Positions 1 through 51,489 of a stretch of DNA of 51,489 bases are shown piece after piece (position 1 is the first letter of the stretch; each line of letters starts with the position of its first letter). The position numbers and the translations under genes were made by a program. The stretch is taken from assembly GCA_029570375.1 (NCBI GenBank), contig JAKPXB010000031.1, positions 1 to 51,489 of the forward strand. The letters are read 5' to 3'. A model generated the notes under the pieces. It did no database searches and had not been told where the DNA came from. It saw only the letters and a list, made by a program, of their open reading frames with translations. Source of the DNA: Bacillota bacterium. Lineage in GTDB: Bacteria; Bacillota; Clostridia; Saccharofermentanales; DTU023.

Positions 1-500
1 AGAAGCCGCATACCGGGGAAACGTCGGCGGACCACATGAATGATGTCACGTATCACAGCGCCGGCACTCGAAGTCACGGCGACGATGCGCTCAGGAATAA
101 AAGGAATAGGCTTTTTCCTTTTGACATCGAAAAGCCCTTCGTTTTCGAGCTTTTCCCTGAGAAGAAGGAAACGCGTATAGAGATCACCGATTCCCTCCTC
201 CTGAACCCCACTGACGATGAGCTGGAAACGCCCGGTTTTGTCATACAGCGACGGTCTGGCGAAGAGGACCACGCGCATCCCGTCCGACAGCGCGATGCGG
301 ATATTCACGGCAGCTCCCTTGAAAAGCACACAGGATACAGCCGCTTCGAAATCTTTCAGCGTGAAATAGACATGTCCTGAGGGATATTTCTTCAGCCCGG
401 AAATCTCCCCCCGCACGCGCACTCTTGACAGCAGAGGATCTCTCGTGAGCGTTTCATTGACCGCTCTGTTTAAATCCCCGACAGAAAGCACCTCATTCAT
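1..500 (-). CDS. xseA: Exodeoxyribonuclease VII large subunit, N-terminal part (cut by window edge)
   Basis: Translating the minus strand from the ATG at 500 gives an open frame that runs off the left edge (about 166 residues). It begins MNEVLSVGDLNRAVNE and continues through RGEISGLKKYPSGHVYFTLK and a region with VTSSAGAVIRDI. This is the N-terminal OB-fold and the start of the catalytic domain of XseA, which with XseB degrades single-stranded DNA into oligonucleotides. The start overlaps the nusB stop in a TAATG, so the two are probably translationally coupled. The nusB-xseA order is common in Bacillota, and xseB would be expected just beyond the edge. Identity is confident; only the start is visible. 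Confidence 0.93.
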   Translation of the reverse strand, partial: MNEVLSVGDLNRAVNETLTRDPLLSRVRVRGEISGLKKYPSGHVYFTLKDFEAAVSCVLFKGAAVNIRIALSDGMRVVLFARPSLYDKTGRFQLIVSGVQEEGIGDLYTRFLLLREKLENEGLFDVKRKKPIPFIPERIVAVTSSAGAVIRDIIHVVRRRFPGMRL

Positions 501-988
501 TACGCGTCCTCACCGTGCTTCACACAATCGGGAAGCGTGCCGCCGTCGGCCCTGTCAGAGGAAAGATCGACCCGCGGAACGCGCGGAGATTCATTTTTTT
601 CGATATTGCCGAGTACCGCATTGATGAACGGACGCGAACGGTCGTCACCGTATTCATCTGCCAGGATGACAGCTTCAGAAATCGCGATCTCAACGGGAAC
701 CCTTGAATCGAACAGAAGTTCGAGAACCGCGACCCGCAGAATCGCCAGATCTATCAGGGACAATCTTTCCAATGTCCATCCGCGGAGATATTTATCGATA
801 ATGTTATCAAGCTCGCGGCGGTTTGCCGTCACACCGTCTATAAGAAAATCGAAATACGTTTTGTCCGCTTCCTCCTTGAAGGGGTATTGCGAATAAAAGA
901 CTTCTCTCAGACTGGCATCTCTCTGTTCACGGACTTCCATCTGATAGAGGAACATGACGGACTTTTCACGCGCGCTGTGCCGACTCAT
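500..988 (-). CDS. nusB: Transcription antitermination factor NusB
   Basis: 162 residues beginning MSRHSAREKSVMFLYQMEV, the typical NusB opening (arginine-rich helix, then a helix ending in YQ-E). The conserved late block SLIDLAILRVAVLELL followed by EIAISEAVILADEYG and FINAVLGNI is the NusB signature. NusB is all-helical, binds boxA RNA together with NusE (S10), and supports antitermination of rRNA operons. The acidic tail of about 25 residues after FINAVLGNI is longer than usual and poorly conserved in character. It follows DUF2273 by 15 bases and overlaps xseA by one base, consistent with one operon. Confidence 0.95.
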   Translation of the reverse strand: MSRHSAREKSVMFLYQMEVREQRDASLREVFYSQYPFKEEADKTYFDFLIDGVTANRRELDNIIDKYLRGWTLERLSLIDLAILRVAVLELLFDSRVPVEIAISEAVILADEYGDDRSRPFINAVLGNIEKNESPRVPRVDLSSDRADGGTLPDCVKHGEDA

Positions 989-1003
989 AACACTCCTCCC
1001 CTG

Positions 1004-1246
1004 TTAGCGGAACATGCCGGGTGGAAATATTTTGTCAATGAGTCTCTTGATGGTCTCACGATCACGAAAGTAGTGTATCCCGACATAATAACCTGCGCCC
1101 GAAAAGGCGATGATAAATAATAACTTCAGAAAACCGAACAAGACCCACAGCAGCGCGACGACAAAACCGATCAGCAGTCCGGTCAGTCCCGGTGATATGC
1201 CAGAACGCTCATCGCGCCCCTGTTGCCGCTGCTGATCCTGCTTCAT
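1004..1246 (-). CDS. Small DUF2273-type membrane protein
   Basis: 80 residues. A charged, glutamine-rich N-terminus is followed by two adjacent hydrophobic stretches (about residues 22-55, including LLIGFVVALLWVLFGFLKLL) and a basic C-terminus with RDRETIKRLIDKIFPPG. Size, hairpin-like membrane topology and position between amaP and nusB match the DUF2273 family that accompanies Asp23/AmaP in Bacillota. Its biochemical role is not known; membrane anchoring of the Asp23 envelope-stress complex is an inference from context. Confidence 0.8.
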   Translation of the reverse strand: MKQDQQRQQGRDERSGISPGLTGLLIGFVVALLWVLFGFLKLLFIIAFSGAGYYVGIHYFRDRETIKRLIDKIFPPGMFR

Positions 1247-1252
1247 GAATAA

Positions 1253-1804
1253 TCAGCGCTCCACACGGGGCGAAATCGCCTCGACCTTGCTGACGCGGAC
1301 CTGGACATCTCCCACTTCAATACCCGTATACTTTTCGATGTCTTTCTTCACGCGTTCCTGGACGCGCGCCATCATCATCGGTATCTCAACGTCAGGAAAC
1401 GCCTGAACGATAAGCTTGACGGAAAGCGATCCGCCTTTACCCGCCGAAACGCGGGCTTTCGCCGTTTTGACACCGGACTGAGATATTTTCGCGGCGTTCA
1501 ACGCGATATTTTCGATGGCTTCGACTCCGATCTCAATATGGCCGATTTCGTTAGAGCGTATGCGCGTCTTTCGCAGTCTTCCTGCCATCACCGCAATAAT
1601 CAGCGACACCGATGCGACAATAAAACCGGCTAAACTGACGATAAAAGCGACGGTTCTGCTCGACTGTCTCTGCGCGATATTGACCATCATCGAGACAATG
1701 CCGGATAACATCTCCTTGCTGGCCATCGATAAAATAGCAACAAGGAAAATCACTGCCAGCAGGAATGAGAATACGATCAGAACAAAGCGCGCCCAGCGGT
1801 TCAT
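1253..1804 (-). CDS. amaP: Alkaline shock response membrane anchor protein AmaP
   Basis: 183 residues with two membrane segments near the N-terminus (about 7-28 and 52-73) followed by a soluble domain that itself resembles Asp23: VEAIENIALNAAKISQSGVK and VQERVKKDIEKYTGIEVGDV. AmaP tethers Asp23 to the membrane in staphylococci. A GGAGG lies seven bases before the ATG. The start overlaps the asp23 stop as ATGA, so translation is coupled. The neighbouring Asp23 and DUF2273 genes support the call. Confidence 0.88.
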   Translation of the reverse strand: MNRWARFVLIVFSFLLAVIFLVAILSMASKEMLSGIVSMMVNIAQRQSSRTVAFIVSLAGFIVASVSLIIAVMAGRLRKTRIRSNEIGHIEIGVEAIENIALNAAKISQSGVKTAKARVSAGKGGSLSVKLIVQAFPDVEIPMMMARVQERVKKDIEKYTGIEVGDVQVRVSKVEAISPRVER

Positions 1805-2223
1805 ATATAGTCCTCCAAATTGATCGGTTTAGTCTGCTCCCCGGCGCCCGTCTCGTCACTGTCGACCACGCGCATGACATGCACATTGACAGCGTCTACA
1901 TTCAGTCCTGTGTACCGCTCGACATCTCTCTTGACGCGCTCCTGAACGGACCACGCTACTTCAGGCATCACATAACCGAAGAATACCTCCAGGTACACGG
2001 TGATCATCACATCATCAGAAGCTTCTCCTCGAAAAGCGACGCGAACGCCCTTCCCTTCCTGCTCCAGACCGATCGCTTCTTTAAGCGTCGTCACCGCGCC
2101 CTTGTTCAGCCCGCTCACGCCCTGCGTATGAAGTGCCGCTTCCGCCGCGTACTGCGCGATGAAACCCTGGGACATCGTCCGTTCGCCTTTAATAGAGAAC
2201 TGGCGGCCTTCATTCTCGATCAT
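1801..2223 (-). CDS. Asp23/Gls24 family envelope stress response protein
   Basis: 140 residues. It has the Asp23 fold signature: a helix beginning FIAQYAAEAALHTQGVSGL, a strand GVRVAFRGEASDDVMITVYLEV and the closing block VQERVKRDVERYTGLNVDAV. Asp23 proteins coat the inner face of the membrane and respond to envelope or alkaline stress. The ATG overlaps the efp stop as TAATG with GGAG six bases upstream, so it is read as part of the efp operon. The C-terminal half is clearly related to the soluble half of the AmaP next door. Confidence 0.9.
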   Translation of the reverse strand: MIENEGRQFSIKGERTMSQGFIAQYAAEAALHTQGVSGLNKGAVTTLKEAIGLEQEGKGVRVAFRGEASDDVMITVYLEVFFGYVMPEVAWSVQERVKRDVERYTGLNVDAVNVHVMRVVDSDETGAGEQTKPINLEDYI

Positions 2224-2780
2224 TACGCGCGCTCCAGGTAATCTCCTGTACGCGTATCAATCCTCACCACCTCGTTCTGACTGATGAAGAGGGGGACACG
2301 GATAACCGCGCCGGTCTCAAGCGTAGCGTTCTTTGTCGCGCTCTGCGCTGTATCCCCGCGCACGGCTGGCTCACAATCGATAATCTCAAGCTCTACGACA
2401 TTGGGAAGCTCAACATTTAAGATGATGTTCTCCCAGGATTGGACGCGTACGATCATACCTTCTTTCAGGAAAGGCAGGGACTGCTCAAGTCTGTCCTTCC
2501 CGATCGGTATCTGGTCGTAGGTCTCCTGGTCCATGAAATAGTACAGATCGCCATCGGCGTAAATATACGACATATCACGGTTGCTCAGGGTAGCCGGCGG
2601 GTATTTGTCCGACGGGTTGAAGCTCGATTGCACGACGCTTCCGGTCTGCAGATTCTTATATTTTACACGGACAAACGCGGAGCCTTTCCCCGGTTTGACG
2701 TGCTGAAACTCTACCACCTGGCAAGGCTGGCCGTCCATGACAAAAGTTGTACCATTGCGAAAATCTCCCGCACTAATCAT
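2223..2780 (-). CDS. efp: Translation elongation factor P
   Basis: 185 residues starting MISAGDFRNGTTFVMDGQPC. All three EF-P domains are visible: a KOW-like N-domain with the exposed loop HVKPGKGSAF (the lysine at the tip is the usual modification site), an OB domain, and a C-terminal OB domain ending in RIDTRTGDYLERA. EF-P relieves ribosome stalling at proline runs. The ATG at 2780 is chosen because GGAGG sits seven bases upstream; a longer frame starting with TTG at 2792 would overlap that ribosome site. No EF-P modification enzyme is seen nearby. Confidence 0.96.
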   Translation of the reverse strand: MISAGDFRNGTTFVMDGQPCQVVEFQHVKPGKGSAFVRVKYKNLQTGSVVQSSFNPSDKYPPATLSNRDMSYIYADGDLYYFMDQETYDQIPIGKDRLEQSLPFLKEGMIVRVQSWENIILNVELPNVVELEIIDCEPAVRGDTAQSATKNATLETGAVIRVPLFISQNEVVRIDTRTGDYLERA

Positions 2781-2824
2781 ATAAACCTCCAACGATCTGA
2801 AGCATTTTGCTCAATACTATCGCT

Positions 2825-2853
2825 ATTCTAAGGGAAATAAGCTATATGATCAA
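2825..2853 (-). promoter_or_regulatory. Sigma-A promoter of the efp operon
   Basis: On the minus strand TTGATC (2848-2853) and TAGAAT (2825-2830) are separated by exactly 17 bases, 45 bases before the efp start. This is a close match to the vegetative promoter consensus and has the same -10 as the tRNA promoters elsewhere in the window. Confidence 0.75.
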
Positions 2854-2897
2854 CTGTATAAGGCGGTAAGTGATTCACACTTTTATGTAACAGAAAA

Positions 2898-2927
2898 GAT
2901 CACGTGGCATATTTACGATCACGTGAT
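2898..2927. promoter_or_regulatory. Paired GATCACGTG motifs between efp and yqeG
   Basis: GATCACGTG occurs at 2898-2906 and again at 2917-2925, 19 bases apart, so nearly two helical turns. The second copy extends to the perfect palindrome ATCACGTGAT (2918-2927). They lie upstream of the efp promoter in the divergent efp/yqeG region. The arrangement looks like a pair of operator half-sites for a dimeric regulator; no regulator is identified. Confidence 0.4.
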
Positions 2928-3053
2928 AGAGTATGGTTATGCTGTCATGCATTCAGGAAGCGCCGGGTTCCGCACCTCCTCTTCCCGATAAAGCGTTTTG
3001 TGCGGCGCGATTAAAATATAGGCGGAACAAAACAGGAATAAGGGTAACCGGGA

Positions 3054-3653
3054 ATGAACCAACATACTGACAGACTTATCGATCATAAGGAGAGAACACA
3101 CTCTCCTTCGCATTGGGTGCGGACTCGTTTTTTCCCGGACATGAGGGTTCCCTCTCCAGATGTGATCGATTTCAGGGAAATCGCCGATCGGGGATTCCGC
3201 GTTGTCCTCCTGGATATCGACAATACGCTCGCGGTTCACGGTTCCAGAACGGGGGACACCTTTGCGCGCGGAATTGTAACCCGCATTGAAAAAGCGGGAC
3301 TTGTCCCCGTCATCGTGTCAAATGCCCGGGCAGGGCGAGCCCGCGCGTACGCCCGCTCACTGGGTGTTTCTTCCTTTATACCGGATGCGGGGAAACCGGG
3401 CATCGAACCGATCTGCCGCCATTTGAGAGAACTCGGCTGCTCTCCCGATAATGCCCTGATGATCGGTGATCAGCTGCTGACGGATGTCTGGTCAGCACGG
3501 CGCGCCGGGATTCCCGTTATTCTGACGGATAAGCGCTCATCAAAAGAGCTCATCACTGTTCGCGTCAAAAGGCCGATCGAAACGCTGCTTCGTCTTATCG
3601 GCGGCTGTTCAGAGTGGAAAATACTGGGAGAGAAAGGCTATGATTGTCTGTAA
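3054..3653 (+). CDS. yqeG: YqeG-type HAD-superfamily (IIIA) phosphatase
   Basis: 199 residues. The HAD motifs are all present: DIDNT (motif I, the nucleophile aspartates), SNA (motif II), a lysine in AGKPG and GDQLLTDVW (motif III). The region before motif I (FFPDMRVPSPDVIDF then REIADRGF) matches the YqeG family opening. YqeG members are small cap-less phosphatases; the substrate is not settled, and related proteins act on phosphatidylglycerophosphate. Its stop lies 14 bases inside the downstream aspartokinase gene, so the two form a transcription unit. A weak AAGGG/GGGA precedes the ATG. Confidence 0.85.
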   Translation: MNQHTDRLIDHKERTHSPSHWVRTRFFPDMRVPSPDVIDFREIADRGFRVVLLDIDNTLAVHGSRTGDTFARGIVTRIEKAGLVPVIVSNARAGRARAYARSLGVSSFIPDAGKPGIEPICRHLRELGCSPDNALMIGDQLLTDVWSARRAGIPVILTDKRSSKELITVRVKRPIETLLRLIGGCSEWKILGEKGYDCL

Positions 3654-4995
3654 GTTTGGCGGGTCATCCCTCTCCGACGCGGCGCAGATCAGGAAAGCGT
3701 GCGCCATTCTGCTCGAAAACAGCGAACGCAAAATCATGGTTGTCTCAGCGCCTGGGAAACGCCGGGGGATACAGGGTGACACAAAATTCACTGATGTGCT
3801 GATCTTCGCCGCAGAGGAAATCTTCGCGGGACGCGGAGGTGCGGAAGAACTGCGTGTCATTTCTACACGCCTGCGGGAGACAGCGCGCGATCTTTGCCTT
3901 CCGTCTTCGCTCGCGGCGGCTCTCATCTCTGAAATTAACCTGCTTGCCGGAGAACTTGCCTCCAAACGCGCCCGGACGCGCGATGCCCTGCTCGCGATGG
4001 GAGAAATATCGGCCGCGCGGATGGTGGCTGCCTTCCTTCAGAAAGAAGGCTGTAACGCTCGTTTTGTCGATCCCCGGGAAGCCGGTCTTCTATTGGCACG
4101 CGCGGATGGAACGACATGCATCCTGCCGGAAACATACGATCGTCTCGCTTCTCTCGCGCACACGGACGGTATCGTCGTCTTCCCCGGTTTTTTCGGTGTA
4201 TCGCGCGAAGGTGAAATTATCACCTTCTCCAGAGGAGGATCGGATATCACGGGTGCCGTCTTAGCGGCTGCTGTCAACGCGGATCTCTATGAGAACTGGA
4301 CCGACCGCGACAGCGTATTCGCCGCCGATCCTGAACTCGTCCGCGACGCGGTACCGCTTGCCGAAATGAGTTTCCGTGAAATGCGTGTCCTCTCCTCACA
4401 CGGCTTTTCAATCTTTCACCCCGACGCGCTCGAACCGGTTATTCAGCGCGGTATTCCCGTCCATATCCGGAACACAAACAATCCCTCTTCTGAGGGAACT
4501 CGTCTCGTCGCGGAAAGAACTGACATTCACCGGGAGATCACCGGAATTGCCGCCGCCGACCATTACTCTTCCGTCAGGATTCAGGGGTTGCCGACCGGCG
4601 GGGAGCAAGACGACCGGAGTCTTGTTTTCTCCATACTGGCGGACCTCGGCATTCGCGCTCGCGTTGCTCACTCCGGAAACGATGCCCTCTGCTTTATCAT
4701 TCGTGACCCGGCGTTCACACAGGTTATCGAGAGTGATCTGCGCCAACAGCTTCGCGATATATTCGGTATGGCCGGGATCCTCGTCAACCGGGAACTGACG
4801 GCACTTCTACTCGCGGGAGAGGGATTATCCGATACCGGAGCCGTGTTGGCGCGCGCCATGGCCGCGCTCGAAAAGGAACAAATCATTGTCGACATGTCCG
4901 TTCCCCGCTTTTCTGAGATCAGCATGCTGTTTCTGATTCACTCCGGCGACAAAAAGAAGGCTGTTAGGGCTCTGTACAGAGAATTTTTCGAATAA
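3640..4995 (+). CDS. lysC: Aspartate kinase
   Basis: 451 residues beginning MIVCKFGGSSLSD, the aspartokinase nucleotide-binding start. Further family blocks are FSRGGSDITGA, ENWTDRDSVFAADP and SSHGFSIFHPDALEP. Two C-terminal ACT domains follow (from about residue 305, VRIQG then LVFSILADLGI, and a second around LLLAGEGLSDTGAV), which usually carry feedback control by lysine or threonine. It phosphorylates aspartate, the first step towards lysine, methionine, threonine and diaminopimelate. The length fits the monofunctional, long enzyme. It overlaps yqeG by 14 bases; no asd or dap genes are adjacent. Confidence 0.93.
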   Translation: MIVCKFGGSSLSDAAQIRKACAILLENSERKIMVVSAPGKRRGIQGDTKFTDVLIFAAEEIFAGRGGAEELRVISTRLRETARDLCLPSSLAAALISEINLLAGELASKRARTRDALLAMGEISAARMVAAFLQKEGCNARFVDPREAGLLLARADGTTCILPETYDRLASLAHTDGIVVFPGFFGVSREGEIITFSRGGSDITGAVLAAAVNADLYENWTDRDSVFAADPELVRDAVPLAEMSFREMRVLSSHGFSIFHPDALEPVIQRGIPVHIRNTNNPSSEGTRLVAERTDIHREITGIAAADHYSSVRIQGLPTGGEQDDRSLVFSILADLGIRARVAHSGNDALCFIIRDPAFTQVIESDLRQQLRDIFGMAGILVNRELTALLLAGEGLSDTGAVLARAMAALEKEQIIVDMSVPRFSEISMLFLIHSGDKKKAVRALYREFFE

Positions 4996-5018
4996 TACTA
5001 ACCCCGCCGTTCCATCAG

Positions 5019-6902
5019 CTAAGGCCTGACACTCCGGTCGATGACTTCTCCCGCCTTGAAAAACCGGTCGATTCCGTGTTCGCGCGGCTGCCGGAGCGCA
5101 CGCCCCGATAAGAGTGTCTTGGATACATAAACGAACCCATGCCCCTGATTGCTGTACGCGGATGTCCCGTATCCGCTGAGGATGGAAAACCCGCTTTCCG
5201 CCAGGAGTGCGGTCTTCGCCTTATCAAATTGCGCGTGAAGTCCGTAGGGATAATGCAATATACTCAGCTTGCCTGTATAGGGCTCAATAAACTGTTCCGT
5301 CATTTTGATGTCGTCAGCGATCGATTGAACAGCCGCATGGTCCATCGCCAGCCTCCCGTAAGATCCGCTCGCGATGATCCAGTTGTGCGAAGTAAGCGCC
5401 GAGATAATCGCCTTAACCTTCAAGGCATTCTCTTCCAGATCGATTTCATCTCGCTTAGTTCTATCGAAACCGTATGCCTCTGCCTCATTCGACCAATGCT
5501 GATGCTGTTCATCTGTCAAAGGATAGCCAAAGAGACCGTTCCTGCCGATCACGGCGATGGTCCCTGTCGCTCCGTTAAAAGAAAAATCAGGGTGTCTGTC
5601 AATAAAGTTTTCGACGATGCCGATAGCCGAAAAGTACCTGTCCGCACGCTCTGTTCCGTCGCGGTCGCGGACGACGCCGACAACGCGGCCGTCCGCATCG
5701 AGATCCAGCCTGGCAGCGATACCGCTTTCTATCCTCGCGTTCGACGAAAAGAAATCGTCGAGCACGAGACAGATCGGCTTTTTACCCTCCGGATAGGGAA
5801 TCGCTCTGGCTTTTCCGTCTTCTGTCGCGAAAGAACGTCCGTCGACAAGCACATAGCCTCGTTCATACAATTGTTCAAGAATGTTCTCAAATTCCGCCGT
5901 AAGAAGCAGATCGCTGTCCGCAGACGATGCGAAACGGTCGCCGTCAAAAGCTCTGACCGGATCGGCGATAAGCGGTTTCACCGCGATATGTTCGACAGCG
6001 TAAACCCAGTTCAGAACAACAGCGGGATTTTTCCGATCGCATATGTCCTGATAACATCGCAGTTGTTTATCGTCGGGAAACCAGGGGGTCAGTTTTTTTA
6101 TTTTCAATGATGCATCGTATGTTCTGTTGTGATCGAGGTCTTTCACAATAGCCGGAATGAGCTCATCGTAATACGAACGCCGCGCCTTCGCCATCCTTTC
6201 CTCCAGATAGAGAGTCACATGATCAATCCCCGTGAGCTGTCGATCCGTCAGCAGTCTTTGAATGCTCGCGGCCTCGCTGTCATGCGCACCTCGTGCGGCC
6301 GCTTCATTCGCTTCTGTGAGTTCCTCGCGGATCCTCTGCAGGATCTCTGTCTTCCCGAGCAGCTGGTTGTACTCGCGTGAAAATATCGGGACACGGGCCA
6401 GTTGACCCATGAAACGCAGGTAAATGTTTTCATCGATTTTACCGAAAAGATACAGGTTGGTTTTCTCTTCGATGAAGCGCGTCATATCGTTTCCGGAGAT
6501 TGCCGCGTCGAGTTCAAGGACAGCTATTTCCTCTTCTGTAAAGTCGTCACCTCTGAAGACGCGGTCAAGCATCTGTTCTGAACGCTTTTTGACATCATTT
6601 TCAATTCGGTCAATGAGAGAGTCCGCTTCTTCAAGGAGTTTTTTAACCTTGTCCGCCGGGAGCTTCGCGTCGAGTTCAGATCTCTTCAGACGCGTCCTAT
6701 TGTAGATTTCGAAGATACCGTCATGATCGTTTTTCTTCACGGCAGACTCGTAGTCTGAAATCGTGAAAGGGAGTGACGGGCGCGATAAACTGTGCGCAAT
6801 CAGAACAATGACGACAGCTGCGAGCACCACCGCTGCCGCCCACCATAAAGTGCGCCGCTTCAGATAGTTATTCTTGATCGGTTCGACAAACGCGGTGCTC
6901 AT
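5019..6902 (-). CDS. Membrane-anchored polysaccharide-deacetylase-like protein
   Basis: 627 residues. A single N-terminal membrane segment (about 17-37, LWWAAAVVLAAVVIVLIAH) is followed by roughly 270 residues of helical, charged sequence and then a domain with a deacetylase-like outline. ICLVLDDFF stands where NodB domains have TFDDG, SHNWIIASGSYGRLAMDH sits around motif 2, and LHYPYG resembles motif 3 (RxPYG). The canonical HxxxH zinc pair is not evident, so catalysis is uncertain. Topology places the large domain outside the cell. Its ATG overlaps the stop of the topoisomerase A gene (ATGA), so the two are co-translated, an odd pairing. Family assignment is moderate. Confidence 0.65.
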   Translation of the reverse strand: MSTAFVEPIKNNYLKRRTLWWAAAVVLAAVVIVLIAHSLSRPSLPFTISDYESAVKKNDHDGIFEIYNRTRLKRSELDAKLPADKVKKLLEEADSLIDRIENDVKKRSEQMLDRVFRGDDFTEEEIAVLELDAAISGNDMTRFIEEKTNLYLFGKIDENIYLRFMGQLARVPIFSREYNQLLGKTEILQRIREELTEANEAAARGAHDSEAASIQRLLTDRQLTGIDHVTLYLEERMAKARRSYYDELIPAIVKDLDHNRTYDASLKIKKLTPWFPDDKQLRCYQDICDRKNPAVVLNWVYAVEHIAVKPLIADPVRAFDGDRFASSADSDLLLTAEFENILEQLYERGYVLVDGRSFATEDGKARAIPYPEGKKPICLVLDDFFSSNARIESGIAARLDLDADGRVVGVVRDRDGTERADRYFSAIGIVENFIDRHPDFSFNGATGTIAVIGRNGLFGYPLTDEQHQHWSNEAEAYGFDRTKRDEIDLEENALKVKAIISALTSHNWIIASGSYGRLAMDHAAVQSIADDIKMTEQFIEPYTGKLSILHYPYGLHAQFDKAKTALLAESGFSILSGYGTSAYSNQGHGFVYVSKTLLSGRALRQPREHGIDRFFKAGEVIDRSVRP

Positions 6903-9139
6903 GAGATGGATTCGGCCAGCGTAAGCTGCCTGTCCTCCAGCGAGTCTTCCCTGATGTAGCGTCCGGCAGTCGGGAGCGTCGCAATTCTGTAGTAGTCGAT
7001 GTCACGGATAAATGAAAGTTCCGCTTCGGCGTACAGCGCGACTAGCCGGTCATTCTTGTTTCTGGTCCTGAGGATGGCCGCTCCCTGCGCCGACCGTGTC
7101 GCTTTCTTCACAATGAGATCCGATTCAAAATAGAGAAGTTTATTCTTCTTTGAGCGAACGGCAAATGAAGGGTTCGTTCCCTCGGGGATATAACGGATCC
7201 CGACAATGGGCGAAGAATCATCGAACGCGTTGAGAAGTTTTCGGCGGCGCTGCTTCGTTTCGTAGTGACTGGCATCGACGCGGACACCTTTCCCGTTCTC
7301 GAAGACAAAAAGAAATTCGCCCTTGAACGGTTCCATCGCGGAGTGAATGTAGACCACGCGCTCACCCTCTTCAAGTTCAAGGAGATTCGGCGTGAACGCA
7401 CCGAGCTGTGACGGTCGGAAATCTTCAAGTTCCCACGCCATCAGTTTGTATACCCTCGCCTTATCCGTAAAGAAAAGGATTTCCGCGTGGTTGGTCGAAT
7501 CGATCTCCTGAATAATCCTGTCGTCGTCTTTGACACGAATCTCAAAATTGCCGCGAAGGGAAGTCAGAGCGATTTTTTTAACATAACCCTGTTCCGAGAG
7601 AAAGAGGCGCGTGTTGTAATCAGGAATGAGATCTTCTTCTTCCGGAATTTCAATTTCGTCAGGGGCGATCAGCCGTGTTTTCCGCTCGCGCCCGTATTTC
7701 GCCATGATCTCCCTGAGCTGATGGACAATTTTTTCACGCACGCGTCCCCTGCCCCTGACAAGGCGTTCAAGTTCGCCGATGTCCTTCTCTATTTTTTCAA
7801 TATCCTTGATACGGTTCAGAATATACTCGCGATTCAAATGCCGGAGCTTGATTTCAGCGACATAATCCGCCTGCACTTCATCGAGCTCGAAAACCTCCAT
7901 CAGACGGGGAACCACTTCCTTTTCCGTCTCCGTGAGGCGTATCACGGCGATCGCTTTGTCAATGTCGAGGAGTATCCTCTCAAGTCCGCGAAGAAGATGC
8001 AGTCGTTCCTGTTTCTTCCCTATATCGAAACGTGCCTCGCGCCGGATGCACTCGCTCCGCCATTCAATCCACTCGTTCAGGATCGCGCGGATGCCGAGGA
8101 GCCTGGGTTGATTGCCGATGAGAATATTGAAATTACAGGAAAAAGCGTTCTGGAGAGTCGTGTGTGTAAACAGCTGATGCAGAATTATGTCGGGGTCCGC
8201 CGACGGCTTGTATTCGATACTGATACAGAGGCCGTTCAGATCTGTCTCGTCGCGGACATTGATCACATCCCGCAGCTTGTTTTTCTTGATGCCGTCCGCG
8301 ATCTCATCGATCACCGCTTCGATTGTGGTCGTATAAGGTATCTCGCGGATTTCAATCATTCCGTCTTTCCGGTTGATATCGGCCGCTGCACGCAGCTGAA
8401 ACGTGCCGCGCCCCGTTTCATAGATCTCCCGCATGTCATCGATATCGTAGATCAGATACGCCCCTGTGGAAAAATCAGGAGCCGGAAGTGTTTCCAGAAG
8501 GTCGGCTTCCGGATTTCTTATCAGCGCAATGGTTGTCTCGCAGATTTCTTTCAGGTTAAATGAGCAGATATTGCTCGCCATACCGACAGCGATCCCCTGA
8601 TTGTTGTTGACGAGGATTGTCGGGAACTTGGCCGGCAGGAGAACCGGTTCTTTCATGGTGCCGGAGTAGTTGTCGACAAAATCGACGGCCTCTTTTGCGA
8701 GACCATCAAATAAGGTCTCACAGGATGGTTCAAGCCTGACCTCTGTATAGCGCGACGCGGCGTACTGCATATCGCGCGATGTCACATCGCCGAAATTTCC
8801 TTTGGAATCGATCCACGGGTGAAGGAGCGATTTATTCCCGCGCGTCAGCCGGACCATCGTCTCGTAGATCGCCTGGTCGCCGTGAGGATTCAATTTCATC
8901 GTCTGCCCCACGACATCCGCCGACTTCGCCCTCGGTCCCGACATGAGATTCATCAGATACATCGTATAAAGAAGTTTGCGGTGAGCGGGCTTAAACCCGT
9001 CAATTTCAGGTATCGCGCGCGACACGATGACGCTCATCGCGTACGGCATGAAATTATCATAAAGCGTTTGAGAGATTGGTTGTTCGACAGCGGGCGCGCC
9101 TTCCTTAAGATCTTTATCTTCAGATTTCTTTTTTGCCAT
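6899..9139 (-). CDS. Divergent type IIA DNA topoisomerase subunit A (GyrA/ParC family)
   Basis: 746 residues. The breakage-reunion domain is clear: SVIVSRAIPEIDGFKPAHRK, the metal and DNA-facing GNFGDVTSRD block, and AASRYTEVRL, where Tyr131 is the DNA-linking residue. From about residue 500 a shortened beta-pinwheel follows (about 225 residues against about 310 in GyrA), and I see no GyrA box (QRRGGxG), which argues for a ParC/topoisomerase IV-like decatenase rather than a supercoiling gyrase. The start region has LMSGPRAKSADVVGQTMK in place of the canonical KKSARIVGDVIGKYHP. It follows its B subunit by 95 bases and overlaps the deacetylase-like gene. A separate canonical gyrase is expected elsewhere in the genome. 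Confidence 0.85.
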   Translation of the reverse strand: MAKKKSEDKDLKEGAPAVEQPISQTLYDNFMPYAMSVIVSRAIPEIDGFKPAHRKLLYTMYLMNLMSGPRAKSADVVGQTMKLNPHGDQAIYETMVRLTRGNKSLLHPWIDSKGNFGDVTSRDMQYAASRYTEVRLEPSCETLFDGLAKEAVDFVDNYSGTMKEPVLLPAKFPTILVNNNQGIAVGMASNICSFNLKEICETTIALIRNPEADLLETLPAPDFSTGAYLIYDIDDMREIYETGRGTFQLRAAADINRKDGMIEIREIPYTTTIEAVIDEIADGIKKNKLRDVINVRDETDLNGLCISIEYKPSADPDIILHQLFTHTTLQNAFSCNFNILIGNQPRLLGIRAILNEWIEWRSECIRREARFDIGKKQERLHLLRGLERILLDIDKAIAVIRLTETEKEVVPRLMEVFELDEVQADYVAEIKLRHLNREYILNRIKDIEKIEKDIGELERLVRGRGRVREKIVHQLREIMAKYGRERKTRLIAPDEIEIPEEEDLIPDYNTRLFLSEQGYVKKIALTSLRGNFEIRVKDDDRIIQEIDSTNHAEILFFTDKARVYKLMAWELEDFRPSQLGAFTPNLLELEEGERVVYIHSAMEPFKGEFLFVFENGKGVRVDASHYETKQRRRKLLNAFDDSSPIVGIRYIPEGTNPSFAVRSKKNKLLYFESDLIVKKATRSAQGAAILRTRNKNDRLVALYAEAELSFIRDIDYYRIATLPTAGRYIREDSLEDRQLTLAESIS

Positions 9140-9233
9140 CGACTCGTCAGCTCCTTCACCTTTTCACCCGCGCGGCATAAGCTATCCGCGGGATTATTCA
9201 TTCTTTCTTTAAATCGGCTTCACCGAGGCGCTC

Positions 9234-11210
9234 TTAGCCGACATCCAGCATATCCATGTAGAGATGTCCGGATTCTTCGATATACGCGCGCCGGCCGGGG
9301 ATATCGTCGCCGAGCAGGAGATCGAATGTCCTGCTCATCCGCTCTTCTGATTCCGGCATAACGGCAATCAGCCGTCTCGTCTCCGGGTTCATCGTCGTGT
9401 TCCACATCATCTCGGGTTCATTTTCACCGAGCCCCTTGGAACGCTGAACGTGAACAGTACCTTCGCCGAGCTTTTCGATTATGCTGTTCTTCTCCTGATC
9501 GGAATACGCGAAATACGTACTCTCCAGTCTCTTCGACCGGTGCCCGATCTCATATAATGGCGACTCCGCGATGAATACTTTGTTCTGCCTGATCAGCTCA
9601 GGGGTCAGTTTATAGAACATGGCGAGGATCAGCGTCCGAATCTGAAATCCGTCCACATCGCCGTCTGTGCAGATGATCACCTTATTCCAGCGGAGCCTGC
9701 TGATATCAAAAGGGGCGGCGGCCTTGCTGAACTTCTTCGGCATCTCGACACCGCACCCCAGAATTTTTATCAAATCCATGATGATGTCATTCTTGAATAT
9801 CGCGTTGTAGTCAGCCTTGAGGCAATTCAAAATTTTTCCCCTGACAGGGATAACAGCCTGAAAATCGGCGTTCCTCGCCATCTTGACAGAGCCGAGCGCG
9901 GAGTTTCCTTCTACGATGTACAGCTCCCGTTCGCTGACATCCTGCGAGCGGCAGTCGACAAACAGGCGGACGCGGTTCGAGACATCTATCTGCTGCATCA
10001 GATCGCGTTTAACGGTGAGACGCGTTTTCTCAGCCTTCTCACGGCTCCGGCGGTTCAATAACACCTGGTCCGCCGCTTTAAGGGCGTCTTCACGGTGTTC
10101 AAGGAACCATACGGTGAGTTTCTCTCGGATCATGTCCGTCATAAACCGTTGAATAAAGCGGTTATTGATCGAGCGCTTTGTCTGGTTTTCATAGCTCGTC
10201 ACTGTGGAGAAAGAACTCGTCATCAGGAGAAGGCTCTCTTCAATGTCGCCGAATGTTACCTTCCCCTCATTCGCGCGGTATTTACCTTCATCTTTGAGAA
10301 AGGAGTCGAACGCGGAGACAAAGGCCGACCGGACCGCGCGGTCAGGAGAGCCGCCGTACTCCAGCCAGGAAGAGTTGTGATAATAAATGATTTCCGTGTG
10401 GTGATTATTAAAAGCAAAGGCGACATCGCACTTGACCGTGTAATCATCGCGATCCTGCCTGTCGCGGCCGATACCGTCCCCGCTGAAAAGCACTGGCTGC
10501 GTGAGGCCGTCAGTGTTCAGCTCTTTGATCATGCCGAGAATACCCTCAGGGTAATAAAACTGCGCTTTTGAGCCGTCCATCTCGTCAATAAATTCAAAGG
10601 TAACGCCTTTGTTCACAACAGCCTGCTGCTTCAGTGTTGTGAGGAAGTACTCAGCGGGAATGACGATGTCGGTGAAAACCTCGTCATCGGGCATCCACCT
10701 CTGAACCGTTCCCGATTTTTTGGAAGCAGAGGGTATTTTCGTGAGGCCGCCAATATTGACGCCCTTCTCAAAATGAAGTTCGTACAGGTATCCGTCGCGC
10801 GTAACGCGGACATCAAACCATCTGGAAGCGTATTGGGTCGCGCACGCGCCGAGACCGTTCAACCCGAGACTGTACTCGTAATTCTCGCCGAGATTAGTTT
10901 TGTACTTTCCGCCCGCGTAGAGTTCACAATAAACCAGTTCCCAGTTGTAGCGGTTCTCAATCGGGTTAAAGTCGAGCGGTATGCCCCTCCCCCGGTCGAC
11001 AACCTCGATTGAGTGATCCTTGAAGCGCGTAACGGTGATCACGCTTCCGTGCCCTTCACGGGCTTCGTCGATGGAGTTGGAGAGGATTTCAAAGAAAGAC
11101 TGCTGCGCTCCGCGCAGGTCGTCTGAACCGAAAATAACACTGGGACGAAGCCGAACGCGGTCAGCTCCTTTAAGCTGTGAAATACTCGTATTATCGTATA
11201 TTTGGCTCAT
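9234..11210 (-). CDS. Divergent type IIA DNA topoisomerase subunit B (GyrB/ParE family)
   Basis: 658 residues from the ATG at 11210 (GGGAAG just upstream; the in-frame GTG at 11216 is less well placed). The GHKL ATPase has ILSNSIDEAREG (metal-binding asparagine/aspartate helix), VVDRGRGIPLD and SLGLNGLGA. The Toprim domain has VEGNSALGS (about 433-441) where canonical GyrB/ParE reads VEGDSAGGS, and TDGDVDG (about 515-521) keeps all three acidic residues. The C-terminal RSKGLGENEPEMMW is a variant of the usual KGLGEM block. With the A subunit downstream it should form a type II topoisomerase; the signature changes mark a separate subfamily. Confidence 0.87.
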   Translation of the reverse strand: MSQIYDNTSISQLKGADRVRLRPSVIFGSDDLRGAQQSFFEILSNSIDEAREGHGSVITVTRFKDHSIEVVDRGRGIPLDFNPIENRYNWELVYCELYAGGKYKTNLGENYEYSLGLNGLGACATQYASRWFDVRVTRDGYLYELHFEKGVNIGGLTKIPSASKKSGTVQRWMPDDEVFTDIVIPAEYFLTTLKQQAVVNKGVTFEFIDEMDGSKAQFYYPEGILGMIKELNTDGLTQPVLFSGDGIGRDRQDRDDYTVKCDVAFAFNNHHTEIIYYHNSSWLEYGGSPDRAVRSAFVSAFDSFLKDEGKYRANEGKVTFGDIEESLLLMTSSFSTVTSYENQTKRSINNRFIQRFMTDMIREKLTVWFLEHREDALKAADQVLLNRRSREKAEKTRLTVKRDLMQQIDVSNRVRLFVDCRSQDVSERELYIVEGNSALGSVKMARNADFQAVIPVRGKILNCLKADYNAIFKNDIIMDLIKILGCGVEMPKKFSKAAAPFDISRLRWNKVIICTDGDVDGFQIRTLILAMFYKLTPELIRQNKVFIAESPLYEIGHRSKRLESTYFAYSDQEKNSIIEKLGEGTVHVQRSKGLGENEPEMMWNTTMNPETRRLIAVMPESEERMSRTFDLLLGDDIPGRRAYIEESGHLYMDMLDVG

Positions 11211-11231
11211 AAACACTTCCCTTCAGACACG

Positions 11232-11260
11232 ATTTTTACATGTATCCGGATGCTCGTCAA
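11232..11260 (-). promoter_or_regulatory. Possible promoter of the topoisomerase operon
   Basis: Minus-strand TTGACG (11255-11260), 17 bases, then AAAAAT (11232-11237) preceded by TGT, which could act as an extended -10. It lies just after the tRNA terminator and 22 bases before the topoisomerase B start. The -35 is good and the -10 is poor. Confidence 0.4.
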
Positions 11261-11284
11261 GGATGCTCCCATGCCCCCAGCGTA

Positions 11285-11321
11285 TAGAAAAAAGCATCCT
11301 GTTGGCGGTAACAGAATGCTT
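11285..11321 (-). terminator. Terminator of the tRNA-Gly/tRNA-Arg operon
   Basis: On the minus strand a 12-bp stem (11310-11321 with 11292-11303, one G-U pair) closes a six-base loop and is followed directly by a T run (AAAAAA on the plus strand at about 11287-11293). It starts three bases after the CCA end of tRNA-Arg. Confidence 0.88.
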
Positions 11322-11323
11322 TG

Positions 11324-11400
11324 TGGCGAGCATAGCAGGACTCGAACCTGCGACCCACAGCTTAGAAGGCTGTTGCTCTATCCAACTGAGCTATATGCCC
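11324..11400 (-). tRNA. tRNA-Arg (anticodon TCT)
   Basis: Minus-strand cloverleaf of 77 bases with acceptor GGGCATA/TATGCTC (one G-U), D-arm AGCTCAGTTGGATAGAGC, anticodon loop CTTCTAA, T-arm GGTTCGAGTCC, and an encoded CCA. Anticodon TCT reads AGA/AGG arginine codons. It is second in a two-tRNA unit after tRNA-Gly. Confidence 0.96.
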
Positions 11401-11423
11401 ATAAAGAGAGTTTCCGGATTGCA

Positions 11424-11497
11424 TGGAGCGGGTGAAGAGAATCGAACTCTCACGATCAGCTTGGAAGGCTGATGTTCTACCACTAAACTACACCCGC
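11424..11497 (-). tRNA. tRNA-Gly (anticodon TCC)
   Basis: Minus-strand cloverleaf of 74 bases: acceptor GCGGGTG/CACCCGC, D-arm AGTTTAGTGGTAGAAC, anticodon loop CTTCCAA, T-arm GAGTTCGATTCTC and an encoded CCA after a T discriminator base. It is first in the two-tRNA unit. Confidence 0.96.
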
Positions 11498-11519
11498 AAG
11501 AATTCCGGAAACCTAAGTT

Positions 11520-11548
11520 ATGATACAACAGCCTTGACGATTTGTAAA
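11520..11548 (-). promoter_or_regulatory. Promoter of the tRNA-Gly/tRNA-Arg operon
   Basis: Minus-strand TTTACA (11543-11548) and TATCAT (11520-11525) are separated by 17 bases, 22 bases before tRNA-Gly. Confidence 0.7.
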
Positions 11549-11584
11549 ACGCCATTTTTAGCTGCCCGGTTCGACCTGTCCGGT

Positions 11585-13054
11585 TCAAGAACCGGAACTA
11601 TCCTGCGAAAGGAGCAGAGATTCCGGTACATACCCCATCCTCCCGTCCGCAATCCTGATCAGAACCCACCCGTTGGAAGGATTGGCAAGCTGAGTGACAT
11701 GTTCTCCTCTCTGCACTGTCGCGACAAGTTCCTCACTGTCTGGCGCGGCTACGACGCGGAGACTGCTCGCACGCACTTCGACATCGATTTCAAAATCCGT
11801 TCTCACCTGATCTGAATTGAGCGGAGCGGACACTTTCGGTTTGACATCACTTTGAGATCCGTTGCTGTCCCGTCCGCCGCGGATCGCAAGAAAGACAGCG
11901 ACGAGCAGAACAAGAACTACCAGCCAAATGGCGGCATACGCGAGAAGAGACAATCCGCGCGAAGCCGGAACAAGCGTCATTAGACGGCGGTTGAAGCCGG
12001 AGAGTCTGTCGCGCAAATTGTCAGTATTCCACTCTTTGACACGGTCGAGCCATGTCTTCTTTCCTTCATACGCCCCGGTCAGCGATTTCTTTGAACGCCG
12101 CTGGCGGGTCTTTTCATCCGGTTCGTCCAGATTGACGCGCGATGACGGTTCGCCGTTCCCGTGATCCAGTCTCGTAGTAAAATGCGGAGGTTTTGGCTGA
12201 TGCGCCGGGGGAGTAGTTTTTGTATTCAGGTGTTTTAATCGCGCATCGAGATCCGGAGGCAGAACGAGGACGTTTCCGTCCATAAGAGGCACTACCTTCG
12301 ACCATCTGATTCTGCTGAGCCAGTGTCTCGCTCTGTCATCCCCTGAACGCCTGCCGGAGACTATTTCCCTCGCGTCAGCGCTCAGCAATTCCGGTTCGGG
12401 CTCCAGTTTTTGAATCTGGGCTGAAAACCATGTCGTATCCGTCTGATGCCCGTAATGCGCCGCAAGCCTCGCAAGCTCTGTCATCGCGATATTCATCTGA
12501 TGTGTATCCGTCAGCATGGTTTCAAGATCTACGTAATCAAAAAGGTCGATAAAAGCGGGATCGATCACAAGCATGTCATCGCCTTCCCGCGGCCTGAAAG
12601 CGTAAAAATCGAGGTGTCGGCAGCACAGGCGAAGTGAATTGTGAGCGGGTGGATAAGTGGGCTGCTGCCGGTAGAGGTGTTTCCCGCGAAGGAGATACAC
12701 TCCCTGATCCCTCCGGCACCAGACAAATACACGTCCCGAATCCATCAGGAGAAGAAAATCCGCGTCGAGCTCGTGTGTATCGGCACACTGGGGGAAACGC
12801 GCAAGACCATTGATCTGCAGATCGCGGAATGTCATCAGCCACAAACGCAGCAGGGCGCGCGTCGCGGACACGGAGGAGGTGTCCTCGCGCCGCGTGTGCA
12901 GTCCGGCGATCAGCTGAACACGGCGGTTCCCGGACATAACATAGTGACGCTGGTGCTGAGCCGCCAATAAACCGATATCGCGGTCATTAATCTGCAGTGT
13001 AAATTCCTGCCGGTCTGTTTCTGCCAAATGTGCTGTAAGTGTTGAGCGTATCAT
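11585..13054 (-). CDS. PP2C-like degenerate domain, membrane segment and extracytoplasmic SH3 domain
   Basis: 489 residues, not clearly assignable. The N-terminal ~225 residues have the rhythm of a PP2C phosphatase: FLLLMDSGRVFVWCRRDQGVYLLR resembles the strand pair around GDSRvYLLR, and GDDMLVIDPAFIDLFDYVD resembles GD.LLLcSDGL. The metal-binding DG and SDG aspartate motifs are replaced. A basic linker follows, then one membrane segment (about 368-391) and an SH3b domain (about 425-481, SSLRVVAAPDSEE to GRMGYVPESLLL). The layout suggests a cytoplasmic sensor or scaffold joined to a wall-facing SH3 domain. No strong ribosome site precedes the ATG, so the start is uncertain. A hairpin (CCGGTTC/GAACCGG) overlaps the stop. 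Confidence 0.55.
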   Translation of the reverse strand: MIRSTLTAHLAETDRQEFTLQINDRDIGLLAAQHQRHYVMSGNRRVQLIAGLHTRREDTSSVSATRALLRLWLMTFRDLQINGLARFPQCADTHELDADFLLLMDSGRVFVWCRRDQGVYLLRGKHLYRQQPTYPPAHNSLRLCCRHLDFYAFRPREGDDMLVIDPAFIDLFDYVDLETMLTDTHQMNIAMTELARLAAHYGHQTDTTWFSAQIQKLEPEPELLSADAREIVSGRRSGDDRARHWLSRIRWSKVVPLMDGNVLVLPPDLDARLKHLNTKTTPPAHQPKPPHFTTRLDHGNGEPSSRVNLDEPDEKTRQRRSKKSLTGAYEGKKTWLDRVKEWNTDNLRDRLSGFNRRLMTLVPASRGLSLLAYAAIWLVVLVLLVAVFLAIRGGRDSNGSQSDVKPKVSAPLNSDQVRTDFEIDVEVRASSLRVVAAPDSEELVATVQRGEHVTQLANPSNGWVLIRIADGRMGYVPESLLLSQDSSGS

Positions 13055-13128
13055 AGTTCGCTGCGTACGCCTCTTCTATTTGATAATCAACGCCATGGTT
13101 AAATGATCGTAAAACTATTCTAGCATGC

Positions 13129-13752
13129 TTATCGACCGCGTTTCCTTGCATCTCTGTACTCATTTTCCAAAAGGCCAAAGAACAACAGATCGAGATATTT
13201 ATCCCTTCTTCTCATCACTTCACGCATACGTCCTTCCTGAACAAATCCGAAACCACGGAAGAGTTTGAGCGACGCCTCATTTTCCGGCGCGATTCGGACG
13301 TACACGCGGTGCAGACGGAGTTCGCCGAACGCGTAATCCAACAGCAGCTCCACAGCTTCTTTCGCAAGACCTTGCCCGCGCGCCTGATGATCTGCAATCA
13401 TCACCCCGACTTCTCCGTTTCCTGAGACAAAATCGAGATCGGAAAGAGAGACAAGTCCCACCGTCTGACCTTCAGAGCGGCAGGCAAATACGAAATTTCT
13501 CACTCCGTCATTCCAGTCTTCCATCAGTATGAGGAGCTGTTCCCGATTGCGCGGCAGCAGTTTATCCGGGAGATAGTAATAAATCGCTTCCGTGTCAGAA
13601 AAGAAGGGGGCAACAGCTTTGACATCAGATTCTTCGAGGGGAACAAGAGCAACGCGGCTGCCTTTCAGAGGGAACCCCATCAACCGATCTCCATCCGCGC
13701 TGTCCGTCATTGAATCCCGGCCGCCTGCCGTCAAACTTTCTTTTGAAGCCAT
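13129..13752 (-). CDS. GNAT family N-acetyltransferase (RimJ/RimL-like)
   Basis: 207 residues from the ATG at 13752, chosen because GGAGG lies eight bases upstream; an upstream in-frame start at 13797 has no such site. The N-terminal half has LKGSRVALVPLEESDVKAVAPF, typical of the RimJ/RimL-type opening. The acetyl-CoA motif is EVGVMIADHQARGQGLAKEAVELLLDYAF (Q/RxxGxG/A at QARGQGLA), followed by LHRVYVRIAPENEASLKLFRGFGFVQEGRM. It transfers an acetyl group to an unknown amine, protein N-terminus or small molecule. The downstream PP2C-like gene starts about 75 bases later. Confidence 0.88.
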   Translation of the reverse strand: MASKESLTAGGRDSMTDSADGDRLMGFPLKGSRVALVPLEESDVKAVAPFFSDTEAIYYYLPDKLLPRNREQLLILMEDWNDGVRNFVFACRSEGQTVGLVSLSDLDFVSGNGEVGVMIADHQARGQGLAKEAVELLLDYAFGELRLHRVYVRIAPENEASLKLFRGFGFVQEGRMREVMRRRDKYLDLLFFGLLENEYRDARKRGR

Positions 13753-13794
13753 CAGAAACCTCCGCGGTTCGCATGTAGTTGTCTTATCATATAA

Positions 13795-13823
13795 CAAAAC
13801 CCCGGTACATATACGCGCCGGGG
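13795..13823 (-). terminator. Terminator of the tRNA-His/Gln/Lys operon
   Basis: Minus-strand stem CCCCGG/CCGGGG (13818-13823 with 13800-13805), 12-base loop, followed by TTTTG. It lies six bases after the CCA of tRNA-Lys and before the acetyltransferase gene. The T run is short. Confidence 0.6.
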
Positions 13824-13829
13824 CTCCGC

Positions 13830-13905
13830 TGGTGATCCGCTGGGGGTTCGAACCCCAGACCCCCTGATTAAAAGTCAGGTGCTCTACCGGCTGAGCTAGC
13901 GGATC
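13830..13905 (-). tRNA. tRNA-Lys (anticodon TTT)
   Basis: Minus-strand 76-base cloverleaf: acceptor GATCCGC/GCGGATC, D-arm AGCTCAGCCGGTAGAGC, anticodon loop CTTTTAA, T-arm GGGTTCGAACCC, encoded CCA. Third of a three-tRNA unit. Confidence 0.96.
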
Positions 13906-13909
13906 ATAT

Positions 13910-13984
13910 TGGCTGGGATGGCAGGATTTGAACCTACGAATGCGGGAGTCAAAGTCCCGTGCCTTACCACTTGGCTACACCCCA
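13910..13984 (-). tRNA. tRNA-Gln (anticodon TTG)
   Basis: Minus-strand 75-base cloverleaf: acceptor TGGGGTG/CATCCCA (one G-U), D-arm AGCCAAGTGGTAAGGC, anticodon loop CTTTGAC, T-arm AGGTTCAAATCCT, encoded CCA. Second in the unit. Confidence 0.96.
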
Positions 13985-14002
13985 ATGTACTACAGAAGAA
14001 CA

Positions 14003-14080
14003 TGGGGTGGAATATGGGAGTCGAACCCATGACCTCCAGGGCCACAACCTGGCACTCTAACCAACTGAGCTAATTCCACC
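14003..14080 (-). tRNA. tRNA-His (anticodon GTG)
   Basis: Minus-strand cloverleaf with acceptor GTGGAAT/ATTCCAC plus the extra 5' G facing C73 that is diagnostic for tRNA-His, anticodon loop TTGTGGC, T-arm GGGTTCGACTCCC and encoded CCA. First in the unit. Confidence 0.96.
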
Positions 14081-14105
14081 GTAAGCTTCCCAGAACATCT
14101 CACTG

Positions 14106-14134
14106 ATTCTACCAAGCGTCAGGAGCAATGTCAA
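14106..14134 (-). promoter_or_regulatory. Promoter of the tRNA-His/Gln/Lys operon
   Basis: Minus-strand TTGACA (14129-14134), 17 bases, TAGAAT (14106-14111), 25 bases before tRNA-His. Near-consensus. It diverges from the eut promoter about 30 bases away. Confidence 0.88.
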
Positions 14135-14146
14135 GGATCAGTTCGG

Positions 14147-14158
14147 CCTGTCGACAGG
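14147..14158. promoter_or_regulatory. Palindrome CCTGTCGACAGG between divergent promoters
   Basis: A perfect 12-base palindrome just upstream of the -35 at 14163 of the eut promoter and just outside the tRNA promoter. The following bases repeat its right half (CGACAGGGCGG then TTGACAGGCG). The position suits an operator for the eut unit; no regulator is known. Confidence 0.45.
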
Positions 14159-14162
14159 GCGG

Positions 14163-14192
14163 TTGACAGGCGCATTCTTATAACGATAAAAT
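14163..14192 (+). promoter_or_regulatory. Promoter of the eutBC unit
   Basis: TTGACA (14163-14168), 18-base spacer, TAAAAT (14187-14192). It predicts a transcript start near 14199 and so an untranslated leader of about 520 bases before eutB. Confidence 0.75.
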
Positions 14193-14198
14193 GAGTAA

Positions 14199-14720
14199 AA
14201 TTTAATAACCAACCATCTATAGAACCCACCTTTTGGAGAGGTAAGTCATGGATTTTATTCATTGTATTTATCAGGCGGGGCTGAATGGGTTAGTGAGCAC
14301 AGGTTTTACGTTTTACGTGAAGCCTGAAATGATGACCTGTCGCTTTTCAGATCGTTTTGGATTGCGCGTGTCACATAAGCACGCGCATCAGTTTAATATA
14401 GAACTTCCAGGCCGCGGCACAGATCGTGCCGTCAACTCAACTCAACGAATTTTACATATCCGGAAATATTCTGAAGCGCGATTCCGCGTGAAAGAAATAT
14501 CCGATACGTCCGCTCTTTCGCTTCAAAGCTTGGATGCTTCTCTGAGGCGCTGTTCCCGGCCGGGCGGGCGCAACAAGACCGGCGTAAGGCACATAAGAGT
14601 CTTTTCGTTTATTTATGAAATGAACCTGTGCACAGGAGTATAGGCAGCAATAGTGTGTCAGGCAAAGCTGACGCATCAATTAATTTATGTTTGCATATGA
14701 CAAAACCGGGAGGATTGGAT
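14199..14720 (+). other. Long structured leader of eutBC
   Basis: About 520 bases between the predicted start site and eutB. It contains at least three good hairpins: an 11-bp stem at 14300-14310/14316-14326 (two G-U pairs, five-base loop), CGGCAC/GTGCCG around 14413-14431, and an 8-bp stem at 14654-14661/14668-14675 with a six-base GCAAAG loop. I looked for the GCCACTG box of a cobalamin riboswitch and for paired hexaloop ANTAR (EutV) sites and found neither convincingly. No T-run terminator is seen. A weakly supported reading frame lies inside it (listed separately). Confidence 0.45.
14248..14643 (+). CDS. Hypothetical 131-residue frame in the eut leader (doubtful)
   Basis: The ATG has a good ribosome site (GGAGAGG ending six bases upstream) and lies about 50 bases after the predicted transcription start, so translation is plausible. 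The protein matches nothing I recognise. It is rich in arginine and serine in its second half, has no membrane segment or motif, and its codons run through a strong hairpin at 14300-14326. It may be a small protein, a leader frame whose translation affects the hairpins, or chance. It ends 77 bases before eutB. Confidence 0.3.
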   Translation: MDFIHCIYQAGLNGLVSTGFTFYVKPEMMTCRFSDRFGLRVSHKHAHQFNIELPGRGTDRAVNSTQRILHIRKYSEARFRVKEISDTSALSLQSLDASLRRCSRPGGRNKTGVRHIRVFSFIYEMNLCTGV

Positions 14721-16088
14721 ATGAGATTGAAAACACGCCTGAATGGCGAATCTTATGCATTCAAAGATCTGAAAACATTACTTGCAAAAGCCAACGAACC
14801 TAAAGCAGGAGACAGGCTGCAGGGAATTGCGGCGGAAACAGTCAGCGAACGCGTCGCCGCCAAAATCGTTCTTTCCGAACTGACTATCGGAGACATCACT
14901 GAAAACCCCGTCATACCGTACGAAGAGGATGAGGTAACACGAGTCAACATCGACGGCATGAACAAGAAAAAATACGAAGAAATAAAAGGCTGGACGATCC
15001 GCGAACTGCGCGAATATATCCTAAGCCACAAAACAAGTACAGACGATTTAAGAAGGCTCAGTCCCGGGTTGACAGGCGAGGTAGCCGCCGCTGTCGCCAA
15101 AATAATGTCGGCGATGGATCTTGTCTACGGCGCGCGGAAGATCTACTGCGTAACACGATGCTGTACAGAAATAGGCCAGCCTGGAACCCTTTCGTATCGC
15201 TGTCAGCCGAACAGCCCGACCGACAATCCGCAGACCATTCTGGCAGGCATTATGGAAGGCGTCAGTTACGGATGCGGCGACGCCTGTCTTGGCGTGAATC
15301 CTGTCGAAGATAACGTCGAAAGCACGAGGCGCATCGCGGACGCTGTATTTGATTTCATGTGTAAGCACGATATCCCGACACAGATTGTTGTTCTGTCCCA
15401 TATCACGACGCAGATGGAATCGATGTGCAAGGGAGCTCCTCTCTCAATGCTCTTCCAGTCCATCGCGGGGACCGCTCCCGCGAATGACAACTTCGGCGTA
15501 AGCCGGGACCTGCTTAACGAGGCGTATGCTCTCGCGCGCGAACACTCGCTGGGCACGGGACCTAACCTGCTCTATTTTGAAACAGGTCAGGGGTCCGAGG
15601 TCTCAATCGGAGCGGATTGCGGAGTCGACGAGATGACTCTTGAAGGCCGCACCTATGGTTTCGGCCGTTATTTCCGCCCGTTCATGGTCAACAATGTCAC
15701 CGGTTTCATCGGCCCTGAGACAATCTATGACGGCAAAGAAATGATACGTTCCAACCTGGAGGACCATTTCATGGGGAAACTGATGGGTTTGCCGATGGGC
15801 ATGGCTCCCTGCTACACATCTCACTCTTCCATTGATCAGGACGATCAGGAAATGGGCACGATGCTGCTCAGTCTGGCGGGAGCAAACTACTTCATGGGCG
15901 TCCCGGGCAGCGACGATATTATGCTCTCCTATCAGGATACGAGCTACCATGATGACGCCACTCTGCGCGAGCTTACAGGCCGCCTCCCGGCGCCTGAATT
16001 CCACCGGTGGATGATCAGGATGGGATTGATGGATGAAAAAGGTATTTTGACTGACCGGGCCGGCGACGGTTCCATATTCCTTGTCTGA
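14721..16088 (+). CDS. eutB: Ethanolamine ammonia-lyase large (heavy) subunit
   Basis: 455 residues from the ATG at 14721 (GGGAGG eight bases upstream; upstream in-frame ATGs lack ribosome sites). EutB blocks are clear: MRLKTRLNGESYAFKDLKTL, LSPGLTGEVAAAVAKIMS, GTLSYRCQPNSPTDNP, ILAGIMEGVSYGCGDACLGVNP and LYFETGQGSEVS. Length matches the usual about 453. With EutC and adenosylcobalamin it splits ethanolamine into acetaldehyde and ammonia. eutC follows after 109 bases. No EutA reactivase, microcompartment shell or two-component EutV/W genes occur in the window, so the pair stands alone here. Confidence 0.95.
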   Translation: MRLKTRLNGESYAFKDLKTLLAKANEPKAGDRLQGIAAETVSERVAAKIVLSELTIGDITENPVIPYEEDEVTRVNIDGMNKKKYEEIKGWTIRELREYILSHKTSTDDLRRLSPGLTGEVAAAVAKIMSAMDLVYGARKIYCVTRCCTEIGQPGTLSYRCQPNSPTDNPQTILAGIMEGVSYGCGDACLGVNPVEDNVESTRRIADAVFDFMCKHDIPTQIVVLSHITTQMESMCKGAPLSMLFQSIAGTAPANDNFGVSRDLLNEAYALAREHSLGTGPNLLYFETGQGSEVSIGADCGVDEMTLEGRTYGFGRYFRPFMVNNVTGFIGPETIYDGKEMIRSNLEDHFMGKLMGLPMGMAPCYTSHSSIDQDDQEMGTMLLSLAGANYFMGVPGSDDIMLSYQDTSYHDDATLRELTGRLPAPEFHRWMIRMGLMDEKGILTDRAGDGSIFLV

Positions 16089-16197
16089 CATTTTTCCGGA
16101 AGATGCGGGAACACACAGTCGTGAACGACACGCTAACCGTTGTGTAAATGAAAATCATCCGGACAGGCGTGTCAGGAGAATTATCAGGAGATTAGCG

Positions 16198-17088
16198 ATG
16201 GAAAACGATAAACTGAAAAGAATAATAGCCGATGTCTTATCGGAAGTCATGAGCAGCCGCCAGGCAGGGAATGGTCACGCCTCCGCAGCCGTGTTCAGGA
16301 ACAACTTAAATGCCGCGTGTGATGACGGTGAAGTCCCGGATCTGTCCGCCGTTGACTTCAGCCAGATTCTCGCTACACCCGAACCGGCAAACGGCGAAGC
16401 CTATCTGGAGATCAAACGGACATCCACGGCGCGCGTCGGGACATGGCGCGCAGGACCGCGGTACAGAACAGAGACCTATCTCAGACTTCGCGCAGACCAC
16501 GCGAAGGCGATGGATGCCGTGTTTGAGGATGTCCCGGAGGAACTGATCGATAAACTCAGGCTTCTCAAGGTGACGACGCGCTGCGCCTCAAAGAATGACT
16601 ATCTGACCAGACCTGATCTCGGACGTCAGTTCGACGAAGAGACATCAAGGCTGATCAAAGACAAATGTATTCCTGAAGCGGATGTACAGCTGATTGTGTC
16701 GGACGGACTTTCAAGCACAGCGGTATCGCACAATATCGCGGATGTGTTCCCGGCGATCGTACAGGGGCTGGAGCTCAAACGCATCAAGCTCGGCACGCCG
16801 ATCTTTGTTAAGTACGGGCGCGTCGGCTGCATGGACGCGATCACCGAACTTGTTAAATCCAAAGTCACGGTGATATTGCTCGGAGAGCGCCCCGGTCTCG
16901 CGACAAGTGAATCGCTGTCCGCCTATATGACTTACGGCGGCTTTGTCGGCATCAATGAAGCCGCGCGCACAGTTGTATCAAATATCTACAAAGGCGGAAC
17001 GAATCCGGTCGAAGCGGGAGCCCACATCGCCGATCTGATCGAGCGCATGCTGAGGGAGAAAAAATCAGGTATTGACTTGAGCCGTTAA
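16198..17088 (+). CDS. eutC: Ethanolamine ammonia-lyase small (light) subunit
   Basis: 296 residues from the ATG at 16198 (CAGGAG eight bases upstream). A basic helical N-terminus precedes the conserved core: STARVGTWRAGPRYRTETYLRLRADHA, VSDGLSSTAVSHNIADVFP, GRVGCMDAI, LLGERPGLATSESLSAYMTY and ISNIYKGGTNPVEAGA-type residues (here VVSNIYKGGTNPVEAGAH). EutC contributes most of the cobalamin-binding surface. The stop is six bases from the convergent ogt stop; no hairpin terminator is visible between them. Confidence 0.95.
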   Translation: MENDKLKRIIADVLSEVMSSRQAGNGHASAAVFRNNLNAACDDGEVPDLSAVDFSQILATPEPANGEAYLEIKRTSTARVGTWRAGPRYRTETYLRLRADHAKAMDAVFEDVPEELIDKLRLLKVTTRCASKNDYLTRPDLGRQFDEETSRLIKDKCIPEADVQLIVSDGLSSTAVSHNIADVFPAIVQGLELKRIKLGTPIFVKYGRVGCMDAITELVKSKVTVILLGERPGLATSESLSAYMTYGGFVGINEAARTVVSNIYKGGTNPVEAGAHIADLIERMLREKKSGIDLSR

Positions 17089-17094
17089 CAGTTT

Positions 17095-18144
17095 TTAGCT
17101 GGAGGACAATAGCTTCCACATCTCCATCTGTAGAAGATATTCCTTCACATCAATGCCGCCGGCGAATCCGGTCAGATCGCGGTTCGAACCTATTACACGA
17201 TGGCAGGGAATCAGGATCGGCAGAGGATTAGCGCTAAGCGCCTGTCCGACGGCGCGCGCTAATCTCCCCGCTTTCCGCTGATCCGGCTCAATAAGGCGCG
17301 CGATCTCCGCGTAGGTTTTGACGGATCCAAATGGAATTCTTGCCGTCTCCTCCCAGACACGCTTCTGAAACGGCGTTCCATAAGGTGGCACATAGTCGAT
17401 CACCGGATCGCGCTCTGCATTGAGATAGCGGGTTATTTCCTCACGTGTTTTTGACAGGATAGCCGGTTCGCCGGCCCCGGGAACAATCACGCGCCCCTCA
17501 ACGATTAAACCGTCTGAACCGATAAGCCCCAGCAAGGCGGCTGCCTTTCTCACCGGCTCAACCAGGTGCTCCGCCTTTCCTCTCACAAATTGGATTGTTT
17601 CAATCTTATCTCTTTCCGGGTTAGTCATAAATGCCAGGTATCCGTATGGCCAGCTCATGAACATGACCTGTCTGCGGCTGACTTCCGGAGAGTAGAAGGT
17701 CAGACGCATTACCTGATCCGTCAATGAAAACAATCCATGCTCGCGCCCCTGATGTGCTGTGGACAGATCCTCTGATTGTGATGAAGACAGCGGACTTTCG
17801 CAGATATACATGTCAACTCTGTAAAGATTGTCCTGTTTTTCAAATAGCTGCCGTGAAACTTCACGCGCGATCGCGTCGCCTTCCCGCGCGACGGTTGAAA
17901 GGCAGGCCATTCCCCAACATTCAGATCTGAATGGGTAGAGCACGTGGAGATATCCGATATCCTCGCCGCCTCTCCCGATGATGTAAACATCTGTTTGAGT
18001 CCGGGCAAGCTCCGCGAGCACAGACCGCCATGCTTTAATCGGCCGTGCCGGCGGCGCGCCATCAGCCAGCAAACGGTAACGGGCCGCATCCCGGAGGTGA
18101 CACACTGTAAGTTGGATAGGGCCTACGCTCTTCTGGGCGCTCAT
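17095..18144 (-). CDS. GNAT-like domain fused to methylated-DNA-cysteine S-methyltransferase
   Basis: 349 residues from the ATG at 18144, which lies after the folA stop; a longer frame to 18285 would overlap folA. The C-terminal ~160 residues are a full Ogt/Ada methyltransferase: GTPFQKRVWEETARIPFGSVKTYAEIA, the active-site PCHRV and a closing FAGGIDVKEYLL. It removes methyl groups from O6-methylguanine by suicidal transfer to the cysteine. The N-terminal ~150 residues (IGRGGEDIGYLHVLYPF through RVDMYICES) look like an acetyltransferase-type fold but lack a clear acetyl-CoA motif. The fusion is unusual. It is third after thyA and folA. Confidence 0.8.
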   Translation of the reverse strand: MSAQKSVGPIQLTVCHLRDAARYRLLADGAPPARPIKAWRSVLAELARTQTDVYIIGRGGEDIGYLHVLYPFRSECWGMACLSTVAREGDAIAREVSRQLFEKQDNLYRVDMYICESPLSSSQSEDLSTAHQGREHGLFSLTDQVMRLTFYSPEVSRRQVMFMSWPYGYLAFMTNPERDKIETIQFVRGKAEHLVEPVRKAAALLGLIGSDGLIVEGRVIVPGAGEPAILSKTREEITRYLNAERDPVIDYVPPYGTPFQKRVWEETARIPFGSVKTYAEIARLIEPDQRKAGRLARAVGQALSANPLPILIPCHRVIGSNRDLTGFAGGIDVKEYLLQMEMWKLLSSS

Positions 18145-18197
18145 GGAAAACCTGCTTTCATCTTCTTCGCGTAAGCTTCTGCCGGCATCGAGCGTCG

Positions 18198-18710
18198 CTA
18201 GGCGATCCCCTGCCGCTCGTAAGTCATGTAACGGAAGCGCACGCCATTCTCTTCCAGCCATTGACCGCAGGAGACGAGATTCCATTCCGGCAAGGAATCC
18301 AGATCCGGAAACCAGCAGTCCGCGTCATAGGAATCATCGAACCTCGTGACGAGTACTCTGTCACAGTAAGGAAGCAATTGCCTGTATACCATGCCCCCGC
18401 CGATCACGATGAAATCGCTATCGTGGTACCCTTCCTGTTTCAAAGCGCGGAGGCGCTGCAGAAGTCCGTCCAGGCTGCTGATATACTCGCATCCCGGTTC
18501 CCCCGTCTCTTTTCGCGTTCTCAATACAAGATTGATACGATCCGGGAGAGGTTTTTTCCCGGGGAAAGTATCGAGCGTCTGGCGCCCGTAAATAACGACT
18601 TTCCCCCTTGTAAGCGCTCTGAAACGCCGAAGATCTGAACTGATTCGATGCTGGAGATGTCCGCCGCATCCAATACCCCAATCCGCGTCACAAGCTACGA
18701 TAGCGATCAT
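18198..18710 (-). CDS. folA: Dihydrofolate reductase
   Basis: 170 residues. The DHFR framework is clear: MIAIVACDADWGIG, SSDLRRF with the catalytic acidic residue, VVIYGRQTLDTFPGKKPLPDR and FIVIGGGMVYRQLLPYCDRVLVTR (the GGxxxY cofactor motif). It regenerates tetrahydrofolate used by the thymidylate synthase encoded just upstream. The usual LPW of the substrate loop reads LQH here, which could change inhibitor or substrate binding. It is transcribed with thyA. Confidence 0.92.
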   Translation of the reverse strand: MIAIVACDADWGIGCGGHLQHRISSDLRRFRALTRGKVVIYGRQTLDTFPGKKPLPDRINLVLRTRKETGEPGCEYISSLDGLLQRLRALKQEGYHDSDFIVIGGGMVYRQLLPYCDRVLVTRFDDSYDADCWFPDLDSLPEWNLVSCGQWLEENGVRFRYMTYERQGIA

Positions 18711-18761
18711 TCAGCGCTCACCTGCCGTTCTTTTATATCTTTCTGCCCGGCGCGGTCGTTA

Positions 18762-19595
18762 TCATGTAGCAACCGGAATTCCTTTAATTGTATCGCCGTA
18801 TTCATATCCCTCAAACACGAAACTGGATACCTTGAAGTCATAGAAATCTTTCACGTCCGGATCGACCATGAGTTTCGGCGCACTGTATGCGGGGCGCTCA
18901 ATCAGCTCCCTGACGATCGGTATGTGACGGTCGTAAATATGAGCGTCGGCGATGACATGCACGAACTCGCCCGCTTCAAGGCCGGACACCTGCGCAAACA
19001 TGATCAGAAGTATTGAGTACTGGACGACATTCCAGTTGTTGGCTACAAGCATATCATTCGACCGCTGATTCAGAATTCCGTTCAGCTTGTTTCCGGTCAC
19101 ATTAAAAGTCATGCTGTACGCGCACGGATAGAGCGCCATTTCATGGAGATCAGAGAAATTGTACAGATTCGTGATCATCCGCCTTGACGATGGGTGGTGT
19201 TTCAACTCGTACAACACCCGGTCAACCTGATCGAACTCCCCTTCCGGAAACTGATATTTCTGCGCCAGCTGGTAACCATAGGCTTTGCCGATAGTTCCAT
19301 CTTCAAGGCACCATTGATCCCAGATGCGGGAAGAGAGTTCGCAGACGCGGTTGGATTTTTTCTGCCAGATCCACAGGATCTCATCAATCGCGTTCTTGTA
19401 ATACATTCTTCTCAGCGTAGTAATCGGGAACTCCTCCGCCAGATTGTAGCGGTTGATGATGCCGAAACGCTTCAATGTGTGGGCGGGCGATCCGTCGTCA
19501 TCCCAGCGAGGGCGGACCTCAGAGCCTTCATCACTATACCCATTGTCCAGAATATCGCGGCAGTTCGCGCGGAAGACTTCATCACAGTAACTCAT
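18762..19595 (-). CDS. thyA: Thymidylate synthase (ThyA, Bacillus/phi3T type)
   Basis: 277 residues from the ATG at 19595 (GGAGGG five bases upstream; a TTG at 19607 would swallow the ribosome site). The sequence follows the B. subtilis ThyA/phage phi3T subfamily: VRPRWDDDGSPAHTL, ILWIWQKKSN, IWDQWCLEDGTIGKAYGYQL, HPSSRRMI, the nucleophile cysteine in LYPCAYS, QRSNDM and DAHIYDRH. In E. coli-type enzymes the cysteine is followed by histidine; here it is alanine. It methylates dUMP with methylene-tetrahydrofolate. folA is 51 bases downstream, so the dTMP/folate cycle is encoded as a unit. Confidence 0.94.
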   Translation of the reverse strand: MSYCDEVFRANCRDILDNGYSDEGSEVRPRWDDDGSPAHTLKRFGIINRYNLAEEFPITTLRRMYYKNAIDEILWIWQKKSNRVCELSSRIWDQWCLEDGTIGKAYGYQLAQKYQFPEGEFDQVDRVLYELKHHPSSRRMITNLYNFSDLHEMALYPCAYSMTFNVTGNKLNGILNQRSNDMLVANNWNVVQYSILLIMFAQVSGLEAGEFVHVIADAHIYDRHIPIVRELIERPAYSAPKLMVDPDVKDFYDFKVSSFVFEGYEYGDTIKGIPVAT

Positions 19596-19723
19596 TGAAC
19601 CCTCCAATACGCAGATTGATTCACTTCAGTTTAGCACAGATCGGCGCCCCCTCTGAAAAAAGAAAACAGGAGAATTGCGTGCAAGTCCATTCGAAAGGCT
19701 GATTCCCGATTATCTACGGGCGA

Positions 19724-19749
19724 GAAAAAGAGGCGCGGATCGCGCCTCT
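19724..19749 (-). terminator. Terminator of tRNA-Pro
   Basis: Minus-strand 9-bp stem AGAGGCGCG/CGCGCCTCT (19741-19749 with 19729-19737), three-base loop, then TTTTTCT. Strong intrinsic terminator six bases after the tRNA. Confidence 0.93.
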
Positions 19750-19754
19750 GTTAA

Positions 19755-19830
19755 TGGTCGGAGTGACAAGACTTGAACTTGCGGCCTCTTGGTCCCGAAC
19801 CAAGCGCTCTACCACCTGAGCCACACCCCG
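19755..19830 (-). tRNA. tRNA-Pro (anticodon CGG)
   Basis: Minus-strand 76-base cloverleaf: acceptor CGGGGTG/CACTCCG (one G-U), D-arm GGCTCAGGTGGTAGAGC, anticodon loop TTCGGGA, T-arm AAGTTCAAGTCTT, encoded CCA. Single-gene unit with its own promoter and terminator. Confidence 0.96.
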
Positions 19831-19842
19831 ATTACCTTTGAG

Positions 19843-19871
19843 ATTCTACTTTGAAAGTTGAAAAATGTCAA
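19843..19871 (-). promoter_or_regulatory. Promoter of tRNA-Pro
   Basis: Minus-strand TTGACA (19866-19871), 17 bases, TAGAAT (19843-19848), 12 bases before the mature tRNA 5' end. Confidence 0.9.
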
Positions 19872-19969
19872 ATACTCTTCATTTTTGCTTCGTCACCACA
19901 TGCTTTGTCAGTTTTTTTCAGTATGCAGCTGGAGTTCAACGCGAAGCCATTCCGCCTATTGCCATCATT

Positions 19970-20623
19970 CTAAGGAGACGTGATTACGAGGCGGTCTTTC
20001 AACCGCGCGAATTTCCCTTCCTTGATCCCGGGTATCCGCATCAGATCTTCGACTGATTTGAACGGTCCGTTTGCGTCGCGAAAAGAGACAATAGCCTCTG
20101 CTGTCGCCGGCCCTACGCCGGGCAGTGATTCAAGATCTTCACGCGTCGCTCGGTTTAGATCAATTATTTTATCGGCAGTCCGCGTATCTTCCTGCCGCTG
20201 GACAGGATTCTGGTTTAACGCCTCCCCTTTGCTGGGGACATATATTTTCATGTGGGCTGTCAGAAGCATGGCGAGATTGAAGCCGGACTGCTCGGCATCA
20301 CGGGTAAAGCCGCCGGCGGTCCGGACAAGTTCAAACAGGAGTGTCTCTTCAGGCACAAAATAGACTCCCGGTTTGTCAATCGCGCCATCGATATGAACAG
20401 GAATTAGTTTGAGGGTGGTTGTTGTATGGGGTATGCTATCTGTCGTTGCGATCTCCCCGGAATTCCCTGTTGTGAGAATAAAACCCTGCCCCGAAGGTCT
20501 ACGGGCTGTAATAACAAGGACAACGGCCGACAGAATGATAATAGAAGATATTAAGAAAACAGGTGTTCCGACTGTCCTTCCCCTCCTCGTGGCAGACCGG
20601 TTTCCGAGATCGCGGCGGTTCAT
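19970..20623 (-). CDS. comEA: ComEA-like DNA-binding competence protein
   Basis: 217 residues. One N-terminal membrane segment (about 20-42), an SLBB-type domain (about 73-132: LIPVHIDGAIDKPGVYFVPEE, LFELVRTAGGF) and a C-terminal double helix-hairpin-helix (IDLNRATREDLESLPGVGPATAEAIVSFR, then FKSVEDLMRIPGIKEGKF). ComEA is the membrane-anchored receptor that binds incoming double-stranded DNA during transformation. AAGGAGG lies eight bases before the ATG. comEB and comEC, its usual partners, are not in the window. Confidence 0.92.
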   Translation of the reverse strand: MNRRDLGNRSATRRGRTVGTPVFLISSIIILSAVVLVITARRPSGQGFILTTGNSGEIATTDSIPHTTTTLKLIPVHIDGAIDKPGVYFVPEETLLFELVRTAGGFTRDAEQSGFNLAMLLTAHMKIYVPSKGEALNQNPVQRQEDTRTADKIIDLNRATREDLESLPGVGPATAEAIVSFRDANGPFKSVEDLMRIPGIKEGKFARLKDRLVITSP

Positions 20624-20737
20624 CCCTCTGTCCTCCTTCCCAGAGCTATACTAACAGTACGCCTGCAGGGGTCGGACAGACTCTTCTGCTCTGGTCTGCC
20701 CTTGCCGTCCGCATTGGCAGAAAAGATGAGAAGCAGG

Positions 20738-20780
20738 AGGGACGGTTCTTATATGCCAATGACACACAAGAACCGTCCCT
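20738..20780. repeat. REP-like palindromic element, copy 1
   Basis: Perfect 13-bp inverted repeat AGGGACGGTTCTT (20738-20750) and AAGAACCGTCCCT (20768-20780) around a 17-base centre. It lies between rsfS and comEA. The same GGGACGGTTCT arm flanks a second element at 35374-35417. On the plus strand it is followed by TTTTG, so it could terminate transcripts. The arm sequence resembles palindromes mobilised by RAYT (REP-associated tyrosine transposase) in other Bacillota; no such transposase is in the window. Confidence 0.75.
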
Positions 20781-20804
20781 TTTGTTTATTGTGAACTGCA
20801 CCGG

Positions 20805-21221
20805 TCAACGGTGTGTGTCAACTCTCCACAAACTCTCAAGATTGTAAAATTGGCGGTCTTCCTCGAGCATCAAATGCACGACAATATCACCGTAATCGAG
20901 AAGAACCCAGTTGCGCGATTCCAGACCCTCCGTGTGATTCGGCCGAAGATCGTGGACTTCTTTCAGTTTTTCTTCAACGTAATCCGCCAAGGTTTTGATA
21001 TGCGTGCTCGACGTCCCCGTCGCCACGACAAATATATCGGCAAGCGTCGTTTTCGCCGTCACTTTCATCACGTCGACATTGATCGCTTTTTTCTCTTCCA
21101 ACGCGTTGACAACAATGGCTGTCAGCTGATCTGCCTCGTCAAGTTTCATTCTTTCGGCGTGTTCCTCAGCAGATTGTTCATCCGCCGGCTGGTCCTTTTT
21201 CAATGCATCGTTTTCTTTCAA
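20805..21221 (-). CDS. rsfS: Ribosomal silencing factor RsfS
   Basis: 138 residues from a TTG at 21221 with GGGAGG five bases upstream. A longer in-frame ATG at 21302 lacks a ribosome site. After a lysine/glutamate-rich N-terminus the RsfS core is typical: LTAIVVNALEEKKAINVDVMKV, DIFVVATGTSSTHIKTLADYVEEKLKE, and NWVLLDYGDIVVHLMLEEDRQFYNLESLW. RsfS binds L14 on the large subunit and blocks subunit joining when nutrients are short. nadD-yqeK upstream is its usual neighbour. Confidence 0.92.
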   Translation of the reverse strand: MKENDALKKDQPADEQSAEEHAERMKLDEADQLTAIVVNALEEKKAINVDVMKVTAKTTLADIFVVATGTSSTHIKTLADYVEEKLKEVHDLRPNHTEGLESRNWVLLDYGDIVVHLMLEEDRQFYNLESLWRVDTHR

Positions 21222-21390
21222 TCGAACCTCCCTGTTTTCTCTTTTCTCATTCGGTATATCCATCGCTGCCGATATTCCCTTGTGACAGGGATATCCCGCC
21301 ACGCTTTATTCATCATCGGCATGACGCGCACATTAACGCTGTCAGTACCAACTATACCATGATAAACGCCATGACCCGGCCCTTCTCCCG

Positions 21391-22617
21391 CTAATACAAG
21401 CTTGAATCTCCCGCGTATTCCCGGTAAGCGGCAAGGCTTATGGGATTCAATGCAATGCCTTCTCTCACCAGCGCGTTAAAAACCTCTCGGAGACAGCATG
21501 CCATGGCCGCCCTCAATTCCCCGCCTTCCGCCAGTGCGCGTATCGGTTCCAACCGGCAAAAAGTCCTGTCATACGCAATCTTATCAGACAGAAAAAGAAT
21601 CTGTTCAAGAGACGACATGCCGGGACGGGCTGTCGAATGAAACGCGATCGCGTTCAGAAATTCCTCATCCCTGCTATCATCAAAGGTCGAAATGATCTCT
21701 GCCGCGGCCGGTCCGTGCAGCAGTTCTTCGGAAAAAGCGGCAAGCATCACGTCGTCTTTTAAAAAGGCGCCGGCCAGTTCTCTCTGTTCTCTCAGGGGAA
21801 GCTGTTTCGCCAGATCATGCAGAAGCCCGCATTCCATTGCTCTCGCGATATCCACCCCCGTTAATGAAGCAAGATAGCCGGCGTATTGGGCGACAGAAGC
21901 AGAATGAACGCGGCGCTCCTGTGAAAGATACGGCCAGCTCAGACCCTCCATCTCAATCAGGTGTGACCACTTTTCAGCGGAAATCGACGAGTAAACAGAT
22001 GAAAAAGTATACAGGTGGTGGCGTTGAATGAGTGACTCAACCTGCGCAGGACATTGTCCGTTCAAAGCCTGGCCCTTCTCAATGCGCGCTCTCAGGTCGC
22101 TCGATGCGAGCGTCAGCGGGGGCATATCAAAGAATACGACACGCGCCCCACATCTTTTTTGGAGTTCTTTCGCTTTTGCCTGCATGTCGCCGGAGTGATC
22201 GCTTCCCCGTCTGACGACCGCCAGAGTCGCTTCACGGAGAAGATCCCTGACGCGGAACCATGAATCGATACTGGATAAAACATCCGATCCCGCGAGTATA
22301 TATATTATCTCCGGATCGAATTGTTCCTTCAGCCGCAGCACCGTCTCGTATGTGTAATCGACACCGGGCGTGCTGATTTCATCGTCCGAAACAATAGCCC
22401 CCTCTATTCCCTCCACACCGAGACGAGCCATCTCGAAGCGGAAAGCGGCAGGGCTGATGCGCCTGTTTTTGTGAGGTGCCTGTCCCAGAGGCATGACAAA
22501 AACGCAGTCGACAGGAAGCTGGGACAGCGCGCTCCTTACGACCTCTCTGTGCGCGTTGTGAAAAGGGTCAAAAGTACCGCCGTAAAGCGCAATACGTTTC
22601 GCTGGCGTTTCCATCAT
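21391..22617 (-). CDS. nadD: NadD-YqeK fusion: nicotinate-nucleotide adenylyltransferase plus HD-domain phosphohydrolase
   Basis: 408 residues. The N-terminal ~200 are NadD: GGTFDPFHNAH (the HxGH-type nucleotidyl-transfer site), VMPLGQAPHK, YILAGSDVLSSIDSW and SSDLRARIEKG. It makes NaAD from NaMN and ATP. From about residue 215 a complete YqeK-type HD domain follows: RRVHSASVAQYAGYL, GLLHDLAKQLP, the AFHSTARPGM histidine and LSDKIAYDR. YqeK proteins cleave diadenosine tetraphosphate. The two are separate adjacent genes in most Bacillota. The ATG overlaps the prfB stop. All HD ligands appear intact, so both halves should be active. Confidence 0.93.
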   Translation of the reverse strand: MMETPAKRIALYGGTFDPFHNAHREVVRSALSQLPVDCVFVMPLGQAPHKNRRISPAAFRFEMARLGVEGIEGAIVSDDEISTPGVDYTYETVLRLKEQFDPEIIYILAGSDVLSSIDSWFRVRDLLREATLAVVRRGSDHSGDMQAKAKELQKRCGARVVFFDMPPLTLASSDLRARIEKGQALNGQCPAQVESLIQRHHLYTFSSVYSSISAEKWSHLIEMEGLSWPYLSQERRVHSASVAQYAGYLASLTGVDIARAMECGLLHDLAKQLPLREQRELAGAFLKDDVMLAAFSEELLHGPAAAEIISTFDDSRDEEFLNAIAFHSTARPGMSSLEQILFLSDKIAYDRTFCRLEPIRALAEGGELRAAMACCLREVFNALVREGIALNPISLAAYREYAGDSSLY

Positions 22618-23774
22618 TGCCCGCCGCTCTTTTCGCTGTTCTGCCTAATCGCGATTTCCCGCTGTGACTCGCGCTGCTGGGCGTCCTGAATCAGCCAGGC
22701 GTTGATAAAGTCATCGATATCTCCGTCCATCACGCCGTCCACGTCACCTGTCTCGCAGTCTGTCCGGTGGTCCTTGACCATCGTGTAGGGACAGAACACA
22801 TACGAGCGTATCTGGCTCCCCCACGCGATCTCTGTCACGACTCCCTTGATGTCCTCGATGCGGTCGAGCTGCTGTTGCTGGGCAAGATGATAAAGACGGG
22901 ATTTAAGCATCGCCATGGCTGTCTCTTTGTTCTGGAGCTGAGAACGCTCATTCTGGCACGTGACAACGATCCCGGTGGGAAGATGAGTAATCCTGACGGC
23001 GGAGCTCGTCTTGTTGACATGCTGGCCTCCCGCTCCAGACGCGCGGAAGGTGTCGATTTTCAAATCATCCGGCACGATATTGATTTCAATGGTTTCATCC
23101 AGCTCAGGCAGTACTTCACACGACGCGAAAGACGTATGCCTCCGCCCGGATGAATCGAAGGGAGAGATTCGTACCAAGCGGTGTATGCCGTGCTCGCTTC
23201 TCAGGTATCCGTACGCGTTATCGCCCGCTATACGCAGCGCCACTGACTTGATCCCCGCTTCGTCACCATCGAGGTAGTCGAGTATGGTGACCTCGAATTC
23301 ATGTTCTTCCGCCCATCGCGTATACATACGGAGCAGCATGCTCGCCCAGTCCTGTGCTTCTGTCCCGCCCGCTCCCGCGTGAAGTGACAACAGCGCGTTC
23401 ATCGCGTCATGTTCGCCTGTCAGCAGTGTCTGCAGACGAAGACTTTCATATTCCTTCGACCACTCCTTCAGTCCTTCTTCGACCTCGTGAAGGGTGTTGT
23501 GGTCATTCTCTTCCTCTGCCAGTTCAAGGAGAACAGCCAGATCTTCAATCTGGGAAGAAAGCGCGGCGAACCGCTTGCTTTTTTTTGTGAGGTATGTAAT
23601 GCGTTTCTGTACAATGGAAGCGCGTTTCGGGTCAGACCAGAAAACAGCATCCGCTGTCTCCTTCGTGAGCCTTTCCCGCTCATCGGCATCCTGATCAAGC
23701 CGCAATGACTGACTTAGCGGCTCAAGTAACATCCGGTTTTGTTCTACAGTTGTTCTTATCTCTTCTAAGATCAT
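22614..23774 (-). CDS. prfB: Peptide chain release factor 2 (single-frame gene)
   Basis: 386 residues. RF2 features: the domain I helical bundle, the stop-recognition SPF in RISPFDSSGRRH, and GAGGQHVNKT with the catalytic GGQ. The block GGTEAQDWASMLLRMYTRWAEE is diagnostic of RF2. In most bacteria the frame is broken after codon 25 by CTTTGA and read through by a programmed +1 shift. Here codons 26-27 read CTTGAT (23694-23699) and the whole gene is one frame, so autoregulation by frameshifting is absent. The stop overlaps nadD-yqeK as ATGA. Confidence 0.95.
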   Translation of the reverse strand: MILEEIRTTVEQNRMLLEPLSQSLRLDQDADERERLTKETADAVFWSDPKRASIVQKRITYLTKKSKRFAALSSQIEDLAVLLELAEEENDHNTLHEVEEGLKEWSKEYESLRLQTLLTGEHDAMNALLSLHAGAGGTEAQDWASMLLRMYTRWAEEHEFEVTILDYLDGDEAGIKSVALRIAGDNAYGYLRSEHGIHRLVRISPFDSSGRRHTSFASCEVLPELDETIEINIVPDDLKIDTFRASGAGGQHVNKTSSAVRITHLPTGIVVTCQNERSQLQNKETAMAMLKSRLYHLAQQQQLDRIEDIKGVVTEIAWGSQIRSYVFCPYTMVKDHRTDCETGDVDGVMDGDIDDFINAWLIQDAQQRESQREIAIRQNSEKSGGQ

Positions 23775-23789
23775 GATTATTTATCCTGT

Positions 23790-24581
23790 CTATAGTGAAT
23801 GATCGCTCAGGTTGAAGCCCTCGATCGAAAGCGCGCGGTATAACATCGCCGCCAGGCGGCCGGAAGCGAGCGTCCTGATCGCAAAGAAAAAAGCCCGGAT
23901 CAGACTCGATGTCCATTCGCTCTTCGCAAATATTATCTGCAGCAGATCCCCGGTTATCGAAGTCAACGCTCTCAGGAACATAAAAGAAATAAAGATAAAA
24001 AACTTCACTCCTTTTGTCATAGTGAAGCTCGCTTCCATAGCCTCCGGAATCTTCTTATGGTCAAAGATGACTATAAAGATTGTCATCGAAAACATCGACG
24101 CATAAACGTAAAACGGGACACTCAACAGTGGAATGGAAACTAGGTACGGCGATACGCTCGCGAGAGCCAGAAGTAAAAAGGCGGGGTAGTGGCGCAGAGC
24201 GACACCTGACGCGGTCCTCCCCTGGTCGAGCGAATAGAGCGGAGCCTGAAGCGCTTCCTGCCCAAAAACCTTATCCGCGTTCACCTCGGAAAGCGGCGCG
24301 TAGATCAGGTTGACGGCATAGAGTAACAAAAAGAACATCCCCACCGCTGTAAGGAATGCCTCGCGCAGCAGTGAATCAAATATAACGGGCGGCGGTACGG
24401 GAAATACATCGCGCTTCAGCAGAAACTGCTGCAACTGTTCCTGAAACAGAACAATTCCCCCGTTTTTGGGCGAAGTCAGATAGGTCAGAGCCGCCACGGC
24501 AAAGAGCGTCAGAAACCAAACACGCACTCTCCATGCGCGGGGGATTTTCTCAATTTTCAGTGCTTCCAGAATAATCAGCAC
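23790..24581 (-). CDS. Multi-pass membrane protein of unknown function
   Basis: 263 residues, starting with a GTG (GAGG about eleven bases upstream). Five to six hydrophobic stretches are visible, at about 20-38, 72-95, 132-150, 155-180, 198-215. The sequence KIPEAMEASFTMTKGVKFFIFIS recalls families of uncharacterised integral membrane proteins in which a soluble helix precedes a conserved Ser/Lys-Gly turn. I recognise no catalytic motif. It sits 15 bases upstream of prfB and downstream of the ACT gene; the context gives no function. Confidence 0.6.
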   Translation of the reverse strand: MLIILEALKIEKIPRAWRVRVWFLTLFAVAALTYLTSPKNGGIVLFQEQLQQFLLKRDVFPVPPPVIFDSLLREAFLTAVGMFFLLLYAVNLIYAPLSEVNADKVFGQEALQAPLYSLDQGRTASGVALRHYPAFLLLALASVSPYLVSIPLLSVPFYVYASMFSMTIFIVIFDHKKIPEAMEASFTMTKGVKFFIFISFMFLRALTSITGDLLQIIFAKSEWTSSLIRAFFFAIRTLASGRLAAMLYRALSIEGFNLSDHSL

Positions 24582-24649
24582 GCTGTCATAAACCTCATCA
24601 TCAACACTGACAGTAAGCGTATCATAAATGATGCCGTGACCGCTATCTC

Positions 24650-25108
24650 TTACGGCTGGGGTGTCAGTATCTGGACACTTAGAACCCCCCGCGTCTGCGC
24701 GATCAGACTGATCAGCCGGTCGAGCGGCATATTCATGTCATCTGAGCGGAAGGTCACAAGCACATGCGCCAGTCCGCGGATGGGAATACTCTGGTGAAGC
24801 GACATCAATGACACGTCCGACTCAAGCAATACCTCGAGACAGCGCGTCAGCGAATGCGACAGGTTTTCAATCACAATGATGATTGTGATCATGCTCCCCT
24901 CTACCCCAGATGAGGTCGAACGGATCGCCTTTCTGTATTTATAGTAAGCGCTTCGGCTCAAACCGACTCTCCTGACAGCTTCGTTCACGGAAGGCACCAG
25001 TTTGTAGTCGAGAAGCCTCTTCGCTTCCATAACTTTAAGGAATACGTCGGGAAGTACATCCGCACGAACCAGGTACAACTCTTCAGGTATCTTCTTTTGT
25101 CTGCTCAT
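24650..25108 (-). CDS. ACT-domain regulator, PheB/UPF0735 type
   Basis: 152 residues. The N-terminal half is helical with SVNEAVRRVGLSRSAYYKYRKAI, resembling a helix-turn-helix DNA-binding segment. The C-terminal half (about 72-150) is an ACT domain: ITIIIVIENLSHSLTRCLEVLLESDVSLMSLHQSIP and GVLSVQIL. The layout matches B. subtilis PheB, a small ACT protein linked to aromatic amino acid regulation; the exact ligand is unknown. AGGAG lies eight bases before the ATG. It is read with rdgB upstream. Confidence 0.85.
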   Translation of the reverse strand: MSRQKKIPEELYLVRADVLPDVFLKVMEAKRLLDYKLVPSVNEAVRRVGLSRSAYYKYRKAIRSTSSGVEGSMITIIIVIENLSHSLTRCLEVLLESDVSLMSLHQSIPIRGLAHVLVTFRSDDMNMPLDRLISLIAQTRGVLSVQILTPQP

Positions 25109-25126
25109 TGCCCGCTCCTGTTTATT

Positions 25127-25744
25127 TCATTGATCAGAACCCGGCGGCCCGCCCTCTTCATCAATAAATGCATCGAGGAAAGCCCTCACAGCCAATCCGC
25201 GATGGCTTATAGCATGTTTTTCTTCGCCGCTCATTTCTGCGAATGTGCGCCGCTCACCATCGGGCACAAAAACGGGGTCGTATCCAAAGCCATTATCGCC
25301 TCTTGGAGTCCTGGTGATACTTCCACGGCACAAACCGTGATAGAGTTCCTGCCGACCGTCGGGGTATACAACTGCCAAAGAACAATGGAAAGCGGCGGAC
25401 CGATCGGGTGATTCAGCGCTGTCCAGCTCTTTCAGAAGTCTTTCCATTCTATCCACGCCGCTTTTTCCCTCTCCGGCGTAACGCGCCGAGTAGAGGCCGG
25501 GCGCTCCGTTCAGCGCGTCGACACAAAGTCCTGTATCATCGGCGACAACTATTTCCGACGCTTTTCTGTGGACAGCCATCGCTTTTATCAGCGCATTCTC
25601 GTCGAAAGATGAACCCGTTTCATCAATATCCTGATCAAACCCTATATCCACCAGCCCCAGAAATCGAACGGGGTAGTCCCCTGCTATCGCGCGGAATTCC
25701 TCCAGCTTTCCCAGATTATGTGACGCGAGGATCAATGTTTTCAC
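25127..25744 (-). CDS. rdgB: dITP/XTP pyrophosphatase (RdgB/HAM1 family)
   Basis: 205 residues from a GTG at 25744 preceded by GAGGGAAG; an ATG at 25774 is further from any ribosome site. Family motifs: LILASHNLGKLEEF (the SHNxxK substrate loop), DETGSSFDENALIKA, VVADDTGLCVDALNGAPGLYSARYAG and FGYDPVFVPDG. It hydrolyses non-canonical purine triphosphates such as ITP and XTP to the monophosphates and keeps them out of DNA and RNA. Length matches the usual about 200. Confidence 0.94.
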   Translation of the reverse strand: MKTLILASHNLGKLEEFRAIAGDYPVRFLGLVDIGFDQDIDETGSSFDENALIKAMAVHRKASEIVVADDTGLCVDALNGAPGLYSARYAGEGKSGVDRMERLLKELDSAESPDRSAAFHCSLAVVYPDGRQELYHGLCRGSITRTPRGDNGFGYDPVFVPDGERRTFAEMSGEEKHAISHRGLAVRAFLDAFIDEEGGPPGSDQ

Positions 25745-25853
25745 GATGACTTCCCTCTCAGTGCCCGCGTTCAACAGGCTGCAAACAAATTTTATTTATA
25801 CGTCGATCGCCCTGCACCTTCGCCCCGGAAGTGCGCCGGACAGCCTTTCCCGC

Positions 25854-27593
25854 CTAAAGCGCCAGAAAATCAGCGAGAGTGAACACTGATTTCCGGATTG
25901 TTTCTTCTTCGAATGGAGAAGGGTAACCCGCGTCTTTTGCCCGATCAACCGGCTCACATCCATCCGCGTTATTAAGCAGTCTAAGCAGACAGTTCTCCAA
26001 ATGCTGATGATGCTTCCCGAGAGGAAGCGTACCCAGAACCGTGACCAGGGCAATCGCGTCCGCTATGCCCGACAGCGGGGCTGACCACAAATCAGGCGCA
26101 TACATCCACACGTCGCCGGGCGACAGCAAGCCGGGGCCGCACCCGGGCATCCCGGGAAGATGATAGCGCCCAGCGATCTCGCGCCAGGCGTGCTGAAATA
26201 CGTTCATATCGGAAATACGAGCTTTTGCGAGAAATTCTTCCATCTCATCCAGCGCGCACGCGCGCGGCAGCTGCAACAGGATTTCAGAGAGCAGATATTC
26301 TCTCGCATACATCGTCATCGGCCCGTAAAAAGTATTCCAGGCTTTCTGCGACAAAAATACGAGAGAATGACCGGCGATTTTCTTCGCCAGCATTCTGTTA
26401 AAACTTGGCAGCGTATAGAGCCCTTTCGTCGCATTTGACTGTTCAAAAAGAAGGGTGCCGATTTCATAGAAAAGTGTTCCGGCCAGAAGTTCCTGGGGAA
26501 CAGACTCCATCATCAGAAACGACTGCTCTTTTTGGCGGCTGTAAGCGCTGAACAGACGCGTTCCCCATGGATGCGAGGACATCACCGGCGAAGAAATATC
26601 TTCTGGGGTCGGCAGCACCCCGAGATAAAGCGCCTGGCGCCCGAGCATATCCTTCAGAACGGGAACTTCCGCCTCACAAACAAGTTGGCACGCATCCATA
26701 CTCGCTTTATCCAGTGGAAATGCCTGTTTTCTTAACTTCGGCAAACCAAATTCCGCCGGGTACATGAGATCCCAGGGTTCCGGTTCTTCCAGCCCCAGCC
26801 GCTCCCACTGCAGCCGGAATAGATGGATCATCACCGGTGACACATGCTCTTGTACAAAGAGGCGGAATGCGCGCACCTGCGAACGAAATGAATCCGTCTG
26901 CCCCACGCGGCGCGTTTCATATTCATAGAAATTTTTGTAGCCGGCTTTCTCGCTGATCATGCGCCTTAGCATATGCAGTTCAAGGAAATGCCCCACCATT
27001 TCTTCCCGGCTCTTACTCAGCTGGCTGATGAAAGAGTTGTACGCCCTCGCGCGCTTATCGCGAGAAGAAGACTGAAACAGAAGTCTGACTTCCCCTTTAA
27101 TCGAACCCCACTGAGTTGTTGACAATGACGCGTCCTGCAGGCGTTTCATCTGTTTTCGGATCAGCTCTCTCTCCACGAGGAGATGGGCGAGAAGATTCTT
27201 TGCGTATGTGGAGGCGAGTCTGTCGGCATCATAGAGATACGTTTTATCGACGAACGGCTCAAGTTTTCTGCTTTTGGAAGATCGGGCAACTGTCTCCAAC
27301 AAGTCGGCAAGTTCCGCGTACACCCCGAGTTTGGCGTTGCCGAATTCGAACAGCGCCTCCCTGATGGTGTGATCTCCGGGGAGATAGAACGACCGGATCC
27401 TGAGATCCGTTTCGCCTTCTTCGAGACACTGGAGGTAATGATCAATATCGCGCAGAACACCGCGCAGATCATCATCCGTCGCGGCGTAACGCAGGTCGCG
27501 GCGTAACGATTTCACTGTACTCGATGTTTCCTCCCGATCAGGCATCACCGGTAGAGGCTTCTCGCGAACCCAGGCCGGTATACTCTCCTGCAT
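25854..27593 (-). CDS. M3-family oligopeptidase-like protein without the zinc motif
   Basis: 579 residues, about the size of bacterial oligoendopeptidase F. The fold signs are GYKNFYEYETRRVGQTDSFRSQV (the M3 Y-x-D/E helix region) and a later region EPEPWDLMYPAEFGLPKL. Where M3 peptidases have HExGH, this protein reads YEIGT (about 376-380). The third ligand glutamate region also lacks a clear match. It is therefore probably an inactive relative. GGAGG sits eight bases before the ATG. It lies 14 bases downstream of argS and upstream of rdgB. Structural role or peptide binding without cleavage is possible. Confidence 0.7.
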   Translation of the reverse strand: MQESIPAWVREKPLPVMPDREETSSTVKSLRRDLRYAATDDDLRGVLRDIDHYLQCLEEGETDLRIRSFYLPGDHTIREALFEFGNAKLGVYAELADLLETVARSSKSRKLEPFVDKTYLYDADRLASTYAKNLLAHLLVERELIRKQMKRLQDASLSTTQWGSIKGEVRLLFQSSSRDKRARAYNSFISQLSKSREEMVGHFLELHMLRRMISEKAGYKNFYEYETRRVGQTDSFRSQVRAFRLFVQEHVSPVMIHLFRLQWERLGLEEPEPWDLMYPAEFGLPKLRKQAFPLDKASMDACQLVCEAEVPVLKDMLGRQALYLGVLPTPEDISSPVMSSHPWGTRLFSAYSRQKEQSFLMMESVPQELLAGTLFYEIGTLLFEQSNATKGLYTLPSFNRMLAKKIAGHSLVFLSQKAWNTFYGPMTMYAREYLLSEILLQLPRACALDEMEEFLAKARISDMNVFQHAWREIAGRYHLPGMPGCGPGLLSPGDVWMYAPDLWSAPLSGIADAIALVTVLGTLPLGKHHQHLENCLLRLLNNADGCEPVDRAKDAGYPSPFEEETIRKSVFTLADFLAL

Positions 27594-27607
27594 GAAGTAC
27601 GCCTCCT

Positions 27608-29356
27608 TTACATTTTATCTACCGGCTTGATACCCGCGATTCTCAATCCTGCCGCTATAGTACGGCCTACTGCCTGCGCCAGACAAAGCCTGGCGGCTCC
27701 GAGCGATTCATTGTCCGCGCGCAAAATCTGAGCGTTATGGTAAAAAGTGTTAAATGAGCGCGCGATCGCCATGATCTGCCGCATCATGACAGAAGGTTCA
27801 TAAGCCTCTCTGGCAGCCGCCACTGACTCCGGAAAGCGCGCGATCTCCTTCAGGACATTCTGTTCATCATCAGACACGAGCATACCTAACTCTTCATCAC
27901 TGATGCGGCGCGAGCGTTCAGCGAGCTCAGATGATGCCTTTCTTTCCAGACTCGCACAGCGTGTGACCGTGTAGAGAAGATAGGGGGCTGACTCACCCTC
28001 GAAATCGAGGACTTCCTCCCACGAGAAAACGATGTCTCTCTCGCGTCCATTTCTCAAAAATGTGTAGCGAACCGCCCCGACACCGACATTCTCGGCTATT
28101 TCATCTATTTCCGCGCGCCCCATCGCGGGGTTGTTTGCCTCAATGATCGCACGCGTTTTCGCAACACTGGTATTGAGCAGGTCTTCGAGAATAATCACGT
28201 TTCCTGTTCTCGTCGAGAATGCCCCGTCCGTGAACCGCACTGTGCCGAAGGCCACGTGGATGTTGCCGTCCGCTTTGGGAAATCCCATTTTTTTCAGGAC
28301 GGCAAAAACCTGGTTAAAATGATTTTTCTGAGGGATACCGACAACATAAATATTTTTGTCGAAATGATACGTCCGGTCGCGGTAAAGGATAGAGGCGATA
28401 TCTCTCGACGCGTATATCGTCGAACCGTCGCGCTTCAGAATGAGGCAGGGGTTTAATTTGAATTCATCCAAACTGACGACTTGCGCACCTTCGCTCTCCT
28501 CCAGGAGATTCATCTCCCGCAATTGCCGGACAACATCCGGAATCATGGGCGAATAGTAACTTTCACCATTCGTATTGTCAAAACGGATACCGACGCGGTC
28601 ATAAACACGATTAAATTCTTTCAGGCTGACGTCTCGGAATTGCTGCCAGAGCGTGACTTCTTCCTCACTCCCGTGCTCAAGCCTCCCGAACGCTTCCCGC
28701 GCTTCATCATCAAGCGATGGGTCCTTTTCGGCCATCTCGTGGAACTTCACGTAGATGCGTGTCAGTTCCCCGATGGGAGACGCTTCCAGTGCAGCCTCAT
28801 CTCCCCAGCGCTTCCAGGCGACGATCAGTTTTCCGAACTGCGTTCCGTAGTCGCCGAGGTGATTGAAACGCTCTACCTTGTATCCACCGTACTCAAAGAG
28901 ATTGGCAATCGCTTCGCCCAGGAATGTTGAGAATCCGTGTCCTACATGGAATGGTTTGGCAATGTTCGGTGAAGAATACTCGACAATCACCGTCTTCCCT
29001 TCGCCTTCGCTGCTTGCGCCCGGGCGCTCGCCGCCCGCCATCGATTCACGCATGATTGAGCGGGCGAGATAATCGCGCTTTATAAAAAAATTGAGATATC
29101 CCCCCGCTGTTTCCACGCGGTCTAATTTCTCAAGAAGATCGGCCGCTTCCCTGCTCACATCGGATTCCAAACAGGTTTTCAGGCTGTCGGCAATCTCCCG
29201 GGGCGGCTTTCTCATCACCCTGGCGAGGCGGAAACAAGGGAAAGCGACATCTCCCATCTCCGGCCGGGGCGGCGAGGTCAGGCTCATTTCGACCATTGTT
29301 TTATCTTCTGCGCAGTGCGCCGCGATCACCTTAGCGATGTCAGACAATATCTCCAT
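27608..29356 (-). CDS. argS: Arginyl-tRNA synthetase
   Basis: 582 residues. Class I signatures: SPNIAKPFHVGHGFSTFLGEA (the HIGH-equivalent is HVGH) and FSTRTGNVI in the KMSKS region, which in many ArgRS is poorly conserved. The N-terminal additional domain (Add1) and the C-terminal anticodon-binding helices (YLLYTVTRCASLERK, MMRQIMAIARSFNTFYHN) are present. It charges tRNA-Arg and needs the tRNA for activation. It ends with the typical GLRIAGIKPVDKM. No T-box leader is seen in the 45 bases upstream. Confidence 0.96.
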   Translation of the reverse strand: MEILSDIAKVIAAHCAEDKTMVEMSLTSPPRPEMGDVAFPCFRLARVMRKPPREIADSLKTCLESDVSREAADLLEKLDRVETAGGYLNFFIKRDYLARSIMRESMAGGERPGASSEGEGKTVIVEYSSPNIAKPFHVGHGFSTFLGEAIANLFEYGGYKVERFNHLGDYGTQFGKLIVAWKRWGDEAALEASPIGELTRIYVKFHEMAEKDPSLDDEAREAFGRLEHGSEEEVTLWQQFRDVSLKEFNRVYDRVGIRFDNTNGESYYSPMIPDVVRQLREMNLLEESEGAQVVSLDEFKLNPCLILKRDGSTIYASRDIASILYRDRTYHFDKNIYVVGIPQKNHFNQVFAVLKKMGFPKADGNIHVAFGTVRFTDGAFSTRTGNVIILEDLLNTSVAKTRAIIEANNPAMGRAEIDEIAENVGVGAVRYTFLRNGRERDIVFSWEEVLDFEGESAPYLLYTVTRCASLERKASSELAERSRRISDEELGMLVSDDEQNVLKEIARFPESVAAAREAYEPSVMMRQIMAIARSFNTFYHNAQILRADNESLGAARLCLAQAVGRTIAAGLRIAGIKPVDKM

Positions 29357-29401
29357 GCTTGTATTCCCTCAGATTCCTTTTCCTTTTGACATGGTTCCCA
29401 T

Positions 29402-30334
29402 TCATTCCCGACCGCCCCAAAGCGGCGCGGGGTATACGCCCTGTGCCACGAGACCGCGGAGCGCTTCCACCACAAGCGGCTTGTCCTCTTTGTTCGTCAC
29501 GCCAAACCAGCGGTCATCGACAGGGATTGTATAAACGCTGACATGATTTTCCCTCATATGATCGGCGACGATTTCAGGGAGCAGATACTCGCATTTCTCA
29601 GGATTATTCCCAAGGCCATCTTTGAGAAAACGCGGGAAGCCCTCTTTCAGCCTATCCAAAAACACACGGGGAAAGCCGAAGAAATTCATTGACACCAGCG
29701 TATCGCGAGGCAGCGGGAAGAATGTCGCGCCGTCGTCGAGCGTATAGCGCGCCTGATCGCCATCGCGGTAAATCTTCTTCAGCTCTTTCAAACTGATAAG
29801 TTCATTTGTGGCAGATACCTCGGATACACCTCTTGAGACTGACCCGTAATCGGACAATGTCTCGTGCAGCGGCCACAGGCAGATGCCGTAACGATTGTCA
29901 CTGACACCGTCTTCCGCGTCAGCGAGGAACTGATAGAGCTTTCTGTAAGCGCTCGTACCGTAGTAGTCATCCGCGTTAATCACGGCAAATGGCCCCTCGA
30001 TCAACCCGGACGCGGCGAGTAGCGCGTGGCCGGTTCCCCAGGGCTTCACCCTGTCCTCCGGGACAGTAAATCCTTCGGGGATATCGTCAATGTTCTGGAA
30101 GGCGTAGCGGTACCGGACACGGCCTCCCAATTTAGCGCCGATCAACGCGTCGAACGCCTCTTCAAAATCTTTTCGGATGACAAAGATGACTTCGTCAAAA
30201 CCGGCTCGGATGGCATCATAAACGGAATACTCCATGATAATCTCGCCATCCGGACCAACCGGATCGAGCTGTTTAAGCCCTCCGTACCTTGATCCCATGC
30301 CAGCAGCCAAAATCACAAGTGTCGGTGACCTCAT
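29402..30334 (-). CDS. Sugar-phosphate nucleotidyltransferase-like protein
   Basis: 310 residues from the ATG at 30334 (GGAGG five bases upstream; M at 30358 lacks such a site). The N-terminus carries LVILAAGMGSRYGGLKQLDPVG, the G-x-G-x-R nucleotidyl-transfer signature, and VKPWGTGHALLAA and INADDYYG supply the second metal/nucleotide region. The C-terminal part ends with DDRWFGVTNKEDKPLV. This class includes UTP-glucose-1-phosphate-like and other NTP-transferase domains; the substrate cannot be read from the sequence. It stands between argS and tRNA-Lys with no sugar pathway genes near. Confidence 0.82.
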   Translation of the reverse strand: MRSPTLVILAAGMGSRYGGLKQLDPVGPDGEIIMEYSVYDAIRAGFDEVIFVIRKDFEEAFDALIGAKLGGRVRYRYAFQNIDDIPEGFTVPEDRVKPWGTGHALLAASGLIEGPFAVINADDYYGTSAYRKLYQFLADAEDGVSDNRYGICLWPLHETLSDYGSVSRGVSEVSATNELISLKELKKIYRDGDQARYTLDDGATFFPLPRDTLVSMNFFGFPRVFLDRLKEGFPRFLKDGLGNNPEKCEYLLPEIVADHMRENHVSVYTIPVDDRWFGVTNKEDKPLVVEALRGLVAQGVYPAPLWGGRE

Positions 30335-30448
30335 TTGATCCTCCCTCCGTTCTTTCACACTTTCATCCCATCAATCATAACACGTGCGTCCGGGACACCG
30401 GATGATGAAAGAAACGGCTGCTTCCCCACGGATCCCGGATTGAAAGAG

Positions 30449-30482
30449 CAAGAAACCCTGTGCCAATCAAGTCACAGGGCTT
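30449..30482 (-). terminator. Terminator of tRNA-Lys(CTT)
   Basis: Minus-strand 10-bp stem AAGCCCTGTG/CACAGGGTTT (30473-30482 with 30453-30462, one G-U pair) with a ten-base loop, followed by TCTTGC. It lies six bases after the tRNA. The T run is short. Confidence 0.65.
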
Positions 30483-30487
30483 CTTCA

Positions 30488-30563
30488 TGGTACACCATCG
30501 GGGATTCGAACCCCGGACCCACTGATTAAGAGTCAGTTGCTCTGCCAGCTGAGCTAATGGTGC
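30488..30563 (-). tRNA. tRNA-Lys (anticodon CTT)
   Basis: Minus-strand 76-base cloverleaf: acceptor GCACCAT/ATGGTGT (one G-U), D-arm AGCTCAGCTGGCAGAGC, anticodon loop CTCTTAA, T-arm GGGTTCGAATCCC, encoded CCA. A second lysine isoacceptor besides the TTT at 13830. Confidence 0.96.
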
Positions 30564-30575
30564 GAACTCTCGGTC

Positions 30576-30604
30576 ATTATAAGAGCAGATTTATGCTTTG
30601 TCAA
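30576..30604 (-). promoter_or_regulatory. Promoter of tRNA-Lys(CTT)
   Basis: Minus-strand TTGACA (30599-30604), 17 bases, TATAAT (30576-30581), 12 bases before the tRNA. The -35 overlaps the kbl stop codon. Confidence 0.9.
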
Positions 30605-31788
30605 AGGTCAAATTTTTCTTTTGCTTTTGCGAAGCATTCAAGCGCGAAGTCAAGTTCTTCCTTTGTGTGGCCGGCGGATATCTGCGTGCGGATACGCGCC
30701 AGATTCTTAGGAACGACGGGGAACTTAAACGCGACGACATAGACGCCGAGTTCCAGAAGGTATTCGGCGACTTTAATCGCTTTGACCGCGTCGTATATCA
30801 TGACAGGAACAATGGGATGTGTGCCCGGGATCACATCGAGGCCTACGCGCTCGACTCCCTCCCTGAAGTACCTTGTATTTTCATTTACACGGTCGAGCAA
30901 TGCCGTATCGCGCTGGAGTAGTTCAAGGACTTTAAGTGACGTGGAGGCGATCGCGGGCGCCAGCGTGTTGGAAAAGAGATAGGGCCGGCTCTTCTGGCGC
31001 AGCCAGTCAATCAGCGGTTTTCTGGAAAGTGTAAAACCGCCCGAAGCGCCCCCCATCGCTTTGCCAAGCGTGCTGGTCATAATATCGACGCGCCCCATCA
31101 CACCGCAGTGCTCAGGCGTTCCCCTGCCCGTTTTACCGACAAAACCGGAAGCGTGTGAATCGTCAACCATCACAAGAGCATCGTATTGATCAGCTAAATC
31201 ACAGATCCCTTTCAGATTTGCAATGATACCGTCCATTGAGAAAACGCCGTCTGTCGCGATCAGTTTGATGCGGGCGCCGGCCTCGTCTGCTTCTCTGAGA
31301 CGCATCTCGAGCTCATTCATATCATTGTTCTTATAAAGGTAACGTTTTGATTTCGTGAGGCGGACCCCGTCGATGATACTCGCGTGATTCAACTGGTCAC
31401 TGATAATGGCGTCGTCAGGGCCTAAGAAAGACTCAAACAGGCCGCCGTTGGCGTCAAAACAAGACGAGTACAGAATCGCGTCCTCAAAACCGAAAAATGC
31501 CGCCAGTTCCCGCTCGAGGTCCTTGTGCTGTTTCTGAGTGCCACAGATAAAACGCACGGAGGAAAGCCCATAACCCCATCGATCATAACTTGACTTGGCG
31601 GCCTCGCGGAGCTCTTCATTATTGGCGAGTCCAAGGTAGTTATTGGCGCACATATTAATTACGCCTTTTTTATCTGTTGTGTCAATACAGCTCCCCTGAG
31701 GAACCGTCAGTACTCGTTCCTCGCTGTACACGCCCGACGCCTTGAGCGCATCCAGTTCTTCCGTTACAATTCTGAATCCTTCTTTCAT
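30601..31788 (-). CDS. kbl: Glycine C-acetyltransferase (2-amino-3-ketobutyrate CoA ligase)
   Basis: 395 residues from the ATG at 31788 (GGGAGGG six bases upstream). Family blocks of alpha-oxoamine synthases: NMCANNYLGLANN, GLSSVRFICGTQKQHKDLE, DGVFSMDGIIANL, VMVDDSHASGFVGKTGRGT and the PLP lysine in TSTLGKAMGGASGGF. It joins glycine and acetyl-CoA or runs in reverse to cleave 2-amino-3-ketobutyrate in threonine breakdown. Threonine dehydrogenase (tdh), the usual partner, is not in the window. Confidence 0.92.
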   Translation of the reverse strand: MKEGFRIVTEELDALKASGVYSEERVLTVPQGSCIDTTDKKGVINMCANNYLGLANNEELREAAKSSYDRWGYGLSSVRFICGTQKQHKDLERELAAFFGFEDAILYSSCFDANGGLFESFLGPDDAIISDQLNHASIIDGVRLTKSKRYLYKNNDMNELEMRLREADEAGARIKLIATDGVFSMDGIIANLKGICDLADQYDALVMVDDSHASGFVGKTGRGTPEHCGVMGRVDIMTSTLGKAMGGASGGFTLSRKPLIDWLRQKSRPYLFSNTLAPAIASTSLKVLELLQRDTALLDRVNENTRYFREGVERVGLDVIPGTHPIVPVMIYDAVKAIKVAEYLLELGVYVVAFKFPVVPKNLARIRTQISAGHTKEELDFALECFAKAKEKFDL

Positions 31789-31863
31789 TTTTTCCCTCCC
31801 TTTATGGCGCATTTGCCGTTTCTGCCGCTTCCAAAGAAATCATTCCATACGCTATTATGCAAC

Positions 31864-34395
31864 TTATTCGACTCTATACACAACCATCTGTCTGTCTTTG
31901 ACAACTTCGTGGACGGCGTGTTCAGTTGTAAAAAATATGATCTGCCGACCGGTCTCTAATGTCCACTCTTCAAGGGCGTTAACTAGTTCCTCTATCTGAG
32001 AACGCTCAAGTGGGATCACCGGATCCATAAGAAAGAGCGGCCCGCGTTCAGGAATGCGGGAAAGATGCTGACAAGCTAACGCCAGGCGCAGCGCCAAATA
32101 GTTCTGTTCCGCTGGAGTCTGCCTGAATACGGAGTCATCGATCGCCGCGGGAGGTGCGTAGGGAGTAAAGCTTTTTACCGACAGCTCCGGTGAACGAATC
32201 GAATGCTTAACGGCTTCCGCCGGAAGCACAGGCAGTGATTCGCCGCCGGCTCTTCTTCCCGATATTCTGTTCACGATGATGACAGCCGCTTCCATCCAGC
32301 GCATGACATCAATCTCATCCCACAGAGCCAGCACCTGGTCAAGCCAAGCGATTGATACCATGTGCCTGCTCAGATCATTTTCCATCTCTTTGATCGAACC
32401 GGCGAGCATTTCACATTTCCTGAGCATGCTCTCCGCGGCGATGGATGCCTCTTTCGAACGTGCCAGCTTCGCTTTGGTATTTTTCATTTCCGCCGTTTTT
32501 TCGTCTATGACCCGCGAAATCTCTACGCGCTCACCGGATATCTGTTTCGCTCTTCCAGGATCGAAGCGGAGCTGGTGGGTGGCAGCATGTTCGCCATTTC
32601 CACGGACATCATCGATCACGTTGAAGCCGCGCCCTCCGTACAACTGTTCACAGACACTTTCATACTCCCGCACCATATCCTCATCGCTGCGCCCATGCTT
32701 GAGATCGGCAATTCTCCGAAGGAGATCGGCTACCGCTTCGTTGTGGCTGGCGCTTGACTCACGCTGCTTTGAGAGAGTCTCAATAATATCGTCGATTTCG
32801 TGAATCTCTGTCGGCCCCGCGTATTTTCTGATTGTTCCGAGAAGATCACCCTGAAGGTTCTTAAGATGGCGCTTGGAAGATTCAATCTGTATTGAAAGCT
32901 GCGCCATCTCGCGCTCCAATTCCGCAATGGCATCAGACAGGCGATCCCATTCCTTCTGATCAGCCATCATCTGAGAATCGAAATCATTGATCTGAGAACG
33001 CACATCAGCATCATCGGCAGATGACGGCGCGCCTTTTCTCCTTTCCAGAACACGCGGACGCCGGCCGCCTGTAAAATGAAGATAAAAACTCGAGAGAACG
33101 CCGAGTGCCGCCAGGGCTATCAGTAAGATGCCGACGGCCTTTACAACGGATATGGTAATCAAACCGATAGCCAGCAGTAGAAAAGACGCTAACAGAATCA
33201 GGTGGACGGCCGTTGGAAATGAACGGATTCGAGCGTTCTCTTCTCCCGCAGCCCCGAATTCAGACAATGACCGCCGCTCCTCATCTGATTTGGACGCCCA
33301 GTATTCATACTCTTCCGTCAGCGCGTCTTTCAACTCCCTGTTCTTGCGCATACGATGTGCAAGCAGAATCCTGTTCTGCTCCAGATTGTTTTTTCTCTTT
33401 TTCTGCTCTTCCGATACGTTTTCCAGTTTTGTGATATTTCTGTTGAGCTCGGCCGCGTTATTCCGCCACTGAGCCAGGTCTGTCAGCTCATGAACTGTAA
33501 TATCGTGCCCAAGATCGGTAATTCTGGAACCGTATCGGCCTTCTCTCTCTTCTATCTCTTTTAACTGACGTCTCAAATCGAGAAGCGACTCGTATTCCGA
33601 TTTTCGCTCCAAGAGCACCATCAGGCGTTGTTCGCGGGCGAGATCGGCCTCCTCAGACTTGAGAGCGGCCACTTGTCTTTCGTCAGCTTCGAGAATGGCG
33701 GTGAGTTGGGGAATCGACAAAGCGTCCTGATTTAGTACACTTAGTTCCGCCTTACAGGCTTTGAATTCGGCTTTTGCTCTGACAAGCTTCCCTTCTGCAG
33801 ATTCGCCATCAGAGAGATCCAGCCTCGCGCGGTTCACACGCTCACGGAGCCGCTGAAAGCTTTCCCGCTTAGCAGCGTCCTGCGCGTGTCGGTCCGACAG
33901 AATTTGATAATCAATCTGATGGCCGAGCCAAGCACTCTCGTGACCTGCGATCATCAGACTGAAAAAATCCGTCTGACCCGTGTTATGCATGTCAGTCGCC
34001 AGATGATACGTCCGGTCCCCGTCTCTCAGAACGAACTGCCAAAGATCTGTTAACCTTCCGCTGTAAACATCCGCCTCCTGGTCGCGCTCGCGCGCGTCTC
34101 CGGGCTTCATGGGCGCGACCGCGTTCCGGTCGTCCGCCTGACCGTCCCCGCGCGCGCTTCCTCCGTGCGGCGGGACATCAGATTTAGAAGCGGCACTCGA
34201 CTGATCCTCTCTTTCTTTCACGCGTTCCTCAGGCATCGCGGAAACAAGTCTTTCGTGAAGCGCGGTAAAAGGAGAATCACCGGACGGATCGCGATTCCCG
34301 TAAATAAACGTCACTCCCTGACCGGTTTCCATACGAAATCGCCGGCTATCGCCGCCGCGATCACCTCTTAACAGGCGGATTTCTGAAAGATGCAC
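31864..34395 (-). CDS. YhaN-like coiled-coil membrane protein with degenerate ATPase sites
   Basis: 843 residues. The N-terminus carries VTFIYGNRDPSGDSPF (about 28-43) in the position of a P-loop GxxxxGKS, but the lysine is replaced by aspartate. A hydrophilic stretch of about 55 residues follows, then long coiled coils (about 170-370 and 470-720), interrupted by two membrane segments (about 395-415 and 418-440). The C-terminus QNYLALRLAL and LFLMDPV (about 789-793) resemble the signature and Walker B of SbcC/YhaN ATPases but lack the paired acidic residues. YhaN-type proteins resemble Rad50 with a membrane hairpin. No nuclease partner is adjacent. ATP hydrolysis is doubtful. Confidence 0.65.
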   Translation of the reverse strand: MHLSEIRLLRGDRGGDSRRFRMETGQGVTFIYGNRDPSGDSPFTALHERLVSAMPEERVKEREDQSSAASKSDVPPHGGSARGDGQADDRNAVAPMKPGDARERDQEADVYSGRLTDLWQFVLRDGDRTYHLATDMHNTGQTDFFSLMIAGHESAWLGHQIDYQILSDRHAQDAAKRESFQRLRERVNRARLDLSDGESAEGKLVRAKAEFKACKAELSVLNQDALSIPQLTAILEADERQVAALKSEEADLAREQRLMVLLERKSEYESLLDLRRQLKEIEEREGRYGSRITDLGHDITVHELTDLAQWRNNAAELNRNITKLENVSEEQKKRKNNLEQNRILLAHRMRKNRELKDALTEEYEYWASKSDEERRSLSEFGAAGEENARIRSFPTAVHLILLASFLLLAIGLITISVVKAVGILLIALAALGVLSSFYLHFTGGRRPRVLERRKGAPSSADDADVRSQINDFDSQMMADQKEWDRLSDAIAELEREMAQLSIQIESSKRHLKNLQGDLLGTIRKYAGPTEIHEIDDIIETLSKQRESSASHNEAVADLLRRIADLKHGRSDEDMVREYESVCEQLYGGRGFNVIDDVRGNGEHAATHQLRFDPGRAKQISGERVEISRVIDEKTAEMKNTKAKLARSKEASIAAESMLRKCEMLAGSIKEMENDLSRHMVSIAWLDQVLALWDEIDVMRWMEAAVIIVNRISGRRAGGESLPVLPAEAVKHSIRSPELSVKSFTPYAPPAAIDDSVFRQTPAEQNYLALRLALACQHLSRIPERGPLFLMDPVIPLERSQIEELVNALEEWTLETGRQIIFFTTEHAVHEVVKDRQMVVYRVE

Positions 34396-34547
34396 GAACC
34401 TTACCTCCGTGTCGAAAAACCATCTCTTCTTTCATACTTTATCACGAAAACACATCTACGTTTTATTCTCTTTCCACTGAGAACCGCCACTGTCCTGTCA
34501 TCTTCCCGAAGCGGCTGCAGACTCAGGCTGACAAAGTAACACGGGAC

Positions 34548-34577
34548 ACAGTATCGTACTGTATATGTCCTTATAAT
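34548..34577 (+). promoter_or_regulatory. Palindromic operator and -10 in front of the ferritin gene
   Basis: ACAGTATCGTACTGT (34548-34562) is a six-base inverted repeat with a three-base centre, ten bases before a perfect TATAAT (34572-34577). No good -35 is present at 17 bases, which is the pattern of a promoter needing an activator or blocked by a repressor. The rest of the 34396-34660 gap shows no gene. Confidence 0.45.
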
Positions 34578-34660
34578 CAGAGCAGACATTAGGTAATAAG
34601 CGCCGTAGGACGCCTTATTGCTAGTTGACCGACAGAACCGTAATGATAGGAGATATGACA

Positions 34661-35182
34661 ATGAACATGGGTACAAAACTGGCGAAAGCCTTTAATGAAC
34701 AGATTAATCGTGAATATTATTCCGCTTTTCTCTATCTCGCGATGAGTGCCTGGCTGAATGAGCAGGATTTGCCCGGCGCGGCGAAATGGATGTATGTCCA
34801 GTACCAGGAAGAGCTCGTCCACGCGCAAGGGCTTGTCAAATACTTGATGCTTCGCGGCGACAAAGTTGATCTCATGCCGATCGAGGCCCCGAAAAAGGAA
34901 TGGACGAGTCCTCTGAACGCTTTCGAAGAAGCTCTTGAGCATGAGAGACAGGTTACCAAATGGATTGACGATCTGGCCAAAATGGCTGAGGAGGAAGGCG
35001 ACCGCGCCGCCAGACTGTTCCTTGACTGGTACATTCTTGAACAGGTTGAAGAAGAGGCGAATGGTGAAGAGAACGTCGTTCTCTGGGGCAGAGCCGGTGA
35101 TGCGCCGAGCGGCATCATGATGCTCGATGTCCATTATGGACAGCGCGGTTTTTCACCTGATGAGATCCCCCATCTCGACTAA
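34661..35182 (+). CDS. ftnA: Ferritin (iron storage)
   Basis: 173 residues from the ATG at 34661 (AGGAG eight bases upstream; upstream in-frame ATGs are poorly spaced). The four-helix ferritin core carries the ferroxidase ligands: the helix with INREYYSAFLYLAMSAW, YQEELVHAQGLVKYL (Glu and His), EHERQVTKWIDDLA and WYILEQVEEEANGE. It oxidises Fe(II) and stores iron in a 24-mer shell; the length fits bacterial non-haem ferritin. It is a single-gene unit with a terminator directly downstream. Confidence 0.93.
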   Translation: MNMGTKLAKAFNEQINREYYSAFLYLAMSAWLNEQDLPGAAKWMYVQYQEELVHAQGLVKYLMLRGDKVDLMPIEAPKKEWTSPLNAFEEALEHERQVTKWIDDLAKMAEEEGDRAARLFLDWYILEQVEEEANGEENVVLWGRAGDAPSGIMMLDVHYGQRGFSPDEIPHLD

Positions 35183-35215
35183 TCAATCGAATCGATATAG
35201 AATCTGACATCTTCT

Positions 35216-35249
35216 AAACAGCTCCTCTTCGACGGGGAGCTGTTTTGCG
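35216..35249 (+). terminator. Terminator of the ferritin gene
   Basis: Perfect 10-bp stem AAACAGCTCC/GGAGCTGTTT (35216-35225 with 35236-35245), ten-base loop, then TTTTGC overlap. It separates ferritin from the tRNA-Thr promoter. Confidence 0.85.
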
Positions 35250-35250
35250 C

Positions 35251-35280
35251 TTGACATCTCTGCTTATTCCCTTGTAGAAT
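35251..35280 (+). promoter_or_regulatory. Promoter of tRNA-Thr
   Basis: TTGACA (35251-35256), 18 bases, TAGAAT (35275-35280), 11 bases before the tRNA. Confidence 0.9.
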
Positions 35281-35291
35281 GGCTAACGATC

Positions 35292-35366
35292 GCCGAAGTG
35301 GCTCAGGGGTAGAGCAATTCACTCGTAATGAATAGGTCGTGGGTTCAATTCCCACCTTCGGCTCCA
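35292..35366 (+). tRNA. tRNA-Thr (anticodon CGT)
   Basis: Plus-strand 75-base cloverleaf: acceptor GCCGAAG/CTTCGGC, D-arm GGCTCAGGGGTAGAGC, anticodon loop CTCGTAA, T-arm GGGTTCAATTCCC, encoded CCA. It is the only plus-strand tRNA here and is followed by the second REP-like palindrome. Confidence 0.96.
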
Positions 35367-35373
35367 TCCGGTG

Positions 35374-35417
35374 AAGGGGACGGTTCTCTGTTTCAGAGGA
35401 AGCAGAACCGTCCCCTT
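35374..35417. repeat. REP-like palindromic element, copy 2
   Basis: Perfect 14-bp inverted repeat AAGGGGACGGTTCT (35374-35387) and AGAACCGTCCCCTT (35404-35417), sharing the GGGACGGTTCT arm with the element at 20738. A nested CTCTG/CAGAG hairpin (35386-35398) can form inside. It stands seven bases after tRNA-Thr and 20 bases from the convergent deacylase stop, and may terminate both. Confidence 0.75.
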
Positions 35418-35436
35418 TGTATTCTTACAGCGGTAG

Positions 35437-37137
35437 TTATGAGTTATTCCGCAGTACACGCCCATAACGCTGCTGACCGAGATATTCGTTGTCCTCGACG
35501 ACCTTTTGTCCATTGAGGATGACCATGTGAATACCTTCCGGCTTTTCTGTACAGTTCGCGGTCGTCGCACGATCCCTGATCCTGTCTTTGTCGAAAATTA
35601 CCAGGTCTGCGTAGAATCCTTCTTTAATAAGTCCGCGCTCCTTCAGCCCGAACTGTTCGGCGGGAAGCCCTGTACACTTGTATACAGCTTCTTCGAGCGG
35701 AAACGCTTCCCAGTCGCGCCCTATCGTGCCGATGAAGCGAGGGAAATGGGAGTACAGGCCTGGATTTTCATTTCTGTCTCCGCCGATGACGTCACTGCCG
35801 CACGACAAATACGGGAGCTGAAAAACGGGTAGCGCCGATTTCAACAGCGCGTCATTGTCCTCGAACGTATTCTCCTCAATGCCCTCATAGCTCAGGGAGA
35901 CACACATGTAGAGGTTAAAATCCTCCTCAAGCGTGAGATCGAGGAATACTTCGTAAGGCTCTTTCTCCTGTCCGCGGGCACTGGCGATCGCGGCAAGCGT
36001 CTGACCATGATACGTGAGGTTTTGGGGCTGTTTGAAGTTGAACAGCCGGAGCTGATGCGCGAATTGATCCGCTGTTCCTCCGAGGACAACAATCTGATTA
36101 TATACAGGCAGGCGCGTTTTCCATGTTTCAAAACCGGACTCGACAGCGGTAGTCAGGTATTCGACAACCTCCCTTCGAATCGCCGGGTCTTTCAGCCGTT
36201 CCGCCGCCTTATCGACACCTCCGTCGAAAAGCCAGTACGGGAGGAACTCGTTGGATGTTGTCATGGAGAACAGAAGCGCGACCAGATCGATGCCTATCGG
36301 GACACCGCGCTCAATGGCCATATCGATTTCGCCGACACCTTCAAAGAATTCAGGCAACGCCTCGTTACAAAATGGCGCGTAATGCGAAATCTGCAGCGGG
36401 ACGCCGGCTGCCTCGGCCACGGCTATAATTTCCCTTGTCGCCTCCGCCATGCCGATACCGAGACTGCGGATATGCGCGCTGATCCGGCCTCCGTACTCCC
36501 TGAGGTCAGAGCAGACATAAATCATCTCTTCCGTATCGGCAAAAGCGCTGCAGACGTATTCAAGGCCAAACGAAACGCCAAGCGCTCCGTCTTCCATCGA
36601 TTGTCGGACGAGCGCCCGCATCTGCTCCCGTTCTTCTCTGTCTGCTTTCCCGCTCCTGAATCCCATAACGGATGAGCGGATGGTAGAGAAGCCGACATAG
36701 GTCGCGGTATTCACGATGGGATGATTCTCCTCCACCATGCGCAGAAAACAGCCCAGTGTCCGGCACTCCTTTTCAGGCGGCCATTTCCGTCGGGAAAACG
36801 TTTCGCCGAAAAAACGCTTTTGTTCGCGGTAACCGGGAGGAATGGCCGGAGCAGGCGAAATACCGCAATTGCCGCAAATCACCGTCGTAATTCCCTGATA
36901 CAAGAGCGGGGTTAGACAGGTCACATCTTCCCTGTTTCCGAGAATAAAATCGTAATGCGTGTGTGAATCGATGAAGCCCGGGCTGACAACCAGGCCGGAT
37001 GCGTCAATGATTTTTGCGTCAGCCGATGAAAGATCACCGATCGCGGCAATTCGATCATCATCTATGAGGATATCGGCTCTCCGGCCGGGTGATCCCGTGC
37101 CGTTAACTAAGTAACAGCCTTTGATGCATGTTTTCAT
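35437..37137 (-). CDS. N-acyl-D-amino-acid deacylase (amidohydrolase family)
   Basis: 566 residues from the ATG at 37137, with GAGAGG nine bases upstream; an ATG two codons earlier sits too close to the ribosome site. The amidohydrolase metal site is SHTHYD; the cysteine ligand lies in GNCGISPAP; later ligands are SAHIRSLG, QISHYAPF and CGSDVIGG, following the D-aminoacylase pattern. The small beta-sandwich framing domain is split between the N- and C-terminus, as usual (ILIDDDRIAAIGD; FYADLVIFDKDRI). It would release free D-amino acids from N-acylated forms. It is the last gene of a three-gene unit with an aminotransferase. Confidence 0.87.
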   Translation of the reverse strand: MKTCIKGCYLVNGTGSPGRRADILIDDDRIAAIGDLSSADAKIIDASGLVVSPGFIDSHTHYDFILGNREDVTCLTPLLYQGITTVICGNCGISPAPAIPPGYREQKRFFGETFSRRKWPPEKECRTLGCFLRMVEENHPIVNTATYVGFSTIRSSVMGFRSGKADREEREQMRALVRQSMEDGALGVSFGLEYVCSAFADTEEMIYVCSDLREYGGRISAHIRSLGIGMAEATREIIAVAEAAGVPLQISHYAPFCNEALPEFFEGVGEIDMAIERGVPIGIDLVALLFSMTTSNEFLPYWLFDGGVDKAAERLKDPAIRREVVEYLTTAVESGFETWKTRLPVYNQIVVLGGTADQFAHQLRLFNFKQPQNLTYHGQTLAAIASARGQEKEPYEVFLDLTLEEDFNLYMCVSLSYEGIEENTFEDNDALLKSALPVFQLPYLSCGSDVIGGDRNENPGLYSHFPRFIGTIGRDWEAFPLEEAVYKCTGLPAEQFGLKERGLIKEGFYADLVIFDKDRIRDRATTANCTEKPEGIHMVILNGQKVVEDNEYLGQQRYGRVLRNNS

Positions 37138-37204
37138 GGACATGATCCTCTCTCGTCCTTTTATTAAATAATGGACTCAGAAACAAAACAGATGATACTC
37201 ATAA

Positions 37205-37232
37205 AGCAGGGACCGCCCGGGCGGTCCCTGCT
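37205..37232 (-). terminator. 28-base perfect palindrome between the 72-residue gene and the deacylase
   Basis: The half-site AGCAGGGACCGCCC is followed immediately by its reverse complement. On the minus strand it is followed by TTTATG, a weak T run, so it could act as a partial terminator lowering deacylase expression, or stabilise the upstream mRNA 3' end. Confidence 0.6.
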
Positions 37233-37247
37233 CTGCGATTCCGGCGG

Positions 37248-37466
37248 TCAGCCGAGCTTTGCGAACTCCTCATCCACTTTCCCCAGCAATTCCGGAGTCA
37301 GAACTTTCGGAACAAATTTTGCCGCCTCCGGCAATGTCATCTTCATCGCGAGTTTGATACCGGGAGTCTTCAGAATACCCGGCTGAAGCCGCTCCGCAAT
37401 TTCCGATAACTCAGGCGTCTTGACGATTTCCTCAATCTTTGTCGTCTCCACTGAATACTTTGCCAT
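37248..37466 (-). CDS. Conserved-looking 72-residue protein of unknown function
   Basis: 72 residues with a good ribosome site (GGAAGG before the ATG). The sequence is helical with a proline punctuated pattern: KTPELSEIAERL, LKTPGIKLAMKM and LTPELLGKVDEEF, which look like three short related units. No motif is recognised. It lies 36 bases downstream of the class III aminotransferase and upstream of the palindrome and the deacylase. Being in the same unit suggests a role with them, perhaps as an accessory subunit; this is inference. Confidence 0.7.
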   Translation of the reverse strand: MAKYSVETTKIEEIVKTPELSEIAERLQPGILKTPGIKLAMKMTLPEAAKFVPKVLTPELLGKVDEEFAKLG

Positions 37467-37502
37467 GTCAATCCTTCCTTTCCTTTCGTGTAGATCGATG
37501 GT

Positions 37503-38840
37503 TTACATAAACATCTCTAATTCTTCGAATACTTTGTCTGCCGCTTCGATGGCATACTGAATATCGTCTTCGGTGTGTTCGTCGCAGCAGGAATACCTTT
37601 GAAGGTTGTAAACTCCGAGCTGATTCATGCGGGTGGAAAAATAGAAATAAATAACCTGATCGCAGTTCTCCAGCGCGTCCGCGTTGTTGATGATCTTGTC
37701 TTTCGTCGTAAAAACAGGGACAATCGCGCCGGGGAATCCCTGGACAATCAGAGGGATATTGTGAGCTTTCGCCCTCTCCAGAAATCCTTCCGCGAGCATA
37801 TTGCCCAACCGGTTAATCTTTTTCAGGATGGCCCCGTCGTTCTCCGCCAGTATCGTCGTCAGTCCCACGATAGCTGCTGAACAGAGCGGATGTCCCTGGA
37901 AAGTCCCCGCCGACAGCGTCTTACACTCGACGATCCCTTCCATGATCTCTTTCTTGCCGCCGAAAATCGCGACCGGAAAGCCGCCCCCGATCGCTTTGGA
38001 GAACGTCCAGAGATCGGGGGTAACACCGAAATACTCCTCCGCACCGCCCAGGGCAAGCCGGAACCCCGTGATTACTTCGTCAAATATGAGGACAACGTTG
38101 TGCTTCGTACACAGTTCCCGCACGCCCTCAAGATACCCCGGCTCGGGAACACACCCGTATATGTTGACGGGAATGGGCTCGAACAGGACGCAGGCAATTT
38201 CGTCACCGCGCTCTTCAAACAGCTTTTCCATCGCAGGCAGATCGTTGAACTCGATGATCATCGTGTCCATGAGCGCGTGCTTTCCCCTGCCGATCGTGTT
38301 GGTGATGCTGTTATAAATATCACCCTCGCGTTCCTCGTCCACCGCTACGGGGTTTTCAGGCGTCGACGTGCCGCCGAGAATGAAATCAAACGCGCCATGG
38401 TAATGGCCGGCAAATTTGACGACGTAATTCTTCCCCGTGTAACCGCGAGCGACCCGGACGGCCATCATATCCGCTTCACTCCCGCACAGAGCGAACCGGA
38501 TAAGATCAATCCCTTTAACGCATTTCTTGATCGCCTCGGCTGCTTCAATCTGGATTTCCTTCAAATCAGGCGTATATCCCTTCTCAAGTTCATCCATCAG
38601 AAATTTTCTGAATCTCTCATTGTGGCGGCCGAGAACAGAAGGACCGTAGTTAATGCAGAAGTCATAGTACTTGTTCCCGTCGAAGTCATAAAAATGCGCA
38701 CCCTCGGTGCGCGCGATGAAGGTCGGTTTGTCCCCTTCTTTGTGTTTGTAGTTACTTAGCATCCCTCCAGCTATACACTGAAAGGCGCGATCATAAAGCG
38801 CATCATTTTTTACTCGTTCCAACAATTCCAGGTCAATCAT
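37503..38840 (-). CDS. Class III PLP-dependent aminotransferase, glutamate-1-semialdehyde mutase-like
   Basis: 445 residues from the ATG at 38840 (GAGGA seven bases upstream). Signatures: GAHFYDFDGNKYYDFCINYGPSVLGR, FALCGSEADMMAVRVARGYTGK, KFAGHYHGAFD, LIFDEVITGFR and the PLP lysine in TFSKAIGGGFPVA. The GSA-aminomutase-like subgroup includes many enzymes that are not haem enzymes, and no hem genes are here. Together with an N-acyl-D-amino-acid deacylase a role in D-amino acid or modified amino acid metabolism is suggested, without proof of the substrate. Confidence 0.85.
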   Translation of the reverse strand: MIDLELLERVKNDALYDRAFQCIAGGMLSNYKHKEGDKPTFIARTEGAHFYDFDGNKYYDFCINYGPSVLGRHNERFRKFLMDELEKGYTPDLKEIQIEAAEAIKKCVKGIDLIRFALCGSEADMMAVRVARGYTGKNYVVKFAGHYHGAFDFILGGTSTPENPVAVDEEREGDIYNSITNTIGRGKHALMDTMIIEFNDLPAMEKLFEERGDEIACVLFEPIPVNIYGCVPEPGYLEGVRELCTKHNVVLIFDEVITGFRLALGGAEEYFGVTPDLWTFSKAIGGGFPVAIFGGKKEIMEGIVECKTLSAGTFQGHPLCSAAIVGLTTILAENDGAILKKINRLGNMLAEGFLERAKAHNIPLIVQGFPGAIVPVFTTKDKIINNADALENCDQVIYFYFSTRMNQLGVYNLQRYSCCDEHTEDDIQYAIEAADKVFEELEMFM

Positions 38841-38930
38841 TTGTTTTCCTCTTTTCCGGTGATTGGAGTCGCAATACTTATCACTCCTCATAGAATCGTT
38901 ATAAACAAATACTTACTCTATTATTTATAC

Positions 38931-38959
38931 ATTCTAACCGAAAATGACGCGTCGGACAA
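38931..38959 (-). promoter_or_regulatory. Promoter of the aminotransferase-deacylase unit
   Basis: Minus-strand TTGTCC (38954-38959), 17 bases, TAGAAT (38931-38936), giving a leader of about 85 bases before the aminotransferase ATG. The rest of the 38841-39055 gap shows no gene. Confidence 0.6.
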
Positions 38960-39055
38960 CGATAAACAGCCCTGTTATGATCCCGTGTTGATGCACTGTA
39001 TGAAGTCCAATGACTCTCAGCTATTCATTTGTATTGAGGATTTCCCATTTTACCT

Positions 39056-41047
39056 TTAATCATGCTTTATCAACAGTTCTTTCGCGCGCGCGGCGATGTT
39101 TGATGGCGTAAACCCGAATTCTTTGAACAGTACAGCGCTCGGTCCGGACGCGCCGAAGTGATCGATTCCGATGATTATCCCATCAAGACCTGTGTACCGA
39201 TGCCATGATAGAGGGGTCCCCGCTTCTACCGCCACCCGCTTTCTGAGAGCAGGGGGAAGCACGAGGTCTTTGTAAGCTTCACCCTGCTGCTCGAATACCT
39301 CCATGGAGAGAAAAGAAACTACTCTCGCGCTGATGCCTTCCTGTTTGAGCTGATCCGCTGCCGAAAGCGTGACCGAAACCTCAGATCCCGAAGCCATAAG
39401 GAGAACATCAGGCTTCTCCCCTCCGTCGCGTATAATGTAAGCGCCCCGGAGCGCGTCACAGGCGGATGTCTCCGACGAGAAGACTTTCTGGCGGGACAGG
39501 ACGAGAACCGACGGCCCATTGTTCTGGAGCGCCATATACCACGCGGCGGCCGTCTCCTCACGGCCAGCCGGGCGGAAGACCTTCAACCCCGGAATCGAGC
39601 GGAACATCAGAAGCTGTTCAATTGGCTGATGTGTCGGGCCGTCTTCACCGACGCCGATACTGTCATGAGTCAGGATATAAATCACGGGCAGTTTCATGAG
39701 GGCTGATAAGCGCACAGCGCTCTTCATATAATCTGAAAAGACGAAAAAGGTCGCCACATAGGGACGAAGCACTCCGTGGAGCGCGATCCCGTTCGCCATA
39801 GCCGCCATGGCGAATTCGCGGACACCGAAGTGAATCGTCTGCCCGGCCGGGTTCTCACATGAAAAAGAACGCCCGTTTTCGATCACCGTATTGTTTGAGG
39901 GAGCGAGATCCGCGCTGCCGCCAAACAGGAAAGGCGTCTTTTTTGCTATATGGTTCAGGATCTTACCCGATGAGACGCGCGTCGCCTCATCTTCGCTGAG
40001 AAGAGCGGTGAGCTCGTCCAACTCGAGCGTTAAGTCCTGGCGATTCATCCCGCGGCGGAGCAGTTCCGCCCGTTCCGGGTTGGCTTCGGACCATTCGAGG
40101 AAGAGTGCGTTCCATGACTCTTCCTCCGCTGCGAGTTTCCCGGCGATTCTTGCCATATGCGCCCGAATCTCATCGGGGACTTCAAAGGGAGCGAGATCAG
40201 ACGGCCATCCGAGCGCCCGCTTCGTCAGCGCGACATTTTCCTCGCCGAGCGGGGACCCGTGGCATGCAGAAGATCCCTCTTTGGGAGACCCGTATCCTAT
40301 TTTTGTATGAACCATTATCATCGATGGCCGGTCTTCCCTTGTTCTGGCTTCCGCAAGAGCGCGTGAGATCGAATCGCGGTCATTGCCATCCCGGACATCA
40401 AGAACATGCCATCCGTATGATTCAAAACGCGCGCCTACGTCCTCCCGAAAAGCGAGATCTGTCGACCCTTCAATTCTGATCTCGTTGTCGTCATAGAGAA
40501 CAATCAACTTCCCGAGCTTTAATGTTCCCGCGAGAGAGGCGGCTTCGCTCGTTATCCCTTCCATGAGGTCGCCGTCTCCGCACAATACGTACGTCCGGTG
40601 GTCGATAATCTTGTGTTCGGGAGTATTGAAACGCGCGGCGAGATGCGCTTCCGCCATCGCCATGCCACACGCTGTCGCGAATCCCTGTCCGAGAGGCCCG
40701 GTTGTCGTCTCGACACCCTTTGTATGGCCGTATTCTGGGTGACCCGGCGTCAGGCTTCCCCATTGGCGAAATGACGCGAGATCATCGGTCGTAAGCCCAT
40801 ACCCGAAGAGATGGAACAACGAATAGAGGAGGGGTGATCCGTGACCCGCTGACAGGACAAACCTGTCGCGGTTCATCCATTCGGGGTTGGCGGGGTTGTG
40901 TTTCATGTGATTCGCCCACAGCTCGTATGCCATGGGAGCCGCTCCCAGAGGTAATCCGGGATGACCCGATTTTGCCTTTTCCACCGCTTCAATCGACAAT
41001 ACTCTTATCGCCGTGACTGCGCGTTCATCCATTCTTCTGTCTAGCAT
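39056..41047 (-). CDS. tkt: Transketolase
   Basis: 663 residues. Transketolase markers: [39 protein letters not shown], the thiamine diphosphate motif [18 protein letters not shown] through [12 protein letters not shown], and the pyrimidine-domain block [20 protein letters not shown] with [20 protein letters not shown]. It moves two-carbon units between sugar phosphates in the pentose phosphate pathway. GAGGAG lies nine bases before the ATG. It is 13 bases downstream of secA, so the two are read together although unrelated in function. Confidence 0.96.
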
Positions 41048-41060
41048 GCTTTCGGTCTCC

Positions 41061-43907
41061 TCAAATGGATTCTTGTTGATCCTGTCTCAGATGACAGTTT
41101 TTATATTTTTTTCCGCTCCCGCACCAGCACGGTTCGTTGCGGCCGGGAAGCTGCTTCTTTTTAACAGGCTCAGCGGGCTTCGCCCCTTTTCCTTCGACAG
41201 TTCTCCCCTGTTCTGATTCAGCTGCCGGGGACATCGGTTCAGTTGACGCGCGGGACCATCCGCTTGATCCCCTCCCTTCAAGCATGCGGGCAGGAACACG
41301 CCTTCGAGGCGCCGGTTCTTCCGCGGTGAGACGCGCCCTCATGATCAGGCGTACGGCATCGTGCTGGATTTCGTCGCTCATCACTTCAAACATGTCGTAA
41401 CCTTCGCGCTTATATTCGACAACCGGGTCGTGTTGAGCGTAGCCGCGCATGCCAATGCTGTCCCGAAGATCATCCATCAGATCGATGTGGTCCATCCAGT
41501 GATTATCGACAGTCTGCAGGAGAATGACGCGTTCAGCTGCTCTGAGCATCTCTGCCGACCCCAGTTCCGCTTCCCGCGCTTCGAGCCGCGCGAGTGCATC
41601 AGCCTTCAGATCGGCGGCCAGCTCACTCCCTTGTCTGTTCTCTTTCGACAACGCGAAATGGCTGAGTGAAGGCAGAGGTCCGAACAGGTCGACCACACGT
41701 GTCATTAACGCCTCCCTGTCCCAGTCCTCCGTATTCTCCGACGAAGACAGGAAATCCGCGAGAGTCGCGTCCATCGTATCCGCAACAATACGTTGATAAA
41801 ACGGGTGCAAATCGTGTCCTTCCAGGACCTCGCGGCGCTGTTTATAGATCAGGTTGCGCTGTGTATTCATCACGTCGTCATACTCCAGGACATTCTTCCT
41901 GATAGCGAAATTAGTACCCTCCACTCGCCTCTGCGCAGACTCAATGGTCTTCGAAAGGAGCGGATGGGCAATTTCCATGTCCTCCCCGACGCCGAGCGAA
42001 GAAAAAATCCGGTCCATCCGGTCACCGCCGAATAAGCGCATTAAGTCGTCTTCCAGCGACAGATAGAATTTGGAGAACCCCGGATCACCCTGTCGTCCCG
42101 CACGCCCTCTGAGCTGGTTATCAATACGCCTTGATTCATGGCGCTCCGTCCCTATAATGCAGAGACCTCCCGCTTCAATCACGCGGCGTTTCTCATCTTT
42201 TATCTCTTCGGAAAACCTTTTCTTAAGCGAAGAGAAGAGCGCTCTTCCCTTGAGAATCACCTCATCATCTGTAACGTTGTACGCCGTCGACTGTTCTATC
42301 AGCTCTTCTTCATATCCCTGTTTCCGCATCTCCTGACGAGCCAGGAATTCAGGATTGCCTCCAAGAAGGATATCCGTTCCGCGTCCTGCCATATTGGTTG
42401 CGATGGTCACCGCCCCATACCGACCGGCCTGCGCGACTATCTCCGCCTCGCGTTCATGATGCCGCGCGTTCAGAACATTGTGACGAATGCCCGCGCGCGC
42501 GAATAATTTGGAGAGCAGTTCACTCTTCTCCACAGATACCGTACCGATCAGAACAGGCTGCCCCGCCGCGTGAATCCCTCGGACAGCGTTCAGAATCGCC
42601 TTGTACTTGCCTTCTTCCGTCTTATACACAGCATCAGGATCGTCCTGGCGGATCATAGGAACGTTGGTCGGAATCGTCACGACATCGAGATTGTATATCT
42701 CCCGAAACTCGCTTTCCTCTGTCATCGCCGTACCTGTCATTCCGGACAGCTTGTTATACATGCGGAAATAATTCTGGAACGTGATCGTCGCGAGTGTCTT
42801 GTTCTCCTCTTTGATTTCAACGCCTTCTTTCGCCTCAATCGCCTGATGAAGCCCGTTGCTGTACCGGCGCCCGAACATCAGCCGGCCGGTGAAATCGTCG
42901 ACGATGACAATTTCGCCGTCTTTGATGACATAATCGCGATCGATATGCATCGTCCCCCGCGCTTTCAGTGCGTTGCTGATGTGGTGGTTGATCTCATAGT
43001 TTTCCTGATCAGATAGATTCTCAATACCAAAGAAACGCTCCGCTTTTTTTACACCGCGCTCTGTCAACACGGAACTCTTCGCCTTTTCATCGACGATATA
43101 GTCCGCGTCGGACTCGACTTCCGCCAACTCTTCTGTCGTGCGCATCGCTTCCTTCTGGATAATCACTTTGGGCGTCAGACTCTTCGCGAAATCGCTCGCC
43201 CTCTGGTACATCTCCGAAGAGTCCGTTCCGGCGCCGGAGATGATCAGAGGTGTTCTCGCCTCATCAACGAGAATACTGTCGACCTCATCCACGATGGCAA
43301 AATTGAGCTGTCTCTGCACGCATTGCTCAAGTGACAGCACCATATTGTCGCGGAGATAATCAAACCCGAATTCATTATTCGTCCCATACGTCACATCCGC
43401 AGCATAGGAGGCACGGCGGGCCGTATTATCCAGACCGTGGACAATCAGCCCGACAGTCAGGCCAAGGTAGCGGTATATTTTCCCCATCCATTCGCTGTCA
43501 CGGTGTGCCAGGTAATCGTTGACGGTGACAATATGGACACCTTCCCCGTTCAGTGCGTTGAGGTACGCCGGCATCGTCGCGACGAGCGTTTTCCCCTCAC
43601 CGGTGCGCATCTCAGCGATACGCCCCTGGTGGAGAATGATCCCGCCCTGTATCTGGACAGGAAAGGGCATCATGCCGAGAACGCGTCTGCTGGCTTCTCT
43701 GACCGCAGCAAAGGCATCGGGAAGCACATCGTCCAGAATTGCCCCTTCTTTTATCCGGCGGCGGAAGCGGTCAGTCGAAGACCGGAGTTCCCCCTCCGTC
43801 ATGCGCGCGTATCGGTCTTCCAGTGCTAATACGGCGTTTGTTTTTGATCTGATTTTTTTTAATTCCCGCTCCGAATATGTTCCGAACAGCGTATTAATTA
43901 GTCCCAT
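41061..43907 (-). CDS. secA: Protein translocase ATPase SecA
   Basis: 948 residues. The DEAD-motor Walker A is [17 protein letters not shown], Walker B is [20 protein letters not shown], and motifs [17 protein letters not shown] and [23 protein letters not shown] are clear. The C-terminal zinc-binding SEC-C motif [13 protein letters not shown] is intact, preceded by a basic, proline-rich linker. SecA drives pre-proteins through SecYEG using [21 protein letters not shown] opens it as in Clostridia. Only one SecA is in the window. Confidence 0.97.
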
Positions 43908-43997
43908 GTTCGTTCCTTAGTAACTTCGATTCAATCGTCCTTTCCACCATTTCTCAATGATTCATTGCCAAAAATGACACAAATTCCCGGTGGACGC

Positions 43998-45104
43998 TTA
44001 ACTGATAGTGACCGTGTTGTTCGCCTGCTGATCGAGAACGACAACCCACGTGAGGCCAGGGTTCAAAACAAGACGGTCGCCATTAAGAGTGAAATACATC
44101 GGCGCCGCGTGCGATGCTTTGCTCCATGTCACTTCGTATTTCATCCCGCCGGTGAAATAAAGAGCTCTGCCTGACCCGACCCAATTGATCCTGTTGTGAA
44201 CGCCATTAGGCATCTTACCGTGAGGCATGTAAATCAGGAAGACATTGCCCGCTTCAACTGCTTTTCTCGTCTGCTCATCGACCAGACACGTATCTCCGTT
44301 ATACTTGGCATATTTCTTTGTCTTCTCGTTGTACCGGAAAGACTCGCTGTGCGTGAACTGGTAGTTGATTCGTTTAGCTTTCACGCCGCCTTCCGGAAGC
44401 TCAAAGCCATTTCTGATTGAAAAACCGGGGAGAGGATTGGACAGATTGACAGGCGCCTGTTTTCCGGCGAAATTGTAGATTGATTCAGCTTTTATGTAAA
44501 GGTTATGTGGGGCCTTCCGGTGTGACATACGGTAGAAAAGCCTTCCCGCTGCTCCCAATGCGTCAATCCTGCGAATGAGGCCATCCACAGGAGAATCTGA
44601 GATGACATTGCCGTTTCCCGCATATGTATAGAGAGCCTTGTACTGTGTGACAAGATCCAAATAGGCAGGTCGGGCGCTCCTCACAGGGCCGAGAACACCG
44701 GAGTCCACATCTGTAAACATCAGAAGACGAGTCGTCCTCGCTTCCGTCATCATCTGGTAAATCAGTTTTGCCTGGCCAAGCCCCGACTGAGGCCGCGCGA
44801 CCGGTTTATTGTTAATCATGACAGCGATCGGAATCTTCTTGGCGAACAACGGATGTGCTCCGGGCGGAACAGGCTCAGGAGCAGGTTCTGTCTCTGCGGG
44901 TTCTGATTCTGCCGTTTCGGATGCCGCCGATTCTGCTGTCGAATTCTCTGACGATTCCGCCGGCAGATTGATTGTCGTCGGCATATGCCGTGTATTCTCT
45001 GTCGAAATATTTTCTGTGACGGCAGGGCTGCCAGAGGAACAGGCGCTGAGGTAAAAACTTGAGACCATGATTATCATGATCAGTATCGTCATCAGTCGTT
45101 TCAT
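43998..45104 (-). CDS. DUF3048 (YerB-like) lipoprotein
   Basis: 368 residues. A lipoprotein signal peptide (basic start, hydrophobic core, lipobox LSAC with Cys21) is followed by a serine/glutamate/proline-rich linker to about residue 80. The DUF3048 core then has IPIAVMINNKPVARPQSGLGQAKLIYQMM, TRLLMFTD and GPVRSARPAYLDL, matching B. subtilis YerB. The C-terminal region has YMPHGKMPNGVHNRINWVGSGRALYF. It is likely anchored to the outer face of the membrane; function of the family is unknown. It is a single gene with about 250 bases of featureless DNA upstream. Confidence 0.9.
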   Translation of the reverse strand: MKRLMTILIMIIMVSSFYLSACSSGSPAVTENISTENTRHMPTTINLPAESSENSTAESAASETAESEPAETEPAPEPVPPGAHPLFAKKIPIAVMINNKPVARPQSGLGQAKLIYQMMTEARTTRLLMFTDVDSGVLGPVRSARPAYLDLVTQYKALYTYAGNGNVISDSPVDGLIRRIDALGAAGRLFYRMSHRKAPHNLYIKAESIYNFAGKQAPVNLSNPLPGFSIRNGFELPEGGVKAKRINYQFTHSESFRYNEKTKKYAKYNGDTCLVDEQTRKAVEAGNVFLIYMPHGKMPNGVHNRINWVGSGRALYFTGGMKYEVTWSKASHAAPMYFTLNGDRLVLNPGLTWVVVLDQQANNTVTIS

Positions 45105-45358
45105 ATAACTTCACTTTGGACAGGCTGCCGGTAGTCAAAAGAGGATAAACCCCACCTTATGATCCGTAGACAGACGCTGTTCTTCTTTACTCCTTCAACA
45201 ATATTCAGCGACTCGACATATAAAGTGCGGTACTCTAAATCAACATCACTAAGAGCTATTGTCTCATAAAGTTCGCCGGTCCGCTATCAATTAGTCTCAC
45301 AGCGCGGGAAAACGGCGCCCGGCGACTCCGCATAATAACTTCTTCCAGCCCCGCTTAT

Positions 45359-46336
45359 TCAGCCATTTTCATGCGCGTGACTGGTGCCACAAGTGCGAAT
45401 GTCAAGAACGACTCCCTGCTGTGCCGCGGAGGTCCGCCAGCTTTCCAGCAACGGCCGAGATTTCCACGGTATGTCGTTATCGGGAATGATCAGAATCAAC
45501 CGCCGCCGGCGGATCGACCCCGGAGCTGGCCCTTCGCCGCCCGCCCCTTCAAAAGACGCGAGTTCGGAAATACAGCGGTTTAGCCTTCTCTCCGCCAAAA
45601 TCGGTTCTGAATATGACGGCGCTGTCAGATCCATGCTTTTTATCGAAACAGCTTCCGAACCGTTCCACGCGGCGATAACTGGATAAAACTGCGGCAGATG
45701 GCCGCCAAATTTCTTTCTGAAAACGATACCTCTCTCGAAATTACTGAGTTCCCAGATTCCATCACTGTTGTTCTCATTCTCTGTTTCACCGGGTTCCCTA
45801 AAGAGCGAGGCGTTCCAAATTGGGATACGAGCGCGGACGGTATCCATCCAGTGGCCGAGAGGTGTTGTTTTCTGAAAAGAAAGCACGAGCCATACTGACC
45901 GGCTGCCGTTGTCGATATCGATCGCGAGGCGCTTCGCGCAAGCCGGCGGCTCCCTGTGCTGCGCTCTGGAGATTTCTTCCGCCCATGTATCAACACGGTT
46001 TAAAACAAAAGGTGAGACGAGAACAGTCGCCGCGACATCAGACAATCCGTCGAGGGCGATCCCTGCCAGCGTCTTATTTGGAATCCACTTTTTTATATAT
46101 TTCTCCGGATCAGCCACTTTTTCAACAATGTCAGCGAGAGGCAGCAGGAGCGCGATTTCCTTTCCTGTCTGGTTCAGAGCATGAGAGAGGATTAAGGCAT
46201 TCTGTTCACCTCTGATCATCGCGACAAAAGCGAGCATGATCATCAGTACGAGTGGAAATACGAGCACGGATTCAAGTGCCAGTGATGCTCTGCGTGTCAA
46301 AGGAACCCGTTTGTTCAAATCATTCTTCCCGTTCAT
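45359..46336 (-). CDS. TadE/TadG-like pseudopilin-type membrane protein
   Basis: 325 residues from the ATG at 46336 (GGGGAGG seven bases upstream). The N-terminus has the pilin-like pattern of a basic stretch followed by SLALESVLVFPLVLMIMLAFVAMI, with the glutamate at the start of the hydrophobic helix as in TadE. The remaining 280 residues look extracytoplasmic, with no motif recognised, and are probably species-specific. The start overlaps the stop of the upstream gene as ATGA. A prepilin-peptidase substrate is likely. Last of a three-gene coupled set. Confidence 0.7.
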   Translation of the reverse strand: MNGKNDLNKRVPLTRRASLALESVLVFPLVLMIMLAFVAMIRGEQNALILSHALNQTGKEIALLLPLADIVEKVADPEKYIKKWIPNKTLAGIALDGLSDVAATVLVSPFVLNRVDTWAEEISRAQHREPPACAKRLAIDIDNGSRSVWLVLSFQKTTPLGHWMDTVRARIPIWNASLFREPGETENENNSDGIWELSNFERGIVFRKKFGGHLPQFYPVIAAWNGSEAVSIKSMDLTAPSYSEPILAERRLNRCISELASFEGAGGEGPAPGSIRRRRLILIIPDNDIPWKSRPLLESWRTSAAQQGVVLDIRTCGTSHAHENG

Positions 46337-47766
46337 GGTTTCACCTCCCCAGATGGAAGACGGCTCAGATAACCCGCGTGCGCGCGGAATAATGTGCCGT
46401 CGCCTGCTATAAGACACGTGACCGATGTAAAGTAAGGGCCCGGGAGGACTTTCTCGATCGCACACGCTATTCTCTGCGTTATTTTTTCGGGCGACTGGGC
46501 GATAATCAGAAGGCGCAGAAAATCTCTGTATCTGAGTTTAACGCGGCAGCTGACTTTCGCCGGCCATAAATCGACTTCATGACCCTTGTTTAACGCCACA
46601 GCGTCCGCCGCGCCCCGGCAAAGGGCGGCACTTGCCATCAGAATCCACTCTATCGCCTCAGGCGGAATGTTCACCTCTCCCAGGGAGACGGCAGAAATAG
46701 CGGCGGCTGCACCGACGGAGAGAGCCTTGTATCTTGAACGGATCGTATCATCCGTGATGATTCGGATAAAGTGAAGCGCGAAACGCACCGCTCCGATGAA
46801 TGCGAGGATGGTCGTTTTGGCTGTCCTTCCGTCCAGTCCCGTGGCAATCTCCTCCGCCTCATAACGCCTGGTGTCAGGAAACTGTGCAATCAGACGCCCG
46901 TCTGGCGTATGATCGTCATGCCGGATGCCTTCTCTCAGAACAAAAGGGACATCATTACAAAAATACGCCAGTGTGTACTCACTCAGAATCAGACGATCAA
47001 AGACGCTTTCAGGCGCGACAAAGAGCATTTTGTCGACCGTTTTCCCGAATGTCTCCATTCCGGTGTTGTCAAATGGGTTCATTTGAAGAGTCACGTGGCC
47101 CGCATCGTACTCCTTCGGCACGACAATTGGCGCGAGATACGTTAACCCCTGTTGATACGCCCGGCGGATTTCCGAGTCCATCAGGCGCTCATATTCGTCT
47201 TTCCAGTCAGGATCTTCCTGGAAATAACCGAGATCAGGATCAACCGCCTCGTAACCCGGTTTCAGTGCGGACGGAAAAAATTCCGAAAGACTGGCAAGTT
47301 CAATCTCTTCCCGGTACTTCTGCATAGCGCCTAACTTATCTAACGCATCTGTGATAATCGAAGCGGCTGCACGCAGTGTCATATGACGTGCGATACCGTC
47401 ACCGGTTTCCCTTCCCCCCAACAGCTCCCCGGCAAATTCCAGCCTGAGCCTGTTGGGAGCTTCCGGATGAAGAACTGAACTGACGGCATGACTCGCGTCG
47501 GCCTCTTTCACACCGAAAAGTCCGTATGTTTTGTACAGATCGCGGTCATAGCAAGCGAGCGCCATGTCCGCCGCGTTTCTCGCGGCACTCGCGAGGTCGG
47601 CATCATTTCTGACCCGGCGCCCGGCGCGGAGAACCCCACAGAAGAGAAACAGCACCGCCGGCAGAATAAGGCATAATGCCAGACTGAGCGACCCGCCGCA
47701 GCGTATGGCACATACGAGGTTCTTCCGGCTGAGCATCGTTCTGCTCACATCCCTGACGCTGATCAT
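46333..47766 (-). CDS. DUF5702/TadG-like membrane protein
   Basis: 477 residues from the ATG at 47766, overlapping the upstream stop as ATGA. An N-terminal hydrophobic helix GSLSLALCLILPAVLFLFCGV follows a basic segment, in the style of TadG/DUF5702, and then ADLASAARNAADMALACYDRDLYKTYGLFGV, which is the DUF5702 opening. The C-terminal half has another hydrophobic stretch near 365-385 and about 400-425. DUF5702 proteins occur in clostridial tight-adherence-like loci. No TadA ATPase or TadB/C is present in the window. Confidence 0.72.
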   Translation of the reverse strand: MISVRDVSRTMLSRKNLVCAIRCGGSLSLALCLILPAVLFLFCGVLRAGRRVRNDADLASAARNAADMALACYDRDLYKTYGLFGVKEADASHAVSSVLHPEAPNRLRLEFAGELLGGRETGDGIARHMTLRAAASIITDALDKLGAMQKYREEIELASLSEFFPSALKPGYEAVDPDLGYFQEDPDWKDEYERLMDSEIRRAYQQGLTYLAPIVVPKEYDAGHVTLQMNPFDNTGMETFGKTVDKMLFVAPESVFDRLILSEYTLAYFCNDVPFVLREGIRHDDHTPDGRLIAQFPDTRRYEAEEIATGLDGRTAKTTILAFIGAVRFALHFIRIITDDTIRSRYKALSVGAAAAISAVSLGEVNIPPEAIEWILMASAALCRGAADAVALNKGHEVDLWPAKVSCRVKLRYRDFLRLLIIAQSPEKITQRIACAIEKVLPGPYFTSVTCLIAGDGTLFRAHAGYLSRLPSGEVKP

Positions 47767-48074
47767 TGCGAGGAATCCCCGTTCGATCCGGCTGACGTGT
47801 ATGTGCGGATAATAGCGATGAAATCGCGGGCGAGAGACAGTGATTCGATCATCTTCTGGGGGCAGGTATAAACTACGGGAATCCGGCATTCCCCGCGCCC
47901 GATCTCTTCATATCGGCACGTATATCCCTGACTGTTCTCCAGAGAGGAAACAAACACATTGATCTCCGCTGTACGTTTCACCCCCGTTCCGAGAGGCAGG
48001 GCGATTCCTGCTGTCTGAGCCAGAATCGTCAGACAACAGGGAATCGCGACGATTGATTCAATTGAAAAACCCAT
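47763..48074 (-). CDS. Small pseudopilin-like protein
   Basis: 103 residues from the ATG at 48074, where GGAGGTG lies six bases upstream; an upstream ATG at 48098 is less well placed. It begins GFSIESIVAIPCCLTILAQTAGIALPLG, a short pilin-like hydrophobic helix with glutamate at the fifth position of the motif. Two cysteines (CRYEEIGRGEC) may form a disulphide. First of the three coupled genes. The 228 bases upstream to the hydrolase gene hold an imperfect hairpin (AATCCTTC/GAAGGATT near 48147-48163) and a short frame of about 33 codons that I cannot support as a gene. Confidence 0.65.
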   Translation of the reverse strand: MGFSIESIVAIPCCLTILAQTAGIALPLGTGVKRTAEINVFVSSLENSQGYTCRYEEIGRGECRIPVVYTCPQKMIESLSLARDFIAIIRTYTSAGSNGDSSQ

Positions 48075-48302
48075 CCCGGTCACCTCCATGACCTTCATCG
48101 CGGCCGGTCATTCGCAGCCGGCCGGCCGTCCCTTTTGTCCGGGGAATCCTTCTGAAGGATTTTCATAGTAAACGGGAACAGAGGGAACGTGGACGGCATT
48201 CCCCGCCATTGAGTGCTTCACAGCGACAAAAAGACGATCTGATTAAATCTTACTGCTTTGAACGAGAAGACCGAAAAGAAAAACCTGATAACAGCGAAGG
48301 AG

Positions 48303-48980
48303 CTAGTCTGCGAACCCCATAAACGCTAAAAAGCGGCAGGCATCAGACGCGTTCGTGATGGAGCTGTGGCCAGGGCACACCGGCATACCCTCCGGCAACT
48401 TCGAAAGGACGCGGTACAGCCTTCTGAGTGAACCGCGCATGAGCGCGTCGTCGCCTGTAGCGAAATCCGTACGGCCCCATCCACGATCAAAGAGCGTATC
48501 GCCGGAAATCACGGCAACAGGTCTGTCCGTATGATCTTCGCGCCGATTAATAATAAAGCACGAAGACCCCATCGTATGTCCCGGGGTATTTAACACGTCG
48601 AGATAATACCGGCTGTCGAGCTCGATGACATCGCCTTCATTCAGAACGCGATCCGGCTTCGGAAAAGTACCGGGCCGGCCGAATAGAATCGACGCGTTCA
48701 AATCGGCATCGCCGAGCATCGGGATATCGCCCCCGTGCATAAGGAAAGGAACCGCGGGATATTCGCTTTTCCACTCATTTACCCTGCCGATATGATCATA
48801 ATGCGCATGTGTCGCGATAAGTTTAGATACGGGGTATTTCTGGTCGATTGAATCTGTGCCAAGAGATGGATCAAAGACAACTTCAGAATCGAAGCATGTG
48901 AGCACATAAACATTGCAGCTCCGAAAGCCTTCCTGATAATAACGCAGTTCTCTTGTTATCTCATATGATTTTTTCTTCAT
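48303..48980 (-). CDS. MBL-fold metallohydrolase, glyoxalase II (GloB)-like
   Basis: 225 residues. The metallo-beta-lactamase site is THAHYDHIG, followed by NTPGHTMGSSCF, SGDTLFDRGWGRTDFATGD (the GloB/YcbL-type GRTD block) and PGHSSITNASD. These supply both metal sites. Glyoxalase II enzymes hydrolyse S-lactoylglutathione-like thioesters. In thiol-poor anaerobes the true substrate may differ. Its ATG overlaps the stop of the methylglyoxal-synthase-like gene (ATGA), which fits a shared role in methylglyoxal handling. Confidence 0.87.
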   Translation of the reverse strand: MKKKSYEITRELRYYQEGFRSCNVYVLTCFDSEVVFDPSLGTDSIDQKYPVSKLIATHAHYDHIGRVNEWKSEYPAVPFLMHGGDIPMLGDADLNASILFGRPGTFPKPDRVLNEGDVIELDSRYYLDVLNTPGHTMGSSCFIINRREDHTDRPVAVISGDTLFDRGWGRTDFATGDDALMRGSLRRLYRVLSKLPEGMPVCPGHSSITNASDACRFLAFMGFAD

Positions 48981-49369
48981 GAGCGGACCAGTTCACGCCA
49001 ATCGAGGTCACCTCTGCTTATCGCAAGAATGAGGATTTCCGCCGTGGCGGTATTTGTGGCATAAGGAATACTATTTGTATCACACGCCTGGAAAAGCCTG
49101 TGCTGAGAGTCAGGGACAGGAATGCCGGGATCGCGCAGACAGATAAGCGCGTCGATTTCGTTGTACAGCGCGATTGACGCGAGCTGGCTGTAGACACTAA
49201 ACGCATCGGCTGAGAAACGGGCGAGTTTCAGCGATGTCGCTTCTTCAATCAAACGCGCTGTATTGATAGGAGACACCAGCTCGTGTTTAGCCAGTATCTG
49301 CTGGTAGGCAACGCAAAAATTCACAAGTAGTTCATTTCTCGATGTATCCGCCAGTAAAATAATCTTCAT
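48977..49369 (-). CDS. Methylglyoxal synthase-like protein, probably inactive
   Basis: 130 residues with the MGS-like fold order: IILLADTS, then IDALICLRDPGIPVPDSQHRLFQACDTNSIPYATNTATAEILI, a close match to the second half of MgsA. The first half is degraded: the phosphate-binding TGTTG region reads SPINTAR, and the GGDQQ block with the catalytic aspartate reads SVYSQ (about 58-62). It may bind a ligand without making methylglyoxal from dihydroxyacetone phosphate. It is coupled to the GloB-like hydrolase downstream. In many Clostridia mgsA follows the rod-shape/division genes, which supports the family call. Confidence 0.72.
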   Translation of the reverse strand: MKIILLADTSRNELLVNFCVAYQQILAKHELVSPINTARLIEEATSLKLARFSADAFSVYSQLASIALYNEIDALICLRDPGIPVPDSQHRLFQACDTNSIPYATNTATAEILILAISRGDLDWRELVRS

Positions 49370-49497
49370 CTCAAACCTTCAGACCGTATGTGCAAAACAC
49401 GGTGAAGAGTCTCCTCTCCATCAGTGAAACAGCGCGTATCCGCAGCCATGTGTACATTGTATATAAATCTATCGGGCGTTACAAGCGATTTATCGGA

Positions 49498-51489
49498 TTA
49501 TCTGCCCCTGTAATCATCATAGGGACCCATCCTTTCATGGGTGGGCTGAATTCCAAAATATTCGCATAATATACGGTAAGAGATATCTGAGGAGTATTCG
49601 CCGTATGCGCCATCCGAAATTGCATGCGCGATGACAATCTCAGGATCGTCGGCAGGAGCGAAGCAGACAAAAACAGAATTAGAAATCGGCTCCATCTTTT
49701 CATTGAACGATTCGGCCGTCCCCGTCTTACAGGCTACCGATACCGGAAAATCGTGCAGCAGCTTCCCTGTACGGGTGCTCATATTTTTCGACAGCGATAT
49801 CATGGCCGTGCGGAGCATGCTCATACTCTGCTCTTTAAAACCGATCGGTTCGCGTTCAATCTTCTCCGGGACAAGGATCGTCCCATCGGGCGATACCACT
49901 TCTTTGATAAAGTGCGGTGTGACGAGATAGTTTGTGGCGAGGCCGGTGACGCCGCGCGCCATCTGCATCATGGTATAGCTGTTATAGAACTGGCCGATCG
50001 ATGTCTGGCATGTATCGGCGATAAACCAGGTTTTATCCTCCGGCTTCGCATTCAGCTGCCTTTTCACTTCACGCGATGGCCGGATGCCGGCGGCTTCGCC
50101 GCTGATGTCCAGTCCGGGATACTCGCCCAGGCCAATTCTTCTTGCCGTCTCACTGATTGTATCGATGCCGGTCTCAACCGCATTCTGAAAGAAATACAGG
50201 TTACAGCTTGTCGCCATTCCCCGCGCGAAATCGAGCGCGCCATGCCCCGTATACCGCATGTAACAGTACCAGACAAATCCTCCGATCTCCTGATGGCCGC
50301 GGCATATCCTTACCTGATTGTTCGGGGTGACGACTCCCGCCTCCAGGGCTGCCATGCCGGACACTGTTTTAAAAGTCGAGCCAGGCGTGTATGTCTCCGC
50401 AATACAGCGGTTCAGGAGAGGGCGGTATTCGGTATCGGTCAGCATCTCGCGGACGCGCTTCGCCGCGTCAGGGTCTCTCGACATATTAATAAAATCAGAC
50501 GGATCATAGTATGGGTAGTTGGCATTGACGAGGACCGCGCCCGTTTTTGCGTTGAGCACAACAACACAGCCTCCAGGCGCTTCCATAATTCGATTTTTGT
50601 GTGAACTCCCACGGTATTCGAATATCTTTCGTTCCAGCTCCTCCATCGCGCATTTCTGGAGATTGAGGTCGATTGTCATTTTGACTTCGTTGCCGGGAAC
50701 CGGCATGGACATAATCTCTCCGGGGAACGTGACAGGAGATTCAGATTCCTTTCCCTGCCATGACTGAATAGTCGCCGTTCCTCTGACACCTCTCAAATAC
50801 TGGTCGGCCGCCTGTTCGACGCCGGATTTGCCGATCACGTCCGTATTGCTGTAGCCCAGAGACCTCAGTCTCGCGTATTCATTGGCGGAAATCTGCCCCA
50901 CATACCCCAGCGCGTGACTGACGAAACGGCTGTCGTCCGTGTAGCGCCGCGTGTACTGCTGGGAAACAACAAGACCCGGATAGCGGTAATTCTGCTCCGT
51001 CAAACGTGCGGAAAGCGCTTCAGGCACCGATTCCGACAGCGTGATCGGCTGGTGGTTCAAAAAAAGCCAGTTATTCTCGAGAAGCAGATAGCGCAGCTGC
51101 ATGATAATGAAGGCTTCGCCATCCGAATAGAGGCGGCTGCCCGAGGTGCGGTCAGGTTCAATCGCGAAATAATCATAGAGGAGATAATCAAACAGTTCAT
51201 CCGGCTTTTCGCGGACAACACGGCGTCTGAGCCTCGCGGAGACGGCTTTCTCCTGGGTCACCAGGTTTAATACGTTGGGATCCGTCTGCCACCGGACAAT
51301 CTCTTCCATATTCTGCCGGAAAACAAAAGACAGTGATTCATCTGTTTTCAGAAGGGTCTTCCCTCGCAGCTCGGAAGGTACATCGAGCCATTTCAGCAGA
51401 GGGCTTTGAAATGTACAGCCAAATTCATCAAATAGAAGAGCGACATCAAGAAGGAAACGATTTAGCTGATCGTTCGTCATATCGGTTGA
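49498..51489 (-). CDS. Class B penicillin-binding protein (PBP2/MrdA-like), N-terminus cut by window edge
   Basis: At least 660 residues; the frame is still open at 51489 and the usual N-terminal membrane helix is missing, so the gene continues beyond the window. The pedestal domain has LVVSQQYTRRYTDDSRFVSHALGYVG and GKSGVEQAADQYLRGVRGT. The transpeptidase motifs are STFK (serine nucleophile in TPGSTFKTVS), SCN and KTGT. It cross-links wall peptides during elongation. It ends GIQPTHERMGPYDDYRGR. The methylglyoxal-synthase-like gene follows after 128 bases with no recognisable terminator. Confidence 0.9.
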   Translation of the reverse strand, partial: STDMTNDQLNRFLLDVALLFDEFGCTFQSPLLKWLDVPSELRGKTLLKTDESLSFVFRQNMEEIVRWQTDPNVLNLVTQEKAVSARLRRRVVREKPDELFDYLLYDYFAIEPDRTSGSRLYSDGEAFIIMQLRYLLLENNWLFLNHQPITLSESVPEALSARLTEQNYRYPGLVVSQQYTRRYTDDSRFVSHALGYVGQISANEYARLRSLGYSNTDVIGKSGVEQAADQYLRGVRGTATIQSWQGKESESPVTFPGEIMSMPVPGNEVKMTIDLNLQKCAMEELERKIFEYRGSSHKNRIMEAPGGCVVVLNAKTGAVLVNANYPYYDPSDFINMSRDPDAAKRVREMLTDTEYRPLLNRCIAETYTPGSTFKTVSGMAALEAGVVTPNNQVRICRGHQEIGGFVWYCYMRYTGHGALDFARGMATSCNLYFFQNAVETGIDTISETARRIGLGEYPGLDISGEAAGIRPSREVKRQLNAKPEDKTWFIADTCQTSIGQFYNSYTMMQMARGVTGLATNYLVTPHFIKEVVSPDGTILVPEKIEREPIGFKEQSMSMLRTAMISLSKNMSTRTGKLLHDFPVSVACKTGTAESFNEKMEPISNSVFVCFAPADDPEIVIAHAISDGAYGEYSSDISYRILCEYFGIQPTHERMGPYDDYRGR

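Follow-up and report, generated by a model that had tools for sequence, protein, structure and literature searches.

A methylglyoxal synthase-like protein with a substituted active site is conserved beside envelope growth genes in the clostridial order Saccharofermentanales

Members of the clostridial order Saccharofermentanales carry a conserved gene for a methylglyoxal synthase (MGS)-like protein in which the MGS active site appears to have been lost and which lies, at most loci, next to a gene for a PBP2-type transpeptidase. Combining residue identities, distribution, phylogeny, substitution rates and gene neighbourhoods, we suggest with a probability of roughly 0.6 that this is a repurposed MGS-fold protein that senses a ligand or binds a partner, i.e. 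a subunit with a regulatory or binding role connected to envelope growth.

The locus

The window is the whole stretch of DNA analysed here, 51,489 nucleotides long (contig JAKPXB010000031.1 of assembly GCA_029570375.1). Its genome is 1.73 Mb in size and 95.6% complete, and the MGS-like gene is the sole match to the MGS model TIGR00160 in it. On the minus strand the PBP2 gene is followed after 128 bp by the MGS-like gene and then by an overlapping gene for an MBL-fold hydrolase:

49498-51489, minus strand: PBP2-type transpeptidase, upstream neighbour (Pfam Transpeptidase 5.3e-50, PBP_dimer 8.4e-22); the frame is open at the contig end
48977-49369, minus strand: MGS-like protein of 130 aa without the MGS active site (ORF, TIGR00160 match, predicted MGS fold, substituted site residues)
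48977-48980, minus strand: ATGA in which the stop codon of the MGS-like gene overlaps the start codon of the MBL gene (gap -4; plus-strand letters tcat)
48303-48980, minus strand: MBL-fold metallohydrolase of 225 aa (ORF, Pfam Lactamase_B 1.4e-17, metal ligands present)

The MGS-like and hydrolase ORFs lie where the first-pass annotation had placed them, both on the minus strand. Scans for promoters and terminators gave numbers close to those in shuffled sequences (4 against a mean of 2.1 with an sd of 1.5, and 1 against 1.6, respectively).

Further downstream in the window, two minus-strand ORFs (46336-47889 and 45362-46465) give weak matches to DUF5702 and TadE (20.9 and 17 bits, under the cut-off) and to a CDI-toxin-type nuclease fold (17.4 bits against a cut-off of 27). 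A neighbour cluster from other loci of the order, represented by L179, clears this nuclease cut-off (31.3 against 27 bits); as judged from crude ORF picking and single-linkage clusters, it is present in 42 loci, often preceding secA. A pseudopilin-like start and a nuclease-like end would be an unusual combination.

The MGS-like protein is predicted to have the MGS fold

The relation to MGS proposed in the first-pass annotation is borne out by profile and structure searches. TIGR00160 matches the protein over nearly its entire length with an E-value of 1.2e-16 and 61 bits, short of the cut-off of 146.9; NF003559 gives 57 bits (cut-off 84) and Pfam PF02142 gives 12.4 bits (gathering score 24.1), and the PF02142 profile by itself fails to detect the gene in its own genome. 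Among PDB chains, the protein matches 6f2c, the MgsA of Bacillus subtilis, with an E-value of 1.2e-19.

The structure prediction that had been proposed as a check returned an AlphaFold2 monomer model with a pLDDT of 90 and a pTM of 0.84, built from an alignment of 60 of 81 sequences (A1). The top solved-structure matches of this model are all MGS (1wo8 with Z 20.4, 6f2c with Z 19.7), followed by the MGS domains of carbamoyl phosphate synthetases (Z 12.4), and we conclude that the window protein is predicted to have the MGS fold. Judging from this fold, the protein probably still forms a hexamer. B. subtilis MgsA resembles the window protein in fold (1.5 A over 118 residues, 36% identity), length and descent; in contrast to it, MgsA has an intact site with GGDQQ and HEPD motifs and no RGDLDWR end, and the window protein lacks D71, H19 and K23. 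The MGS-like domain of carbamoyl phosphate synthetase is a regulatory ligand domain. It shares the fold and provides a precedent for a non-catalytic, effector-binding MGS domain, but has 14% identity and belongs to a large enzyme.

The active-site residues are substituted throughout the order

In MGS, D71 acts as the base with help from H19 and H98, and the phosphate is held by K23, T45-G49 and S65, as described in passages of PMC7843640, where the MGS of Clostridioides difficile is given as active; the numbering of that enzyme (H8, K12, 34-38, S54, D60, H87; PMC7843640) agrees with our alignment. In the window protein D71 is replaced by Y, H19 by D, K23 by N, the TGTTG loop by PINTA and S65 by A, and T48 is the one phosphate-binding position retained. 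In the lid, the profile alignment pairs H98 with D and D101 with H, a placement that is unsure because the lid is shorter.

We take D20, D91 and D101 to be further MGS site positions and counted them as well. Of 14 site residues, the free-standing, canonical MGS of the class retain 13-14 (n=9), the other class sequences 7-14 (n=42) and the order sequences 1-4 (n=60; 65 loci minus the contig-end fragments L154, L155 and L156 and minus L100 and L104, in which the C-terminal motif seems to be absent). D71 is present in 9/9 canonical, 16/42 other class and 0/60 order sequences, and H19 and D20 are each retained in 9/9 canonical and in 0/60 order sequences. Throughout the order, K23 and the greater part of the phosphate loop have been replaced; D91 is retained in 60/60. 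Separating D91 from the column of C96 of the window protein are 17 residues in 9/9 canonical and 30/40 class rows and 15 in 55/60 order rows (the 40 class rows are the 42 minus L203 and L205, excluded after the tree had put them beside B. subtilis and Thermus). The first-pass annotation had described the phosphate-binding and catalytic-aspartate segments as lost; the residues are, but by substitution and not by deletion, the roughly two missing lid residues excepted.

The positions that were vacated carry new residues characteristic of the order: Asp at H19 in 59/60, Ser at A44 in 58/60, Asn at T47 in 50/60 and Asp or Glu at G66 in 58/60 sequences. Mean entropy over 16 old-site columns rises from 0.33 in the 16 class rows with D71 to 1.13 in the 26 without it and 1.88 in the order; over 12 hallmark columns, which were picked post hoc from the alignment so that the contrast is descriptive, it falls from 0.47 to 0.20 to 0.14 across the same groups. 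The fixed elements common to the order and its clostridial relatives are an FCxAY helix, CD, ATNxATAE and a C-terminal RGDLDWR, the last found in 39/40 class rows, 56/60 order rows and the window protein; the four other order rows end in SGALDYR (twice), AGSLDYR and AGALDYR. The two loci set aside for an apparent want of this end, L100 and L104, belong to one genus of the window's family, and in them D71 and H19 are also absent. In another set of loci, L025-L080, which come mainly from Lachnospiraceae and other clostridia, 5/56 proteins have Asp, 20 Glu and 18 Lys at position 71, and most retain His19, Asp20 and the phosphate loop; this set is biased, since its members were selected for their likeness to the window protein.

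Residues, distribution and phylogeny together strongly support that the MGS active site has been lost in the window protein and in the order, and from this loss it would follow that MGS activity has been lost as well. That the protein is still an MGS working with other residues is very improbable: the MGS fold and ancestry and the invariant D91 would agree with it, and the Glu that replaces D71 in some relatives might keep some activity, but across the order other residues stand at the base, at H19, D20 and K23 and over most of the phosphate loop.

Descent from an active-type MGS

Trees were built from 95 and 71 selected rows; the topology given here is that of the second, with the site columns excluded, and the first agrees with it. 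Canonical MGS are split from all other sequences (100/100), and the MGS of Thermus and B. subtilis, in which the sites are intact, branch at the base of the non-canonical part. All order sequences group in a single clade (100/100; stem 0.84), which arises from within clostridial genes linked to mre, pbp2, min or rodA. Within the non-canonical part, at least five changes at D71 are placed after Thermus and B. subtilis branch off, and D71 is already lost in 26/40 of the clostridial relatives. As reconstructed from these alignments, the order protein descends from an active-type MGS by way of a clostridial branch residing in growth loci. Its clostridial MgsA-like relatives, at mreBCD, pbp2, minCDE and rodA loci, share its clade, its FCxAY, CD, ATNxATAE and RGDLDWR elements and a related neighbourhood, and differ from it in the number of site residues kept and in that an MBL neighbour was found at none of their 42 loci.

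The gene is near-universal in the order and strongly constrained

TIGR00160 matches of the low-scoring kind occur in 115/118 order genomes, beyond chance, in 35/38 genomes of the window's family and in 87/87 order genomes of good quality (at least 90% complete, at most 5% contaminated); the three order genomes without a match are 68 to 88% complete. An MGS above the curated cut-off is found in 3/118 order genomes (G258, G294 and G310), each of which also has a second, low-scoring copy. In the class sample, 157/245 genomes have a TIGR00160 match, 120 of them above the cut-off.

Substitution rates were compared in 22 hand-picked order pairs, six of which share the window; synonymous sites are saturated in most of them, and the comparison therefore leans mainly on dN. 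The MGS-like gene has a lower dN than PBP2 in 18/18 pairs having both (one a near tie, 0.205 against 0.207) and a lower dN than the MBL gene in 21/21, and the MBL gene evolves fastest of the three in the sampled pairs. Between the window and four near relatives, dN is 0.024-0.027 for the MGS-like gene, about 0.14 for PBP2 (three pairs) and 0.17-0.19 for the MBL gene. For the MGS-like gene omega, computable for 13 pairs, ranges over 0.02-0.08, and in 7/7 it falls below the PBP2 value. The low dN argues against a pseudogene or a passenger, and the rates point to strong selection for another role. We reject a pseudogene or assembly error also in view of an open MGS-like frame free of internal stops in 115/118 genomes, a truncated gene in view of an alignment that spans the full length, and an oddity of a single metagenome-assembled genome in view of the presence of the gene across the family.

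An elongation and division neighbourhood without a fixed partner

The first-pass annotation made no mention of an elongation or division context. Loci of the clostridial relatives read, for example, maf, mreB, mreC, mreD, pbp2, minC, minD, minE, rodA, MGS-like gene, M23 peptidase. In the fetched stretches, profiles detect one or more genes of the mre, pbp2, min and rodA set at 40/42 class loci and MinD at 33; RodA, at 11/42, is a lower bound because its profile was made from nine sequences. These 42 loci were not a random draw, and their key neighbours were re-tested by profile after crude ORF picking and single-linkage clustering. No elongation or division gene was found near the remaining two, L203 and L205, the loci that group with B. 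subtilis and Thermus, and such neighbours were found at 0/9 canonical MGS loci. In the order PBP2 lies upstream at 53/65 loci. The older context of the MGS-like gene is a cell-elongation and division locus.

A component specific to the elongasome (Rod complex) that binds PBP2, RodA or MreC would account for the upstream PBP2 and for the neighbourhood of the class loci, but it is an improbable reading, since the gene is retained in genomes in which MreC was not detected, four of them also without a strong MreB match; an obligate elongasome part is rejected on the same grounds. MreC was not found in 12/118 order genomes, 11 of which retain the MGS-like gene. In five genomes of one family (G061, G258, G289, G300 and G303, two of them single-contig), neither MreC nor an upstream PBP2 was found, and in four of these (all except G061) MreB matches are near 1e-20 only; with frames of 606-638 aa, these hits would be other actin-fold proteins such as DnaK. 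The four are possibly lineages that lost rod shape. In total, MreB matches are weak (1e-17 to 1e-22) in 6/58 order genomes, the four together with G024 and G314; in G024, which has MreC, the weak match may reflect an assembly gap. MinE was found in 0/58 order genomes, with a positive control that was itself found in just 3/14 control genomes.

The adjacent hydrolase is an accessory neighbour

The window MBL protein has the metal ligands HxHxDH, H, D and H, each of which is intact in 49-50 of 50 aligned rows, one row being gapped at two motifs, and it is encoded by the sole such gene found in its genome at E <= 0.001. Its likeness to glyoxalase II, proposed in the first-pass annotation, which called the hydrolase intact, holds at the level of the superfamily: TIGR03413 (GloB) gives 54.6 bits against a cut-off of 200.8. 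By this curated model the protein is classed as a short MBL-fold hydrolase and not as GloB. Short MBL hydrolases of known structure resemble it (7ev5, 7l0b and 2xf4; about 210 aa, E 2.7e-19 to 1.1e-13), with 7ev5 and 7l0b its closest solved relatives.

The proposed coupling of the two genes, and the survey for further pairs suggested with it, found partial support. Besides the ATGA overlap in the window, an MBL gene lies downstream at 51/65 order loci, and 54 loci have any MBL match, three of them upstream only; in the fetched stretches none was found at 11/65 order loci or at 42/42 class loci, and a strict MGS-MBL pair is rejected on account of the 11. These comprise all eight loci fetched from the family of the five genomes named above (L169, L170 and L172-L177), two from another family (L165 and L166) and L156; L156 is a contig-end fragment, and L165, L175 and L177 lie on short contigs. 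We regard the hydrolase as an accessory neighbour that accompanies the gene in some members of the order. Persistence of the MGS-like gene where Min, Mre or MBL genes were not found weakens each of them as its sole partner, and no fixed partner emerges.

These data also bear on the idea of an enzyme for a new reaction, in which a re-specified pocket would use Asp8, Asp/Glu55, Asp80 and Asn36 for catalysis or metal binding, partly in one pathway with the hydrolase. In its favour are the near fixation of the new pocket residues and, at many order loci, an MBL gene that overlaps or lies close by and has its ligands intact. We consider it unlikely, given that the hydrolase was not found near 11/65 loci and that the piecemeal loss of D71 in relatives, before the order arose, looks like relaxed catalysis and not like a switch of substrate. 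The first-pass annotation had left the choice between a ligand sensor and a new reaction; the nearly fixed residues specific to the order are compatible with either as a candidate role.

Discussion

We favor the regulatory or binding subunit described at the outset and suggest the following route to it: (i) the enzyme MGS would have been placed in a growth locus of clostridia, (ii) its catalytic base would have been lost in several clostridial lineages, (iii) in the window's order it would have been converted into a protein without MGS activity, conversion of DHAP to methylglyoxal being lost, (iv) the old phosphate and catalytic pocket would have been refitted, with Asp at H19, Ser at A44, Asn at T47, Asp or Glu at G66, D91 retained and a shorter lid, and (v) the rebuilt protein would read a small molecule or hold a partner and in that way adjust envelope growth or division.

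Links between MGS and growth have been described in B. subtilis: according to PMC10714963, Crh targets and regulates MgsA there, and MgsA, Crh and cell elongation are tied together. Among the matches listed in literature searches on MGS with mreB, rodA, minD, pseudoenzyme or clostridial cell shape, none treats the link described here, as judged from the listings.

A wider version of our reading is tentative, and on balance we doubt it. An MGS-fold hexamer would be an order-wide core growth regulator that reads a novel ligand, perhaps a cation or a metal, in an acidic pocket and tunes envelope synthesis or division; in addition, the mgsA genes of clostridial mre-min-rodA loci would be shifting from enzyme to regulator, and many 'methylglyoxal synthase' genes of gut clostridia would not make methylglyoxal. 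Annotation already calls for caution in this respect: at seven of the 42 class loci (L191, L193, L195, L212, L213, L232 and L236) the gene scores above the TIGR00160 cut-off and lacks Asp71, and such genes matter when the methylglyoxal output of gut bacteria is predicted. If our reading is true, the order has a conserved protein encoded next to genes of growth, and a connection of cell shape with central metabolism could be put to the test.
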